Positions 1 to 64,000 of a DNA stretch of 64,000 bases are shown here, piece by piece (positions within the stretch are counted from its first letter, which is position 1; each line of letters begins with the position of its first letter). Below the pieces are notes generated by a model that had not been told where the DNA came from, made no database searches, and saw only the letters and a list, made by a program, of their open reading frames with translations. Position numbers and translations under genes: made by a program. Source of the stretch: Goleter apudmare HA4340-LM2 (GTDB lineage Bacteria; Cyanobacteriota; Cyanobacteriia; Cyanobacteriales; Nostocaceae); contig JAHHHF010000070.1 in assembly GCA_019359495.1 (NCBI GenBank), positions 1 to 64,000 of the forward strand, read 5' to 3'.

Positions 1-276
1 CTTTAATTATTTCGTTTTTTACGTTGAGTTACCCACGCTCTGGACGTATTTTGATGACGTATCAATTAAATTATCCTAAATCTAGCTAATCCAAGTGTTT
101 TTTCCTCACTTGTGAGAAATGCGGGTCTAACCCTTTAGCTTGAATATGGCGATTTATCCTGATCTTGAAGAGAATTTTGTTATATGGCTAGCTCTGGATA
201 GATGTGTTGTTTGTGATTAAGAATTATCACAAAGCGTATACAAATCCAGATTTAGAGTATTACTTATAACTAAGTA

Positions 277-1563
277 TTATGGCTGCGAGAGTGGGATTTC
301 TAGTGTAAACTCTGCTCCTTGTCCTGGAGAGGAAGAGCAGGTTATTTGCCCACGATGTTTTTGGACGATAATTTGATAGCTGATCGATAATCCTAATCCG
401 CTACCTTTACCCACGGGTTTGGTAGTAAAAAATGGGTCAAATAGACGCGATTGTAATGACTGATGAATACCAGTACCATTATCAGCGATCGCAATCTTGA
501 CTGTATTTGACTCTGTGATCTGGGTGCAGATCAGTATTTGCGGATGGTCTGTTGTTGTTTCCTGACCCACTGATTGATCTAAGGCGTCAATGGCATTATT
601 CAATAAATGCATAAATACTTGGTTGAGTTCACCAGCATAACAGGTGACTAAAGGCAAACTATCGTATTTTTTAACTACAACGATAGCAGGGCGATTTGCT
701 GTTTCCCGCATTCGGTGTTCTAACATGAGGAGCGTGCTGTCGATACCTTCATGGATATTCACTTGTTTCATCAATGCTTCATCATGCCTGGAAAACTTTT
801 GTAGTGCTAGCACGATTTCTTGAATGCGATCGACCCCTCTATACATAGCACCCATGAGGGTTTGTAGGTCATTGACGACAAAAGTTAAGTCTATATCTTT
901 AACTATTTTTTCTATTTTGGCAGTGGGTTGGGGATATTCTTGTTGATAAGACTCGATAATATGCATTAAATCTTGGAAATATTGACTAGCATATTGCAGA
1001 TTGCCATAGATAAAGCTGATGGGGTTATTCACTTCATGGGCAATACCTGCTACCAAATTTCCCAAAGCTACCATTTTTTCATTTTGAATTTGTCGTACCT
1101 GAGCTGCTTGTAAATTATCAAGAGCATCTTGTAACAAAAGATTTTTTTCTTGTAATTTAACTTGTAGCGATCGCAAATTTATCTGATTCTCAATTCGCAA
1201 TATTACTTCGGCTCCATGAAAGGGCTTAGTCACATAATCAGCACCGCCCACATCAAAGGCTTTGACCTTATCCAAAACATCATCTAAGGCACTAATGAAA
1301 ATCACTGGTACTTCACAAGTCTTTTCGTCAGCTTTCAGTTTTTGACAAACTTGATAACCATCCATCTCTGGCATATTGATGTCCAGCAAAATCACATCCG
1401 GTAAGACCATTTGACAGGCAGTTATGGCCATTTTTCCGTTTAAAGCCTTACGCACTTCAAACCCTTGTGTTGTTAACATTACTGATAAAAGTCGTAAGTT
1501 ATCTGGGGTATCATCGACCACCAAAATATTTCCTTTACAAGTGGTTTTATTATTTAAAGTCAT
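277..1563 (-). CDS. Response regulator-histidine kinase fusion (REC + HisKA + HATPase)
   Basis: Two-component signalling protein of 428 residues, cytoplasmic with no membrane segment. A receiver domain fills residues 12-130, with the acidic pair DD17-18 and phospho-acceptor D61 in LLDINMPEMDG. A short coiled coil (about 130-165) leads to a histidine-kinase core: H-box GIAHEVNNP near residue 172, N-box LLNNAIDAL near 325 and G-box GSGLGLSIS near 390. Such REC-kinase fusions usually take phosphate from an upstream hybrid kinase or sense through REC. It lies downstream of and on the same strand as the REC-GGDEF-EAL gene, whose receiver is strikingly similar, so the two probably arose by receiver duplication. 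The input signal is unknown. Confidence 0.9.
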   Translation of the reverse strand: MTLNNKTTCKGNILVVDDTPDNLRLLSVMLTTQGFEVRKALNGKMAITACQMVLPDVILLDINMPEMDGYQVCQKLKADEKTCEVPVIFISALDDVLDKVKAFDVGGADYVTKPFHGAEVILRIENQINLRSLQVKLQEKNLLLQDALDNLQAAQVRQIQNEKMVALGNLVAGIAHEVNNPISFIYGNLQYASQYFQDLMHIIESYQQEYPQPTAKIEKIVKDIDLTFVVNDLQTLMGAMYRGVDRIQEIVLALQKFSRHDEALMKQVNIHEGIDSTLLMLEHRMRETANRPAIVVVKKYDSLPLVTCYAGELNQVFMHLLNNAIDALDQSVGQETTTDHPQILICTQITESNTVKIAIADNGTGIHQSLQSRLFDPFFTTKPVGKGSGLGLSISYQIIVQKHRGQITCSSSPGQGAEFTLEIPLSQP

Positions 1564-1852
1564 TTTGTAAAAAACTCTATATTTTAGTAATGATTAATAA
1601 TAAAAAATTCTTTTTTTAAATAAAAATTTTTATGTTTAACAGAGCCTCATATCTAGTATATTAATTATACATTCATAATAAATCTATCATCAAGTTTTCT
1701 TAGTTATCAAAACTATGCGTTGAATGTAGGTTGTGTATATCTAAGTAAACATCTTTCGTAAGTATATAGCAATCAGATTTACTTTTTGAATTTACGCATC
1801 AAAATAGGGAACACTGAATAGGAAACTGGGAACAGGGAACAAGAAATAATAA
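1564..1852. other. AT-rich spacer with short GGGAACA-type repeats
   Basis: Spacer between two signalling genes. It is very AT-rich near 1600-1700. Near 1807-1845 it holds degenerate heptamer-like repeats (AGGGAACA, AGGAAACT, GGGAACAG, GGGAACAA) of the short-tandem type common in Nostoc intergenic DNA. No gene is seen. Confidence 0.4.
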
Positions 1853-3688
1853 TTACCACTGAGGTGATGTAGTGAGTAAGTTAAGGGCTAATTGTTGTTC
1901 TATAGGCTTAGAAAACAGATATCCTTGGGCAAAATCGCAGTTTAAAATTCTCAATTGTGCTAATTGTTCTATAGTTTCAACACCTTCTGCGATCGCTCTC
2001 ATGCCCATCGATTCAGCAATGCCAATCATAGCTGGTACTAAGCCCATATCCTCTTGATTGTCTTGCATCCGTTTAACAAAAGACTTATCAATTTTCAGTC
2101 CATTTAAAGGGAAACTATGCAGGTAACTTAGAGAGGAATAACCAGTACCAAAATCATCCATAATCAATTTAATCTTTCGTTCCTGTAATTGCTGGAGAAT
2201 AGTTTTGACTGCCTGACTATTTTCCATAATCACACTTTCGGTAATTTCTAGTTCTAAGTTGGCAGGGTTGACTTGGCTTTCATGAATTATTCTATCAATT
2301 TGTGCTATTAAGTTCGGGTGAGAAAATAACCGCGCACTCAAATTCACACTCATAGTGATATCGTCTGGTATGGCTGGGTGATTTTGCCAGAGATGTAGTT
2401 GATGACAAGCTGACTGCAATACCCAGATATTGATGGCACTAATCAAGCCTGTTTCTTCGGCTATGGGAATAAACTCTATGGGAGAAATCAAACCGCGAGT
2501 GGGATGTTGCCAGCGTACTAGGGCTTCAAATCCAGCTATTTTCCCTGTAGTTAAAGAAATAATTGGCTGATAGTAAACCAGAAATTCTTGCCGTGCAACA
2601 GCTCGTTGTAGGTCATTTTCTAGCTCTAAAAGCTTGATGGCTTCGTGATACATTCCTGGGTCAAAGATATGATATCTGACCCGGCCTAAAGCTTTAGCAC
2701 GATACATTGCTGTATCAGCATCTCGTAACAAATACTCTGGGCGTTCATAGTCTCGATTACCCCAAGCAATGCCAATGCTGGCATTCATAAACACTTCATA
2801 TCTTGACAATTTAAAAGCGAGTGATAGCTGTTGCAGAATGCGCTCGGCGACTTGAATCACTGCATTGATATCTGTTAAATTCTCTAAAAGAATGCCAAAT
2901 TCATCGCCGCCTAATCTGCCTAGAGTATCACTTGGCATCAGAGATTTTTTCAGACGGTGAGCAATGGCTATGAGTAATTCATCTCCTACTAAATGACCCA
3001 GAGAATCATTCACAACTTTAAAGCGATCGCAATCCAGATAAAGTAGTGCAAACTGATAATTAGGTTCTTGTTGAGCACGATTTAGGGCTTTTTCTAGTCG
3101 CCGGATAAACAACACACGGTTGGGTAATCCAGTCAGTGAGTCATGTAATGCTATCTCTAGCAATTTACTTTGTAGTTGCTGGCGAGATGTGATTTCTTCC
3201 TGGAGCTTTCGTAAAGCTTTTTCTAGCTCCCAAGTACGCTGTGTGACCCGTTGTTCCAGTTCGGTATTGAGCTTGAGGACTTCTATTTGTGCGGACCTTA
3301 ATCGCAATTGATTTTGGACACGCACTAAGACTTCTGCTAACTCAAAAGGTTTGGTAATGTAGTCTACACCTCCTACCTTAAAGGCTTTCACTTTGTCGAA
3401 GGTGTCATCTAAAGCGCTAATAAAAATCACCGGAATATCTGCTGTGAGATTCCAAGCTTTAAAACGTTGGCAAGCTTCATAGCCATCAACCTCCGGCATC
3501 ATAATGTCAAGTAAAATTAAATCTGGTAACACTGTTTGACAAGCAGTTACAGCCATTTGCCAGTTCAAAGCTTTACGGACGTTATATCCTTCTTTTGCCA
3601 AGAGTGAGGATAAAACCCGCAGATTGTCTGCCATATCGTCAATCAGCAAAATATCTTTTTTATCAAGGTCTGGCTGCTCGTGATTCAT
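1853..3688 (-). CDS. Response regulator with GGDEF and EAL domains (c-di-GMP turnover)
   Basis: Protein of 611 residues predicted to make and/or degrade cyclic di-GMP. An N-terminal receiver (about 12-130) has D61 in LLDIMMPEVDG. A coiled coil (about 135-175) follows, then a GGDEF domain with intact GRLGGDEFGILL near residue 261, then an EAL domain with [10 protein letters not shown] near 388 and [10 protein letters not shown]. Both catalytic signatures are intact, so which activity dominates cannot be read from sequence. The start codon overlaps the stop of the upstream hybrid kinase by 4 bases (ATGA), which implies translational coupling and makes that kinase the likely phosphate donor for this receiver. 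Confidence 0.93.
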   Translation of the reverse strand: MNHEQPDLDKKDILLIDDMADNLRVLSSLLAKEGYNVRKALNWQMAVTACQTVLPDLILLDIMMPEVDGYEACQRFKAWNLTADIPVIFISALDDTFDKVKAFKVGGVDYITKPFELAEVLVRVQNQLRLRSAQIEVLKLNTELEQRVTQRTWELEKALRKLQEEITSRQQLQSKLLEIALHDSLTGLPNRVLFIRRLEKALNRAQQEPNYQFALLYLDCDRFKVVNDSLGHLVGDELLIAIAHRLKKSLMPSDTLGRLGGDEFGILLENLTDINAVIQVAERILQQLSLAFKLSRYEVFMNASIGIAWGNRDYERPEYLLRDADTAMYRAKALGRVRYHIFDPGMYHEAIKLLELENDLQRAVARQEFLVYYQPIISLTTGKIAGFEALVRWQHPTRGLISPIEFIPIAEETGLISAINIWVLQSACHQLHLWQNHPAIPDDITMSVNLSARLFSHPNLIAQIDRIIHESQVNPANLELEITESVIMENSQAVKTILQQLQERKIKLIMDDFGTGYSSLSYLHSFPLNGLKIDKSFVKRMQDNQEDMGLVPAMIGIAESMGMRAIAEGVETIEQLAQLRILNCDFAQGYLFSKPIEQQLALNLLTTSPQW

Positions 3689-6600
3689 TCTGGGTTGGTT
3701 CTAGTCAATTCCATAATTTTCTCAAATTGATAGTTGTTGGCTAAATCCCTGAAAAGTCCGAAAAGTTGACTTTGATCTGAAGGAACTTGCTCAAGCAACT
3801 CTAAAATCATGCCATCGCTACAACTTGCTGCGGCGTGCCGCAAATCTCCCAGCCACTCGGAAGGCATTTGTGACAAATGCCCTCTGAGGTCAGCTTCGCT
3901 AGGCAATGTCTGTATTTTTTGGCTGGCAACTATTGTATTTGCAGTTTCTACTTGGCTGATATATTTTACACCCAGATGTTCGCTAACTTTTGCTAGTAAT
4001 AATTCTTGGGTGAATGGCTTGCGAATAAAATCATCGCAGCCTGTTGCCAAAATTTTCTGGCGTTCTTCTTCAAAGGCACTGGCAGTCAAAGCAATAATAA
4101 TGGGAGAGGGAGGCATGAGGCATGGAGACTGCTGAAAATATCGAATTTTTCTAGCTTTTATGACTTTTGTGGCTTCATAGCCGTCCATTACAGGCATCCG
4201 CATATCCATAAATATCAGGTGTGGTTGCCATTCTATCCATTGTGCGAGCGCTTCTTGGCCATTGGTAGCTTCTTGCACGGCAAAGCCGATGGATGTCAGT
4301 AATTTAACTAGCAAAAGGCGACTGTCTCTAGCGTCGTCAACCACCAAGATGCGGCATTCTGCTTGTGCTGGTGCTAAACAAATCACATGGCCTTGATTTT
4401 TGTAAGTCTGAACTTCCTTCGCTGAGGCTAAACCAATTTGAATATGGAAAGCAAATCGACTGCCTTTGCCAAGGATGCTGGTAGCGGTAATCTCTCCACC
4501 CATCAGTTGGACATATTTGCGGCTAATTGCTAACCCTAGTCCTGTTCCTTGTTGAGATTTTCTGCCGGTTTCAGTTTGTCCAAAAGCTTCAAATAGTAGA
4601 CCTATTTCTTGAGGAGCAATACCAGGCCCAGTGTCAAGTACTTCAAAGTAGAGATGGGGGGAGGTTTTTTCTTCATCCCAAATTGCTACCCGCAGCGTTA
4701 CACGCCCAGTCTGAGTAAATTTCAGGGCATTTCCCAGGAGGTTGAGTAATACTTGACGTAATTTGCCTTCATCAGTCTGCACGTATTGAGGAAGATCCGG
4801 TGCATATTCAAATACCAGTTCCAGCCGTTGAGAAATAGCACGGAAACGCAACATTTCTTCCAAACTTTCTAAGAGGCGAATCAAGTCAAAACTGCTGATA
4901 TTTAAGTTGCTTTTGCCAGCTTCGATTTTGGACATTTCGAGAATGTCGTTAATTAAATTCAAGAGATGCTCGCCTGCACGATTAATTATTGCTAGATTTT
5001 GTTGATGTTCCGTAGATAAAGAATCATCATTACTCATCACTTGAGCAAAACCGAGGATGGCGTTCAATGGGGTACGCAATTCATGGCTCATGTTAGCCAA
5101 AAATTCACTTTTAGCATAGTTGGCTTGCTCGGCAGATTTTTGTCCTTTGGCAGCATTTTTTTGGGATTGAATTAATTCTTTTTGCGTACTTTGTAGCTGG
5201 TTAATCACCTTGAGGAGTTCTTGGGTACGCTTTTTGACGTATGATTCTAAAATGCGATTATGTTGTGCTAATAATTTTTCTGTTTGCTTGCGTTTAGTGA
5301 TGTCTACGAAAGTAGCGATCGCAAAGGCGACATTTCCTGATTCATCATAGATTGGCGTTCCTAAAACTTCAATAGGAATAATCTTTTCTGGATGGCGAAT
5401 TTCTAAATCATCGACTCTCACACTTTCGCCTTGTAATGCCCTTTTGATCGGTAGGTGAACGCTGTAATAAAGTGGGTTATTACTAGTAGCGTCAAATTCC
5501 TCAACTGCTTCTGTGCCTTCAGTATTGGCTGTAGTCATGACTCCTTGACCCAGGATCTGCTTGCCAATTTGATTAGTATAGTAAGGCTGACCATGATCAT
5601 CTGTAATTAATACACCCATAGGCATTGCTTCTAAAAATTGTGTCAACCGACTTTCATTAGTGGATAGAGAATCATTTAACATTTTCATTTCTATATGTTT
5701 GGCTTCTAGGGCAGCAAAAGACTCTTGCATTTGTTTAGCCATACTGTTAAATGACTTGGCTAGCTTCCCTAGTTCATCGGAGCGCTCAGTTTCTACTATT
5801 TGTGCCCAATCACCAGCCGCAATTTTTTGGGCTGATACATTTAATTGCAGAATTGGTTGGATAATCCAACGAGCAGTCAAAATGCCAATTTGTATAGCTA
5901 CTATCAAGGTGGCTATACACAGTAAAATAGTGATGCTGTTATTAACATGAATTTGTTCCATAAAGTCAGCTTCGGGAATTACCAGCACAATTAGCCAATC
6001 TAGACCAAGTTCATCCTGCCAATTGTTTACCTGTACAAAATAATTCGCTTTTTTAGTACGAAAGTTAAGCTGTTGCTTACCAGTAAGTAACTCAAGACTG
6101 CCAAAACGTTTCATCAAATACTGCGTTGTGCGTCGAATTACAAAATCTTTACTTTCTAAAGCCAATAGACGTTTTGCCTTTCCTCCGATAATTTGGTATG
6201 GCGGTTCGGTATCCGAGGAAGCTACAATTAGCCCGGAACGCTCTAAAATAAAAGTCTTTCCTGAACGACCAACTTTTAAGTTGGCTAAGAAACTGCTAAT
6301 TTGTGACAAAAGCAGATCGATACCAATTACTCCAATAAGTTTGTGAGTGCGATCGTAAAGTGGATAGCTAGATGATATAGATAAAACTTCTGGTTTATCT
6401 TCCCATTGATAAATTTGACTCCAAACAGGCTTACCTCGATTAACTGCATCTAGATACCAAGTTTTGAAGCGGGGATCGTATTTTTTTAATTGTTGGAAAT
6501 GCCGACGATTTCCTTGGTTATTGGTAGTATAAACATAAAGTTGACCGATGTTACGCTTGGCGGAAACCTCATTAATCAAAAGGTTGCCATTATCTAGGCG

Positions 6601-7002
6601 CTCAATGCCAATAAATTCACCTTGAGGATTGGCGAATTTGTTGTAACCAATATTAAAAACTCGCATTTGCTGCCAAAAGTAATGCCCGGTAGTTTCTAAG
6701 TCGGAAAGGTCTAGCAATCCTAGATGAATTGCATCCGCATTAATTTGGTTAATTTGCTGGGGGGTTGTTAAGTAATGTTGGAGGTGCTGCTCAATGCGAT
6801 CGCAGATTTCATTTTCTAACTGAGTTGCAAGTTCTGTTACTGCTTTCTGACCATTTTGATATGAAACATACCCCACTAACCCCACAGAACCACAAATTTG
6901 CAGTACGAACGGCAAGATTAAAACAGTTCTCAGAGGCACTCTGGCATAAAGTTTTTCAATTAAGCAGTGGAGAGATTTGACGGTCTGAATTTTGGATAAC
7001 AT
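3685..7002 (-). CDS. Membrane hybrid sensor histidine kinase (dCache-HAMP-PAS-HisKA-HATPase-REC)
   Basis: Large sensor kinase of 1105 residues. TM1 lies at about 25-46. A periplasmic dCache-like ligand domain (about 50-335, with GVIGIDLLLSQI typical of Cache) follows, then TM2 near 365-388, HAMP, a PAS domain (about 463-585), HisKA with H in NMSHELRTPLNA near 634, and HATPase with NLLGNALKF near 760 and GTGLGLAIS near 827. A receiver has D932 in FMDMRMPVMDG. The last ~75 residues form a helical tail of the kind seen after REC in many cyanobacterial hybrid kinases; I see no clear HPt His box. It is the first gene of a coupled pair with the REC-GGDEF-EAL gene. The Cache ligand is unknown, probably a small metabolite. 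Confidence 0.93.
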   Translation of the reverse strand: MLSKIQTVKSLHCLIEKLYARVPLRTVLILPFVLQICGSVGLVGYVSYQNGQKAVTELATQLENEICDRIEQHLQHYLTTPQQINQINADAIHLGLLDLSDLETTGHYFWQQMRVFNIGYNKFANPQGEFIGIERLDNGNLLINEVSAKRNIGQLYVYTTNNQGNRRHFQQLKKYDPRFKTWYLDAVNRGKPVWSQIYQWEDKPEVLSISSSYPLYDRTHKLIGVIGIDLLLSQISSFLANLKVGRSGKTFILERSGLIVASSDTEPPYQIIGGKAKRLLALESKDFVIRRTTQYLMKRFGSLELLTGKQQLNFRTKKANYFVQVNNWQDELGLDWLIVLVIPEADFMEQIHVNNSITILLCIATLIVAIQIGILTARWIIQPILQLNVSAQKIAAGDWAQIVETERSDELGKLAKSFNSMAKQMQESFAALEAKHIEMKMLNDSLSTNESRLTQFLEAMPMGVLITDDHGQPYYTNQIGKQILGQGVMTTANTEGTEAVEEFDATSNNPLYYSVHLPIKRALQGESVRVDDLEIRHPEKIIPIEVLGTPIYDESGNVAFAIATFVDITKRKQTEKLLAQHNRILESYVKKRTQELLKVINQLQSTQKELIQSQKNAAKGQKSAEQANYAKSEFLANMSHELRTPLNAILGFAQVMSNDDSLSTEHQQNLAIINRAGEHLLNLINDILEMSKIEAGKSNLNISSFDLIRLLESLEEMLRFRAISQRLELVFEYAPDLPQYVQTDEGKLRQVLLNLLGNALKFTQTGRVTLRVAIWDEEKTSPHLYFEVLDTGPGIAPQEIGLLFEAFGQTETGRKSQQGTGLGLAISRKYVQLMGGEITATSILGKGSRFAFHIQIGLASAKEVQTYKNQGHVICLAPAQAECRILVVDDARDSRLLLVKLLTSIGFAVQEATNGQEALAQWIEWQPHLIFMDMRMPVMDGYEATKVIKARKIRYFQQSPCLMPPSPIIIALTASAFEEERQKILATGCDDFIRKPFTQELLLAKVSEHLGVKYISQVETANTIVASQKIQTLPSEADLRGHLSQMPSEWLGDLRHAAASCSDGMILELLEQVPSDQSQLFGLFRDLANNYQFEKIMELTRTNPE

Positions 7003-7476
7003 TGTTGTTTAATTTTATCCCCAGTGCTCAACTAGGGTGATTCTTGCCATATAAGCTAGGAGCCATAAACATTTAGTACCAAGTATCTTGGGTAAAGCCA
7101 TGACTGACATCACTCTCTTTGGTACGCAAAATATAGCAATAGTGCGTTTACAGATGTTTGCCTGACTTAGCTCCTCTCTTACTTAATCTTCAAGTTTTGT
7201 TATAACACCTTAATTTGCATATTTTCATCTGGCAATGCATCTATAAATTTTCTCAGATGAACTGCAAAATATATTTACACTCATTAACACTTGCATCTCT
7301 GTCTGTGGAAATTTAATTAATAAACTACAGCATGTGATTTTACGGCATTTATCCACATTAGTGCCAGATTTTGGAATTATTTATATCTTCGGTTCTGTGT
7401 CAGTCTAAATGACGCAAAGTTAGAAACTTCAGTTTTTTAATTCTTTGCTATTTAAAATTAAGAAATATTAATTAAT
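7003..7476. other. Intergenic region, no gene seen
   Basis: 474 bases between the hybrid kinase start and the MOSC stop, both on the minus strand. It should hold the promoter of the signalling operon, but no confident -10/-35 pair, hairpin or conserved box stands out. The composition is AT-rich. Confidence 0.5.
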
Positions 7477-8262
7477 TTATGAAATAATTTCGATTGCGTT
7501 ACCGATTTTCAAAATTTCATCAACTGCTGATGTGGCTAAACGTGTGTTTACACTCAAGCTGTAAAAGTGACTAAAGCAAGAAGCATCTACCCAATTTGGT
7601 AGAGTTGCTTGTCGTTGTTGCACAAATATTTTTTGAAAGTTTGTATAAGCTGCACCTGAGTCAGGATGCCGTGTAGGAACCACGCACCGCTTACATGGCT
7701 GAACACCAAAAAAAATCACATCTCCTACTCGAAAAGAGACTGTTTCACTTTGGGAGCTAAATAACTGGTCTTCCCAAAAGGGAGGTACACCACCAATCTC
7801 AATATTGGCACGTATCCGGCGGCGTATTTGCTCAACACTCACACCGGGAAACCAAGAAGCCACTTCTGTTAAAGTTGCTGTACTAATCACTGTTGGCCCA
7901 GACGAGTTGAGATCATCAGGAAAGCCTGTAATGACGTTTTGTTGTAATTTAACGGCAAACTGAAAAAAATCACTCAAAGTCGCTTCTAAGGCTTGTCGTT
8001 CCTGATCTAAATGGAAAACTTGTTGTGAGAGCTTACCAGGGATTTGTAGGGTGATAGTCCTAGTGGAGAGCGAAAATTGCGATCGCAATAAATGGATTTT
8101 CGCATAACGCTTGCCATTAACTAACTTTTGTGAATCGTCCACAAGAGCAAATTCACGGTCATACTGTAATGCTCCACTTGCTAAGACTCTGGCGGTTTCA
8201 ACTTCTACACCATCCAGTGACTTGACAGGATACAATAAGATTTTATCTAGGTACGGTATCAA
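7477..8262 (-). CDS. MOSC domain protein (YcbX/mARC-like)
   Basis: Protein of 261 residues. The N-terminal beta-barrel domain (MOSC_N, about 1-115, beginning PYLDKILLYPVKSLDGVEV) is followed by a MOSC domain. The MOSC cysteine region CKRCVVPTRHPDSG lies near residue 187; in YcbX and mARC the conserved Cys here coordinates the molybdenum cofactor. There is no C-terminal 2Fe-2S ferredoxin domain, so electrons would come from a separate partner. The likely role is Moco-dependent reduction of N-hydroxylated compounds, inferred from family only. It lies 87 bases after lepB on the same strand, with a small C5-AAA-G5 hairpin between them. Confidence 0.85.
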   Translation of the reverse strand: MIPYLDKILLYPVKSLDGVEVETARVLASGALQYDREFALVDDSQKLVNGKRYAKIHLLRSQFSLSTRTITLQIPGKLSQQVFHLDQERQALEATLSDFFQFAVKLQQNVITGFPDDLNSSGPTVISTATLTEVASWFPGVSVEQIRRRIRANIEIGGVPPFWEDQLFSSQSETVSFRVGDVIFFGVQPCKRCVVPTRHPDSGAAYTNFQKIFVQQRQATLPNWVDASCFSHFYSLSVNTRLATSAVDEILKIGNAIEIIS

Positions 8263-8349
8263 CGGACTTATTTTAGTAGTGCTGAATTTTTAATTCCCCC
8301 AAAGGGGGTTGACTTATTGGAACTTACTTCCCAGGTAAATCACTTTGTA

Positions 8350-8991
8350 TTATGGATACAGTGGTATCTTATCAATTCCCCCAATGTGATTAAGTGGCCA
8401 GAAGCGTAATACTGCACGACCAATGATTTTTTGCTGAGGGACTACACCCCAGCAACGACTGTCATAGCTACTGTTACGGTTATCGCCTAGTACTAAGTAG
8501 GAGTTTGGGGGTATGGTTTGGGGTTTTGCCAAGAAAGGTGGCAACTGTCCTGATGTACAAACCTCAACTAATGTACGTTGGCTGGAACCAAGATAATTTG
8601 CTTCTGGAAGTGGTTTGTTGTTGATATAGACTTGACCATTTTTCAGTTCTACCTTTTCTCCAGGTAGAGCAATGATCCGTTTAATGAAGGCATCTTGATA
8701 CTGTTCTTTCTGTAGCTCTTCTGTGGGCGAGAAGACTATAATATCTCCCCGTTGTGGTTCCGAAAATTTATACTTCAACTTATCTACAATGATTTTGTCT
8801 GCCTCCCACTGGTTTGGGGTACCATGTAGAGTTGGTTCCATCGAGCCAGAAGGAATCCAGCGAGCTTCGGCCACAAAGGTACGAATTCCTAGGGCTAGAA
8901 CTATGCTTAGGAGGACTGTTCTACCTATTTCTGCGATCCAGGAATTGTCGGGTCGTTGACTAGAGTTGTTATCAGACACTTGATTTTGCAT
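8350..8991 (-). CDS. lepB: Signal peptidase I
   Basis: Membrane serine peptidase of 213 residues that removes Sec/Tat signal peptides. One N-terminal membrane anchor spans about 24-42. The catalytic Ser is S50 in PSGSMEPTL and the general base Lys is K104 in FIKRIIALPGEKV. The late boxes GDNRNSSYDSRCWG and GRAVLRFWP (boxes D and E) are present. The length is normal for cyanobacterial type I peptidases, which often occur in two or more copies; which copy this is cannot be told here. It diverges from the dihydroorotase-like gene across a 247-base shared upstream region. Confidence 0.95.
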   Translation of the reverse strand: MQNQVSDNNSSQRPDNSWIAEIGRTVLLSIVLALGIRTFVAEARWIPSGSMEPTLHGTPNQWEADKIIVDKLKYKFSEPQRGDIIVFSPTEELQKEQYQDAFIKRIIALPGEKVELKNGQVYINNKPLPEANYLGSSQRTLVEVCTSGQLPPFLAKPQTIPPNSYLVLGDNRNSSYDSRCWGVVPQQKIIGRAVLRFWPLNHIGGIDKIPLYP

Positions 8992-9238
8992 GAAATTACT
9001 GAAGTAAGAAAAAGATGCAGGTAGTTAAATCAGCAAGGGAAATAATATTTGTTGATCTTAACGGTAGGAGTCGAAATTTCCTGGTTGCTTTAGCATCTTC
9101 ACAGGGCTATTCATAAATTAAAGATAAACTTTTTTTGAATCTATGGCATAAATTTGACTACAAAGAGTGCAACCAAGTTTAACCTAAAAGTATAGTTATC
9201 TGTCATGTATAGCTCTCTGTCACCACGCCGTTAACTCC
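8992..9238. promoter_or_regulatory. Shared divergent upstream region of lepB and pyrC-like gene
   Basis: The two genes diverge here, so both promoters must lie within 247 bases. The region is AT-rich, including ATAAACTTTTTTTGAATC. No canonical NtcA site (GTA-N8-TAC) or other known operator was recognised. Confidence 0.4.
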
Positions 9239-10564
9239 ATGTCATCTACAAAAAGTTTATTAATTCGTCGTGCTAGTATAATTCTACCTAATGGTGAATT
9301 GATGGTTGGGGATTTGCTGACACGCGATCGCCAAATAGCCGAAGTTGCACCAGAAATTTTCACTACTACACCTACCCTAGAGATAGACGCGCAAGGGTTA
9401 ACTTTGTTGCCAGGGGTCATTGATCCACAAGTACATTTCCGCGAACCAGGACTAGAACATAAAGAAGATTTGTCTACAGCCAGCCGTGCTTGTGCCAAAG
9501 GAGGTGTAACCTCTTTTCTGGAAATGCCGAACACACGCCCTTTGACAACTACCCAGCAAGCTTTAGACGATAAGTTACAGCGTGCTGCCACCAAGTCCCT
9601 AGTTAATTATGGCTTTTTTATTGGCGCAACAGCAGAGAGTTTACCAGATTTGCTCACAGCCCAGCCGACGCCGGGCATTAAGATTTTCATGGGGTCAATG
9701 CATGGTCAGTTGCTGGTTGACCAAGAAGCCCTACTAGAAACTATTTTTGCTCAAGGAGAACGCCTAATTGCCGTTCACGCAGAAGACCAAGCCAGAATTA
9801 ACCAACGGCGACAGGAATTTGCCAATATTCATGATCCCGCAGTGCATTCACAAATACAAGATAATCAAGCGGCACTGTTAGCAACTCAACTAGCTTTAAA
9901 ACTTTCTCGCAAATACCAACGGCGGCTGCACATTTTGCATATGTCAACTGCCGAAGAAGCCGACTTACTGCGACAAGATAAACCCAGCTGGGTAACAGCA
10001 GAGGTGACACCACAGCATTTGTTGCTAAATACCAGTGCCTATGAAAAGATTGGTACTTTGGCACAGATGAATCCACCTTTGCGATCTCCCCAAGATAATG
10101 AAGTTCTGTGGCAAGCTTTGCGCGATGGTGTGATTGATTTTATCGCCACAGATCACGCACCCCATACTTTAGCAGAAAAAGCTCAACCATACCCCAATAG
10201 CCCCTCCGGAATGCCTGGGGTGGAAACTTCCCTGGCTTTGATGTTAACGGCAGCAATGCAGGGTAAGTGTACAGTAGCCCAAGTAGCTCATTGGATGTCC
10301 AAGGCGGTAGCTGTTGCCTATGGTATCCCGAATAAGGGAGCGATCGCGCCTGGTTATGATGCGGATTTAGTGCTTGTAGATTTAAACACTTATCACCCGG
10401 TTCTCAGGGAAGAATTGTTTACCAAGTGTGGTTGGAGTCCTTTTGAAGGCTGGAACCTCACTGGATGGGCTGTCAAAACTATTGTTGGCGGTGAAATTGT
10501 TTACGATCAGGGTCAGATCAACGAATCAGTCAGGGGACAGGCTTTAAATTTTTACAGGGAATGA
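9239..10564 (+). CDS. pyrC: Dihydroorotase (class I type) with altered first metal ligand
   Basis: Amidohydrolase of 441 residues related to class I dihydroorotase, which closes carbamoyl-aspartate to dihydroorotate in pyrimidine synthesis. Family signatures are DPQVHFREPG (63-72), EMPNTRPLTT, IKIFMGS, AVHAEDQARI, LHILHMSTAEEADLL and DFIATDHAPH. The usual ligand motif DxHVHxRxPG reads DPQVHF here: Q64 replaces the first metal-binding His while H66 remains. The later His residues and the catalytic Asp of ATDHAPH are present. It may still work with a modified metal site, or it may be a non-catalytic homologue of the kind known as partners of aspartate transcarbamoylase. It is monocistronic, followed by a strong 43-bp palindrome. 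Confidence 0.85.
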   Translation: MSSTKSLLIRRASIILPNGELMVGDLLTRDRQIAEVAPEIFTTTPTLEIDAQGLTLLPGVIDPQVHFREPGLEHKEDLSTASRACAKGGVTSFLEMPNTRPLTTTQQALDDKLQRAATKSLVNYGFFIGATAESLPDLLTAQPTPGIKIFMGSMHGQLLVDQEALLETIFAQGERLIAVHAEDQARINQRRQEFANIHDPAVHSQIQDNQAALLATQLALKLSRKYQRRLHILHMSTAEEADLLRQDKPSWVTAEVTPQHLLLNTSAYEKIGTLAQMNPPLRSPQDNEVLWQALRDGVIDFIATDHAPHTLAEKAQPYPNSPSGMPGVETSLALMLTAAMQGKCTVAQVAHWMSKAVAVAYGIPNKGAIAPGYDADLVLVDLNTYHPVLREELFTKCGWSPFEGWNLTGWAVKTIVGGEIVYDQGQINESVRGQALNFYRE

Positions 10565-10595
10565 CCCGTGACCAATGACAACATTCTTCCCTAAG

Positions 10596-10638
10596 AATAT
10601 CGTATAAATACAGAATGTAGTCGTATTTATACGATATT
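10596..10638. repeat. 43-bp palindrome (perfect 16-bp inverted repeat)
   Basis: AATATCGTATAAATAC at 10596-10611 is perfectly inverted at 10623-10638, with an 11-base loop (10612-10622). It starts 31 bases after the dihydroorotase-like stop. It could end that transcript as a hairpin, but no run of T follows on either strand, so an operator or mobile-repeat origin is also possible. Confidence 0.75.
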
Positions 10639-11640
10639 GATACTTGCGCTGAAAATCTAATTTCAGTAATATCTACATTTACAATATAAGAATATATTTT
10701 CCCTAGAAGTTAAAGAACTTAACTTTACTAACTAATTCATGGGGATCAGTATTATAGATATTGACCTTAAACCTAGTATAGGCATACAAAGTAACGCCTT
10801 AAGTTAAACAACTTATACAAATAATGATATTGATTTAACATTTACTAACTAGCTATGGGTATTTAAGGATATTCACCTTTTTATTTAAACCATTTATCTA
10901 AAATTAACTAGGTTAAACTCAGCGAAGCAAGTTATGTAAAAACTCTGTTTTCAAATAAATAAAGTTTATATATGCTAGGTACATAAATTAATAAAATTTG
11001 TTTTTTCAATGCCGATTACTTGCTGTTTCTAGGACTTTTATGCCGAAAAGCAGATTATTGTTGAGCAAAATCAAGCAAGAAGCAACAGATAATCAAAAAT
11101 ACCCAAAATCAATTTACCAAAATCATTGAGGGGAGAATCCAATAAAAACGCAGTGTCAGAAAACTAACAACCTTTACTTATGCATAAAGAGTAACTGATA
11201 TTGACTGCGACTAATATTTCCAGCTAATGCAGGTATTAAAAATCTAGCACCTTGCTAAATTTTACTTGCAAGAAAATCGCATGATTTTAGGTGCTTTTAC
11301 TCAACTGAGCGTCTATCTGCTAGTAATTGCTTATCTCAGCAATGAAGCTAGTAGATAACAATTTAGTGTACATTTTTTCAAAAATTTTTCATTATTCTGG
11401 GGATAAGAGAGCAATGATTACTAATCACTTTAACGAAGACGAGCGCGGTAGCGGTAGATAGAACCAGTCTCAACACAGTTCAATTAAACTCCGAATTAAA
11501 TTCGGGATTAAAGCTAAAACCTGTTAAAACTTAGATATTGCACTAGCTAAAATAGTATATTTTACGCACCTTTGCCTAAAAACCTAATTTTCATGCAAGT
11601 GCGATGTCTAATGCTACTCCGATCAACGCGAGGAATTTGT
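10639..11640. other. Long gene-free AT-rich stretch
   Basis: About 1 kb without a plausible reading frame on either strand. One small perfect palindrome, CCGAATT-A-AATTCGG, lies near 11490-11504. No tRNA, tmRNA, RNase P or SRP RNA signature was recognised. Together with the structured block that follows, it is the longest gene-free stretch in the window. Confidence 0.5.
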
Positions 11641-11770
11641 TTTGATCCGGAGCAGACTACCCGGTACTAAAAATGCAGAGATAGCTAACTGCATCCACAG
11701 TGCATCAGGGTAGCTCCCCTACCTAATTGAGAATACTGCAATATCTGAGTTAAAACGGGTTAAAAACCCT
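11641..11770 (+). ncRNA. Candidate structured RNA element with alternative pairings
   Basis: On the plus strand GGAG (649-652) and CTACCC (657-662; all numbers here +11000) pair with GGGTAG (708-713) and CTCC (714-717). They enclose an inner hairpin ATGCAG (673-678)/CTGCAT (689-694). The same GGTAG (709-713) can instead pair with CTACC at 719-723. A further GGGTT-AAA-AACCC hairpin lies at about 757-769. Mutually exclusive stems followed by another hairpin resemble an attenuator or switch, but no known riboswitch core was recognised. The element lies 3' of a truncated pyrE on the other strand. The RNA assignment is an inference from pairing only. Confidence 0.3.
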
Positions 11771-11842
11771 GTCTAGCAAGCTGGAGTTTACAGTAGCTCT
11801 GAACAGGAAATTTGTTTTGAACTGAACGCCTTAGAGCATTAT

Positions 11843-12217
11843 CTAACTAACCCTAAAAGCTAAAAACTGTTCTTCATTAATTCGTCCAGCTTGATAGAGT
11901 GTTACTATAATTTCCGAAACTGTTAACACTGAATGACCACAATAGCCATTTTCTTTTAATCTGTCTTTTACTCCCTGTTCATGGTCAATCAGTACCACAA
12001 TATCATTCACTTTTAAGCCTACAGATTTTAATTTTTCCGCACCTTCAATAGCACTTTTGCCACTAATCAAAATATCGTCAACCACAACAACTATTTCACC
12101 AGCCGAGAAATTACCCTCAATTAACCTACGAGTTCCGTGTGCTTTGACTTCTTTACGAGGAAAAATCATTGGACATTGAAGCCGTAAAGCTAAACCAGTA
12201 GCAGTAGGTAGGGAACA
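11843..12217 (-). pseudogene. pyrE: Truncated orotate phosphoribosyltransferase (C-terminal half)
   Basis: The frame reads from about 12217 as CSLPTATGLALRLQCP, then MIFPRKEVKAHGT, the PRPP-binding loop VVVVDDILISGKSA and a normal OPRT C-terminus (IDHEQGVKDRLKENGY). This matches the second half of orotate phosphoribosyltransferase, also found as the C-terminal domain of PyrF-PyrE fusions. The first half, including the substrate-binding Lys region, is missing: upstream of CSLPTAT the frame is unrelated. The internal ATG at 12169 would give 108 residues. The intact 3' part suggests recent truncation. It is most likely non-functional; a stand-alone PRPP-binding stub is the alternative. Confidence 0.7.
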
Positions 12218-12372
12218 TAAATGATAAGCTCTGATTGCGTAAAATAGCAGTAATTAATTTATCGTAAAAGTTCATAATTGGTAAGAAAATTAGCAGTGAA
12301 TAAAGAGTTGATAAACTTGTTCAAATGTGAGTTTTAATTCTCAAAAACAAAATCACTTTTATTGATAGATAT

Positions 12373-13095
12373 TCACAATCCTGCAAACCATTCATAACCT
12401 TGATCCTCCCAGTACCCTTGAAAAGGTGATAAATAGCTAGTCAGTGTAATTTTAGTTACCCACTTACTCTGTTTATAACCGAGTTTAATTGGCGAAGCTA
12501 AACGTAATGGCGCACCATTATCAACAGGTAAAGGTTCTCTATTTTTCTGATAAGCTAATAAGGTTTGAGGATGTAACGCTGAAGCAATATCCCAGCTTTC
12601 ATAGTAGCCATCAGCTGATTTAAAGTAAGCATATTGGACATTAGTTTTAGGTTGAGCAAGAGCAATAATTTCTTGTAGACGTACACCACCCCATTGCACG
12701 ATCGCCGCCCATCCTTCTACACAAACATGACGAATAATCATCGAAGTTAGAGGCAAAGCTTGAATTTCTGCCATAGTGAGGCTAAGGGGATTATTGACTT
12801 CACCGTCAACAATTAAACGATAATTTTCTTGGTCAATAATTGGAGTATTCCTGAAGCTATTAATTATCAATGCCTCTGGTTGAATTTCATTCAGCGCAAA
12901 TTCTGGTACAGGATTTTGGGGATTAAATATTAAGGCTTCTACCTTTTGATTAATTGGTTGAGAAAGTGTACCAACAATATCTTCAAAAGCAGGCGTACCA
13001 CAGCTACCAAGTAGTATGCTAACACCGGATAATCCAGAGATTTGGAAAAATCGCCGCCGGGTAAATTGGGGTTGATGAGGATAAATTAAGCTCAT
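12373..13095 (-). CDS. Tat-exported molybdopterin-dependent oxidoreductase (sulfite-oxidase/MsrP fold)
   Basis: Protein of 240 residues. The N-terminus has a twin-arginine signal (TRRRFFQIS, about 12-20), then a hydrophobic stretch ending in LLGSC, a lipobox-like site, so it may be a Tat-exported lipoprotein. The body is the oxidoreductase molybdopterin-binding domain. The likely Mo-ligand Cys is in RHVCVEGWAAI (about residue 123), followed by WGGVRL and a GAPLRLASP cofactor motif. There is no dimerisation (Mo-co_dimer) domain, as in MsrP/YedY. The adjacent upstream gene is a four-helix cytochrome b, its probable electron partner. Substrate is unknown: methionine sulfoxide, sulfite or another oxo compound. 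Confidence 0.88.
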   Translation of the reverse strand: MSLIYPHQPQFTRRRFFQISGLSGVSILLGSCGTPAFEDIVGTLSQPINQKVEALIFNPQNPVPEFALNEIQPEALIINSFRNTPIIDQENYRLIVDGEVNNPLSLTMAEIQALPLTSMIIRHVCVEGWAAIVQWGGVRLQEIIALAQPKTNVQYAYFKSADGYYESWDIASALHPQTLLAYQKNREPLPVDNGAPLRLASPIKLGYKQSKWVTKITLTSYLSPFQGYWEDQGYEWFAGL

Positions 13096-13123
13096 GTTTA
13101 TTGTAATTTTTTATTTGTTTTTT

Positions 13124-13723
13124 TTACCAAAACATCGATTCTGTAAGTTGTTCACCTCCAGCTTTTCGCCCCAATAGCCAGTGAATAACTACAAATAAAA
13201 CTACCATTGGGACTGAAGTAAAATGAACAATTCGTAATGCTTGCCAACTACCAAAAATATCTATAATCCAAGGAAATTGAGCAGGTTTATACATGCCTAT
13301 ACCTGTAAGTAAAGCTAGCAGCAAAATAGGAATAATGCCTGTATAAACAATCCGATGCCAAGCATAAATTAGCCGTTTAGAATTCTGAGTTTTTTGTAAT
13401 GCTTTGAGGTCATTAGTACCAACAAATTTATGTCGCCAACGGCGGGTAATTAAAATATAAAATCCATACCATAACAGATTGATTGAAAATAACCACATTC
13501 CGAGAAAATGCCAATGTCTCCCACCTGCAAGCCAACCTCCTAAGGTAAATATGGGTGGAACATGTATACCTGCACGTCCTCCAAACACAGGGTTAGCGTT
13601 ATAAATTTGTAATCCACTGGTAAGCATAATAAACAAGCTAATAATATTACCAGTGTGGAAAATCTTCGCACCAATGGCTTGAGTTAGTAACTTGCGTTTT
13701 TGAGTAGATAGACTGGGAATCAT
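13124..13723 (-). CDS. Cytochrome b561-like membrane protein, partner of Mo oxidoreductase
   Basis: Protein of 199 residues with four or five membrane segments (about 20-37, 68-93, 118-141, 163-187). Histidines suited to bind two b-type hemes occur in KIFHTGNIISL, RHWHFLGMW, YAWHRIVYTG and RIVHFTSV/VIHWLLG. It resembles the cytochrome b subunits of thiosulfate reductase or formate dehydrogenase. The 28-base gap to the downstream Mo oxidoreductase indicates one operon in which this subunit passes electrons between membrane quinone and the exported enzyme. The pair resembles MsrPQ in layout, though the cytochrome is not obviously MsrQ. Confidence 0.85.
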   Translation of the reverse strand: MIPSLSTQKRKLLTQAIGAKIFHTGNIISLFIMLTSGLQIYNANPVFGGRAGIHVPPIFTLGGWLAGGRHWHFLGMWLFSINLLWYGFYILITRRWRHKFVGTNDLKALQKTQNSKRLIYAWHRIVYTGIIPILLLALLTGIGMYKPAQFPWIIDIFGSWQALRIVHFTSVPMVVLFVVIHWLLGRKAGGEQLTESMFW

Positions 13724-13880
13724 AGGAATGGCAAATAGGTAATAGGGAATAGATATTCAATCAATTATTTGGGGTTATTGACCAATCAAAAATGACAAAT
13801 AAAAAAAACTTACTATCTCTATCCTACAATTCGGTAGAAACTCTTGCATAGGATGCGTTATGACTGAGGTAATTTAAGAT

Positions 13881-14588
13881 TCAGAGAGCCTGAAAGTCCT
13901 GAGCTTTGGTTTTATGCCTTTGATATTCAATCCGCACTTGCTTAATGTTGATTTGCTCAGACTCTAAAAACGGGAGTTTTTCTACTGGCTGTAGTCCCAA
14001 ACTTTCCAACTGTTTGAGTTCCGAGTCTGATAATGGCCAAGGTGGGCCAGAGGGTTCAGCTTCTGTGTCCTGAACACGAGTAATCAACAAAAGTGTGCCA
14101 CCGGGAGCAACAAGGGAAGCAACTGAAGAGATCACAGAAGAACGCACATTCAAGGGCAAAGCTTGAATATTACGGCATTCAAAAACAAAGTCAAAGGCCA
14201 GATACCATTGTGAGGGAATTGTTAACAAATCTGCAACTAGATAGTTGACAGTTGAATTGGGAAATCTTTGCCTACACCAAGCGATCGCGCTGGGAGAAAT
14301 ATCAAAAGCAGTTACCTCAAATCCTAGATCAGCTAAAGCTTGTGCATCATCTCCCAAACCACAACCAATTACTAGCGCCTTTTGCTTTGAAGTAAACGGT
14401 TGATGATTCGTCAACCAATCTTGTAGATAAGGGTGAGGCGCTAACTTTGCCCAAGGAATTAGTGCTGCATCACCTTGAGCTTCGGCGTATAAAACTTCAA
14501 ACCATGCTGATGGTTCTGATCTTTGTACAGCTGCGGTAGCTAACTGTTTAACATGAAGTTGTAAATTTTCTTTTTGTTGTTCAAACAT
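13881..14588 (-). CDS. SAM-dependent methyltransferase (thiopurine methyltransferase-like)
   Basis: Class I methyltransferase of about 235 residues. The SAM-binding motif I is ALVIGCGLGDDAQALADLGF, followed by the acidic VTAFDISPSAIAWCR and the later motif FVFECRNIQALP. This arrangement resembles the TPMT family. I prefer the ATG at 14588 (MFEQQKENLQ) over a GTG 18 bases upstream, because the protein then starts where the helix begins. It lies immediately after ruvC, with only 3-21 bases between them, and is probably co-transcribed. The substrate is unknown. A role in detoxifying Se/Te/As compounds has been seen for relatives but is not shown here. Confidence 0.85.
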   Translation of the reverse strand: MFEQQKENLQLHVKQLATAAVQRSEPSAWFEVLYAEAQGDAALIPWAKLAPHPYLQDWLTNHQPFTSKQKALVIGCGLGDDAQALADLGFEVTAFDISPSAIAWCRQRFPNSTVNYLVADLLTIPSQWYLAFDFVFECRNIQALPLNVRSSVISSVASLVAPGGTLLLITRVQDTEAEPSGPPWPLSDSELKQLESLGLQPVEKLPFLESEQINIKQVRIEYQRHKTKAQDFQAL

Positions 14589-14609
14589 AAAACCTGAAAT
14601 TAGCACATC

Positions 14610-15101
14610 TTACACCTGAAACCACGCCGTCAACGCCACAGCTAAAGCGTCCGCCGCATCATCTGGACGGGGAATCTCATCTAAATCCAACTCCCGCGCC
14701 ACGGCCTCTTGGACTTCTCGCTTCTCGGCATTGCCATACCCTGTTAAGGCTTGTTTAATTTGAGCAGGAGTAAACTCTACATAAGGCAAATGACACTGGC
14801 CCAAAACTAACATGAGTACACCCCTCGCCTGTGCCACTAAGATGGTACTTGACATACGATAGAAGAACAGTTTCTCAATTGCCACCAAATCTGGTTGCAA
14901 CTCTTTCATCAAGGTGTGCAAATCATCGAACAAGGTACAGAGTCGTTCTCCCATTTCTGCATGAGCAGGCGTACTAATCACCCCAAAATCCAGCATACTG
15001 ACGCTTGTATCTTGTATCTTGTCTTGACTTTGTTTGCAGGTGATTAACCCAAATCCTAAAATCGCCAGTCCTGGATCTAATCCTAAAATTCTTTTTTCCA
15101 T
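14610..15101 (-). CDS. ruvC: Holliday junction resolvase RuvC
   Basis: Endonuclease of about 163 residues that resolves Holliday junctions made during recombination, working with RuvAB. The RNase-H fold begins with [15 protein letters not shown], whose Asp is the first catalytic residue. The second acidic residue is in LVAIEKLFF and the last pair in [12 protein letters not shown]. The ATG at 15101 gives the standard N-terminus MEKRILG; a GTG three codons upstream is also in frame. The downstream methyltransferase overlaps or abuts the stop. The window also carries recA, 21 kb away. Confidence 0.95.
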
Positions 15102-15273
15102 TAAATTCACTTTTCTTCTACTAGAATGTCATGCAACGGTCAATACTGGCAACTTTGAGGACTTGCTCATAGTCTAAAAGTATTAAAAAATGTAATGATT
15201 CCAGGCTTGGTGTTCAAACCAGGTATGTACATTTTCTGTTAATTATTGTTTGTACCACTGTTCTGAACCAGGT

Positions 15274-16647
15274 ATGTCAATCGGTTTTCTCAGACAAGCC
15301 TTAAACACACTGCAAAAGCAGTCGCGCAGCCGCACTTCCCATCGGGTTAACCAGTGGTTCAAATGGTTATCCCCTGGTCTATCGGTTAAACGTTGGCTGC
15401 TAATTAGTGTTGGGGGAGTAATCTTGGCGAGTTTGGGGTTAGCTATTTGGATTAAGCTGACCCCAATTTTTTGGGCGATAGAGTTGCTGAGAGGGTTTTT
15501 AGGAGTGATAGCTAATATCCTTCCCAACTATGTCAGCGGCCCTTTGGTGATTTTGTGTGGCTTGTTGATGCTACTTTGGGGGCAAACCCGCACTGTTGGC
15601 TCAATTACTAAGGTGCTCAGACCAGAAGGTGAAGAACAGGAACTCATTGATGTTTTACTAGCACACCGTCGATTGTACCGAGGGCCAAAAATAGTAGTCA
15701 TTGGCGGAGGGACGGGTCTTTCTACCTTACTGCGCGGACTGAAAACCTACAGCGCCAATATCACTGCTATTGTGACTGTAGCTGATGATGGCGGCTCTTC
15801 TGGCCGATTGCGCCAGGAATTTGGTGTACTACCACCAGGGGATATCCGGAACTGTTTGGCAGCACTAGCAGATGAAGAAAAGTTATTAACAGAATTGTTT
15901 CAATATCGCTTTCGGGCTGGGGACGGTTTAACTGGCCACAGTTTCGGTAATTTATTTTTAACGGCCATGAGTGATATTACTGGGGATTTAGAGCGAGCAG
16001 TGGCTGCTAGTTCTAAAGTCTTGGCTGTGCGGGGACAAGTTTTACCCGCTACTCTCAGTGATGTTCGTCTCTGGGCAGAATTGGCAGATGGTCGCCGAAT
16101 TGAAGGCGAGTCTAATATTCCCAAAGCTCAGGGTAGAATTATCAAAGTTGGCTGTATTCCGGCGAATCCGCCAGCATTACCAGCAGCGATTAAGGCAATT
16201 AAAGAAGCTGATTACATCATCATTGGCCCCGGTAGCCTTTATACTAGTTTGATCCCTAATTTGTTAGTACCAGAAATTGCTGATGCGATCGCTCAAGCCG
16301 ACGCACTCCGCATTTATATCTGCAATATTATGACTCAACCCGGAGAAACTGAGGGTTACACTGTTGCTGACCACATCCGCGCTATTGACAAGGCTGCTGG
16401 TCATAGACAGTTATTTGATGCTGTACTAGTACATAAAAAATCCCCTTCGGCTAAATCATTAATCCGCTACGCTCAACAAAATTCTCATCCCGTGTTCTTA
16501 GATAGAGAAGCTGTCACTCTATTAGGGCGGCGGATTGTCCCCGCTAATGTTTTGTTTGAAGATGATACTGGTTGTGTGCGTCACAATCCCCAGAAATTAG
16601 CACGGGTCTTATTACGGTGGTACAGTGGAGCTCATCACATCAAATGA
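15274..16647 (+). CDS. YvcK/CofD-like gluconeogenesis factor with membrane anchor
   Basis: Protein of about 457 residues. The cyanobacterial N-terminal extension has two membrane segments (about 42-62 and 80-105). The YvcK domain follows, with nucleotide-binding [17 protein letters not shown] (about 140-157), [23 protein letters not shown] and TGHSFGNLF. YvcK binds UDP-sugars and helps control cell envelope synthesis and carbon flow in Bacillus; the same role here is inference. The ATG at 15274 (MSIGFLRQ) is preferred to an in-frame TTG 24 bases upstream. Its stop overlaps the tsaE start by 4 bases (ATGA), so the two are translationally coupled. Confidence 0.9.
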
Positions 16648-17078
16648 AAATTGTGCTCGCAGACACAGAGGCGACCCTAAATTTGGGGATAACTTTTGGT
16701 AAAAACCTACCCGCCGGTACTATAATTCTGCTCGAAGGTGATTTAGGTGCTGGCAAAACTACCCTGGTACAAGGTATTGGGAAGGGTTTGGGAATCACGG
16801 AACCGATTGTGAGTCCAACTTTTACCCTAATTAATGAGTACACACAAGGACGCCTCCCCCTTTACCACTTGGATTTATATCGTTTAGAACCACAAGAAGT
16901 TGCTGCCTTAAACTTAGAAACCTATTGGGAAGGAAAAGAAGTGACACCAGGAATTGTGGCTATTGAGTGGGCAGAGCGATTACCCTACAAGCCCATTAGT
17001 TATCTGAGCGTATATTTGCTTTATGGTAATAATGGCGATCGTCAGGCTCAAATTATCCCCATCAATTGCGCTATGTAA
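16644..17078 (+). CDS. tsaE: tRNA threonylcarbamoyladenosine biosynthesis ATPase TsaE
   Basis: Protein of 144 residues. The Walker A loop is [13 protein letters not shown], followed by [10 protein letters not shown] and HLDLYRL, then [10 protein letters not shown], which are the TsaE/YjeE signatures. TsaE is the ATPase that drives turnover of the TsaBD complex making t6A37 in ANN-decoding tRNAs. The start is the ATG at 16644, which overlaps the YvcK-like stop; a longer frame from 16572 lies inside the upstream gene and is not credible. Length is typical of the family. Confidence 0.93.
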
Positions 17079-17155
17079 TTTAGTTAAACTTTGAGTCTCA
17101 GGTTTTTATGTAGTGCAAATGATATTTTGCAGCATTCTCAACTAGCCATATAATT

Positions 17156-18253
17156 ATGAATCTGCCACTTGCTCAACTACTTAAATGGTTAATACTGACG
17201 CTGCTGTTTCCAGCGATTTTTCTGAATACTTGGCTAGCATTTCGCTTGTTTCAATATTTCCAACCATTAATCACAATTCTGGTTTTAGCAACTTTGCTAG
17301 CATTTATTTTAAATTACCCTGTTGCAGGTTTAGAAAAAAGAGGAGTGCAACGTAATTATGCAGTAGCATTAGTATTTACATCAGCTTCAGTGATATTAAT
17401 TGCCTTGGGTGTTATTTTATTACCCATTATTTTAGAGCAATTTAACGAGATGGCGAAACTACTGCCTCAATGGATTGACTCTAGTGAGCAAAAACTCCAA
17501 ATTCTCAATGATTGGGCTTTTGGTCAGCGATTAACAGTTAATTTAGGTCAGCTATTAACTCAAATAACAAATCGCTTACCTGATGAGTTGGAGTTTCTTT
17601 CAGATAAGCTTTTAAGTATTATTATAGACACCATTGATAGTATTTCTGAAGGTTTAGTGACTATAGTATTGACTTTTTACTTTTTATTAGACGGGCCAAG
17701 AATTTGGGAAATAATTTTTAAAAAGCTGCCGTGGAGTGTTAGTCAGAAGATAAGTAAGTCGATTCAGCAAAACTTCCAAAATTACTTGATTGGTCAAGTA
17801 AGTTTAGCTTTGCTCATGGGCTTTTCGCAAACATTAATGTTTTTCGCTTTCCAAATTCAATTTGCTTTACTCTTTGGGTTGGGAGTGGGGGTGATGAGCT
17901 TAATTCCTTTTGGTGATGTGCTGAGTTTGGTAATTATCACTTTAATCTTAGCAACCCATGATTTTTGGCTAGCAGTAAAAGTTTTAGTAGTAGCTATTGT
18001 AATTGATCAGTTAATTGATCAGGCGATCGCACCTCGTCTTTTAGGTAAGTTTACAGGCATTAGACCAATATGGGTGATTATTTCTCTGCTCATAGGAACC
18101 TACAGTGCTGGGTTATTAGGTTTGCTAATTGCTGTACCTGTGGCTGGTTTTATTAAAGATGTGCTGGAGGGTTTTGCTTCTCTATCTGAAGATTCTGACA
18201 ACCCTACTTTGGAGTTAACAGAATTGTTGACAGAGGAGTCAGCATCGCAATAA
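17156..18253 (+). CDS. AI-2E family transporter (PerM-like permease)
   Basis: Membrane protein of 365 residues with about eight segments and the usual N-terminal pair (10-60), a long amphipathic linker (about 95-150) and a C-terminal helical bundle. The family mark GVMSLIPFGDVLSLV and the DQAIAPRLLGKFTGIRP motif are present. Members export small molecules or act as Na+(Li+)/H+ antiporters; substrate cannot be read here, and AI-2 export is shown for only one member. The C-terminal tail is acidic and Ser/Glu-rich. It ends against clpC with a shared convergent hairpin. Confidence 0.9.
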   Translation: MNLPLAQLLKWLILTLLFPAIFLNTWLAFRLFQYFQPLITILVLATLLAFILNYPVAGLEKRGVQRNYAVALVFTSASVILIALGVILLPIILEQFNEMAKLLPQWIDSSEQKLQILNDWAFGQRLTVNLGQLLTQITNRLPDELEFLSDKLLSIIIDTIDSISEGLVTIVLTFYFLLDGPRIWEIIFKKLPWSVSQKISKSIQQNFQNYLIGQVSLALLMGFSQTLMFFAFQIQFALLFGLGVGVMSLIPFGDVLSLVIITLILATHDFWLAVKVLVVAIVIDQLIDQAIAPRLLGKFTGIRPIWVIISLLIGTYSAGLLGLLIAVPVAGFIKDVLEGFASLSEDSDNPTLELTELLTEESASQ

Positions 18254-18279
18254 TTCCTCCTGATTTGGCAAAGTTGCAT

Positions 18280-18309
18280 AAAAAAATACCCTAGTAGAAA
18301 TACTAGGGT
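18280..18309 (-). terminator. Rho-independent terminator of clpC
   Basis: ACCCTAGTA (18288-18296), GAAA loop and TACTAGGGT (18301-18309) form a perfect 9-bp stem. Read on the minus strand it is followed by ATTTTTT, so it best fits the 3' end of clpC. It may also fold in the convergent permease transcript. Confidence 0.8.
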
Positions 18310-18431
18310 TGAAAATATGTGATACCATTTCACATTGTGTTTGCTAGTGATTCTCCTCTCTTACAACCCTGCTTTAGGCAGGAAATGGAAAAGATTTCAA
18401 ATTTTACAGCAATACTGACATGGTATAAATA

Positions 18432-20876
18432 TTAGCCAGCGTTTGCTAAAAGCAACTCGCGTTTTTCCGACTTTTGTACTATTACCTGACCGTCATCATC
18501 CACATCGACGATAGCTGCATCGCCATCTGTGATTTGTCCAGCCAGCAATGCTTCTGCGAGGGAATCTTCTAGCAGGCGCACAATTGCTCGACGTAAAGGT
18601 CTAGCGCCGTAGCTGGGGTTATAACCTTCTTGGACTACGCGCTCTTTGAAGCGTTCTGTAACTTCTAATTTAATTCCCTTCTCTGTCAAGTGGCTAGAAA
18701 CGTCACGTAACATAATGTCGGCAATTTGCTTGACTTCATCCTTAGAAAGTTGGGTAAAGACGATAATGTCATCGAGACGGTTGAGAAACTCAGGACGGAA
18801 GTAAGCTTTCAGTTCTTCGTTGACCAAAGAACGGATGCGGTTGTAACTAGCATCGGCTTGATTGTCGAAGTCAAAGCCTAAACCACCACCGCCTTTTTCA
18901 ATCACCTTAGAGCCAATATTAGAAGTCAGAATGATTAAGGTGTTCTTGAAGTCCACTTTCCGACCTTTGGCATCAGTAATATGACCGTCATCCAGCATTT
19001 GCAGCAGCATATTAAATACATCGGGGTGTGCTTTTTCGATTTCGTCGAATAGCAGCACTGTGTATGGTTTGCGCCGTACAGCTTCAGTTAGTTGTCCACC
19101 TTCATTGTATCCTACGTAACCAGGAGGCGAACCAATCAGTTTGGATACGGTGTGGCTTTCCATGTATTCCGACATGTCCAACCGAATCATGGATTGTTCC
19201 GCACCGAAGAAATAAGCAGCCAAGGCTTTCGCCAATTCGGTTTTACCGACTCCGGTAGGCCCTGAGAAGATAAAACTGGCAATGGGACGGTGAGGATTTT
19301 TCAACCCGACTCTAGCGCGACGGATGGCACGGGAGACGGCGGTAACTGCTTGCTCTTGACCAATCAGCCGTTGGTGGAGGGTATCTTCTAAATGCAACAG
19401 CAACTCTGACTCTGATTCAGTCAGCTTGTTAACTGGGACACCAGTCCAAGAGGCGACGATTTGGGCGATGTCTTCTTCATCCACAACGGGAGCCTGGGAT
19501 GTATCGCTCGTTAATTCAGGGTGGAGTTGGGTGGTGAGTTGCAATTCCTGGTCGCGCAGCTTACCAGCTTTATCAAAATCCTGGAGTCTAACTGCTTCTT
19601 CTTTGGCTTTGGTAACACCAATCAGTTCACGCTTCAGTTCTTTATTGCTAGAAATTGGAGAATTGCGTAACCGGACGCGGGAACCAGCTTCATCAATTAA
19701 GTCTATGGCCTTATCGGGCAAAAAGCGATCGCTAATGTAGCGGTCTGACAATTCGGCGGCGGCCACGACAGCAGCATCAGAAATATGTACTTTGTGATGC
19801 TGTTCGTAAGCACTCCGCAAGCCGTAGAGAATTTGTACTGTCTCTTCTATGGAGGGTTCTCCTACCAAAATTGGTTGGAAACGTCTCTCTAGAGCTGCAT
19901 CACGCTCAATGTGTTGACGGTATTCATCCAGAGTGGTAGCACCAATGCACTGGAGTTCGCCTCGTGCTAAGGCAGGTTTGAGGATATTAGCTGCATCTAG
20001 GCCGCCTTCTGTCCCACCAGCACCAACGAGGGTGTGGACTTCATCAATCACCAAAATGATGTTACCGACCGAGCGGATTTCCTCCATGACTTTCTTCAGG
20101 CGTTCTTCAAAATCGCCCCGGAAGCGAGTCCCTGCAACTAGTGAACCCATATCAAGGCTAATCACTTGCTTGTCTAGCAAAACTTCCGGTACATCTTGGT
20201 TAATGATCCGTTGAGCTAAACCTTCTGCGATCGCTGTTTTACCAACTCCTGGTTCCCCAATCAAGACTGGGTTGTTCTTTGTCCGCCGACCCAGGATTTG
20301 GACTGTGCGCTCAATTTCTTTTTGGCGACCAACTACCGGATCTAGCCTGCCTTCTTGTGCCAATTTGGTGAGATTTCTGCCAAATTCTTCTATACTGAGG
20401 CTTTGGGTGCGTCTTTGACTACCACCTGTCACAACAGGCGCTTGTTCACCCAAACGACGAATGACAGCAGTGCGGAGAGTTTTCAGGTCAACCCCCAGAT
20501 TTTGCAGGACTTTAGCAGCTACACCTTCACCAGCTTCAGTCAGTCCCAAGAGTAAGTGTTCAGTGTTGATGTAGTTATGTCCGAGACTGTGAGCTTCTTT
20601 AAACGATTGCTCAAAGAGACTTTTTACCTTGGGGGTAAAAGGAATTTCTGGCGGTACAAAGCCAGAACCCCTACCAATAATTTTTTCTACTTCGCGTCGT
20701 GCATCTTTAAGAGTTACGCCCAATTCGGCCAGTACTTTAGCAGCAAACCCAGACCCTTCTCCCATTAAGCCCAGGAGAATTTGCTCAGTTCCTACAAAAT
20801 TATGTCCCAGGCGACGAGCTTCCTCCTGAGCGAGCATGATTACTTTTATTGCTTCGGAAGTAAAGTGTTCAAACAT
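18432..20876 (-). CDS. clpC: ATP-dependent Clp protease ATPase subunit ClpC
   Basis: AAA+ unfoldase of 814 residues that feeds substrates to ClpP. The Clp-N double repeat covers 1-150. Walker A1 GEPGVGKT is near 210 and Walker B1 [12 protein letters not shown] follows. A UVR linker ([17 protein letters not shown]) lies near 425-455. Walker A2 GPTGVGKT is near 540 and the D2-small domain ends the protein. The UVR segment and middle domain identify ClpC rather than ClpA or ClpB. ClpC is essential in several cyanobacteria and acts with adaptors; none is encoded nearby. Length is standard. Confidence 0.97.
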
Positions 20877-21110
20877 AGCGGGTTCTTGCTCCCTTGCTGC
20901 TTGGAGTTGGGGTGAGATACAATATCACCCTTATCTAAAGTTTCTTGTATTTTCTTAAGGACAATGTATCTTTATTTAAAGTTTAATGGCAGTAGTGAGA
21001 GCCGTAAGAGGTAAGGTGTGGTTGCCGTCATCCATACATTATGGCTGGCTCTTGAGAATTTTACCTCTGGACTCCGGATGAATTTAATAATCTGACTTAA
21101 GGTATAAAGT

Positions 21111-21407
21111 ATGGCTGAAGCACACGGAAGTAAAGACCAACAACATCCACTTTACAACCGCGATCGCCCCTTAATTGATATTCTACTAGCTCAAGAGGCG
21201 ACAGACTACAACTTGGCAGAATTAGCTCGACTGCGAATTCGTTATCAAGGCTTTCCAGGTGCTAGAGACATCCAAAAGGGCTTAGATCAAGTCTTGCAGC
21301 ATTGGGGTTTGAGTGAGGCTGAATTATTTGCCAAAACTCGCCAACTCCATGATGTTGGCGGCATTTATAAAAGTCGTGGCAAAAAGGAAGAGCAAGATTG
21401 GAATTAG
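21111..21407 (+). CDS. DUF3288 family protein
   Basis: Small soluble protein of 98 residues that I recognise as the cyanobacterial DUF3288 family (NRDRPLIDILLAQEATDYNL and RIRYQGFPGARDIQKGL). It is mostly helical, with no catalytic motif or membrane segment. Function is unknown. It diverges from clpC across a 234-base region, which therefore carries both promoters. Confidence 0.85.
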   Translation: MAEAHGSKDQQHPLYNRDRPLIDILLAQEATDYNLAELARLRIRYQGFPGARDIQKGLDQVLQHWGLSEAELFAKTRQLHDVGGIYKSRGKKEEQDWN

Positions 21408-21510
21408 TCTTGGGGCATTTGTCATTGCTCATCTGTGAAGAGTCAAGAGCGGAGCCGGAGACTCTCCGCCTCTGGTCAAGAGTCAAAGTTTATTCCCAAT
21501 TTTCATTTGG

Positions 21511-21845
21511 TTTCTGCTGTATGTACTGTTAGAAGTTTTTTTGGCATCATTTTTTGTACAATTAGCAGCCTTGGGTAATCCATTACTTGTTCAGGTAATT
21601 ATTGACCTTTAACCAAATTATTAATTAGGTTGTATGAACAAGAAGCTGGGAGAATTTTTATTGATGGTTATGATATTGCTAAAGTAGACCTTTATTCTCT
21701 GCGTCAGCAAATTGGTGTAGTTCCTCAAGACACGTTGTTGTTTGATGTTACAGTGCAAGAAAATATTGCTTTGACAAATCCTGAAGCCACAACAGAGGAA
21801 ATTATCGCAGCTGCTAAAGTTGCAGCCGCTCATGTCATGTATTAA
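21511..21845 (+). pseudogene. Relic of a bacteriocin/HlyB-type ABC exporter
   Basis: Two fragments of one exporter remain. At 21511-21612 the frame reads LYVLLEVFLASFFVQLAALG then [10 protein letters not shown] and a stop, matching the first transmembrane helix of the peptidase-type exporter membrane domain. At 21630-21845 it reads [34 protein letters not shown] and [16 protein letters not shown], matching the region between Walker A and the signature motif of the ATPase domain. Both the Walker A and LSGGQ motifs are absent. Several hundred codons were lost between the pieces, so this is a deletion relic. Confidence 0.75.
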
Positions 21846-21877
21846 TGTGAGTGTAGAAATGTGGCGTTGCAACGTTT

Positions 21878-23305
21878 TTACAATCTATTTTCTAGTTGCT
21901 GTTCCTGATAATTTTGCAATCTTTTTAATAAGCGTTGTTGGGATGAAATAGGAATAATTGGGGTAGTTGCTGGTGATTTGATATCGGTTTTCTTCAACGC
22001 ACCTGTTGCAGGATTAATTGTTACTGTCTGTCGTTTAGTGTTTGGGATGGGAATCTCTGCATTTAGTTGGTCAATCGATGCTTTCAACGAATCTAAGGTA
22101 GTTGCAACCTGCACCTGCTGTTGCATTTGTTCTGTAGACGACACCAAATTACTTAAACCGTTCACCAATTGTCGTAGATTTTTGCGGAAAGCTGGATCGC
22201 CTGTCAACTCATCTAAATCGGAAGTAATTTTTTGGGTGTTTTCAAATGTTACCCGTGCTGAATCTAAAGTTTGTTGCAGTAGCACCAGGTTTTTTGGATC
22301 GTTTAAGGTTTGAGAAGCATCGCGTAAATTAGCTGACGCTTGTGCTGCATTTACGGAGAGAGTTTCCAAGTTTTTGAGTAATTCTCCTTGGGTCAAGCGA
22401 TTGACAGCAGGCGATAGGCCGTTGACTGTCACTAGCAGTTTATCGCTGACTTGGGTAATATTATTTAAGGCACTAACCAGTGAAGAACGATTGCTCGTGA
22501 CCAAGTTATCTAAATTGGTCAATAAACGGTTAGCTTGATTGGCAGTGAGACTAAATTGTTTTGCTGTCGAGCCAAGTTCACTGACTGTTTTAGTAGTAGA
22601 TATAGTTAGTTGATTTGTAGCTCGTTGGAATGAATTAGCAGTGCTAGAAAAAGTGCCTAATTGTCTTTGGGCACTTTTAGACAAAATCCGGAGATCCTGA
22701 CTCAATCCGGCTACACTAGCCGCAGCTAATGAAGAGTTTTCTATTAGCCGATTAACATTTTGATAAAATTTAGGGTCATTATACAGTGTAGCCAACTCTG
22801 TAGAACTACGAATTAGTTGGTCTATACTAATACCAATCTGCCCTTTTAAACGAGAGCCATTACACACAATATATTCTTGACGATCGCAATTTTGATCTAG
22901 TGGTTTAGCAATAGTCACACCACTAGGTAAGGATGTTTTTGGTGTAATGTCAATAATACTTTCACTAATTAATCCGCTTTGATTGGCTTCCACCACCACA
23001 TCTTTGGGAATCACCAGGTCTGGTTGGATAATTTCAAGTTCCACATCAACGGCATTTGCCCCCGGTCGAATCATGGAAATGTTGCCGACTTTTACCCCAC
23101 GGTAGCGGACTGAAGACCCTTTTTGCATCCCACCAGCGTTGGCAAATTCCACAATTAATTTGTAAGAACTGCGGCTAGTGTTAAATCTATTCAACCACAA
23201 GAATATGACTCCAAATACCCCCATTCCCAGTAGGATTAACAACCCCACCGAGCCTTCTCTCAGTATTCGTGTAGACATGAAGCGGTTCGGTGTTAGACCT
23301 CGCAT
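21878..23305 (-). CDS. MlaD/MCE domain protein (TGD2-like lipid transporter component)
   Basis: Protein of 475 residues with one N-terminal membrane anchor (about 18-37). An MCE domain (about 45-125) has YKLIVEFANAGGMQKGSSVR and YRGVKVGNI, with the SGLISESIIDI end. A long helical region (about 170-420) follows, made of repeated amphipathic heptads with many NLDNL and TQ elements, expected to form a periplasmic helical tube. This is the substrate-binding subunit of an Mla/TGD-type lipid transporter. The MlaF-like ATPase lies just upstream, 39 bases away, so they form an operon; the permease (MlaE) is not in the window. Confidence 0.9.
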   Translation of the reverse strand: MRGLTPNRFMSTRILREGSVGLLILLGMGVFGVIFLWLNRFNTSRSSYKLIVEFANAGGMQKGSSVRYRGVKVGNISMIRPGANAVDVELEIIQPDLVIPKDVVVEANQSGLISESIIDITPKTSLPSGVTIAKPLDQNCDRQEYIVCNGSRLKGQIGISIDQLIRSSTELATLYNDPKFYQNVNRLIENSSLAAASVAGLSQDLRILSKSAQRQLGTFSSTANSFQRATNQLTISTTKTVSELGSTAKQFSLTANQANRLLTNLDNLVTSNRSSLVSALNNITQVSDKLLVTVNGLSPAVNRLTQGELLKNLETLSVNAAQASANLRDASQTLNDPKNLVLLQQTLDSARVTFENTQKITSDLDELTGDPAFRKNLRQLVNGLSNLVSSTEQMQQQVQVATTLDSLKASIDQLNAEIPIPNTKRQTVTINPATGALKKTDIKSPATTPIIPISSQQRLLKRLQNYQEQQLENRL

Positions 23306-23344
23306 GTTTTCTCTCCACCCAACAAAGTTATCAGATTCAATGTT

Positions 23345-24127
23345 TTAACCGACTACCTGAATCGGCCCTTGCACACTCCCACTCATAAATTGTGTAATCA
23401 ATGGATGATCGGTGCTCATAATTTCACTAACTGTACCTTGCCACTGCACCTTACCTTGATACAAAAACATGAGTTTGTCAGTGGTACGACGAATCGTGCT
23501 TTCTTGATGAGTCACAATAGCGTAAGTACTACATACTCCTTGTGCATCTTGCAAACTGCGGATTAAATCTTCGATCACCGTTGAGGCAATAGGATCAAGT
23601 CCGGCTGTTGGTTCATCGTATAGTAAAATTTCTGGGCCGTCATTAGGGTTATCGGGGTTAGACATAATCGCACGGGCAAAACTCACCCGTTTTCGCATCC
23701 CTCCAGAAAGTTCCGATGGGTAAAGATCACCTATTCCTGATAAACCTACCATCTCTAATTTTTCTTTCACTAATTCTCTAATCCGCGATCGCGTTACCCT
23801 GGAATTCTGATACAGTAAAAACCCGACATTCTCCTCTACTGTTAATGAATCAAATAGTGCTGCCTGCTGAAACACCATACCAATACCAATAGGATCAGCG
23901 CCATCCTCAATCAAATTATCTCGCTTGACCCCTTGCACATAAATTTCACCAGCATCGGGAGGCGTTAATCCGGCAATAATTCGTAAAATTGTCGATTTAC
24001 CAGTCCCGGAAGGCCCAATAATTCCGAGTGCGTCTCCCCGATAAATTGTTAAATCTATGTTATCTAAAACCTTGTTGCTACCAAAGGACTTAGACACGCC
24101 TTTCAATTCAATTAGTGGTTCACTCAT
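23345..24127 (-). CDS. ABC transporter ATPase, MlaF/TGD3-like
   Basis: ATPase of about 260 residues. Walker A GPSGTGKST, Q-loop VFQQAALFDSLTV, signature LSGGMRKRVSFAR and Walker B ILLYDEPTAGLDP are all present. The GGMRKR signature and the GIGMVFQQ context are typical of MlaF/Ttg2A ATPases. I choose the ATG at 24127 (MSEPLIELKGVSK); an upstream ATG at 24169 would add 14 unconserved residues. It is transcribed into the MlaD-like gene and starts 44 bases from the divergent carotene-isomerase-like gene. Role: powering lipid movement between membranes, inferred from family. Confidence 0.92.
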   Translation of the reverse strand: MSEPLIELKGVSKSFGSNKVLDNIDLTIYRGDALGIIGPSGTGKSTILRIIAGLTPPDAGEIYVQGVKRDNLIEDGADPIGIGMVFQQAALFDSLTVEENVGFLLYQNSRVTRSRIRELVKEKLEMVGLSGIGDLYPSELSGGMRKRVSFARAIMSNPDNPNDGPEILLYDEPTAGLDPIASTVIEDLIRSLQDAQGVCSTYAIVTHQESTIRRTTDKLMFLYQGKVQWQGTVSEIMSTDHPLITQFMSGSVQGPIQVVG

Positions 24128-24171
24128 TAGCCATTGGTCATTAGAAAATAAACAAAGAACAACTGACAAAC

Positions 24172-25668
24172 ATGCAAGATAGTGATGTCATAGTAATTGG
24201 TAGCGGTATCGGCGGGTTATGTGCGGCTGGGTTACTTGCCCGTTATGGCAAGCGGGTAATAGCGTGTGAGAGTCACATCATTCCCGGAGGTGCTGCTCAT
24301 AGCTTTAGACGCAGAGGATTTGAATTTGATTCTGGCCCTTCTTTTTATTGTGGTTTGACAGGAGCCGAGAGCTTGAATCCTGTAAAACAAGTTCTCGATA
24401 TTCTCGGTGAATCCATTCAAGTTATACCCTATGATCCTTTAGGACACTACCACTTTCCCGAAAGTACTTTTGCAGTTTATAGCCAAATTGAGCGTTATCG
24501 GCAGGAAGTGCAGAAGATTACACCCCAGGGTGCAAAAGAACTCCAGCGATATGAAGCACGCTTGCTAGGACTTTACGAAGCCATGAAGGGGATTCCGACC
24601 TTGGCGTTGAGAGCAGATTGGCAGATTATCCCCATATTATTGAGACATTATCTCCCATCTTTGGCAAAAATGCTGCCTCACTTGCCGATTGTTCAGGCTT
24701 CTGTTGGTAGTGTGATGGATGCCACAGTCCAAGACCCTTGGGTACGAAGACTCATCGATTTAGAATGCTTTCTGCTCTCAGGTTTAAAAGCTCATGGTAC
24801 GATCGCACCAGAGGTAGCTTTTATGTTGGGTGAACGCTCGCGGGCTGGGGTGGAATATCCTGTCGGTGGTAGCGGCGCAATAGTCAAGGCCTTGGTGCGG
24901 GGTTTAGAACGCTGGGGTGGTAAGTTACGCACTGGTTGTCATATTGAGCAAATTTTGCTGTCATCTGGTAAAGTTACAGGTGTGCAGACTTCCCAAGGTG
25001 AAATCATCAGCGCACCCATTGTGATCTCTAACGCTTCAATTTGGGATACATACAATCACCTGCTACGCCCTGAAGACTTACCTGCATCTTACCGCCAAGC
25101 TGCTTTAGATACACCAGCAGTAGCAAGTTTTATGCATTTGCACTTAGGTATTCGCTCCCCAGGCTTAGAGAATTTGACGGGACATCATGTGGTCGTTCAC
25201 GATTCCCAGCAAGATATCACCACACCAGGGAATACTTGTATGATTTCCATTCCCAGCGTGTGGGATGCAAAATTAGCCCCAGCAGGGCATCATGTAATTC
25301 ATGCATACACCCTAGAACCCTACGCTGGTTGGGAACGCAATGAAGGCTATGAACAAAAGAAGCGGGAAAAAGCCCAAACCTTATATCGCGCCTTAGAAAG
25401 AATTATCCCTGACATCCGCGATGCCTGCGGCGGGCGTAGCCATCGCGTGGTTGTGGAACTCATCGGTACACCCCTCACTCACGCCCATTACCTCCGCAGG
25501 TATCAAGGCACTTACGGCCCGGCCATTGCAGCTGGTCAGGGGACGTTTCCGGGATACAATACCCCCATACCAGGTTTATATCGCGTCGGTGATAGTACTA
25601 TGCCAGGTATCGGTGTACCAGCAGCCGCAGCCTCTGGGATTTTATGTGCCAATACGTTAAAGACGTAG
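24172..25668 (+). CDS. FAD-dependent carotene isomerase/desaturase-like oxidoreductase
   Basis: Flavoprotein of 498 residues. The N-terminal dinucleotide fold is VIVIGSGIGGLCAAGLLAR (7-25), followed by IPGGAAHSFRRRGFEFDSGP, typical of the CrtI/CrtISO family. The C-terminal FAD motif is GLYRVGDSTMPGIGVPAAAASG. It belongs to the carotene cis-trans isomerase and desaturase superfamily, but differs from CrtH in the first 80 residues, so the substrate is open. In Synechocystis a homologue (slr1293) lies near ndhD2 (slr1291); the same neighbour pair here suggests conserved order. That comparison is from memory. It is divergent from the MlaF-like gene. Confidence 0.85.
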   Translation: MQDSDVIVIGSGIGGLCAAGLLARYGKRVIACESHIIPGGAAHSFRRRGFEFDSGPSFYCGLTGAESLNPVKQVLDILGESIQVIPYDPLGHYHFPESTFAVYSQIERYRQEVQKITPQGAKELQRYEARLLGLYEAMKGIPTLALRADWQIIPILLRHYLPSLAKMLPHLPIVQASVGSVMDATVQDPWVRRLIDLECFLLSGLKAHGTIAPEVAFMLGERSRAGVEYPVGGSGAIVKALVRGLERWGGKLRTGCHIEQILLSSGKVTGVQTSQGEIISAPIVISNASIWDTYNHLLRPEDLPASYRQAALDTPAVASFMHLHLGIRSPGLENLTGHHVVVHDSQQDITTPGNTCMISIPSVWDAKLAPAGHHVIHAYTLEPYAGWERNEGYEQKKREKAQTLYRALERIIPDIRDACGGRSHRVVVELIGTPLTHAHYLRRYQGTYGPAIAAGQGTFPGYNTPIPGLYRVGDSTMPGIGVPAAAASGILCANTLKT

Positions 25669-25758
25669 TTGTGAGCAGGGAGATCGCTTTTTGGGGCTCA
25701 ATGTTATAATCTGCGAGGAGATGCAATCGCATTTTCCTCGAATTTCAAATAAATATTT

Positions 25759-25843
25759 GGAGAGGTGTCCGAGTGGTTGATGGTGACGCACTCGAAATGC
25801 GTTTTGGGGCAACTCAACGGGGGTTCGAATCCCCCCCTCTCCG
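25759..25843 (+). tRNA. tRNA-Ser (anticodon CGA)
   Basis: The acceptor stem GGAGAGG (25759-25765) pairs with CCTCTCC, followed by discriminator G at 25843. The anticodon arm CGCA-CTCGAAA-TGCG has anticodon CGA at 25793-25795, which reads UCG. A long variable arm is present as expected for tRNA-Ser. The T arm is GGGGGTTCGAATCCCCC. The 3' CCA is not encoded. Total length is 85 bases. Confidence 0.95.
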
Positions 25844-25852
25844 TAACCTAAA

Positions 25853-25888
25853 CAGGGTAAAACTTTCAGCTTTTACCCTTGTTTTTTT
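25853..25888 (+). terminator. Terminator of tRNA-Ser
   Basis: AGGGTAAAA (25854-25862) pairs perfectly with TTTTACCCT (25871-25879) around an 8-base loop. A GTTTTTTT run follows directly. It starts 10 bases after the tRNA. Confidence 0.88.
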
Positions 25889-26061
25889 AAGAATCTGTGT
25901 AGTTACGGAATAACATCAGCGTCAGGCGGTGAGGGAGTCATAGTTTTCTCTGCTAGATTATGAATCCTCTATACATATCTGGTGTAAATATTTATAAATA
26001 AATTGTTACAAAAAGAAGTAGAATTACATCATTACACAAATAAGTATTTTTTCTTATTGAC

Positions 26062-27750
26062 ATGATAGCGGATCAATTCCCTTGGCTGACAGCGATCGTC
26101 TTGCTGCCACTTGTTGCGTCTTTGCTTATTCCTGTACTGCCTGATAAAGATGGCAAAGGAGTACGTTGGTATGCAATGGGTGTAGGTATCGCCGACTTTG
26201 CTTTAATGTGCTATGTATTTTGGCAACATTACGACGTTAAAAGTGCAAGTTTTCAACTTGTAGAAAGTTATGCTTGGATACCACAGTTAGGTTTTAACTG
26301 GGCAGTTTCAGTCGATGGCTTGTCAGTTCCGCTCGTACTGCTAGCAGGATTTGTGACGACACTCTCGATGTTTTCGGCATGGCAAGTTGACCGCCGCCCT
26401 CGCCTATTCTACTTTCTGATGCTCGTGCTTTATTCTGCACAAATAGGGGTGTTCGTCGCCAAAGACTTGCTGCTATTTTTCATCATGTGGGAGGTGGAAC
26501 TAATTCCTGTTTACCTACTTGTATGCATTTGGGGTGGTAAAAAGCGTCGCTACGCAGCTACAAAATTCTTGCTTTACACCGCAGCAGCTTCTATATTTAT
26601 TCTGGTGGCAGCGCTGGCAATGGCACTTTACGGCGGTAGCAATGTCACGTTTGATATGGCGGCGCTGGGCATGAAAGATTATCCCCTTGGTTTGGAACTA
26701 CTCCTGTATGCGGGATTGCTCATTGCTTTTGGCGTCAAGCTGGCTGTATTTCCCATGCATACTTGGCTACCTGATGCTCATGGCGAAGCGTCTGCACCTG
26801 TATCGATGATCCTGGCAGGTGTACTGTTGAAAATGGGTGGATATGGGCTGATTCGCCTAAATCTGGAGATGCTTTCTGATGCACACATTTACTTTGCGCC
26901 AGTTCTAGCCATTTTGGGTGTAGTCAACATTATCTATGGGGCGTTGAACTCCTTTGCCCAACCTAACATGAAGCGTCGCCTGGCGTATTCGTCGATTTCT
27001 CACATGGGATTTGTACTGCTGGGTATTGCTTCTTTTACCGATTTGGGAATCAACGGCGCGATGTTGCAGATGATCTCTCACGGTTTAATAGCATCTTTGT
27101 TATTCTTCTTAGCAGGTGTAACTTACGATCGCACTCAAACAATGGCCATGGCGGAAATGGGTGGTATTGGCCAGGTGATGCCCAAAGTATTTGCCTTGTT
27201 TACCATAGGTGCAATGGCTTCTCTCGCTCTACCTGGCATGAGTGGCTTTGCTGGCGAACTCGCGGTTTTTGTGGGTGTGACAACCAGTGATGTCTACAGT
27301 TCCACCTTTTGCACCGTCACAGTTTTCCTCGCCGCCGTAGGAGTTATCCTCACACCAATCTATTTGCTTTCCATGCTGCGCCAAGTGTTTTATGGTAAGA
27401 GTGCAGTGCTCACATGCGATCTTGAAGATGCGAATTTGCAAAATCAAGAAGCTGAGGAAGCAGTTTGTTTCGGTACAGATTGTGTTTTGCCTCAACAAGC
27501 AGTCTATAGAGATGCTAGTCTCCGCGAAGTGTTCATTGCTGCCTGTTTTCTGCTGCTAATTGTTGGTATTGGGTTCTACCCCAAAGCAGCTATGCAGATA
27601 TACGATGTGAAAACTGTGGCAGTAAATACTCAAGTTCGTCAGTCGTATACTACCATCGCCCAAAATAATCCCAATGTCTATGCCCAGAGATTATTAGTTC
27701 CTACAGTTGGAGAATCTGAATTAGTACCCGTTTTGGGAACCTTCAAGTAG
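26062..27750 (+). CDS. ndhD: NAD(P)H-quinone oxidoreductase subunit 4 (NdhD), copy 1
   Basis: Integral membrane subunit of NDH-1, 562 residues with about 14 helices. It is a proton-translocating MrpA/D-type (proton_antipo_M) subunit. Conserved features include the glutamate-bearing [16 protein letters not shown], the lysine-bearing [20 protein letters not shown] and [11 protein letters not shown]. It is highly similar to the second NdhD at 31150-32763 but has an extra ~25-residue insertion near the C-terminus (around 450-475, with Cys residues) and a different tail. Its 5' neighbour, the carotene-isomerase-like gene, suggests the NdhD2 type; this assignment is inference. It ends in a strong terminator. 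Confidence 0.93.
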
Positions 27751-27770
27751 CTTGGTGAAAAAATTTTGTC

Positions 27771-27807
27771 AACCTACCTAAATTTGCAGACTTTAGGTAG
27801 GTTTTTG
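27771..27807 (+). terminator. Terminator of ndhD copy 1
   Basis: AACCTACCTAAA (27771-27782) pairs with TTTAGGTAGGTT (27792-27803), a perfect 12-bp stem with a 9-base loop. A short T-run (TTTTT) follows. It starts 20 bases after the ndhD stop. Confidence 0.88.
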
Positions 27808-27845
27808 GTTAATTAATTATTCCACTTCAATGTATTTGAACTCAG

Positions 27846-28658
27846 CTATGCCTGAGATACCGGAAACTGCACTTCTGTTACGTAGGAATCGTTATCCTGT
27901 TCTACGCCACCAACAATATAAACCTCACGACTAGCACCACTAATTTTATAGCCGTTGGCTTCAATCCAGGATGCTAGGGCGTTATATGCTTGCTTAATCG
28001 TGTTGTAACTACCTTGGTGAACTGCACAAGCCGTTGTCTCATAGCCAGGTAATTCGTAAATCTGCACTCGCTCATTACTAGGGATAAAATTATTAATTGA
28101 TATGACGAATTCCCAATCTATATCTGATTCTTTATATTCGGGATCATGCCAAATACCCGCACAATAATTAAACTCTTTAACTCCTTGTTGCTGAATATAA
28201 TTAGACAACTCATCGTAAAGCTTTGCAACAGTAGCAAAATTCGGCAATATTTCTCTGATTGATGCAACTTTAATTGGTTCCAGCTTTTTCAGTACAATGT
28301 CATAATTAGGCATACTATCCTCCTGTTCAATTTGTCTAAGTTGCACTTCCACTCGGACTAACCTGGACTGTTCTTGAGCAATTAATTGCTGAAGTTCCGC
28401 TTGCTTGAGTCGTAGCATTCCACGAATCTGTTCTGGTGGTAGCTTCTCATCTAGCAATTTAGCTATTTGCTCTAATGAGAAACCCAAGTCTTTGAGTACT
28501 AGGATGCGATTCAGTCTTGGTAATTGGTCAGCTGAGTAGTAGCGATAGCCTGTAAAGTTATCTACATGAACTGGTTTGAGTAAACCCAGTTGGTCATAGA
28601 GGCGCAGTGCTTTCACCGTCACCTGGCTAAGTTTGGAAAAGTCGCCAATTTTCAGCAT
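27846..28658 (-). CDS. MerR family regulator with GyrI-like effector domain
   Basis: Protein of 270 residues. The MerR winged helix (1-70) reads LKIGDFSKLSQVTVKALRLY and GLLKPVHVDNFTGYRYYSAD, followed by a coiled-coil dimer helix (about 75-115). The C-terminal GyrI-like/BacT_R effector domain (about 120-270) resembles BmrR and TipAL, which bind hydrophobic cations or peptides. The usual mode is activation by untwisting a 19-bp-spaced promoter, and exactly such a promoter lies upstream of its own gene (28692-28722), so autoregulation is likely. No multidrug pump is adjacent, so the target is not clear. Confidence 0.92.
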   Translation of the reverse strand: MLKIGDFSKLSQVTVKALRLYDQLGLLKPVHVDNFTGYRYYSADQLPRLNRILVLKDLGFSLEQIAKLLDEKLPPEQIRGMLRLKQAELQQLIAQEQSRLVRVEVQLRQIEQEDSMPNYDIVLKKLEPIKVASIREILPNFATVAKLYDELSNYIQQQGVKEFNYCAGIWHDPEYKESDIDWEFVISINNFIPSNERVQIYELPGYETTACAVHQGSYNTIKQAYNALASWIEANGYKISGASREVYIVGGVEQDNDSYVTEVQFPVSQA

Positions 28659-28691
28659 CTTTTCGTTCTCTCAATGCCTGTGGTCTTTTAC

Positions 28692-28722
28692 ACTAAACAC
28701 CCTCCCATAAGGGTAGAGTCAA
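28692..28722 (-). promoter_or_regulatory. MerR-type promoter of the MerR family gene
   Basis: Read on the minus strand: -35 TTGACT (plus 28717-28722), a 19-bp spacer and -10 TTTAGT (plus 28692-28697). The spacer carries the dyad ACCCT-TATGGG-AGGGT. Overlong spacing with a dyad between the boxes is the hallmark of MerR operators. The start codon is 33 bases further. Confidence 0.7.
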
Positions 28723-28943
28723 GTAGTGACTGTGGTGGTGCTTTAGCAATGCAAACACCTAGCTTTACTAAACTTTCTCTTCCCAATATCTCAACTAGGT
28801 TAACTGTGAAGCATGGGAGCAAGAAATCAGCGATCGCCTCGCCGTCCTCTATGAACTGTAGGAAAATATAGAAAAGAACAATATTGTTTATATTTTGAAG
28901 AAATGTTGTTATAGCATTGAAGGCAACCTTAAATATTACTCAC

Positions 28944-29204
28944 CTACTGGTTACGAGATTCTAAGTATTTCAAAATTCTTTGATTTTCCAGTGTTAGCTC
29001 TCTAATATCAGCCGCTAAATCTCTAATATCTCTAGTATTGTCATCAATTCTTCTCAGGTTATCAATCATTTGACGCTGCATATTAGAAATTTGCCATTGC
29101 ATATCATCTAGCCTTGGTAAAATGACATTAGCTAAATTAGTCAAAGCTTGAATTGATTTAGCATGAGATTCTATTAGTTTTTCAAGACAGCCTGAATCAC
29201 TCAT
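28944..29204 (-). CDS. Small coiled-coil protein, unknown function
   Basis: Protein of 86 residues that I do not recognise as a named family. It is almost wholly heptad-patterned (about 20-82, with IRDLAADIRELTLENQRIL), with charged and Asn-rich surface positions and no membrane segment. Such short coiled-coil proteins are frequent in Nostoc genomes. No operon partner is seen; it sits alone between the MerR gene and thrB. It starts at an ATG preceded by AT-rich DNA. Confidence 0.6.
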   Translation of the reverse strand: MSDSGCLEKLIESHAKSIQALTNLANVILPRLDDMQWQISNMQRQMIDNLRRIDDNTRDIRDLAADIRELTLENQRILKYLESRNQ

Positions 29205-29413
29205 ATTTTTATTTAATTGTTCATGTAATAATTATGCCTAATAATAACATTTTTTTATGAAAAAAAATGCCTAATTATAACAACTCCATCTATCCATAAT
29301 TCAACCATTGAGGCGTAATTGAGGTAGCTCTGTCAAAGCGGTAAAAATACTTGATTCCAAAATGCTACCAATACATGGGATGCTGGTTAGTTGATTAGCT
29401 TAGTATCTAAAAA

Positions 29414-30337
29414 ATGTCTTTTGTTTCTAGTGTCACTGTTACTGTTCCCGCCACAACTGCGAATTTGGGGCCTGGCTTTGACTGCATTGGCGCAGCTTTA
29501 ACACTTTACAACCAAGTTAAGTTCACTCGCCTAGATCAGAGTGGGTTAATTATTCATGTCACAGGTGCTGAAGCGGAACGGGTGCAAACGGATGAAAGTA
29601 ATTTGCTATATCAGGCATTTACAAAGTTATATCAATATATAAAACAGACGCCGCCGTCGGTGAAAATTGAGATTCAGTTGGGTATACCGCTAGCGCGAGG
29701 TTTGGGGAGTTCGGCGACAGCGATTGTTGGCGGGTTGGTAGGTGCAAATATACTGGCGGGTAAGCCGTTAAGTCAATCACAACTGATGGAGTTAGCGATC
29801 GCAATCGAAGGACACCCTGATAATGTTGTACCAGCATTATTGGGGGGATGTCGTCTCGCTGCTAGTAGTGATGCAGGTTGGGAGATTTGTGATGTCCCTT
29901 GGCGTGAGAATATAGCGCCAGTGTTGGCAATTCCTGATTTTGAGTTGTCTACTTCAGAGGCGCGGCGCGTCTTACCAAATGAGTTTAGTCGTGCAGATGC
30001 AATTTTCAACACAGCCCATTTGGGACTATTATTGCGGGGCTTGGAAACTGGTAAGGGAAAATGGTTAAGGACAGCTTTACAAGATCGTTTGCATCAACCT
30101 TATCGCCAAGCTTTGATTCCTGGTTACGATGCTGTGAGTGCGGCGGCGGTGGCGGCTGGCGCTTATGGTGTGGTGATTAGTGGTGCGGGGCCGACAGTGT
30201 TAGCGTTGACAGATAAAGAATCTGCACCACAGGTTGAGGCGGCGATGAGAGCAGCGTGGGAAACAACAGGAATTGTAGCAGTAGTGCGATCGCTAGCTCT
30301 AGATCATCAAGGCGCAACCAGCTTTCACGAAGGATAA
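29414..30337 (+). CDS. thrB: Homoserine kinase
   Basis: GHMP kinase of 307 residues that phosphorylates homoserine in threonine biosynthesis. The N-terminus has VTVTVPATTANLGPGFDCIG, the ATP loop is IPLARGLGSSATAIVGGLV (about 91-110) and the C-terminal glycine-rich motif is GAYGVVISGAGPTVLAL. Length and motif order are standard. A coiled-coil gene follows after 5 bases, so the two are probably co-transcribed and end at the terminator near 30960. Confidence 0.96.
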   Translation: MSFVSSVTVTVPATTANLGPGFDCIGAALTLYNQVKFTRLDQSGLIIHVTGAEAERVQTDESNLLYQAFTKLYQYIKQTPPSVKIEIQLGIPLARGLGSSATAIVGGLVGANILAGKPLSQSQLMELAIAIEGHPDNVVPALLGGCRLAASSDAGWEICDVPWRENIAPVLAIPDFELSTSEARRVLPNEFSRADAIFNTAHLGLLLRGLETGKGKWLRTALQDRLHQPYRQALIPGYDAVSAAAVAAGAYGVVISGAGPTVLALTDKESAPQVEAAMRAAWETTGIVAVVRSLALDHQGATSFHEG

Positions 30338-30342
30338 ATCAG

Positions 30343-30858
30343 ATGATTCAGCAAATTCAGGCGGAAATAACAGCGCTTCAGTCTCAAATTCAAACTCTCC
30401 GACAAGAACGTGCTGCGCTCACTATTAATAACGATGTAGTATCTGGTGAGAATGACTCACCTCTAGCGATGGTTGAAGCTTACCGTCGTCAAGCTAGGGA
30501 AAATCCCCAACTGGCCGCGGAACTCCAGGGGATAGATATGGCAATTATCGCTCTAGATGTGCAGCTAAAACAAAAACAAACCCAGTTAGCGCGATCGCAA
30601 ATCGAATTCCAACAACTCACCCTCCAGCAGCAGCTAGAGGAAGCCAGAACAGTCGCTCAAGTTCATGCCAAACGCATTAATCAACTAGCCGGAGAACTAG
30701 CAGCAGAACTCGGAATGCTCAAGGCTTGCGCCAATCAGCTCAGTCCCATTTATTGGCAGGTTTATTACAAGCCTTTCATTACCGGGTTTAAAACCATATC
30801 AGTTCCCCATGTCCGTTCAGATGGCGATGTCTGGACGATTGTCAACCGGATTGTCTAG
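30343..30858 (+). CDS. Coiled-coil protein of unknown function, downstream of thrB
   Basis: Protein of 171 residues. Residues 1-35 and about 60-135 are Gln/Glu-rich coiled coil (MIQQIQAEITALQSQIQTLR; KQKQTQLARSQIEFQQL). The C-terminal 40 residues (WQVYYKPFITGFKTISVPHV) are globular and look conserved. I do not recognise the family. The ATG at 30343 lies 5 bases after the thrB stop; an upstream in-frame ATG at 30256 would lie within thrB and is rejected. No threonine-pathway motif is present. Confidence 0.75.
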   Translation: MIQQIQAEITALQSQIQTLRQERAALTINNDVVSGENDSPLAMVEAYRRQARENPQLAAELQGIDMAIIALDVQLKQKQTQLARSQIEFQQLTLQQQLEEARTVAQVHAKRINQLAGELAAELGMLKACANQLSPIYWQVYYKPFITGFKTISVPHVRSDGDVWTIVNRIV

Positions 30859-30953
30859 TAGGGGCGAACAACCATTCGCCCTAATCACCCATCAATCTGT
30901 CGCAAATCCTATTTAAATTGGTATCAGCGATGCCAAAAACCATAATTTTGTTG

Positions 30954-30977
30954 CGGTGATGTGAGTCACCGTTTTTT
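30954..30977 (+). terminator. Terminator after the thrB operon
   Basis: CGGTGA (30954-30959), TGTGAG loop and TCACCG (30966-30971) precede TTTTTT. About 90 bases upstream, just after the coiled-coil gene, GGGCGAA (30862-30868) pairs with TTCGCCC (30875-30881), but that hairpin has no T-run. Confidence 0.82.
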
Positions 30978-31149
30978 GTTGACGTTGCAAAAGTTTACAA
31001 TTAGAATGGTGAGCGGCAGATTTCAGTGAGTATTTATTCTTATCAAGGCGCAAAACTTCAGGTTTTGGAGGAAAAGAAAGTTTACAAAAGTAAGAATTCC
31101 TTAATATAATGTAATTAAAAGCGAAAACAAAAAACGATTGTCAGAAGTA

Positions 31150-32763
31150 ATGAATGCTATGCAAATTCCTTGGCTGACAGCCATAATCCTCTTACCCCTG
31201 GTGGCATCCCTAGCCATCCCCCTCATCCCAGATAAAGAAGGCAAAACCGTTCGCTGGTACGCTCTGGGAGTAGCTTTTGTAGATTTCGCCTTGATGATTT
31301 ATGCCTTTTGGCAGCACTACGACTTCCAAACCTCAACATTCCAATTTGTAGAGAACTATGCTTGGGTACCACAGTTAGGTTTGAACTGGTCTGTAGCGGT
31401 TGACGGTCTGTCAATGCCTTTAATCTTGCTTACAGGCTTAATTAACACCCTGGCAATCTTCGCGGCTTGGAAAGTTACCAACAAGCCGCGTTTATTTTAT
31501 GCCTTGATGCTGGTGATGTTCAGCGCCCAGCTAGGCGTATTTCTCGCCCAGGATTTACTGTTATTCTTCTTGATGTGGGAAATTGAGTTAGTACCTGTAT
31601 ACTTGCTAATTTCCATCTGGGGTGGGCCAAAACGCCGTTATGCCGCTACCAAATTCATCATTTACACTGCGGCTGCATCAATATTTATCTTAGTTGCCGG
31701 TTTTGCAATGGCATTCTCTGGAGATACTGTCACCTTCAACATGGCAGCCCTGGGAATGAAAGAATATTCCAAAACTCTTGAACTGTTAGTTTATGCAGGT
31801 TTCTTGATTGCCTTTGGTGTCAAATTGCCGATTTTCCCTCTTCACACTTGGTTACCTGATGCCCACGGTGAAGCATCTGCACCTGGTTCCATGATTTTGG
31901 CTGGTGTGTTGCTGAAAATGGGTGGTTATGCCCTGATCCGCTTCAACGTCGAAATGTTGCCCGATGCCCATGTAACTTTTGCCCCAGTGTTGGCAATCTT
32001 GGGTGTAGTTAACATTGTCTACGGTGCTTGCTGTGCCTTTGCCCAAACCAACCTCAAACGCCGCCTAGCTTACTCTTCAATTGCTCACATGGGGTTTGTG
32101 TTGATTGGAATTGCTTCCTACACAGAAATCGGCATCAGTGGTGCAGTGCTACAGATGGTTTCCCACGGTTTGATTGCTGCTAGCTTGTTCTTCCTCTCTG
32201 GCGTAACTTACGAACGCACCCACACCTTAGCAATGGACAAAATGGGTGGGATGGCAAAGATTATGCCCAGAACCTTCGCTTTGTTTACCATCGGTTCAAT
32301 GGCTTCTCTAGCTTTACCGGGTATGAGTGGCTTTGCTGGTGAGTTGATGGTGTTCCTCGGAATTACCTCTAGCGACGTTTACAGTTCCAGCTTCAAAATT
32401 GTAGTCGTACTGCTGTCAGCAGTAGGCGTGATTTTAACTCCCATTTACTTGCTGTCAATGCTCCGTCAAGTATTCTACGGCAACCAAAGCACAGAGTTAC
32501 ATCTAGATGCTGTAGTACCTGATGTAAGACCCCGCGAATTGTTTATTACCGCTTGTTTGATAGTTCCCATCATCGGCATCGGTCTTTATCCCAAATTGGC
32601 GACACAGGCTTACGATGTGAAAACAGTAGAACTAGCCGCCCATGCGCGCCAAGTTCTCCCAGTAGTTGCTCATCAGCAACCATCCAGCCTGTACTCAAGT
32701 CTGTTTACAGCGCCAACATTAGCTAATTCTCAAGTTGAAAGTCAAGTTAATATTTCTGAGTAA
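31150..32763 (+). CDS. ndhD: NAD(P)H-quinone oxidoreductase subunit 4 (NdhD), copy 2
   Basis: Second NdhD, about 537 residues with about 14 helices and the same proton-pump signatures: [36 protein letters not shown] and [11 protein letters not shown]. It lacks the Cys-containing insertion of copy 1. Start choice is uncertain: the ATG at 31150 (MNAMQIPWL) aligns with the copy 1 start, while a TTG at 31138 and an ATG at 31159 are also in frame. Different NdhD types define NDH-1 forms for respiration/cyclic flow (D1/D2) and CO2 uptake (D3/D4). Both copies here look like the D1/D2 type, by inference. No ndhF is adjacent, which argues against the CO2-uptake type. Confidence 0.93.
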
Positions 32764-32818
32764 ATTAACTACTTCCCATTAAGGGTTCTGTAAGTAAATT
32801 CTAAATATGAGGGGAATA

Positions 32819-32851
32819 GGGGTGGTTACAAAACCACCCCTTAAATTTTTT
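32819..32851 (+). terminator. Terminator of ndhD copy 2
   Basis: GGGGTGGTT (32819-32827), ACAA loop and AACCACCCC (32832-32840) form a perfect GC-rich stem, followed by TTAAATTTTTT. It lies 56 bases after the ndhD stop, and the remaining bases to the kinase start hold no further gene. Confidence 0.92.
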
Positions 32852-33099
32852 GGAAGCATGATCTGGGAATCCTATAGAAGAATAGTAATCATTACAGTTT
32901 TCAATTTAACTACTGCTTAGTAACTACGTATAATCAACATCAGTAAAATTACAACTAGATAGCAACAGCCTCGCCTAACTTTAGCAACTCTTCAAAGGAT
33001 TTCCAGCAGATATTACCTGGTAAAAGTTGATTTTGCTTTCAATAATGAAAAGAGAGTGTAACGCTTCCCATCATTATTCGAGCAGCGAGTTGACAGTGC

Positions 33100-34722
33100 A
33101 TGAGCTATTGCCTAAATCCTACCTGTCCCAATCCAGAAAATTTGGCACATAGCCAAAAGTGTCAATCTTGTGGCTCACAACTCTTGTTGAGCGATCGCTA
33201 TCAAGTAATCAAGCCATTAGGTCAAGGCGGCTTTGGCGCAACTTTTCTAGCCTGTGATTTAGCCCTACCAGGAGAACCGAGTTGCGTAATCAAACAACTA
33301 CGCCCATCAACAACCGCGCCACAGGTTTTGCAAATGGCGCGAGAACTGTTTGAGCGAGAAGCCAAAACCCTAGGTATAATCGGCAATCATCCTCAAGTAC
33401 CCAGGCTTCTAGACTATTTTGAAGAGGGTCAACAATTCTACTTGATTCAAGAATATATCAGTGGTGCTACTCTACAGCAGGAGGTGAAACGTAATGGGAC
33501 TTTTACCGAAGCTGGAGTTAAACAGTTTTTGAGTGAGGCCCTACCATTGCTGCAATACATCCATGAGCGCAAGGTGATTCACCGTGATATCAAACCAGCT
33601 AACTTAATTCGCCGCACTCAAGATGCCAGGATGGTTCTCATTGACTTTGGGGCTGTGAAAAACCAAGTCACCCAAGCCATTACTAACCAATCAGAGCATA
33701 CAGCATTAACTGCATACGCGATCGGTACTCCTGGCTTTGCGCCGCCAGAGCAGATGGCAATGCGTCCAGTCTATGCTAGTGATATCTATGCGTTGGGAGT
33801 AACATGTATTTATTTACTCACTGCCAAATCTCCCAAAGATTTGGCATATAATCCCACAACTGGTGAGATGATTTGGGAGCCACTTGTACAAGTGAGTGAT
33901 CACTTAAAAAGTGTGCTGCGGAAAATGTTGGATGTGTCAGTACGCAACCGCTATCAGTCAGCTGAGGAAGTTCTTAGAGGGCTGGAGATGGAACCATATT
34001 TGGAGAGTTTGGCTCAGAGCCTACTTGTGAAATCTGATGTAGGTTTTAAGGAGTCAGGGTATAACCGTCGGGATGATTCGGCTATTTTGTGTAGCAACCC
34101 CTCTGCTAGTGTTACTAGTTCAGGAGTAGCACACGTAGCAGCAGCAATTCGTGCTAGAAGAGCTAGAATCACAGCCTCTGCTGGATTACATACAGCTAGA
34201 ATGCAACCAGGAAGTTTAGGAACAAAACAGATAACTTCTTTGACTAACAGTAATAGTAATGGTTCACGAAGTCAAAATTCTCAAGTTGCGCGCAAGTTTG
34301 ATCATCAAAGTTTACTCACAGCCTATCTCAAGGGAAGACGGGATTTTGCTCAACAGAATTTGAGTGCGCTGAATTTGCCAGGTGCTGACTTATGCGGGAC
34401 AAATTTCCATTCTGCTCAATTGCAAAAAACTAACCTCCAGGGAGCTAATCTGTATAACGTCGACTTTGGTAGAGCTAGTTTAACTCGCGCTAATCTCAAG
34501 GAAGCCAATTTGAGTAAAGCTTACCTGAACAATGCGGATTTAGAAGGCGCAGACTTGCGTGGTGCTGATCTTAGCCATGCTTATCTCAATAATGCTAATC
34601 TCCGGGGAACTAATCTGTGTGGCGCCAACCTCACTGGTGCGAAAGTTTCTGATGAGCAGTTGGCACTAGCTAAGACCAATTGGATGACGGTACGCCCCAA
34701 TGGTAAACGGGGTTTGTTGTGA
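33100..34722 (+). CDS. Ser/Thr protein kinase with zinc ribbon and pentapeptide repeats (SpkB-like)
   Basis: Protein of 540 residues. The N-terminal four-Cys ribbon has Cys at 4, 9, 20 and 23. A Hanks-type kinase domain follows (about 32-300): G-loop GQGGFGATFLA, Lys in CVIKQL, catalytic loop HRDIKPANLI and DFG in IDFGAVKN. A linker (about 315-410) is rich in Ser, Ala and Arg. Pentapeptide repeats of A(D/N)LxG type cover about 425-525 and form a right-handed beta-helix. The layout matches Synechocystis SpkB, linked to oxidative stress; this equivalence is inference. There is no membrane segment. An FHA-domain gene follows 408 bases downstream, a plausible phospho-dependent partner. Confidence 0.94.
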   Translation: MSYCLNPTCPNPENLAHSQKCQSCGSQLLLSDRYQVIKPLGQGGFGATFLACDLALPGEPSCVIKQLRPSTTAPQVLQMARELFEREAKTLGIIGNHPQVPRLLDYFEEGQQFYLIQEYISGATLQQEVKRNGTFTEAGVKQFLSEALPLLQYIHERKVIHRDIKPANLIRRTQDARMVLIDFGAVKNQVTQAITNQSEHTALTAYAIGTPGFAPPEQMAMRPVYASDIYALGVTCIYLLTAKSPKDLAYNPTTGEMIWEPLVQVSDHLKSVLRKMLDVSVRNRYQSAEEVLRGLEMEPYLESLAQSLLVKSDVGFKESGYNRRDDSAILCSNPSASVTSSGVAHVAAAIRARRARITASAGLHTARMQPGSLGTKQITSLTNSNSNGSRSQNSQVARKFDHQSLLTAYLKGRRDFAQQNLSALNLPGADLCGTNFHSAQLQKTNLQGANLYNVDFGRASLTRANLKEANLSKAYLNNADLEGADLRGADLSHAYLNNANLRGTNLCGANLTGAKVSDEQLALAKTNWMTVRPNGKRGLL

Positions 34723-34847
34723 AGCAGAATTGTTGCAGGTGATTATATTAAATACTTGCCGCTAAAACCACTGTGTCAAGTTTTGCGGTTTGACGTTGAG
34801 TGCGATGCTTACGCCTACGCAATTGCTCAGTCTTGTATTTTGAGGCT

Positions 34848-34885
34848 AAATAGCAAAGCAGTACTATAAGTTTTGCTATTTTTGT
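34848..34885 (+). terminator. Possible terminator after Ser/Thr kinase
   Basis: AAATAGCAAA (34848-34857) pairs with TTTTGCTATTT (34871-34881), allowing a 13-base loop, and is followed by a short T-run. The rest of 34723-35130 is AT-rich and shows no gene; the last part is the FHA-gene leader. Confidence 0.65.
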
Positions 34886-35130
34886 GATTACATAATAAAA
34901 TTTTAATAATTGCTATCCATTACAAATAGCCAATAATAGTTTACAATAAAAAATCAAGTGTTATAAATTTTTTTATCAAACTTTTTCATGATTTTCATCA
35001 CTATGAGGATCGGGGAAACCTTGGCCTCAAAGCTGAAAAATTTAACAATCTTCAGCTACTTCATTGTCTAAGTAGCAGAGGCAAGCAAAAAAAATAATTG
35101 TTCTTGATAGTAGGTTGAGATGAAATATTA

Positions 35131-35916
35131 ATGACCGAAATCAGCAAGCTAAGTGTGTTCAAAGCCAGAAACTTACCGATAACGGCTGAGTTACAAAATA
35201 AAGAACTAGAACGGCAATTAGGTTTATTTCAACTATTCCGTAAGTTGTATGAACATCATAGCGGCCTTCTAGATGAAATTCTCCAGCTAGAGAACTTAGA
35301 CCAGCGATCATTTACAGGGTTAAAACCACATTATGTCCAGGGTGTAGTAGATGCTTCTGTAGTCTATGTGATTACTAATTTAAATGAAAACAAGACGCAA
35401 AGTTTTCAACAGGCACAGGGAATTTGGACAATAGGTCGGGATGCTAATAATGGTATCTCGATTATGGATAAATATTTATCTGATCGCCACGCTGCTATTC
35501 AATATATTGATGGACAAGGCTTTTATTTAATTGACTTTAGCAGTGCTAACGGCTCTTTTGTCAATGGTAAACCAGTCCATCAGCCAACCCAGCTTCGAGA
35601 TGGCGATCGCATTCGGTTAGGCAGCGTGAATTTTGATTTTTTTGTGAATCATGCCTGTCGTAACCTGCCAACTGTCGCCATAGAGTTGCTGATGCAGCTT
35701 GTGCCGAAAATAGAGGCTAATTCAGTAAAAAAGCTGGATAGCGCCAACAAACGCCAAAAACAAGTAACTAAAAACTTCGATAATTCTGTAGAAGCTACTC
35801 AAGGATCTGGTCTAATTAAAAGTTTAGGGCATCAGCATGACAGCTTTAGTACAGAAGAAAAATCAGAAATTTTAGACCGCTTCCTTAACAGACAATCGTC
35901 CTACCATCCTAGTTAA
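35131..35916 (+). CDS. FHA domain protein
   Basis: Protein of 261 residues. A central forkhead-associated domain (about 88-178) has IGRDANNGISIMDKYLSDRH, SRANGS-like SSANGSFVNGK and DGDRIRLGSVNFDFF, all typical of phosphothreonine-binding FHA folds. Both flanks are helical and polar; the C-terminal ~75 residues look disordered. There is no membrane segment and no catalytic domain. It is probably an adaptor reading phosphorylated proteins. The upstream kinase gene on the same strand makes it a candidate partner, not proven. Confidence 0.9.
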   Translation: MTEISKLSVFKARNLPITAELQNKELERQLGLFQLFRKLYEHHSGLLDEILQLENLDQRSFTGLKPHYVQGVVDASVVYVITNLNENKTQSFQQAQGIWTIGRDANNGISIMDKYLSDRHAAIQYIDGQGFYLIDFSSANGSFVNGKPVHQPTQLRDGDRIRLGSVNFDFFVNHACRNLPTVAIELLMQLVPKIEANSVKKLDSANKRQKQVTKNFDNSVEATQGSGLIKSLGHQHDSFSTEEKSEILDRFLNRQSSYHPS

Positions 35917-35932
35917 AACATGTCAAGACAAA

Positions 35933-35965
35933 AATGATTGCTAACCAAACAGTAGCAATCATTTT
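35933..35965 (+). terminator. Terminator of FHA gene
   Basis: AATGATTGCTA (35933-35943) pairs with TAGCAATCATT (35953-35963), an 11-bp perfect stem with a 9-base loop. TT follows on the plus strand, and AA-rich DNA precedes, so it could act in both directions. Confidence 0.75.
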
Positions 35966-35987
35966 CAGGTATTTTATAGAGAAACAA

Positions 35988-36005
35988 AGCCCGCATATAC
36001 GGGCT
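35988..36005 (-). terminator. Terminator of recA
   Basis: On the minus strand AGCCCG-TATATG-CGGGCT forms a 6-bp GC stem, followed by TTGTTTCTC. It lies 22 bases beyond the recA stop. Confidence 0.78.
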
Positions 36006-36027
36006 AGATGAAAAGCCAATTCTGTTG

Positions 36028-37107
36028 TTATTCTTCCTCTAAATCGATTTCTTCGTCTTCTTCGTCTTCTTCGTTGGTCTTAGCTACAGAGTTGGCAGAA
36101 ACAACAGCCCCTTTATCTAGCTTTTCACGGACTTGCTGCTTAATTTTGTCAGTAAATTCCGGTTTTTCTTCTAAATATTTAATGGCATTGTCCCGACCCT
36201 GGGAAATATTATCACCGTTGTAGCTGTACCAAGCACCTTTGCGAATCAGGATACCAGTTTCTTCTGCCAGATCCACAAGACAACCCAATGTAGAAATCCC
36301 TTTACCAAAGATAATGTCAAATTCCGCAATTCTAAAAGGCGGCGCTACTTTATTTTTTGCAACTTTGACCTTAACACGGTTGCCAAATTCATCTGTACCT
36401 TTTTTCAAGGTTTGAATCCGGCGAATGTCTAAACGCACTGAAGCATAGAACTTTAATGCGTTACCGCCAGTTGTGGTTTCTGGGCTACCGTAGGTAACAC
36501 CAATTTTTTGCCGTAACTGGTTGATAAAAATTACAGTGCAGCCAGACTTACCTATATTGCCAGTAATTTTACGTAAAGCTTGGCTCATCAATCGCGCTTG
36601 CAGACCAACGTGAGCATCGCCCATATCACCTTCAATTTCAGCGCGGGGAACTAGTGCTGCTACCGAGTCAATAACTACAATATCAACGGCGGCAGAGCGG
36701 ACTAGCTGATCGACAATTTCCAAAGCCGATTCACCAGTGTCAGGTTGAGAAACCAGCAAGTTTTCAATATCTACACCCAATGCTTGAGCATAGGTAGGGT
36801 CAAGGGCATGTTCAGCGTCAACAAAGGCTGCAATGCCACCGTTTTTTTGTACTTCGGCGAGTGCATGTAGCGCTACTGTAGTCTTACCGGAACTTTCCGG
36901 CCCATAAATTTCAATCACCCGTCCTTTGGGTAAACCGCCACCCAATGCCAAATCTAGGGTGAGTGCTCCTGTAGAAATTGTCTCCACCCGCATCCGGGTT
37001 GCATCACCCAGGCGCATGATTGCTCCTTTACCAAAGCTGCGCTCAATCTGGGTAAGTACAATATTCAGCGCTTTTTGCTTGCCAGAAGTATCGGTATTGA
37101 TAGCCAT
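36028..37107 (-). CDS. recA: Recombinase RecA
   Basis: DNA strand-exchange ATPase of 359 residues. Walker A GPESSGKT is at about 68-75, [14 protein letters not shown] is the Walker B region and the L2 loop [20 protein letters not shown] is intact. The C-terminal tail is very acidic (runs of DE), as usual. It drives homologous recombination and activates LexA self-cleavage where that operates. A LexA-like box overlaps its promoter region (37160-37173). The start ATG gives the standard N-terminus with the [19 protein letters not shown] motif. It is monocistronic with its own terminator. Confidence 0.98.
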
Positions 37108-37159
37108 TCCTGCCTCTAAGTATATGGATTTTAAGGAGTGTAGGGTTGGGAGTCTGAGT

Positions 37160-37173
37160 AGAACAGATATACT
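37160..37173 (-). promoter_or_regulatory. LexA-box-like site upstream of recA
   Basis: The minus-strand sequence AGTATATCTGTTCT fits the published cyanobacterial LexA consensus RGTACNNNDGTWCB (recalled from memory) except for T in place of C at position 5. It sits 52-66 bases upstream of the recA start and directly downstream of a possible -10 TAAAAT (plus 37174-37179), which suits repression. Confidence 0.5.
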
Positions 37174-37179
37174 ATTTTA

Positions 37180-38031
37180 GCCAGAAAATATTGAGAATAG
37201 GACTTTGGAGATTAAAAATTAAGTGTGACAAGATTTTAACGCGATCGCTACCGGATTGGGGTAATCCTACATAATGATACTAAACTTCCATTCACAGATT
37301 GCTTCTGTTGGGTAGGGAAGGTAGGTAATTACCACCATCGAATAACAACATTTTCACAGGATTCTGGGCTTTGGGTCAAGATAGCTGGGTGCAGGTAGAT
37401 GACTATCGCCTCACAGGAGGCTCGTGCAACGATGTAGAGCTAGTGCCTGCAAACAACTAAAATTGATGCGTTGGGCAGGAGATATTCAAAAGGCGATCGC
37501 CCCAAGAACTCAAATACAATATTACTTACCTGACTTAATTCACAGAGACATTCCAGGTGATTTAGGTAACTCTGCTCTTTTGAAGTTATAACTATGCTAT
37601 TTTCATACTTGCTCTAGCAAGCATCACTTAGTTATTGAGCATTCAACTCTAATTTATTTTTAATAATTAAAATTGCAGTAAATTATCAAAAATTAGATAC
37701 CTGACTGTTTTAAGTAGTCAGGTATTTAAGTATATGTTGGCAATTAAGGATGATTGTTTTAAGAAAAATTTAATTTATTGCCTGTCTTTTTTTTACATTT
37801 TTTACGTAAAATTTCTTATCTGAACAATTATTTTACAACAAAGATTTTCAATTGTAAAGCTGACTCGATAATTTCCTTTACACGAAAAATATATGAAAGA
37901 CTATGAAACAGGCAGCCATATTGGGAAACATAATATATGACCATATATGGTTTTTGGTGTCAGAAATTTCATTGGACTGTGAATTTTAAACACCCTTTTA
38001 CCAAAATACTTTAGCTCTGGCGTAGCATCTC
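37180..38031. other. Gene-free region between recA and GGDEF-EAL gene
   Basis: About 850 bases with two HIP1 sites and no credible long gene. One short plus-strand frame, 37466-37591 (41 codons, starting MRWAGDIQKAIAPRTQ), is noted but has no recognisable homologue pattern or ribosome site; it may be a relic. From 37600 on the sequence is AT-rich and leads to the GGDEF-EAL promoter. Confidence 0.5.
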
Positions 38032-39744
38032 ATGACACAAAATCGCAAGCTCTACCTGTATTCTTTCCTGGCTCAGTTCCGATTACTCAACAAAAGTTAC
38101 ACCGCCAAAATTTTGTTGGTGGCATTTTTAGGTACTCATATACCGCTTCTGGCTTTACTAGGTAGTTTCGTCATTTCAAATGCTTATTCTTGGGAGATGG
38201 CGACGCGAGTTTTGCTGATTGCTCTGTTAGCAACTTTAGTAGGTACAGCAGCCACTCTTTATGCCATAAACCACCTGCTAGCTCCAGTAATATTAACTTC
38301 TAAAGCATTGCAAGAGTATCTCAATACTAAAACATTACCTGATTTGCCCACCGAATTTGTTGATGAAGTGGGCACGTTAATGGCGGATACCTCACAAACT
38401 TTAGGCAAATTAGACGAGTTAATTCACTACATTTCTAACTACGATAATTTGACTGGATTGCCCAATCGGGATTTATTTCGAGATCGCCTCCAACAGACTT
38501 TATCCCAACCACAGAATCACCGGAGGCTAGTAGCTGTACTTTACTTGGGTATCGATGATTTCACTGGTATTAGTCATGGCTTGGAGCATGAGTCATCAAA
38601 GTTGTTGTTAAGAGCAGTTGCTTGGCGTTTAAAATCTTGTATGGGAGGGACAGATATCTTAGCCCATGTAAGTGGGGATGAATTTGCAATCGCCCGCATA
38701 GAAATTCCGTCTTTTGAGAATGTGATTACACTGTCTCAGTTGCTGTTGAGTACACTTGCAAAACCCTTTTATCTACAAGGTAGCCTGATTCACATCACAG
38801 CTAGCATCGGCATCACAATTAATGACTTAGATAAACCTCATGGCATAGATCAACTCTTGCAACAGGCTCACATTGCACTTTACCAAGCCAAGCAGCAAGG
38901 GCGTAGTCAAAACAAGTTTTACTCACCAGATATTAATGCTCAACTACAAGAGCGACTGGCTTTAGAGAATGAATTGTATGGGGCACTTGAGCGAAATGAA
39001 ATGTTGGTTTATTACCAACCTCTAATTGATTTACACAGTGGAAAAATCAAGGCAATGGAAGCATTAGTGCGTTGGCAGCATCCTACAAGAGGCTTGGTTT
39101 CCCCAGGCAAGTTTATTCCCATTGCCGAAGCCAATGGTTTAATTGTGCCAATTGGGGAATGGGTTTTGCGGACTGCTTGCGTTCAAAATCGGACTTGGCA
39201 ACTTGCTGGACTCCCGCCTATTCGCATGTCGGTGAATTTGTCAGCCCGACAGTTTGAAAAATCAAATTTGGTACAGATTGTCAAGCAGATTCTTGAGGAG
39301 ACAGGATTAGAAGCATCTTACCTAGAACTGGAAGTGACCGAAAGCTTCTTGATGACAGACATTGAGCATTCTTTCAAGACCTTACAACAATTACGGGAAC
39401 TGGGGATATGGCTAGCACTCGATGACTTTGGTACTGGCTATTCTTCCTTGAACTACTTAAAACGCTTTCCTGTCAACATGCTGAAAATTGATCGGTCATT
39501 TGTGCAGGATGTGACATCCAACCCTGATAGCGCTGCTGTGACTGATGCCATCATTGCCTTAGCAAAAAGCCTGCACTTGAGCATTACAGCCGAAGGTGTA
39601 GAAACCCAAGAACAGATGGAATATCTGCAAGCGCGGGGGTGTCAAGAAGTTCAGGGATTCTATTTTAGTCCTGCTGTTCCTGCTGAGGCGATCGCCGAAA
39701 TGTTAACAAAAAGTTTTCAGCAAGTGAAGTTGGTTACGGTTTAG
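38032..39744 (+). CDS. Membrane GGDEF-EAL protein
   Basis: Protein of 570 residues. Two membrane segments (about 24-47 and 52-78) precede a HAMP-like helix, then a GGDEF domain (about 132-300) whose signature reads SGDEF ([10 protein letters not shown]), and an EAL domain (about 315-560) with [11 protein letters not shown] and [18 protein letters not shown] is tolerated by some active cyclases, so loss of synthase activity cannot be assumed; phosphodiesterase residues look intact. It has no obvious periplasmic sensor, as only a few residues separate the helices. It stands alone; the arginase-family gene converges on it. Confidence 0.93.
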
Positions 39745-39799
39745 GGCATGGGGACTAGACTGAACTATTGCCAATTCCCTATTTCCTTCCCGTACCCAT

Positions 39800-40849
39800 T
39801 CAACTCGTAGATCGTTGCTGAGATAAATCTAGTAAGTTTGCTAACTTGTAAACAATACGCGCACCAACATTGCCATCCCATTCTGCATCACCGACTTCGC
39901 AGACATCAAAGCCAATAATTTTGCGATCGCTATTAATCAATTCTCGGAATAGAGAAAAAGTTTGTTCTAATTCCAGTCCACCTGGAACTGGAGTACCCGT
40001 ATTTGGACAGAGTTTGGGATCTAAGCCATCGACATCAAAGCTAATGTAAACATACTCAGGCAAATGACTAATAATTTCCCGGCATAAATTAATCCAGGTA
40101 GTTCCAGAGTAAAGCCTTTGTTTAATCGCAGGGTCGTAATATGCCACAATTCGACCGTGAGATTGGTCAATTATTTCCACTTCATCGTGACAAATATCGC
40201 GCAAGCCCACCTGTACTAACTGAGAAATTTGTGGTATTTTCATCGCATTGAACATGATGGATGCATGAGAGAACTCAAAGCCCTCATAGGCATCGCGTAA
40301 ATCTGCATGGGCATCAATGTGCAAAATACCATAGTTGGTATATCTAGCTGCTAATGCTTGCAAATAACCTAATGGCGAACTGTGATCACCGCCAATCACT
40401 GCTACTCGCTTACCATTTTTTATTGCTTCTTGACACTGTTCAAACAGCCATTGATTTACCTGCTGACAAGCCTGATTAATTTCTGTCAGTACAGGTGTTA
40501 AATCTGGTGTGTCTGTCAATGGTTTACCTTGCACTAGGCGATCAATAATCGTTGCTGCTAAGGTGCGATAGTATTTGTTCTTTTCTAAAATATCTTGAGG
40601 AATTTCCGCCATGAAAATCCCTTGTTTCCATCCATGAGGATGATCAAAATCGAACAAATCAAGTTGAGTAGAAGCATCGAGAATCTGCTGTGGCCCATTG
40701 GCAGTACCCGCACCGTAAGATACAGTAACTTCCCACGGCACACCAAAGACAATCAGGTTTGCAGATTCATAATCGCATGGCAAACCCAGAAGGTTGCCGT
40801 TGATTTCACCTACGCCACTGGGATTGTAGTCCTGTCGTTGAATACTCAT
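39800..40849 (-). CDS. Arginase/agmatinase family hydrolase (possible guanidine hydrolase)
   Basis: Ureohydrolase of about 349 residues. Binuclear metal motifs are GGDHSSPLG, HIDAHADLRDAYEGFEFSHASIM and SFDVDGLDP, with a typical C-terminal DVCEVGD. The ATG at 40849 (MSIQRQDYNP) is chosen; an upstream start at 40933 would add 28 unconserved residues. Cyanobacterial members of this group were long called agmatinase (SpeB), but one Synechocystis member (Sll1077) was shown to be a Ni-dependent guanidine hydrolase. The N-terminal VTVSYGAGTANGPQQIL resembles that branch as I remember it, but this is inference and needs alignment. No nickel-insertion genes are adjacent. Confidence 0.85.
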   Translation of the reverse strand: MSIQRQDYNPSGVGEINGNLLGLPCDYESANLIVFGVPWEVTVSYGAGTANGPQQILDASTQLDLFDFDHPHGWKQGIFMAEIPQDILEKNKYYRTLAATIIDRLVQGKPLTDTPDLTPVLTEINQACQQVNQWLFEQCQEAIKNGKRVAVIGGDHSSPLGYLQALAARYTNYGILHIDAHADLRDAYEGFEFSHASIMFNAMKIPQISQLVQVGLRDICHDEVEIIDQSHGRIVAYYDPAIKQRLYSGTTWINLCREIISHLPEYVYISFDVDGLDPKLCPNTGTPVPGGLELEQTFSLFRELINSDRKIIGFDVCEVGDAEWDGNVGARIVYKLANLLDLSQQRSTS

Positions 40850-40997
40850 CAATAATCTTTTGGATTTACGTGGGCAGACAAAATGTCGCTGGGTGAACAC
40901 TTGCATTTTAACTAAATCCCGAATCAGCGCCACACTTTGACTCGGAATGATAATTTTTCAGAAATAAACGACTTGTTTATAAGCAGTACTGGGTGAA

Positions 40998-41052
40998 CAA
41001 CCACTCCTCCGGAGAACTCGCAGAGTAGGCTCCGCCTACGCCCCTACAGGGG
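40998..41052. repeat. GC-rich short palindromic repeats
   Basis: Three small palindromes occur together in an otherwise AT-rich gap: CTCCGGAG, GTAGG-CTCCG-CCTAC and CCCCTACAGGGG. This kind of cluster recurs in Nostoc intergenic DNA. The remainder of the 40850-41392 gap holds no gene. Confidence 0.6.
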
Positions 41053-41392
41053 ATCTGCCGCATTCTTTTTGTAAATTGGTATTAACTTGAATATTGAAAA
41101 ATACCTAGCACACCAAAATCTTGTCATCTAACCCATTTAGTATATTTGCTGTATACCTGATAAAATTTGTGCAGCAAATCATACATAATATTAGCAATGA
41201 CACTGGTTTGGTTTAATTGCTTGATTGAGAACTTTAACTCAGCAAGTGAATAAATTTTAAGAAATACTAAGTTAAGTGATTTAAAAATAACTTTTACATA
41301 ACTGCTTGTATAAGAAAAACTCTACCTTTAGTATATTGACTGAATTAGCAATCATGACAAACTACAAAAATCTTTGAAATGGAGGCTGAATT

Positions 41393-41776
41393 TTGGAAAT
41401 ACAAAAATTTGGATTTTATGTACTATCAAAACTTATTCAGGTGGAGATTTGGGTTTTCTTGGTAGGGTTAATGTCCTCTGTATTTTTTCTCATCATCAAA
41501 AAGAAAATTAATGTCAGAGGATTACTTTTTGAAAAAACTGCTACTCATGCATATAGCCCAGAACGGGTACAGCTTCTGATACTCAGTCTCATATTTGTTG
41601 TTGTTTACCTAATTCAAGTTAGAAGCAACATAAATGTGTGTAAGGCAGAAAACTTGCCATGTAGCTTGCCAGATATTCGCTCAGAATATCTTTTGATATT
41701 GGGAGGGAGCAATTTTGCTTACATCTGGGGAAAATTATCTTCAATAATTAAAGAGCGGAGGTCAGAGCGTGCCTAA
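41393..41776 (+). CDS. Small two- to three-helix membrane protein (first of a pair)
   Basis: Protein of 127 residues with a TTG start preceded by a good ribosome site (GGAGG, 41381-41385). Hydrophobic segments lie at about 17-36, 61-77 and 95-108. A cytoplasmic-looking loop KKKINVRGLLFEKTATHAYS separates the first two. I do not recognise a named family. It shares topology and a motif pattern with the next gene: SPER-x-QLLI, then a helix, then a LLILGGSNFAYIWGK segment equivalent to ILGLLGISSTSYVLGKA. Its stop overlaps the next start by 8 bases, so they form a coupled pair. Function unknown. Confidence 0.75.
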   Translation: MEIQKFGFYVLSKLIQVEIWVFLVGLMSSVFFLIIKKKINVRGLLFEKTATHAYSPERVQLLILSLIFVVVYLIQVRSNINVCKAENLPCSLPDIRSEYLLILGGSNFAYIWGKLSSIIKERRSERA

Positions 41777-42227
41777 TATTAACGATTTATTTGCCATTTT
41801 GGCATTGGTGATCGGTTGTATCGTTACCATTTTTGTGGCTGTTTTAGAAATATTTGTTTTGATATTTATTTGGGAAGGAACTTGGAATGCTAATTCTCGA
41901 CAAAAGCGAGGAATTAATTTAGAAAAATTAATTAGCGAAAGCACTGGCGAGGCAAGTCTGTCACGTTTCCAACTTTTGATTTTCGTGTTTGTTATTTCTA
42001 TGAGTTTGGTGTTGATTATCACTAGCACCAGTCCGCCTGCGTTTCCGGCTTCAATTCCCGATCAGATTTTAGGTTTGTTAGGTATCAGTAGCACTTCCTA
42101 CGTTCTGGGTAAAGCCCTGCAAGGTCAAATTAAGACCCCGCCACCAGAACCACCGAGTACAGTTGCGCCTCCGCCTCCACCAGAACCACCACATTATGAC
42201 GGGTATGACGAAACCCCACCCTCTTAG
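41769..42227 (+). CDS. Small membrane protein with proline-rich tail (second of a pair)
   Basis: Protein of 152 residues with a GTG start preceded by GGAGG-like GCGGAGG. It has a membrane segment at about 8-34, a polar loop with SRQKRGINLEKLISESTGEA, a second segment at about 71-86 (LLIFVFVISMSLVLII) and a hydrophobic region ILGLLGISSTSYVLGKALQ. The last ~30 residues are Pro-rich (TPPPEPPSTVAPPPPPEPP), probably an extended linker or binding surface. It is homologous in layout to the preceding gene, and their ORFs overlap by 8 bases. No function is recognised; the pair may form a heteromeric membrane complex. Confidence 0.75.
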   Translation: MPNINDLFAILALVIGCIVTIFVAVLEIFVLIFIWEGTWNANSRQKRGINLEKLISESTGEASLSRFQLLIFVFVISMSLVLIITSTSPPAFPASIPDQILGLLGISSTSYVLGKALQGQIKTPPPEPPSTVAPPPPPEPPHYDGYDETPPS

Positions 42228-42313
42228 CAATCTCCACAGATACCCACAGAACATTATCCTGACAAAGAGCGACAATTATCTTGCCTTTGTAGATGACTTC
42301 TGAAAATACAACA

Positions 42314-43354
42314 ATGAAACTCAGCGAAATATTAAGCCAATTCGGCGACGCTGTCACGGACCATAGCCTCACTGTTAACCAAGACCCAGAAATTACAGGG
42401 GTAGCGGCGATTGATGAAGCTACCTTCGGTACTCTCAGTTATGTGGAAGGAGCAAAATTCGCGTTTTTGGTGGGAAAGACAAACGCCAGTGCTTTAATTT
42501 TGCCTCCAGATCAAACATTACAACTGCAAGCACAAGAGCAGGGTATCGCCTGGTTAGCCACACCAGAACCCAGACTATTATTTGCCAAAGCGATCGCACT
42601 TTTCTACAAACCATACTCTCCTGCTCCCGAAATTCACCCCACGGCGGTGATTCACCCCACGGCTAAAATTGGTAGTGATGTCTATATTGGGGCGCATGTG
42701 GTGATTCAGCCAGGAGTGGAAATTGGCAATGATGCCATTATTCATCCCAATGTCGTGATTTATCCCGATGCTAAAATCGGCGATCGCACCACACTACACG
42801 CCAACTGTACAATCCACGAACGCACCCGCATTGGTGCAGATTGTATGATTCATAGTGGTGCAGTCATCGGTGCAGAAGGCTTTGGCTTTGTGCCTACCCG
42901 CACTGGTTGGGTAAAAATGGAACAATCTGGTTGTACAGTTTTAGAAGATGGCGTAGAAGTGGGTTGTAATACTGCAATTGATCGCCCAGCCGTGGGAGAA
43001 ACTAGAGTAGGTCGTGATACCAAAATTGACAACTTAGTGCAAATCGGTCATGGTTGCCAAATTGGTGCAGGTTGTGCGATCGCCGGTCAAGCTGGTATGG
43101 CGGGAGGCGTGAAAGTCGGGAATCGAGTGATTTTAGCGGGACAGACAGGAATTGCCAATCAAGTAAAAATTGGTGATGGCGCGATCGCCTCCGCTCAATC
43201 TGGAATTCACAATGATATAGGGCCAGGAGAAATTGTTTCTGGTAGCCCAGCAATTCCCTACAAACTATATCTCAAGGTAGCTGCTGTTTATAGTCGTCTG
43301 CCAGAGATGTATAAATCACTGAAGCAATTGCAACGTCAAGAACAAAAGAAATGA
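42314..43354 (+). CDS. lpxD: UDP-3-O-acylglucosamine N-acyltransferase LpxD
   Basis: Lipid A biosynthesis enzyme of about 346 residues that adds the N-acyl chain to UDP-3-O-acyl-glucosamine. An N-terminal uridine-binding domain (about 1-105) with GVAAIDEATFGTLSYVEG precedes a left-handed beta helix of hexapeptide repeats (about 105-310) and a C-terminal helix. The key His region GFGFVPTRTGW and KIDNLVQIGHGCQIG are intact. The first ATG at 42293 (MTSENTTMKLSEIL) is possible, but 42314 gives the usual N-terminus. It is alone on this strand. Confidence 0.93.
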   Translation: MKLSEILSQFGDAVTDHSLTVNQDPEITGVAAIDEATFGTLSYVEGAKFAFLVGKTNASALILPPDQTLQLQAQEQGIAWLATPEPRLLFAKAIALFYKPYSPAPEIHPTAVIHPTAKIGSDVYIGAHVVIQPGVEIGNDAIIHPNVVIYPDAKIGDRTTLHANCTIHERTRIGADCMIHSGAVIGAEGFGFVPTRTGWVKMEQSGCTVLEDGVEVGCNTAIDRPAVGETRVGRDTKIDNLVQIGHGCQIGAGCAIAGQAGMAGGVKVGNRVILAGQTGIANQVKIGDGAIASAQSGIHNDIGPGEIVSGSPAIPYKLYLKVAAVYSRLPEMYKSLKQLQRQEQKK

Positions 43355-43435
43355 GGCTTTGATACTCGTGGACGAGTCTTTGATATTTGTGAGCGAGGCT
43401 TTATAGCCTTTCTCGGTTGAACGCAACACAATCAA

Positions 43436-43454
43436 GGGCGGGGTTTCCCCGCCC
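43436..43454. repeat. GC-rich hairpin repeat after lpxD
   Basis: GGGCGGGG-TTT-CCCCGCCC is a perfect 8-bp stem. It has no T-run, so it is classed as an intergenic hairpin repeat rather than a terminator. Around it (43355-43687) are degenerate copies of ATACTCGTGnACGAGTCT and a 20-base direct repeat CGATTAATT(T)AAGAGTAAT at about 43560 and 43664. No gene is seen in 43355-43690. Confidence 0.6.
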
Positions 43455-43759
43455 CTACGGGTTTTGCGATTTAAAACTGTACTTCACTCGTCTGAAAACC
43501 GCTATAATACTCGTGAATGAGTCTAGAAGACTGATTGCAAAAACTTTTTACATTGTCGCCGATTAATTAAGAGTAATGCGATCGCATGTTTTCTCTCAGT
43601 AATAAGTGATCGCATCTGGCAGAGTAATATTAAAGGACTGCATAAGCTAATTAGATTGTTAGCGATTAATTTAAGAGTAATACCATTTTACGAAAACCTT
43701 GATACATATAGATTTCTCGTAGGGCACAGCATTGCTGTGCCCTCTTGTGTATTGTTCAA

Positions 43760-43960
43760 GCAGCGTTGCACACCAATCACCTGAGTTTGACGCTGCTGCA
43801 CCGAACGCACAGGTAAAAACCCATTGCCATCATGTAGCAATTCCCACGGTAAATGCGCCAATCCCAACGCCACCCGTTCTGTATCTGGGTTCAACCCTTG
43901 GGCTTCGCTGGTTTGAATTAAATCCAAAATAGTGCAATAAATTTCTTCTTCTTTCTCTGT
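43760..43960 (-). pseudogene. CHAT-domain protease relic
   Basis: The minus-strand frame reads NPDTERVALGLAHLPWELLH then DGNGFLPVRSVQQRQTQVIG. LPWELLHDGxGFL and PVRxVxQRQT are the diagnostic block of CHAT domains (caspase-HetF-associated proteins with TPRs). The block is followed by unrelated sequence, and the catalytic His-Gly and Cys parts are missing. It is therefore a short relic of a larger CHAT gene rather than a working one. Confidence 0.6.
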
Positions 43961-43962
43961 TT

Positions 43963-44032
43963 CCTCTGTCTTGAAAAGTTCTGAGTCGAGGAAGCCTCCG
44001 CTCAGAACTTTTCGCTGCGTCTCTGCGGTTTA
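43963..44032. repeat. Interspersed repeat, related inversely to 60210-60309
   Basis: The reverse complement (AACCGCAGAGACGCAGCGAA, then AAGTTCTGAGCGGAGG, ACTCAGAACTTTTCAAGACA) matches the MITE interior at 60210-60309 over nearly the full length, except that the latter carries about 30 extra bases in the middle. The unit itself folds, since AAGTTCTGAG and CTCAGAACTT are self-complementary. Confidence 0.75.
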
Positions 44033-44047
44033 TTAATGCACTAATTT

Positions 44048-44081
44048 AGCCTTGTCACGCCACTACTGGTGTGGCAAGGCT
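44048..44081 (-). terminator. Hairpin after HdrB-like gene
   Basis: AGCCTTGTCACGCCA (44048-44062) pairs with TGGTGTGGCAAGGCT (44067-44081), 15 bp with two G-T wobbles. It starts 14 bases past the stop of the minus-strand gene. The T-run is poor, so it is terminator-like rather than certain. Confidence 0.65.
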
Positions 44082-44094
44082 ATTACCTATTGCC

Positions 44095-45000
44095 CTAAAA
44101 CCCTAATTTCTCCAAAACTGGCTTAGTAGAAACAATGTGTCTTTCTAAACCCAGTTCTGTGGGGCTAACCCCCAAAGCCAAAGCAATCAACTGGGGCAAA
44201 TGCAACACAGGTAAACCCAAAGGTTCCCCAATCACCTTTGCTACCTCTGGTTGACGTGAATCTAAATTCAAGTGACACAGAGGACAAGGAGTAACTAGAC
44301 AATCAGCACCATTGGCTATAGCTTCTTGAATGTGCTTACCTGCCATTTGGAAAGATTGGGTAGTGGCGTAACTCGCAAGCGGCCAGCCACAACATTGTGT
44401 CCGACCCCGATAATAAATTGGGGTTGCACCCACTGACCGGAAGGCATTTTCCATTGCTTCTGGGTTGTAAGGGTCGTCATAGGGCATGGATTTTTGGGCG
44501 CGGAGGAGATAGCAGCCATAAAAAGCCGCACACTTCAACCCAGTTAACTTGCGAGTCACACGTTCGGTGACTGCTTCCCAGCCATAATCTGTCACCAGTG
44601 CATAGAGAAGATGTTTGACTTCCGTGCTACCGCGATAAGGCGAACAGCCTTCTTTAGTTAGCAAACCATTCACCTGCTCAAGATATGCGGGATTTTCAGT
44701 TTGAGATTCCTTAAGACGTTCATCGACATGACCAATTACCCCCTGACAAGTACTGCAATGAGTAAGTAGGGGCAAATTTAATTCTTCAGCTAAGGCAATG
44801 TTACGGGCATTGACAGTATCTTCCAACAGTTGAGAATCTTCTTTAAATGTGCCTGAACCACAGCAAGCAGCTTTTTTCAATTCAATTAATTGAATATCCA
44901 ATGCTTGAGCGAGAGCTTGAGTTGATAGATGCAGCTCCCGACATGCTCCCTGAGCAACACAACCAGGGAAGTAAGCGTATTTTAACGTTTGAGATACCAT
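44095..45000 (-). CDS. CoB-CoM heterodisulfide reductase HdrB-like protein (CCG domains)
   Basis: Protein of 301 residues with two cysteine-rich CCG domains. Motifs are [58 protein letters not shown] and [14 protein letters not shown]. The CX(n)CCGX(n)CXXC pattern in HdrB binds a non-cubane 4Fe-4S cluster. In cyanobacteria such proteins are often annotated as the C subunit of type-E succinate dehydrogenase, acting with SdhA/B as a quinone-linked iron-sulfur protein. No Sdh genes are adjacent, so the partner is open. No membrane segment is seen. Confidence 0.88.
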
Positions 45001-45103
45001 ATTGAGTAGGTTTTGTTTAGGGCAGTTGCCCTCATCAATACTGTTGTATCATTCCTACAGTAAAGATTTACTTGTCAGCTTACCTAAAGCCTAAACAACT
45101 TTG

Positions 45104-46429
45104 CTACATTCTGAACTCCGCATCATGGTCGGGGAGAATATCTTCCACATTCCCCAGCACACGCACAGAAAAGCCCAGCCAACCAACCAACAACATAGAC
45201 AAGGCGCATATCACATATAACAGTGCTATCCCTGCACCAGTACCAGTCCCAAATAATCCGCCGAGAATACCCACCAGAACACCCCCTGATTGCAAGGCTG
45301 GTGTAAAAACTTGATCTGCCAATGGGCCTGCTATTAAATAGCCTACCGCAGAAGCGATTTGTAAAAGTAGCGATCGCGCTGCAAAAACTCTTCCTTGCAC
45401 ATTAGGAGGTACCTTCGCTAACCAAATAGCACTATCCGAACTGCCATTCAAAGGGAAATTAAAAGAAGAACAAAATTGCGCCGGAATCCAAACCCAAGGA
45501 GTTCTACCCAAACCAAAAACAATTTTACTGATACCTGCACCCATCATCCCCAATAAAACGCCTTTAATTTTCCGTTTAAAACCACCCGCAGTGCTAACAA
45601 TTATCGCCCCTGTCACACCACCAAAACCAGCCGCAGCAGCCAAGCTACCTAGCACTAAAGTATTATTATTAGTGCGCGACAAAATCATTGGCGAGTAAAG
45701 GGAGTTTCCAATATCATGGGGTAGCCAAAACAATAAATTAACTATTAACAATGCCAGCAAACTTTTATGAGTAGTAATATAACGCCAACCCAATCCCAAA
45801 TCTTGCCAAATATCAACTACTCTTTCGTTGTTTGTCGTTTGCACTGGTTGCGGAATACTAACTAAAAATAAGCTGCTAATTGCGATAGCAAAAGTAAAGA
45901 TATCAACTAACCAAATTCCTAGAAAACCAATAACTATGTAAAGATACCCTGCCAAAGCAGGTGCAATAATTTGACTACCGTAACCGGATAAAAATTCTAG
46001 ACTACTAGCGCGGGTGTAGTGTTGTTTAGGAATCATCAGTGATACTGATGCTGAGTACGCCAAAGATTGAAATTGATTAAAAGTTCCAACAATCGCGCCT
46101 GTCAGGTAGAAGTGCCAAATCTGTAGATTATTGGTAAGATGCAACAACAAAATTACAATTGTGCTGAGAACTGCAACTGTATCACCCACCATCATTAAAA
46201 ATTTGCGGTTAAATCTGTCTACAATTACACCACTAATGGGAGTAATAATAATACTTGGTAACAAACTAAAAAAAACTACCAGAGTCAGGGTTGTGGCTTT
46301 ACCTGTAATTTCCCATGCCCAAATTTCAATTGCAAAGTCAGTCATATTGCTACCGATGGTAGAAACTAATTGACCAAGCCAAACGATGAGAAAATTACGC
46401 ATACTAGCTGGTTTTTGTTCTTCTAGCAT
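45104..46429 (-). CDS. MFS transporter (putative siderophore exporter)
   Basis: Major facilitator protein of 441 residues with about 12 segments. The loop 2-3 motif GVIVDRFNRKFLMMVGD is the classic MFS signature A variant. It resembles the EntS/MFS_3 type, which exports enterobactin in enteric bacteria. It follows the Fe-siderophore binding protein (46515) and the TonB receptor on the same strand, 85 bases after the former, which suits export or recycling of a siderophore. The substrate is not shown by sequence. Confidence 0.88.
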   Translation of the reverse strand: MLEEQKPASMRNFLIVWLGQLVSTIGSNMTDFAIEIWAWEITGKATTLTLVVFFSLLPSIIITPISGVIVDRFNRKFLMMVGDTVAVLSTIVILLLHLTNNLQIWHFYLTGAIVGTFNQFQSLAYSASVSLMIPKQHYTRASSLEFLSGYGSQIIAPALAGYLYIVIGFLGIWLVDIFTFAIAISSLFLVSIPQPVQTTNNERVVDIWQDLGLGWRYITTHKSLLALLIVNLLFWLPHDIGNSLYSPMILSRTNNNTLVLGSLAAAAGFGGVTGAIIVSTAGGFKRKIKGVLLGMMGAGISKIVFGLGRTPWVWIPAQFCSSFNFPLNGSSDSAIWLAKVPPNVQGRVFAARSLLLQIASAVGYLIAGPLADQVFTPALQSGGVLVGILGGLFGTGTGAGIALLYVICALSMLLVGWLGFSVRVLGNVEDILPDHDAEFRM

Positions 46430-46514
46430 TTTTGAAAACTTGATTATATTACTTATTAAGTATTAGCTATTCTTTAAGACGTTTGCCGTATTTATCTATT
46501 TTTATCATCAATTA

Positions 46515-47474
46515 TCATGGTGCTTTCACTAAATGTGTGAACAAATCATCTAAAATAGCATTTGCTGACAGAATATTGCCAAAAATCCAGTAACTTGAAT
46601 CAACAGTATATACACGGTTATTTCTGACGACATTTAATTGTTGCCATAAAGGGCTATTTTGATATTTTTGGAAGCTGTCTTCAGATTTAGGATCTAATGC
46701 TGCAAACAAAATATCAGCATCAAGTAAATCTACCCGTTCCAAACTTACTGATACATAAGGAGATTCACCATGGCTTGTTAGTGGGTTTTGTTTTTTTGGC
46801 ATAGATAACCCTACTTCAGTAATAATACTAACAGGAAATGAAAATTTATTGCGAAATTCCGGAGTAATATTACCACTATAAAAACGGATAACAGTAACTG
46901 TTTTTTGATGACTTATTTTCTGACGAAATACTGCTATTTTTTGTTGATATTCGTCTAATAATTTTCGCGCCTTTTGACTTTTACCGATGATTTCAGCAAC
47001 ACTCAATAAAGCATCTTTCCAACCAGCTTGGACATAATCAACTCCAACAGTGGGAGCAATATGGGATAATAATTTATAATTTTGTTCTATTCCAAAAGAA
47101 AAACCCAAAATTAAATCTGGATTTAAACTTACTATTTTTTCTAAATTTAGATGACTTTCTTTCCCTAAATTTGCTATATTTCCAGCTTTTTCGCCAAATT
47201 TAAGCCTTTTACTACCTGCTAATGTTGGTTCAGGTGCTGCTACTGGTTTCAAATCCAGTGCTAGCAAGATTTCCATCATTATCTCATCTAGTGCGATAAT
47301 CCGTTGAGGTTGCAAAGGAATACAACTTTCACCTAAATTATGCTTAACTACTTTACACTTATATATGTCTAAATTAGAGCTTGAAATTGTATTTTTTGGG
47401 GGTAAGTAGTTAGAGCAAGCTGTAATTATGATAAATGTGAACGTGATTAATAGTAATATTTTACCGAATTTCAT
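46515..47474 (-). CDS. Iron-siderophore ABC transporter binding lipoprotein (FecB/FhuD type)
   Basis: Protein of 319 residues. The signal peptide ends in a lipobox (IIITACSNY), so it is a lipoprotein. The FecB/FhuD-like class III fold reads RIIALDEIMMEILLALDLKP and LNLEKIVSLNPDLILGFSFG, followed by the long connecting helix and ADILFAALDPKSED. It is adjacent to an AMIN-TonB receptor with an intervening hairpin. It is the only intact binding protein in the window, so it probably serves the FecCD permease 11 kb away, or a permease elsewhere. Confidence 0.9.
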   Translation of the reverse strand: MKFGKILLLITFTFIIITACSNYLPPKNTISSSNLDIYKCKVVKHNLGESCIPLQPQRIIALDEIMMEILLALDLKPVAAPEPTLAGSKRLKFGEKAGNIANLGKESHLNLEKIVSLNPDLILGFSFGIEQNYKLLSHIAPTVGVDYVQAGWKDALLSVAEIIGKSQKARKLLDEYQQKIAVFRQKISHQKTVTVIRFYSGNITPEFRNKFSFPVSIITEVGLSMPKKQNPLTSHGESPYVSVSLERVDLLDADILFAALDPKSEDSFQKYQNSPLWQQLNVVRNNRVYTVDSSYWIFGNILSANAILDDLFTHLVKAP

Positions 47475-47528
47475 AATATAGGTAATTAATAACTTTTATG
47501 CTTTGATTTATAAAAAATAAATTTGCAC

Positions 47529-47556
47529 TTTAATGGCGGTATCAACCGCCATTAAA
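47529..47556 (-). terminator. Terminator/attenuating hairpin after TonB receptor
   Basis: TTTAATGGCGGT (47529-47540) and ACCGCCATTAAA (47545-47556) form a 12-bp perfect stem with an ATCA loop. It directly abuts the receptor stop on the minus strand, with a T-rich stretch 9 bases beyond. It may reduce expression of the downstream binding protein. Confidence 0.8.
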
Positions 47557-47557
47557 A

Positions 47558-50164
47558 TTACCAACTCCACCGATAATTTAAAGTAAAACTGCGACCTCTT
47601 GCAGCTAAGGCATAGGAATCATCATAACCAGCGTTGATTTGGTTGGTAACATTTAAGTATTGATTATTAAGCAAATTCCTTACACCTATACTCAACGTAC
47701 CATCACCCAGCTTGAGACTGCTGATTAAATCCATGACAAAATAACTGTCTATACCAATTGGGTCAATTCCTGCATTAAAAGCACGGTTTCTGTTGCCAAT
47801 ATATAACGCTTGTAAGCGGTTGTTCCATCCTGGTAGTGTTTCGTTTTCTAAATATGCTGTGAGTTTCAGAGGTGAAATTTCATAACCAGTAATGGCGACA
47901 AATTCGCCTGTTTCCGAGTCTTCCCTTTCCCCCTCACTCCAAGTCAATGTGCTTCCCAATTTCCATTTATTACTGGGTTGCCAATCTACTGCTAATTCAA
48001 TGCCATAATTGCGTTGGGGAGCGCGTAAAATCCTAAAGTCGCTGCCAAAATCTTCAAATTGTACTGTAGTTCCTAAACTAGAATAACTATAAAATCCAGC
48101 TAAGGAAGCTTGGAAATTGTTCCACTGTCCACGAATCCCTAATTCGTAGCTGTCAACTTTTTGTGGTGATGATAGTTCCACGTCTTCAGCAAAATTGAAT
48201 CCTTCTCGTGGACGCTGTACTATCCTTGAAATATTTGGAAGTGAGAATCCTTGAGCAAAATTAGCAAACAGACTAATTGTTGGGGTTGCTTTGTAAACTA
48301 CACCAGCGTTAAATATCACATCATCTAAAGTTTTTTCTCCGCCTCTAGAGGATAATCCGGTTTGTCCATCCACCCAATTATCAATAACAGATACATTGAT
48401 ATTTTCATAGCGTACCCCGCCACTCAAGAATACTTTTTCACTCGCATCCCATTTTACTTGGGAAAATATACCCAAATTTTTGATAGTAAAAGGAGCAATA
48501 CGAATTGATGAACCTATTTTTCGCGCTCTTCTTCCATCACTGTTATCAAATTCGTCAACATCGAATAAATCGTAATTTCCTTTGCTATCTTCATTTGAGT
48601 AATCTGCACCCCAAAGTAAGTTTAAGTTACTTGATAAAGGTGTATCTAACTGCAAACGTCCTCCAAATCGTTCTGAGGTAACTACCGAACGACCAATATC
48701 TAAAATGCTATCTGGATCAAATATGCGGTTATCAAATAAGGTTGCAGCTGTTTTTGTTTGACGATAATAACCTTGTGCTTGCAGTTGACTACTCAGAATA
48801 TTATTGTGGGTGTAATCAAGTTGAATTACAGTTCCTCGGTTAAAAGGATCTGAGGAATTAACAAACTCGACTGGTCTATCTAAGAGACGTGCTTTTTGAA
48901 TTCCTGGTATTTCTCCTACAGTTAAATCATAATCTCCGTATTGATTTTGATTATCGTTAAAGTAATTAGCTGTAATTTGTAATCGCTGTTGCGAACCCAA
49001 TTCCAACCCCAGCTTACCTAAAAAGTTAATCGAAGCACTCTCGGCTTCTGCATCACCAAATAATGGAATGCGATCGCCTTCTGCATCAAAAGGTATTCCA
49101 AAGCTATCACGGGTGAAAGAAGCGATAAAATCTACCCCTCCTTGCTTACCAGAAATACCGTAGCTGATGAAGTTACCAAAACTATCAGATTTGAAGTTAC
49201 CAACGGAACGTACCCCAATTTCTGCGTTGGAAACTACTCGGTCTTGGTCAGGTCTTCGGGTAATAATATTAATCACTCCACCCGCAGCACCATCACCATA
49301 AACAGCACTTGGTCCTCGTACTACTTCTATCCTTTCAATTGCCTCAACATCAATCCGACGTAGATTTGCCACGGATGTATCATTATCTATATTAGAGCTA
49401 ATGGGTACTCCATCCACCAATACCAAAGGGGGTCTTCCGCGCAAAGTCTGAGCAAAACTTTGTTGTGAGTCTGAACTAGCTCCTAAACCAGGAACAGTGT
49501 TACTCAAAATACTTTGCAAATCACGATTAACCGTAGTTTGCTGCTGAAGTTGCTCGCGGGTAATTACTGTTACTGATCGCGGTATATTTTGTACTTCTTC
49601 ACCTGTCCGTGTAGCTGTCACCACTAATTCAATAGGTTCATCGGTTTCGGCTGTTGCTTGTTCTGATGATTGTGTTGCTTCAGCTACTGGTGCAAGTGCA
49701 AAGATTAATCCTTCTTCACTATCAAATAACTCTGCTGTTGGTAAACCTGCCTCACCTGTTACCGTTACCCGTACAGTATTAGCATCAGCTTGAGTAACAC
49801 TTACAGAGACAATCCCGCTTACTGGATTAGCAATACTAAAATCTTTACCTTCAGGTAGTGCTAAGACTGCATTAGAGACATCTGCAATATAATTATTCTC
49901 TGCACTTTTAATCACAGCTTGAAGTGCTTCTGGGTTGGCACTTTCTAAAGTCACTTCGATACCTTTATCTGTATTAGTGACTTTTACGCCTGTAACTTTC
50001 ACAGATAAAACATCACTTTGTTGCACCAGTAGTAACTTCGCTGTACTGCTAAAATGATGTGATTTGGTTTCCGCAATAGATGGTTGTACAAGCAATGATA
50101 CAAATGCCAACACAATCCCGGCTGAGATAATTTCTTTCGATGGTCGAGACTCCATACCCCTCAC
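47558..50164 (-). CDS. TonB-dependent siderophore receptor with N-terminal AMIN domain
   Basis: Outer membrane transporter of 868 residues. A signal peptide (about 1-31) is followed by an AMIN domain (about 57-155; SVKVTGVKVTNTDKGIEVTL), then a plug domain (about 190-310; IPRSVTVITREQLQQQ and RIEVVRGPSAVYGDGAAGG) and a 22-strand barrel ending in aromatic W (NYRWSW). There is no separate TonB-box-like signalling extension. AMIN domains usually bind peptidoglycan or envelope, and fusion to TonB receptors is a known feature of Anabaena-type cyanobacteria. Likely substrate is a ferric siderophore, from neighbours. Confidence 0.93.
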   Translation of the reverse strand: MRGMESRPSKEIISAGIVLAFVSLLVQPSIAETKSHHFSSTAKLLLVQQSDVLSVKVTGVKVTNTDKGIEVTLESANPEALQAVIKSAENNYIADVSNAVLALPEGKDFSIANPVSGIVSVSVTQADANTVRVTVTGEAGLPTAELFDSEEGLIFALAPVAEATQSSEQATAETDEPIELVVTATRTGEEVQNIPRSVTVITREQLQQQTTVNRDLQSILSNTVPGLGASSDSQQSFAQTLRGRPPLVLVDGVPISSNIDNDTSVANLRRIDVEAIERIEVVRGPSAVYGDGAAGGVINIITRRPDQDRVVSNAEIGVRSVGNFKSDSFGNFISYGISGKQGGVDFIASFTRDSFGIPFDAEGDRIPLFGDAEAESASINFLGKLGLELGSQQRLQITANYFNDNQNQYGDYDLTVGEIPGIQKARLLDRPVEFVNSSDPFNRGTVIQLDYTHNNILSSQLQAQGYYRQTKTAATLFDNRIFDPDSILDIGRSVVTSERFGGRLQLDTPLSSNLNLLWGADYSNEDSKGNYDLFDVDEFDNSDGRRARKIGSSIRIAPFTIKNLGIFSQVKWDASEKVFLSGGVRYENINVSVIDNWVDGQTGLSSRGGEKTLDDVIFNAGVVYKATPTISLFANFAQGFSLPNISRIVQRPREGFNFAEDVELSSPQKVDSYELGIRGQWNNFQASLAGFYSYSSLGTTVQFEDFGSDFRILRAPQRNYGIELAVDWQPSNKWKLGSTLTWSEGEREDSETGEFVAITGYEISPLKLTAYLENETLPGWNNRLQALYIGNRNRAFNAGIDPIGIDSYFVMDLISSLKLGDGTLSIGVRNLLNNQYLNVTNQINAGYDDSYALAARGRSFTLNYRWSW

Positions 50165-50366
50165 TCCACAAAGTCAAACTCAATATTGCAACTAATTTGC
50201 AATTGTCTGTGGAAAGAGTTTATGTAATTTACGAGGTGTAAGTCTATATAGTAGACGGAGAGTTTTAGACCATAGAGGGAGAGGTTGATTAATTTTTGAC
50301 ATTAACCCGCAAGTAAGCAGCAAATAGCTGATAACAAAAGTGGAGATGCAGAAACAGGAAATTTTC

Positions 50367-50800
50367 TTATTTGGAGACTGTGTATGAAAGCAAGAGTGAG
50401 GGTAGTTGTTCCAAGATGAGAGTATTGGCAATAGGTGCGCCAATTACACCACCGCAGAGGGTGTAGTCCACAAAGTAAACCTTTCCTTCTCTCCAGGCTC
50501 GTGAATTGTGCAACAGGGGATTTTTAGCCCATTTTTCTTGGAGTTCTTTGAGGGGAACGGTATAAGTAGATTTACCATTCCAATTATTTGTCCAGGTACT
50601 AACAATTACAATATCCGCATCAAGTTGAGCCAGGGTTTCCAGGTTAATTTGTGGTCTTATTCCTGCTTTTCGTTCTATATCTGGCAAAAATACAGGTTGA
50701 AACCCTATTTTTTCCAAGAGTTCAATCGTATATCCGTTGTATTGTAAAAGTAAGCTTCATCAGGTATTGCAGGTAAATCAAGATCATAATTGGGATTAAA
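50367..50800 (-). pseudogene. Frameshifted C-terminal relic of Fe-siderophore binding protein
   Basis: The C-terminal frame reads YTIELLEKIGFQPVFLPDIE, then LETLAQLDADIVIVSTWTNN, WREGKVYFVDYTLCGG and IANTLILEQLPSLLL. Just upstream in another frame is NPNYDLDLPAIPDEAYFYN, so a frameshift lies near 50725-50745. The N-terminal half, including the signal peptide, is missing because the AraC gene begins there. It is a relic of a second binding protein. Confidence 0.75.
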
Positions 50801-50804
50801 AAAT

Positions 50805-51830
50805 TTAACACTTCTCTAAAAATCGACCTAACCGACAATCTTGGGGAGTAATACCAAACTTACGTTTAAATGCGGCGGCGAAGTGACTTTGATTGGCATA
50901 ACCGACTGTGTTGACTACAGTTCTCACATTTTGCTTCTGTTCCTGTAGCAACTTTCGCGCTACTTCTAAGCGATAGTCACGCAAATATCCAAATACTGTA
51001 GTGCCAAATACTTCACGAAAACCATACTTGAGTTTGTTGTCATTAACACCAACTTTTTTCGCTAAGTCAATTAATGAGGGTGGATGATCATAGTTTTTGG
51101 TTAAAATATCCTTGGCGTGATAAATTTTCTCAACATCATCAGCTTTGAGATTAATTAAAGGTTGTTTATCCCCGTCAAATTCTATGAGTTGAGCAAACTG
51201 CAAAGCCAGTAATTCTAAGACTTTGCCTTCGAGATACATTTTTTGTATCATCCCTTGATAGGGTACATTGAGAAGTTGCTGTAATGCTGTTTGCATGGAA
51301 AGGCTAATCTTACCGACTGGACGGTGAAACAGAGGAGGAGATTCTTTTTCTAAGAAAGGCTGTAACTGTTTGGGTAGATGTTCTAGTCCATCGATGAAGG
51401 ATTTAAAGAAGTTTAGGTCTATACAAATTTTAATTAAATAGATGCGATCGCCTGCAAAATATTCTTCTATTTCTTCAATATCAGGTAAGTAGAATAGGTA
51501 ATTATTCCCTACTGTTTCTTGATAATTTTCTGTAACTCCTGGAATCCCTGGACAAATTACATTATGATTACCTGATAAATAAAATTTGGCTGTTAGTACG
51601 TAATCACCATAGTGATTAACTTTACTACTAACTTGCTGGTAGTAATAATCATTAAAAATTTCTAGAATTAATCCAGGACGGAATTTAACTACTTGATAAT
51701 ATGTATCATATAAGCTGTTGCGAACTCTCTGAATTTGGTCAAAACCTTTAGTGTTATAAGATACCTCTAAATTTTCTAGAGTTTCCTGTTCAATTTGATT
51801 GATTTGCTCTTCCGTCAGGATATTTGTCAT
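50805..51830 (-). CDS. AraC family regulator, PchR-like
   Basis: Regulator of 341 residues. The N-terminal ~235 residues resemble PchR-type sensor domains (SLSMQTALQQLLNVPYQGMI). The C-terminal double HTH (about 240-341) reads PSLIDLAKKVGVNDNKLKYG and VNTVGYANQSHFAAAFKRKF, with GITPQD. PchR proteins respond to a ferric siderophore and activate its transport genes. The promoter region carries the 10-mer ATTCTTAACT (51866-51875) also found upstream of the other AraC gene and of fecC. It likely regulates some of the surrounding transport genes. Confidence 0.92.
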   Translation of the reverse strand: MTNILTEEQINQIEQETLENLEVSYNTKGFDQIQRVRNSLYDTYYQVVKFRPGLILEIFNDYYYQQVSSKVNHYGDYVLTAKFYLSGNHNVICPGIPGVTENYQETVGNNYLFYLPDIEEIEEYFAGDRIYLIKICIDLNFFKSFIDGLEHLPKQLQPFLEKESPPLFHRPVGKISLSMQTALQQLLNVPYQGMIQKMYLEGKVLELLALQFAQLIEFDGDKQPLINLKADDVEKIYHAKDILTKNYDHPPSLIDLAKKVGVNDNKLKYGFREVFGTTVFGYLRDYRLEVARKLLQEQKQNVRTVVNTVGYANQSHFAAAFKRKFGITPQDCRLGRFLEKC

Positions 51831-51978
51831 GTTTTAACGGCAATTTTAGTGGGAAATTGCAAGTTATTCTTAACTATGAAAGTAGTAATAGTTAATTTAC
51901 AACAATCATGAGGATATTAGCAATAAGGAATCTATATCATTAATGGGTGTACGGATGATGCGATCGCCCACGGTGGAT

Positions 51979-52010
51979 TCTAGTTGGTACAGGTTTCTGT
52001 ACTAACTAGA
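51979..52010. repeat. 14-bp hairpin between AraC gene and AraC relic
   Basis: TCTAGTTGGTACAG (51979-51992), GTTT loop and CTGTACTAACTAGA (51997-52010); one mismatch. No T-run is seen. It could be an operator or a fold at the edge of the duplicated block. Confidence 0.6.
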
Positions 52011-52038
52011 GTCCAATCATGCCTTATGTCACAAAATA

Positions 52039-52374
52039 TTGACAAAAGAAAGCCATTGGCAAACATTAATTTATCCCAAAACTAATGCAACTATCCAAGG
52101 TGTCGTGCTGCAAATAATTAACTGCCCATATCAGGGAACAGCCAAGCGGATTTATTTGCAAGGTAATATCATAGGATTGATGGCTTTGCAGTTAGCTCCT
52201 TTTTGGGCAGATAATACGCGATCGCAATTACCACCACGATTAAAAAAAAGAAACTATTGCCAAGATTCATCATGCCAAAGAAATTTTACAAGGACGTTTG
52301 GAAAATCCACCATTAATCATAAATTGCCTTTTTGGGATAAAAATTTGCCGTTTTTGGATAGATTTTATCTGTAA
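52039..52374 (+). pseudogene. Frameshifted relic of an AraC/PchR-like regulator
   Basis: The frame at 52039 reads VVLQIINCPYQGTAKRIYLQ then GNIIGLMALQLAP, matching the linker helix of both intact AraC genes here. In another frame downstream it continues KKETIAKIHHAKEILQGRLE NPPL, the start of the HTH domain. The shift occurs at the 8-A run near 52243-52250. HTH recognition helices are lost. It is a relic of a third regulator. Confidence 0.8.
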
Positions 52375-52507
52375 AAACTAGTAAAATTCAGGTATTTTGG
52401 TCAACTGCGTTGGCGCGTTTGCGTAGCGTCTCGTAGAGAAGCGACTTGTCGTTAGACATCGCAATGACTAACTAAAAAATATCAAGTCCTGAACTTTAAC
52501 TATTACA
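52375..52507. other. Short spacer with a Nostoc-type repeat
   Basis: 133 bases ahead of the ABC exporter. The repeat-like segment GCGCGTTTGCGTAGCGTCTC and GTAGAGAAGCGAC at about 52410-52446 resembles interspersed palindromic repeats of Nostoc. No gene is seen. Confidence 0.4.
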
Positions 52508-54301
52508 ATGACGGCAAAAGTTCCTCCTTTACCAAACAAACGCTCCCCACTCCAACGTTTACTCAACTATGGACAAAAATATCGGGGACAAATTTATCAA
52601 GCCTCTACCTATTCTGTAATTAATACTATTTTGGATTTAGCACCGCCTTGGTTAGTCGGTGTTGCTGTAGATATATTAGTCCAAAAACAAAATTCCTTAA
52701 TCGGTAAATTTGGCCTTCAAGATGTACTATGGCAATTTGCGCTACTATCGTTAGTCACCGTTATTATTTGGATATTTGAATCACTTTCTCAGTACGCTTA
52801 TGATAGATTGTGGCGAAATATAGCTCAAAATGTTCAACATAATTTACGTTTAGATGCCTATAATCATTTACAGCAATTAGAGTCAGCCTATTTTGAAGAC
52901 AGCAGTACAGGCGGTTTGTTGTCGATTCTCAGTGATGATATCAACCAACTCGAAGACTTCTTAAATGGAGGAGCAAATGAAATTATCCAAGTGACAACTT
53001 CATTGATAATTTTAATTGGTGGTGCTTTCTTCATTTTACCTATCAACATTACTCTAGCAGCAATGTTGCCTATGCCTTTTATTCTTTGGGGTTCATTGAT
53101 ATATCAAAAACGCCTTGAACCTCGTTATGCGGATGTGAGAGAAAAAGTTAGTTTTCTCAATTCACGTTTAGCTAATAATATTAGTGGTATTACGACAATT
53201 AAAAGTTTTACAGCAGAAAATTATGAAAATCTCAGACTAGCAGAAGAAAGCGAAGCTTATAGAAAAAGTAATGCCAAAGCGATTAAACTTTCTGCTGCTT
53301 TTGTGCCTGTAATTAGAATGTTGGTTTTAGTTGGGTTTACGGCTTTATTGTTCTTGGGAGGTATGGCAGCATATTCTGGTAGAATATCTATCGGTAATTA
53401 TAGTGTTTTACTAGTTTTGGTTCAAAGATTATTGTGGCCGTTGGTTTTTTTAGGAGAAACTTTTGACCGATATCAACGAGCAATGGCTTCCACGAAGCGG
53501 GTGATGGATTTGTTAGATACTCCCATCCAAATTATTACGGGAGATATGCCTTTAGTTTTAGAGCAAGTACAGGGAGAAGTTGAGTTTAAAAAAATTACTT
53601 TTGCTTATCGAAATAGTGCAACAATAATTAAAGAATTATCCTTACATATTCCTGCTGGCAAAACCATTGCGGTTGTTGGTTCTACAGGTTCAGGTAAAAG
53701 CACCTTAGTAAAACTATTATTGCGGTTTTATGATGTTGCTAATGGCTCAATTACCATTGATGGGATTGATATTCAAAAGTTGAATTTATCCGATTTGCGT
53801 CGCAGTATTGGTTTAGTTAGTCAAGATGTATTTTTATTTCATGGTACGGTGGCAGAAAATATTGCTTACGGTACTTTTGAGGCTACTGATGAAGCTATTG
53901 TGAATGCTGCGAAAATTGCTGAAGCCCATGATTTTATTATGCGACTGCCCCAAGGTTACGACACAATAGTTGGGGAACGAGGGCAAAAGTTGTCTGGGGG
54001 ACAACGCCAACGTGTTGCTATAGCTAGAGCAGTTTTGAAAAATCCGCCGATTTTGATTTTGGATGAGGCGACATCTGCGGTGGATAATGAAACAGAAGCG
54101 GCTATTCAACGTTCTTTAGACAAGATTACCGTGAATCGGACTACCATTGCGATCGCTCATCGTCTTTCTACTATCCGCAATGCTGATTGTATATATGTCA
54201 TGGAATGGGGAGAGTTGGTAGAGGCGGGGAACCATGAGGATTTATTGCTCAAAGATGGTATTTACGCGAGTTTGTGGCGAGTGCAGTCTGGGGTGAGGTG
54301 A
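52508..54301 (+). CDS. ABC exporter, permease-ATPase fusion (siderophore/multidrug type)
   Basis: Half-exporter of 597 residues. Six membrane segments fill about 30-330 and the ATPase domain about 355-590. Walker A is GSTGSGKST, Q-loop VSQDVFLFHGTV, signature LSGGQRQR and Walker B ILILDEATSAVD. It resembles exporters encoded beside siderophore genes in cyanobacteria. The upstream gene context (AraC, TonB receptor) supports export of a siderophore, but no substrate can be proved. It needs a dimer partner or works as a homodimer. Confidence 0.92.
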   Translation: MTAKVPPLPNKRSPLQRLLNYGQKYRGQIYQASTYSVINTILDLAPPWLVGVAVDILVQKQNSLIGKFGLQDVLWQFALLSLVTVIIWIFESLSQYAYDRLWRNIAQNVQHNLRLDAYNHLQQLESAYFEDSSTGGLLSILSDDINQLEDFLNGGANEIIQVTTSLIILIGGAFFILPINITLAAMLPMPFILWGSLIYQKRLEPRYADVREKVSFLNSRLANNISGITTIKSFTAENYENLRLAEESEAYRKSNAKAIKLSAAFVPVIRMLVLVGFTALLFLGGMAAYSGRISIGNYSVLLVLVQRLLWPLVFLGETFDRYQRAMASTKRVMDLLDTPIQIITGDMPLVLEQVQGEVEFKKITFAYRNSATIIKELSLHIPAGKTIAVVGSTGSGKSTLVKLLLRFYDVANGSITIDGIDIQKLNLSDLRRSIGLVSQDVFLFHGTVAENIAYGTFEATDEAIVNAAKIAEAHDFIMRLPQGYDTIVGERGQKLSGGQRQRVAIARAVLKNPPILILDEATSAVDNETEAAIQRSLDKITVNRTTIAIAHRLSTIRNADCIYVMEWGELVEAGNHEDLLLKDGIYASLWRVQSGVR

Positions 54302-54306
54302 TTTGA

Positions 54307-54412
54307 TATATTGCACCGACGCCGGGCCTGTTAAAACTTCGATGCGTCCTATATTGGATGTTTCTTGAAAAGAGAAGTTTTCGTATAACCTAAAGCCATT
54401 TAGATCTACGTC
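54307..54412 (-). pseudogene. TonB-dependent receptor plug-domain relic
   Basis: The minus-strand frame reads DLNGFRLYENFSFQETSNIG then RIEVLTGPASVQYI. (I/V)E(R)(I/V)EVL-GPASV is the plug-domain mark of TonB-dependent siderophore receptors. Only about 35 codons remain, and no barrel follows. It sits between the ABC exporter and fetB. Confidence 0.65.
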
Positions 54413-54513
54413 CCAGTAAACTAGCTCTGAAAATTTCATGGCGATCGCACTCAGTAATTAATAAGAGTATTTCTCAAAAATTTAGCGCGTAATGGATCAA
54501 GAAGAAAATTTAG

Positions 54514-55314
54514 TTAATCAAGCTTACGTAACAAATCAGCCAGCTGATGATCTCGATTAAATAGAACCAGAAAAGCCAAGATAACTACGCCCATTGTGGC
54601 GATCGCTGTCCCGGCTGCCTGTGCAAAAATAATCACAATCTGGTAGCGTATGGCATCACTAGGATTTGCTCCAGCTAGAATCTGACCAGTCATCATACCG
54701 GGTAGGCTAACTACTCCCATCACCATCATGGAATTAATGGTAGGAATCATCCCCGTTCTCAGAGCTTCCCCAATCGGTTGATGTGCAGCTTCCCAACGAG
54801 AAGCACCCAAAGCTAATAACGCCTCTATTTCTTCCCGACGATTAGTTAAGTCTTCCATAAACCGATCTAAACTCAAGGATGTACCTGTGAGGGCATTACC
54901 CAACACCATACCCAACAGGGGAATGAGGTACTGCGGCTCGTACCAAGGCTGGACGCGCAAAATTCCACTAACTACTATTCCCGTGACCACAAAAGACCCA
55001 CTCAACAGCGAAATAAAATTACTCCAATAAATACTCGCAAATCTTCTCCGGGTGCGGTTAACACTAGATACGCCAGCTATCATTGTCATACTTAAAGCTA
55101 AAAGTATAATCAATATAGGGTTACTCAGAGTAAATACCCACTGCAATATATACCCTACCAGCAACAACTGTACAACCATCCTGAATGCGGCTATACCCAG
55201 GCTTTGCTCTAATCCCAACCGCAAACCAAAAGACAGCCCCATATTGATCAAAATAAATAAAGTCGCTAAAGCTACTTGTCCGTAACCAATTTGGATATAG
55301 CTGCTACCCATCAA
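54514..55314 (-). CDS. fetB: FetB/YbbM-type permease (iron export ABC permease)
   Basis: Integral membrane protein of 266 residues with about seven segments (UPF0014 family). Marks are GALRLGLEQSLGIAAFRMV-like GLRLGLEQSLGIAAFRM, the EALLALGASRWEAAHQPIG block and GMMTGQILAGANPSDAIRYQ. E. coli FetAB exports iron and protects against peroxide. The ATPase FetA lies upstream with a 4-base overlap of start and stop, so they form one unit. Confidence 0.88.
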   Translation of the reverse strand: MMGSSYIQIGYGQVALATLFILINMGLSFGLRLGLEQSLGIAAFRMVVQLLLVGYILQWVFTLSNPILIILLALSMTMIAGVSSVNRTRRRFASIYWSNFISLLSGSFVVTGIVVSGILRVQPWYEPQYLIPLLGMVLGNALTGTSLSLDRFMEDLTNRREEIEALLALGASRWEAAHQPIGEALRTGMIPTINSMMVMGVVSLPGMMTGQILAGANPSDAIRYQIVIIFAQAAGTAIATMGVVILAFLVLFNRDHQLADLLRKLD

Positions 55315-55943
55315 TCTTTTTCCTTCAAAGTAATTTGGCGGTTGGTAATGCGTTCTAATTGCTTCGGGTCATGACTTGTCCAAAGATAGACCCGTCGTGG
55401 GTCTTCATTTTGCCAAACTGTAACTAAAGCCTCTAAACTTTGGGCTGTTTCAGTATCCAAGGAAGCAGTAGGTTCGTCTAGTAGTAGGATTGAAGGTGAA
55501 AGTTGCAAAGCTCTCAAAAACGCCACAATTTGTCCTTCACCACCAGAAATAGCTCTAATGGGACGCTGCAAAAAATCTGTTGGTTTATGCAAAATATGCA
55601 GATAATCAAGAATTAACTGGCGGTTGTAAATCTGATTGCGGTGAACTGCTAATTGATAAACTCGCTGGAGGTTTTGTTCTACACTTCCTTCCCAAAGGGC
55701 TGGCCGTTGGTGTAAGTAAATGATTTGGGAACGATAATTAGGTACAAACCAGGACTCCAACGGCTGTCCTTGAAAAGTAATTTGCCCTGTTTGGATTGGA
55801 TCTAGACCAGCTAATGCTCGTAGTAGTAAACTTTTACCAGATCCAGAAGCACCCACTACTGCGACTCGCTCTCCTGGAAACAATTGAAAACTGAGATCAC
55901 TCCAAATCCACTGTTGCTCAATTCTGCGACCTAGGTTTTGCAC
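55311..55943 (-). CDS. fetA: FetA/YbbL-type ABC ATPase
   Basis: ATPase of about 210 residues. Walker A is GASGSGKSLLLRAL, signature ISGGEGQIVAFLRAL and Walker [13 protein letters not shown]. The short length and partner FetB fit YbbL/FetA. The start is uncertain: GTG at 55943 is used, because the upstream frame has no ATG before a stop. Residues upstream (ILSVQNLGRR) match the family start, so translation may begin at a non-standard codon. It lies 69 bases after the COG4280-like gene on the same strand. Confidence 0.85.
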   Translation of the reverse strand: MQNLGRRIEQQWIWSDLSFQLFPGERVAVVGASGSGKSLLLRALAGLDPIQTGQITFQGQPLESWFVPNYRSQIIYLHQRPALWEGSVEQNLQRVYQLAVHRNQIYNRQLILDYLHILHKPTDFLQRPIRAISGGEGQIVAFLRALQLSPSILLLDEPTASLDTETAQSLEALVTVWQNEDPRRVYLWTSHDPKQLERITNRQITLKEKD

Positions 55944-56012
55944 CGAGAGAATAGGGTTATGGGAAGATAATTGTAGTTCATTATTTTAGCTTTGGGTAAA
56001 TTGCTCCTTCAT

Positions 56013-56726
56013 TTATGCAGGTTGCTTGGTTTGTAACCAACGAATTACTAGAAAACTGATCGTTCCATAAAAAGTTATCAATATTAAAAGCGTTATTTCT
56101 CCAAAGAACCATTTGAAATTTAATCCCTCGCCTATCCAAAAAGTACCAAATGCCATTAGCATGATACCTGCACTTAGCTTAATTAAGATTTCTGGAACTT
56201 TAAGCAATTGTCCATGTAACAAAGTTACTACAGCAGTTGTTAATAAAAATGCTAAAATTGCTCCTGATAAAGATTCATGCCAAGCACTTGATGCTAAACC
56301 AAGAGTGGTGACAATAATGGCTACTTCTAATGCTTCAAGAGCAGCACTTTTAGTCATTAAAATAAAATTCAGGAAGTTGAAACCAGTATTTTCCGTCTCT
56401 AAAAAAATCCCTTCAGAGGTGAGTGGGTCACTAACCCATCCAGCGCGTTTACCTTCAACTTGTCGCCAAACAGACTTTTTCACCCACCCGAAACCGAACC
56501 ACAGTAGCAACAAGCCAATAACAATTTGCAGTAATTCTAGGGGAATAGCTTGTAATTGAGTTCCTAATATTATCGCTGCTACACTAACAACAGACAAACC
56601 CACGATTACTCCTAAACTCGCTTCTCGTGGATAACCAGAACGAGCGATCGCATAAGCAATTGCTGCTGTTTCCATAAATTCTACACTGGCACTGCCTAAA
56701 GCACTAACAAATACACCAATATTCAT
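56013..56726 (-). CDS. COG4280-like integral membrane protein
   Basis: Protein of 237 residues with about seven segments: roughly 5-28, 37-57, 63-83, 113-135, 146-166, 170-190 and 200-228. I recall COG4280 members with SASVEFMETAAIAYAIARSG near the N-terminus, and this matches; the acidic pair in that helix could bind metal. Function is unknown. It lies between the fecE-like ATPase (45 bases upstream) and fetA, which suggests a role in iron or manganese handling. That role is inference. Confidence 0.7.
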   Translation of the reverse strand: MNIGVFVSALGSASVEFMETAAIAYAIARSGYPREASLGVIVGLSVVSVAAIILGTQLQAIPLELLQIVIGLLLLWFGFGWVKKSVWRQVEGKRAGWVSDPLTSEGIFLETENTGFNFLNFILMTKSAALEALEVAIIVTTLGLASSAWHESLSGAILAFLLTTAVVTLLHGQLLKVPEILIKLSAGIMLMAFGTFWIGEGLNFKWFFGEITLLILITFYGTISFLVIRWLQTKQPA

Positions 56727-56771
56727 ACTGCTTTTTTCCTATCTTTGAATTTTGAGTGACATAATTCCAAA

Positions 56772-57584
56772 TCAAACAGCCCGTAATTTCCCCTTACGTC
56801 CTATTGGTACACACATCGGCGTTCCCAGAATGGGGTCAGGAATAATACGGCACTCTAACTCAAAAACCTCGTAAACCATATCTTCAGTCATCACAAGCTT
56901 TGGTTCCCCAGCCGCAAAAATCCGACCATCTTTGACAGCAACTAAATAATCTGCATAACGACAAGCCTGATTTAAATCATGCAGCACCATGACAACCGTC
57001 CGCCCCTGAGTTTGGTTCAATTCGTACAACAAATCCAAAACTTCTATCTGGTGCGCCAAATCGAGAAAGGTAGTCGGCTCATCCAATAGTAAAATATCTG
57101 TATCTTGTGCTAGTGCCATTGCAATCCAAGCACGTTGTCTTTGTCCACCAGATAATGTATCTAATGCTCTTTGTGCCAACGCTAATAAGTCTGTAGTCTC
57201 TAGCGCCTGTTGGACAATTTTTTCATCTTTAGCTGACCATTGCTGCAACCAATTTTGATAGGGGTAACGTCCCTGTGCTACTAAATCTCTGACTGTTAAT
57301 CCTTCTGGTGCAACTGGACTTTGGGGTAAAATTCCTAGTTGTTGCGCTACTTCTTTGGTGGAAAGGTTAAAAATAGATTGCCCATCCAGATATACAGTGC
57401 CACCATGAGGTTTAAGTAGTCGAGCCAGTCCTCTTAACAGTGTTGATTTACCGCAACCATTCGCACCCACTAAAGCACTAATTTGTCCGGCGGGTATAGC
57501 CAAATTTAAATCACGGATAATTGAGACGCCATCGTAAGCTAAAGACAGACCTTTGGTTGATAGTCCTTTCATAGTTGATACCAT
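56772..57584 (-). CDS. Ferric-siderophore ABC transporter ATPase (FecE type)
   Basis: ATPase of 270 residues. Walker A is [17 protein letters not shown], signature [17 protein letters not shown] and Walker [19 protein letters not shown], the FecE/FepC variant with an H-region TTFLDLAHQ. The start ATG overlaps the stop of fecD by one base (TAATG). It energises the FecCD permease and is probably co-transcribed with the permease pair and the downstream membrane gene. Confidence 0.95.
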
Positions 57585-58624
57585 TATTTTTTACGGTTAC
57601 GAATTAACAAATAGAGAAAATAAGGAGCGCCAATAGCAGCAGTTACTACGCCACAAGGGAGTTCGATGGGTGCAAATAGGGTTCTGCCTAACAAGTCTGC
57701 GGCAACAACAATCACGCCTCCCAACAATGCCGAGGTGGGAATCAAGCCTTCATGGTTGGTACCTACCAACTGTCGTCCTAAATGGGGTGCAATTAACCCC
57801 ACAAAGCCAATCATTCCCGCAGTGGCGACTCCTGCACCCGCTAAGGCGACACCCACTAGCACCAGTAAACCACGCTGCCATTCCACACGAGTCCCCAGAC
57901 CTTTGGCGACATCATCTCCTAAGTTCAGCGCATTTAAATGTCTTGCTAGCGTCAATGCTATGGGGACAAAAACAATCAACCAAGGTAAGAAAGAAAAAAC
58001 TTGCTCCCAGGTGCGTCCATAGACACTACCAGCCAACCATACCAAAGCATCACTGACGCTGTAGATTTCGCCAAAGGTAATTAACAAGCTCGTGAACGCA
58101 GAGGCGATCGCAGATAAACCCACACCCATCAAAATTAATAGAATCGGGGAACTACCTTTATTCCAAGCCAAAGCGTAAATTAACGCCGCCATCAGTAATG
58201 CACCGGCAAAGGCTGACAGGGGTAATGCATAAATTGGTGCTGCTGGAAACAGTACAATTACTGCGACTGCGGCCAAACTCGCCCCAGCATTGATGCCGAT
58301 AATACCAGGGTCAGCTAGGGGATTACGGGTCAAGCCTTGGAAAATAGTACCCGAAATCGCAAACGCCACGCCTACCATAAAAGCTACTATGGTACGGGGT
58401 AGACGCAGGTTATGAATTACGAAGGCATGGTCTGGGTTGCCTGTATTTATACCCAAGACTGTTTTGATGATATCTAAGGGTGCGATCGGATACTCACCCC
58501 GTCCAACATTCATGACCATCACCACTACAATTACCACTGCCAAACACAGCAGCATCGGTGGTACACGTCGGTCAATCCGCAAAGATATCGCCGAAGAACG
58601 AATGACTAGCCAATCAACCTTCAT
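57584..58624 (-). CDS. Ferric-siderophore ABC transporter permease (FecD type)
   Basis: FecCD/BtuC-family permease of 346 residues with about nine or ten segments. Family marks are [40 protein letters not shown] and [19 protein letters not shown], the last being the coupling helix region. It pairs with the FecC permease whose stop it overlaps by 4 bases (ATGA). The two permeases are homologous but distinct, so the transporter is a heterodimer with FecE. The binding protein is not in this operon. Confidence 0.95.
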
Positions 58625-59652
58625 TTTTTCACCTTTGACTTAGCCAAATACACAAAAAAAGGAGCGCCCACGAGTGCTGTCATCACACCTACAGGTAATT
58701 CCTGGGGTTTGAGCAACACACGGGCAGCAATATCTGCAACTAAGAGTAAAATTGCGCCTAACAATGCTGAATAAGGCAAAATCCAACGGTAATCAGCCTT
58801 AATGAAAAATCTCACGACGTGGGGAACGACTAAACCGATAAAGCCGATAGGCCCAGCAATAGCTACTGATGTCCCCGCCAATATCACAACGCTAATAGCA
58901 GTAATGATTTTCACCCAGGCTGTTTGTTGCCCCAAGCCTTTAGCGACATCCTCACCTAGACTCATGGTAGTAATTTGTCTACCAAGGGCAAAAGCCACTA
59001 CTAAACCAATCACCACGAAGGGTAATGCCTGGAAGAACATATTGATATCACGTCCAGCCAATGAACCCGCTAACCAAAATCTAATTTCTTCTAAGGTGCG
59101 TTGACTGACGATGAGAATAGCAGTGGTCACGGAAGAGATGAGTGCAGTTAAAGCTGCACCTGCTACCGTCAGATTTAATGGGGTAGCTCCTCCCCGTCCC
59201 AAAGAACCAAGGAAGTAGACTAATATTGCCGTAACTCCTGCACCTAGAAACGCCACAATCGTGTAAACATTCAAGGATGCGCTGCCAAAGACAAAAGTCG
59301 CTACAACTACTGCTACTGCTGCGCCTGACTGAATACCCAAGATCCCTGGATCTGCCAGAGGGTTACGCGTCAAACCTTGCATTAAGGCTCCAGATACGGC
59401 CAGGGCTGACCCTACAAGAATAGCAATTAGCGATCGCGGTAATCTCACAGTCTGAATTACTAAATGTTCATAGGAACCATCAAAGCTGACAAAGGATGCC
59501 AAAATCTTCTCCAGAGGGATGTCTGCCGCTCCCAACGTGACACTATATACCAAGGAAATTAGTAGGATTATCAGTCCTAAAACCAATCCTACTAAAGGTG
59601 ATACTGACGGTGTTTTCCAGCCTCTAGGTAATGCTGTGGTTGCTTTTGTCAT
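58621..59652 (-). CDS. Ferric-siderophore ABC transporter permease (FecC type)
   Basis: Permease of 343 residues with about nine or ten segments. Marks are [40 protein letters not shown] and [17 protein letters not shown]. It is the first gene of fecC-fecD-fecE-(COG4280-like)-fetA-fetB. The upstream 10-mer AGTTAAGAAT (59731-59740, minus-strand ATTCTTAACT) is shared with both AraC promoters. It starts 79 bases from that site. Confidence 0.95.
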
Positions 59653-60117
59653 GCTCTTGCTGTTTTGACCACTGGTTTTTGCTGCTTGATCATTAATACT
59701 CTCAACAGTTAACTATGCTTCTGGCATCCTAGTTAAGAATTTTTCTAGTAAGTAATCAGTTGTTAAATCATCATGGTTCTGGGAGCTAGCAAATATATAC
59801 ACTGTTTTGATGGTAGTCATTTAAAATAATACTTTAAACTTATTGCTACCTTTTTTCAACAGATATCGAAAAAAATTTTACAGTTTCTTGATATGATTTC
59901 TTGTTAGGTTCTGAGTTTTTTTACACTAGCTATCAACCATGCCGAGACTGATCAATGTTTGCAATAATTGCTTAAACGCTAGCATAAAATAATACAAACG
60001 CACTTTGTAAAAAGAATGTGACAAATATCACTATAGGGGTATATCACTAAAGCGGAATCGGCAGAGTACGGTTGTTTGTCCTCACCCACCTTGCATCTGT
60101 CACCAAGATTATTGAAA
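59653..60117. promoter_or_regulatory. fecC upstream region
   Basis: Gene-free. It carries the 10-mer shared with the AraC promoters (59731-59740) and, further up, a CRP-like dyad TGTGA-CAAATA-TCACT at 60017-60032, one base from the TGTGAN6TCACA consensus. It is about 365 bases from fecC, so its link to that gene is weak. No Fur box was recognised with confidence. Confidence 0.4.
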
Positions 60118-60122
60118 TTGGT

Positions 60123-60379
60123 TAGGACTAGCCCTTTCAAGGTGACTCGTGAAATTTCTTTTTTTCTCTCTGCTGACTCTGCTTCTCTGCGGTTAAAAAG
60201 TAATTAATTTAACCGCAGAGGGCGCAGCGAAAAGTCTGAGCGGAGGAAGCCACCGTAGACACCCGGAGGGTGGCTTGCCACAGGCATCAGAACTTTTCAA
60301 GACAGAGGACACGGAGGTGAGCGGTTATACAAGTCTTTATTTTCAAGAATTTTGATGCACCTTGAAAGGGCTGGTCCTA
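60123..60379. mobile_element. MITE-like element, 257 bp with 22-bp inverted ends
   Basis: The left end 60123-60144 (TAGGACTAGCCCTTTCAAGG, then TG) is inverted at 60358-60379 with one mismatch in 22. TTGGT flanks both ends directly (60118-60122 and 60380-60384), a 5-bp target duplication. Inside lies a 13-bp inverted repeat CTCTGCGGTTAAA/TTTAACCGCAGAG (60185-60197 and 60208-60220) and a repeat shared inversely with 43963-44032. It has no coding frame, as expected for a miniature element moved by a transposase encoded elsewhere. Confidence 0.85.
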
Positions 60380-60518
60380 TTGGTATTAGTTTGGCGGATC
60401 AGCGATCGCACCTGCCGGCAACTTTATTACCGCAAAATTTAGTATGTTTTTATACAAAAGTCTTTCGAGCTTTATTACTAATAATTATTCTTAACTTGAA
60501 ATATATAATCGCAACATC

Positions 60519-61505
60519 ATGACCACGATCATTTCACATCAGGAGTTCGACGAACAAGTCGATTTAGTCAAAGAATATACAGATACAGAAAGTAATTACT
60601 CGGAAGATTTGTGGCAATATCCCCAACAATTCGGTCAGGGAAATATCTTAAATATTGAGTTACGCCAGGGATTTAACCTGACACTTGAAGACTACCAAGT
60701 ACATCAAAACATCACTATTGACTATCCAGAAATGGTGCATCCCTTGGGATTCTATTTTCAAATTTCCGGTGGGTTAAATTGTCGGCGTTATGGCTTAAAT
60801 TGTGCGGGGAATAGCATCATATCAGGCAGTGGTTTTATACCACAATTATTTCATGAGAGTTTGTCTAACGAGCCAAATAAAGCCGTCAAAGTGCATATAG
60901 AACCTGGAATCTTCAAAAGATTTATGGGTTTTGATGATACCATTCCCTCCCAACTCAAACACCTATTTCGCCAACCCGATCAAAAGCACTGCTTTCACAA
61001 CGGAATTATTACCAGCCAAATGCAAATAGCCTTGCAGCAGATTTGGCAATGTCCCTTTCAAGGCTTGGTGAAACGTCTCTACCTAGAGAGTAAAATTTTA
61101 GAATTAATCGCTTTGCGTTTACAACAACAAATGCAAGCAGAAACAACAGAAAATTGTCGTCATACCTTAAAAAAAGGTTTAGTTGATCAGATTCATCATG
61201 CCAAACATATTTTAGAGTGCCGTATTGACAACCCTCCTTCAGTTTTGGAATTGGCGCAGCTAGTTGGACTGAATCACCATCAGCTCAAGCAAGGCTTTCG
61301 TAAAGTTTTGGGTAGTACAGTTTTTGGCTACTTGCACAAATTCCGCATGGAACAGGCACGGTTACTTTTATCTGAAGGTAAAATGAGCGTTGCTGAAGTA
61401 GCGAATACTGTGGGTTATGAACATTTAGGTCACTTTGCAGGTGCCTTTAAACAGAAATTTGGTATCACTCCCAGTGCTTATTTAAAGGGAGAAAATCTTA
61501 AGTAA
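60519..61505 (+). CDS. AraC family regulator, PchR-like, second copy
   Basis: Regulator of 328 residues. The N-terminal sensor half resembles the first copy (SQMQIALQQIWQCPFQGLVK), and the double HTH (about 225-325) reads PSVLELAQLVGLNHHQLKQG and VANTVGYEHLGHFAGAFKQK, with GITPSAY. PchR-type proteins activate ferric-siderophore uptake genes. The 10-mer ATTCTTAACT (60487-60496) lies 23-32 bases upstream of its ATG. Its 3' end overlaps the convergent Rpn gene by 8 bases. It may regulate the fec operon or the receptor at 62536. Confidence 0.92.
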   Translation: MTTIISHQEFDEQVDLVKEYTDTESNYSEDLWQYPQQFGQGNILNIELRQGFNLTLEDYQVHQNITIDYPEMVHPLGFYFQISGGLNCRRYGLNCAGNSIISGSGFIPQLFHESLSNEPNKAVKVHIEPGIFKRFMGFDDTIPSQLKHLFRQPDQKHCFHNGIITSQMQIALQQIWQCPFQGLVKRLYLESKILELIALRLQQQMQAETTENCRHTLKKGLVDQIHHAKHILECRIDNPPSVLELAQLVGLNHHQLKQGFRKVLGSTVFGYLHKFRMEQARLLLSEGKMSVAEVANTVGYEHLGHFAGAFKQKFGITPSAYLKGENLK

Positions 61506-62343
61506 TTTCTAACTGTTGCACCACCTCAAGAGACAAACCTGTTAATTTAGCTACAGTCTCCGGGGAAATTCCTTCTTTGAGCATATTAATGGCAACACAC
61601 CTAATCCCCTCTTCTCGACCTTCTTCTCGACCTTCTTCTCGACCTTCTTCTCGACCTTCTTCTCGACCTTCTTCTCGACCTTCTTCTCGACCTTCTTCTC
61701 GACCTTTTTCTAGACCTTCAGCTACTATTGATTGATAGATGACTGACTCACGCATAATGTCTCTCCTAAGTAAACGTTGAATCACTTCCTCTTCTAATAC
61801 TAGCCCAGCTAAAAGGGCTGCTGATGCTGTAATATTACTTTGCGTTCTTCTGTCGGTGATTTGATCGATTTGAGTAGCCACTTGCTGTAATGCGTTGATT
61901 TTATCGCTGGTGTTACTTAAAGTAGCAAATGGCAGTAAGCCTGGAGTTTGCAGAAATATGTCTGTGGATTGCTCCCACAGACGGATTACTGTAAATTGAT
62001 GTTGCAAATTTTCAAGGGAAAAGGCTGTTTGATAGACAAGTTCAGATGTAGATTTAGTCAAATAAATGACTACTTGTCGCATTCGCTTTTGAGGAAAACG
62101 ACGATACCCGCGCAAGCGGTAATCTGCCATGCGAAAGGGAATAGCAACATCGGGTTGAGTTTGAAATTCAACGTGCAGCACAATTTCATCTGATTGCAGT
62201 AATATCAAGGCATCTGCACGGATTGGTTCAAGAGATAATTCTTTGGGACTTAATTGAGTGAGAGTAATTGGTTCTCCTAAAAGCCAGGTGGCAAAGTCGG
62301 TAGCAAAATTTTCAGCAAGGAACTTGCAGACATTATCAAACAT
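61498..62343 (-). CDS. Rpn family PD-(D/E)XK nuclease with REEG tandem repeat
   Basis: Protein of 281 residues. The N-terminal half is the recombination-promoting nuclease (RpnA/DUF4351-type) fold: ADALILLQSDEIVLHVEFQT carries the PD-(D/E)XK-like D..ExQ core, and RRDIMRESVIYQSIVAEGLE is the usual tail start. Near residues 225-258 the sequence is GREE repeated eight times, with very high charge. The family is widespread in cyanobacteria with many near copies. Function in Nostoc is unknown; nuclease activity is inferred. It converges on the AraC gene with an 8-base overlap. Confidence 0.9.
   Translation of the reverse strand: MFDNVCKFLAENFATDFATWLLGEPITLTQLSPKELSLEPIRADALILLQSDEIVLHVEFQTQPDVAIPFRMADYRLRGYRRFPQKRMRQVVIYLTKSTSELVYQTAFSLENLQHQFTVIRLWEQSTDIFLQTPGLLPFATLSNTSDKINALQQVATQIDQITDRRTQSNITASAALLAGLVLEEEVIQRLLRRDIMRESVIYQSIVAEGLEKGREEGREEGREEGREEGREEGREEGREEGREEGIRCVAINMLKEGISPETVAKLTGLSLEVVQQLEIT
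61610..61706 (-). repeat. 12-bp tandem repeat inside the Rpn gene
   Basis: The unit TTCTTCTCGACC occurs 7-8 times in perfect copies (plus-strand reading), then a degenerate TTTTTCTAGACC. It encodes the REEG repeat. The unit is a multiple of three, so copy number can change without frameshift. Confidence 0.9.
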
Positions 62344-62535
62344 AAACGAATTTTAGCAGATATAGCAAGACAGTCTCGATGAAAAAGGTATTCCCCTAAG
62401 GACTCGCCTTTTGAGGATAAAAACTCGCCCTCTAGGGATAGACTCGATTGTCATAAAAATTCTAAACTCTGCATACAAGCTATTTGAGAAGTATTCTCTT
62501 TAAATTTAGAACTACCTGAATGTGGAGTGTGGGGA

Positions 62536-64000
62536 ATGTTACGGTTACTTGAGGTATTGAGTTACAAATGTGGAATCATTGTCTTGTTCTTACTGTTGAC
62601 CTATCCTGCTAAAGCTAGAGAAATTCCTCGTATCAGTGAAATTGAGTCTATTTCCCAAACAGCAGATTTACTTGTACAGTCACCAACACCTAAAACACCT
62701 CCCGCATCAGAAGTTATTTCCATAACAGGTGTGAAAGCGAATCCTACAGATAAAGGTGTGGAAGTAATTTTACAGACTACCTCTGGTGAAAAATTACAAA
62801 TCACAAATCGCAGTGAGGGAAATAACTTCATTGCTGATATACCCAGCGCCCAACTGCGGCTACCAAATGGCGATGCTTTTACATTCCGTTCCGAAAAACC
62901 AATTACGGGGATTACTGAGATAACTGTCACAAATTTAGATGCCAACACTGCGCGGGTGATGGTAACAGGTGATACAGGGTTGCCTGTTGTAGAGTTATTT
63001 GATAGTGATGAAGGCTTAATTTTTGGTTTGACACCTGCTGCAACTGCAATGCAGCCACCGCTACAGCCTGAGTCAGAACCGCCGACAAGTGAGACACCAC
63101 AAGATGAGCCGATTGAGTTGGTGGTGACGGGTGAGCAAGATGGGTATCGCGTACCTAATGGGAGTACAGCAACACGCACTGATACACCACTACGGGATAT
63201 TCCTCAGTCGATCCAGATCATTCCCCAACAAGTGCTGAAGGATCAACGCGCCGATATTTCTAGTGCGCTGCTGAATGCTCCCAGTGTGCGTAATGCAGCA
63301 CCTTCTAATTTTGATTCGTTGCGATTACAAGTACGAGGATTTTTTAGCCAATCTACTTTAAATGGCATTAAAGAGACTAACGGTTTAGCTTCTAACGTGG
63401 GGCCTGATTTGACAGGAATTGAAAACATTGAAATTCTTCTAGGGCCAAACTCAGTTTTACTTGGTTCAACATCTCCGGGGGGAACAGTCAACTTTGTCAC
63501 CAAACAGCCGTTACGAGATCCCTACTACTTTGTTGAAGCAACTGTAGGTAGCTTTGATTTTTACCGTGGAGAGGTAGATTTATCTGGGCCATTAGATGAT
63601 GAGAAAAAGGCACTATATCGGCTGAACGCATCTTACAGAGATCAAGGATTTTTTACTGATCTGAGCCAAACTCGAAACTTAGTAATTGCGCCAGTTCTGA
63701 GCCTTGAACTGAATGAGAACACGAATCTGACCATTGAAGGAATTTATAAGAATCTACAGCAAGAGAACAATAACTTGGGCTTACCTGCAATTGGAACGAT
63801 ATTTTCTAATCCCAATGGCGATATACCCCGCACTCGCATTACCAATGAAGGCGACCTTGATGTGACAACTGCCAGAATTGGCTATAGATTAGAGCATAAA
63901 TTTAATGAGAGTTGGTCATTAAATAATTCTTTTCGATATGGATACCTCAACTATGACGGTATTGGACTCAACATTGGGACTCAACTTTTAGCCGATAATC
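62536..64000 (+). CDS. TonB-dependent siderophore receptor with AMIN domain (partial, runs off the window)
   Basis: Open from the ATG at 62536 to the last base with no stop; 488 codons are visible. A ribosome site GTGGGGA precedes the ATG. A signal peptide (about 1-27; IIVLFLLLTYPAKA), an AMIN domain (about 65-165; VISITGVKANPTDKGVEVIL), a Pro/Glu-rich linker, then the plug domain (about 205-325; TPLRDIPQSIQIIPQQVLKD and NIEILLGPNSVLLGSTSPGG) and the first barrel strands follow. It is the second AMIN-TonB receptor here and differs from the first. Likely ferric-siderophore uptake; the AraC gene and fec operon to its left suit this. Confidence 0.92.
   Translation, partial: MLRLLEVLSYKCGIIVLFLLLTYPAKAREIPRISEIESISQTADLLVQSPTPKTPPASEVISITGVKANPTDKGVEVILQTTSGEKLQITNRSEGNNFIADIPSAQLRLPNGDAFTFRSEKPITGITEITVTNLDANTARVMVTGDTGLPVVELFDSDEGLIFGLTPAATAMQPPLQPESEPPTSETPQDEPIELVVTGEQDGYRVPNGSTATRTDTPLRDIPQSIQIIPQQVLKDQRADISSALLNAPSVRNAAPSNFDSLRLQVRGFFSQSTLNGIKETNGLASNVGPDLTGIENIEILLGPNSVLLGSTSPGGTVNFVTKQPLRDPYYFVEATVGSFDFYRGEVDLSGPLDDEKKALYRLNASYRDQGFFTDLSQTRNLVIAPVLSLELNENTNLTIEGIYKNLQQENNNLGLPAIGTIFSNPNGDIPRTRITNEGDLDVTTARIGYRLEHKFNESWSLNNSFRYGYLNYDGIGLNIGTQLLADN

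Follow-up and report, generated by a model that had tools for sequence, protein, structure and literature searches.

A MITE of Goleter apudmare with nested ends that may be read by two unrelated transposases

The 257-bp element lying between two TTGGT duplications in the stretch of DNA analyzed here (the window; 64,000 nucleotides of the genome of Goleter apudmare HA4340-LM2) is a real MITE, that is, a non-autonomous transposon. Two modes of insertion, from ends separated by six bases, are seen in its family, and the likely reason is that two unrelated transposases can each move the same element. We consider it probable that the MITE is mobilized in trans by an IS4-type transposase, acting on the inner end, and by an IS701-type transposase, acting on an outer tip, the two ends being nested one in the other. 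Four observations underlie this explanation: there are two classes of ends and duplications, both classes occur among near-identical copies, their properties match those of two IS families, and the insertions show a target bias.

The arms of the window copy (60123–60144 and 60358–60379) are 213 bp apart and are complementary at 21 of their 22 positions, with a single T/C difference, and no open reading frame of 80 aa or more was found within the 257 bp (Table 1). The 21/22 match, the 257-bp length without a gene and the TTGGT on both flanks had been reported in an earlier note on this DNA, and they are present as it described them. When the 64-kb window was scanned for pairs of 22-bp arms placed 50–400 bp apart (inner 11 bp exact, at most one mismatch per 22 bp), this pair was the sole match, and it is flanked by identical 5-mers; 20 shuffles of the window gave no pair under the same criteria. 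The single-strand folding of the element is unusually strong (z −8.8), as expected from its inverted ends and internal hairpin. The Rfam search returned no match to the element, and the comparison with phages returned none either. The internal segment of about 81 bp is a small repeat nested in other repeats: similar DNA was found at 43955–44037 of the window and in L011 and L015, in the case of L011 inside an IS701-type MITE, and elsewhere it adjoins GCAGAG-type repeats.

Table 1. Position of the element and of its parts in the window
Feature	Position	Strand	Remark
Unrelated dispersed repeat, its end being the insertion target	60070–60122		Copies L052 (94.5% identical) and L053 (90.6% identical)
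Left target duplication TTGGT, 5 bp	60118–60122		Single in the paralogous empty sites L052 and L053
Outer tip TAGGAC, left	60123–60128	+	Tip common to the IS701-type YAGRACTTACGC family
Inner end TAGCCCTTTCAAGGTG, left	60129–60144	+	Same as the IS4-type inverted repeat
Internal hairpin CTCTGCGGTTAAA/TTTAACCGCAGAG	60185–60220		Kept across the family
Internal segment of about 81 bp, nested repeat	60222–60302		Missing from the short (158–167 bp) copies; elsewhere in the genome
Inner end CACCTTGAAAGGGCTG, right	60358–60373	-	One mismatch compared with the left end
Outer tip, right	60374–60379	-	The + strand reads GTCCTA
Right target duplication TTGGT, 5 bp	60380–60384		Single in the paralogous empty sites

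The element is far from being alone. In its own genome (6.7 Mb in 113 contigs) it has 61 matches, and the 22-bp end has 20 (10 forward and 10 reverse, with at most three mismatches), compared with none for the reversed pattern, which was used as a control. Related DNA is present in 155 of the 208 genomes of the bacterial family, and the plasmids of Trichormus show only partial matches. The repeat into which the window copy was inserted, whose end reads AATTGGTAT, is found elsewhere in the genome with a single TTGGT (...ATTGAAATTGGTAT... and ...ATTGTAATTGGTATTA...), and its copies L052 and L053 are paralogous empty sites for this insertion. A search for an empty site at the level of strains found none: the host genus is represented by one genome, and the only close match to the locus elsewhere (G035, 82% identical) contains the AraC gene, not the intergenic flank. 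The small size of the element is all that speaks for a chance inverted repeat, the alternative raised in the earlier note; with the other copies, the scan of the window and its shuffles, and the paralogous empty sites all refuting it, its probability is negligible. Inverted repeats, a target duplication, a short length without a transposase gene and dispersed copies are all typical of MITEs, as are ends common to an autonomous element, here L093, which has perfect 22-bp ends and an IS4-type transposase. The checks that the earlier note had proposed gave further copies of the end, 5-bp duplications at other tipped copies, full-length elements with the same ends and a transposase, and the paralogous empty sites with one TTGGT. 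Its description of the element as a MITE stands, but its undivided 22-bp end in fact comprises 6 + 16 bp, and insertion occurs in two ways.

This division became clear from 80 distinct copies with both ends, obtained from many genomes by taking the best matches instead of a random sample. The tip (TAGRAC, at most one mismatch) was present on both sides in 29 of them, and 15 of these 29 have a perfect 5-bp duplication directly outside the tip, compared with 0.61 expected from the re-pairing of flanks; no other duplication length stands out in this class. The tip reads TAGGAC in 20 tipped copies, TAGAAC in seven and CAGGAC in one. In the remaining 51 copies, the end is the inner 16 bp (TAGCCCTTTCAAGGTG); 5-bp duplications are absent from the outer position in all of them, and 24 have duplications of 9–12 bp with at most one mismatch. 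Together with a single tipped copy, L220, which has near-tips, this gives 25 copies in which the long duplication adjoins the 16-bp core (11 bp in 14 copies, 10 bp in five, 12 bp in five, and 9 bp in one), while flank re-pairing gives an expectation well below one per length and class. The two duplication lengths are close to half a helix turn and to one turn. Most of the copies in the own genome of the element share only the inner 16 bp, not the whole 22 bp. Both modes are found in one genome, G173, where the bodies differ at 0–5 of 167 positions: L124, L169, and L194 have 5-bp duplications, and L190 (two copies), L191, L192, and L193 have duplications of 10–12 bp.

The window copy is one of those with a 5-bp duplication and, therefore, was not inserted by the IS4-type, inner-end route. 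On its own, it would suit an ordinary MITE of a single family, with 22-bp ends and 5-bp duplications, as would the fact that tipped copies are common; the core-only copies would then be degraded or due to chance. However, this is refuted by the 25 copies with 9–12-bp duplications exactly at the core boundary, for an expectation well below one, and the intact IS4-type relatives described below show the same long duplications, so that we regard it as very improbable. It was also considered whether the hexamer is only a 5′ flap that an 11-bp insertion took over from its donor; this was rejected by reasoning, since it does not explain the identical flanking 5-mers.

The inner end is that of an IS4-type element. 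At L034, in the own genome, the 22-bp end is followed by the start of a transposase-like frame (read by eye), and complete elements of about 1.5 kb with this end at their borders occur in related genomes, L093, for example, having both ends perfect; from core to core, the full copies measure 1472 bp. Their transposase carries the DDE_Tnp_1 domain, its best match being the IS4-family model NF033592 (95 bits, below the cut-off of 115), and Westiellopsis prolifica is among the genomes that carry it. In the own genome, this transposase was not found at E 1e-20 or better, and no intact transposase of the IS4 or IS701 type was detected at the thresholds used. High-copy relatives with intact frames and a transposase about 50% identical are present in G028, G022, and G061. 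They end at TACCCC or CAGCCC, without the tip. Of the 19 copies examined, 14 have 10–12-bp duplications directly at the core, and none has a perfect 5-bp duplication at the outer register. The relatives from Desulfobacterota start at CAGCCCTTTCAAGGT, also without the tip. Because the relatives make duplications of 10–12 bp and have ends without the tip, the 9–12-bp mode is the usual one for this group of IS4-type transposases. The IS4-group review distinguishes families that duplicate about 10 bp, one turn of DNA, from those that duplicate about 5 bp, half a turn (De Palmenaer et al. 2008; PMC2266710). The partner of the element agrees with the IS4 family described there in its DDE_Tnp_1 domain and in inner-end duplications of 9–12 bp, approximately one helix turn, but differs in that many copies here have an extra hexamer and 5-bp duplications, and in its score below the NF033592 cut-off.

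The outer tip, TAGGACT, also forms the tip of another abundant family, whose ends read YAGRACTTACGC and which is found in the same genomes. Its autonomous elements, 1235 bp long in G117 and similar in size elsewhere, encode an IS701-type transposase (NF049921, 420 bits, compared with a cut-off of 250). Duplications of 5 bp were observed in 31 of the 40 pairs, compared with 0.84 expected, and also at several intact copies. IS701 itself is listed with 4-bp duplications (PMC2266710), a reported length that differs from the 5 bp found here. The tips of this family read TAGGAC, CAGGAC, and TAGAAC, the variants seen in the tipped MITE copies, and these copies show the combination that characterizes the family, the tip YAGRACT followed outward by a 5-bp duplication. 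The element does not contain the full IS701-type inverted repeat, YAGGACTTACGCA; after TAGGACT, the bases are TACGCA in the IS701-type family and AGCCCT in the element. With TAGGACT alone in common, the element works like an IS701-type MITE but is not filed as one. Compared with this family and its own MITEs, therefore, the outer tip, the tip variants, the 5-bp duplications and the host genomes are the same, while the inner part of the end is unrelated. From the matching tip, its variants and the duplication length, we infer that the IS701-type transposase makes the 5-bp insertions, the similarity at sequence level extending over 7 bp.

The competing proposal is that of one IS4-type transposase with two registers, which would recognize all 22 bp and place its cut at the inner end, duplicating about 11 bp, or 6 bp outward, duplicating 5 bp. 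Many full-length IS4-type copies in other genomes carry the tip, as would be expected if the enzyme had changed and gained a second position for cutting. The 5-bp duplication TACTA, without mismatch, surrounds a 7.15-kb composite that has IS4-type ends, four of five positions match at L094, and the end and the duplication length both shift by 6 bp. Nevertheless, the nearest families with many intact copies give only 10–12 bp (14 of 19 copies), the tip, its variants and the 5-bp length belong to an independent IS701-type family of the same genomes, and the IS4-group review assigns the two duplication lengths, about 10 bp and about 5 bp, to separate families (PMC2266710). We thus regard a single enzyme as unlikely, though still worth serious consideration. 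The full-length IS4-type copies closest to the element are mostly without any duplication. The composite (L112 229–7394, in G014) has the same 22-bp ends, and its cargo includes a 1524-aa repeat-rich (GGxGxD) frame, a smaller frame (about 177 aa) and, in addition, an AraC-like regulator.

Under the explanation by two transposases, recognition in the 22-bp ends would have two layers, one nested in the other. At the inner 16 bp, the IS4-type inverted repeat, the transposase would cut and duplicate 9–12 bp, usually 11; at the outer 6–7 bp (TAGGACT), the IS701-type tip, the second transposase, acting on TAGGACTAGCCC ends, would cut 6 bp further out and duplicate 5 bp. An inner-end insertion into a TARGAC-ended target would acquire the outer tip, and, once tipped, the element could move by the IS701-type route; it is by this 5-bp route that the window copy would have entered the end of the other repeat. 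That the element is the substrate of two transposases through ends 6 bp apart, and that its tip is in addition renewed at tip-like targets, is a fuller version toward which we lean slightly.

The acquisition of tips is suggested by the targets themselves. Inner-end insertions favor the palindromic target (T)AA-GTCYTA...TARGAC-TTA: seven of the 25 lie at the exact boundary, with at most two mismatches from TAGGACTTACGC, compared with 4.7e-5 per random position, and this bias tends to put TARGAC beside the core. Since the IS4-type enzyme favors TARGAC-ended targets, IS701-type tips included, an inner-end insertion may gain an outer tip. Of these seven insertions, all at the boundaries of TAGGACT ends, most are in IS701-type ends, and one (L012) is in an end of the element's own kind. 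In G121, near-identical copies differ more in their tips than in their bodies, as would fit a renewal of tips from targets. Inner-end insertions beside own-kind ends also occur as tandem copies that share one duplication (L190 in G173; L012 and L045 in G000), and in G073 an inner-end insertion adjoins an intact IS701-type IS (L368). No hybrid element was found that joins an end of one type to an end of the other and has a 5-bp duplication of its own; the single match, L161, is a case of nesting.

The frequency of inner-end insertions into IS701-type tips (L161, L163, L220, and the intact IS at L368) also lends something to a different proposal, in which insertions at both ends of an IS701-type element were followed by deletion of the middle by recombination, leaving the 5-bp duplication of that element around the MITE. 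Each copy, however, would need two insertions and a deletion, and there are at least 15 tipped copies with perfect, mostly different 5-bp duplications, six of them in the single genome G121. Moreover, the bodies of most tipped copies are nearly identical to the consensus, and the target in the window is an unrelated repeat with single-TTGGT paralogs. We therefore consider recombination improbable.

With respect to its surroundings, the element is part of an iron-transport region and lies between a gene for a FecCD permease (58621–59652, - strand) and one for an AraC-type regulator (60519–61505, + strand), whose start is 134 bp beyond the end of the right TTGGT. The earlier note suggested that the element may affect fecC or the AraC gene; a promoter scan gave matches at chance level and none inside the element. 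Two tandem 16-bp repeats upstream of the AraC gene, ATATCACTATAGGGGT and ATATCACTAAAGCGGA (60025–60056), are possibly regulator sites. The 281-aa open reading frame at 61498–62343 (- strand) has tandem GREE repeats near the C-terminus and no Pfam match above the cut-off.

As a MITE, the element is ordinary; its family is widespread and possibly related to the MITEs already described from Anabaena. Nezha and other MITEs of Anabaena and Nostoc (Zhou et al. 2008; Chen et al. 2009; Wolk et al. 2010), as cited in PMC10969869, are likewise without genes, have inverted ends and come from the same bacterial family, a likeness by description only. As in type I MITEs, whose ends are shared with a known IS, the ends of the element match those of a transposase-bearing element, which is consistent with mobilization in trans; they differ in matching two IS families at two nested registers. 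Among the open papers searched, no ends with two registers and two duplication lengths were found, nor any paper with these end sequences in a context of mobile DNA.

The ends and the duplication length of a MITE usually serve to assign it to a single parent transposase, and one family here shows the signatures of two. This is a warning for annotation, as end boundaries and duplication lengths taken from few copies can mislead, and it offers a case, open to testing, in which a single DNA end would be read in two registers. If true, it would explain the persistence and spread of a gene-less element after the loss of either partner.
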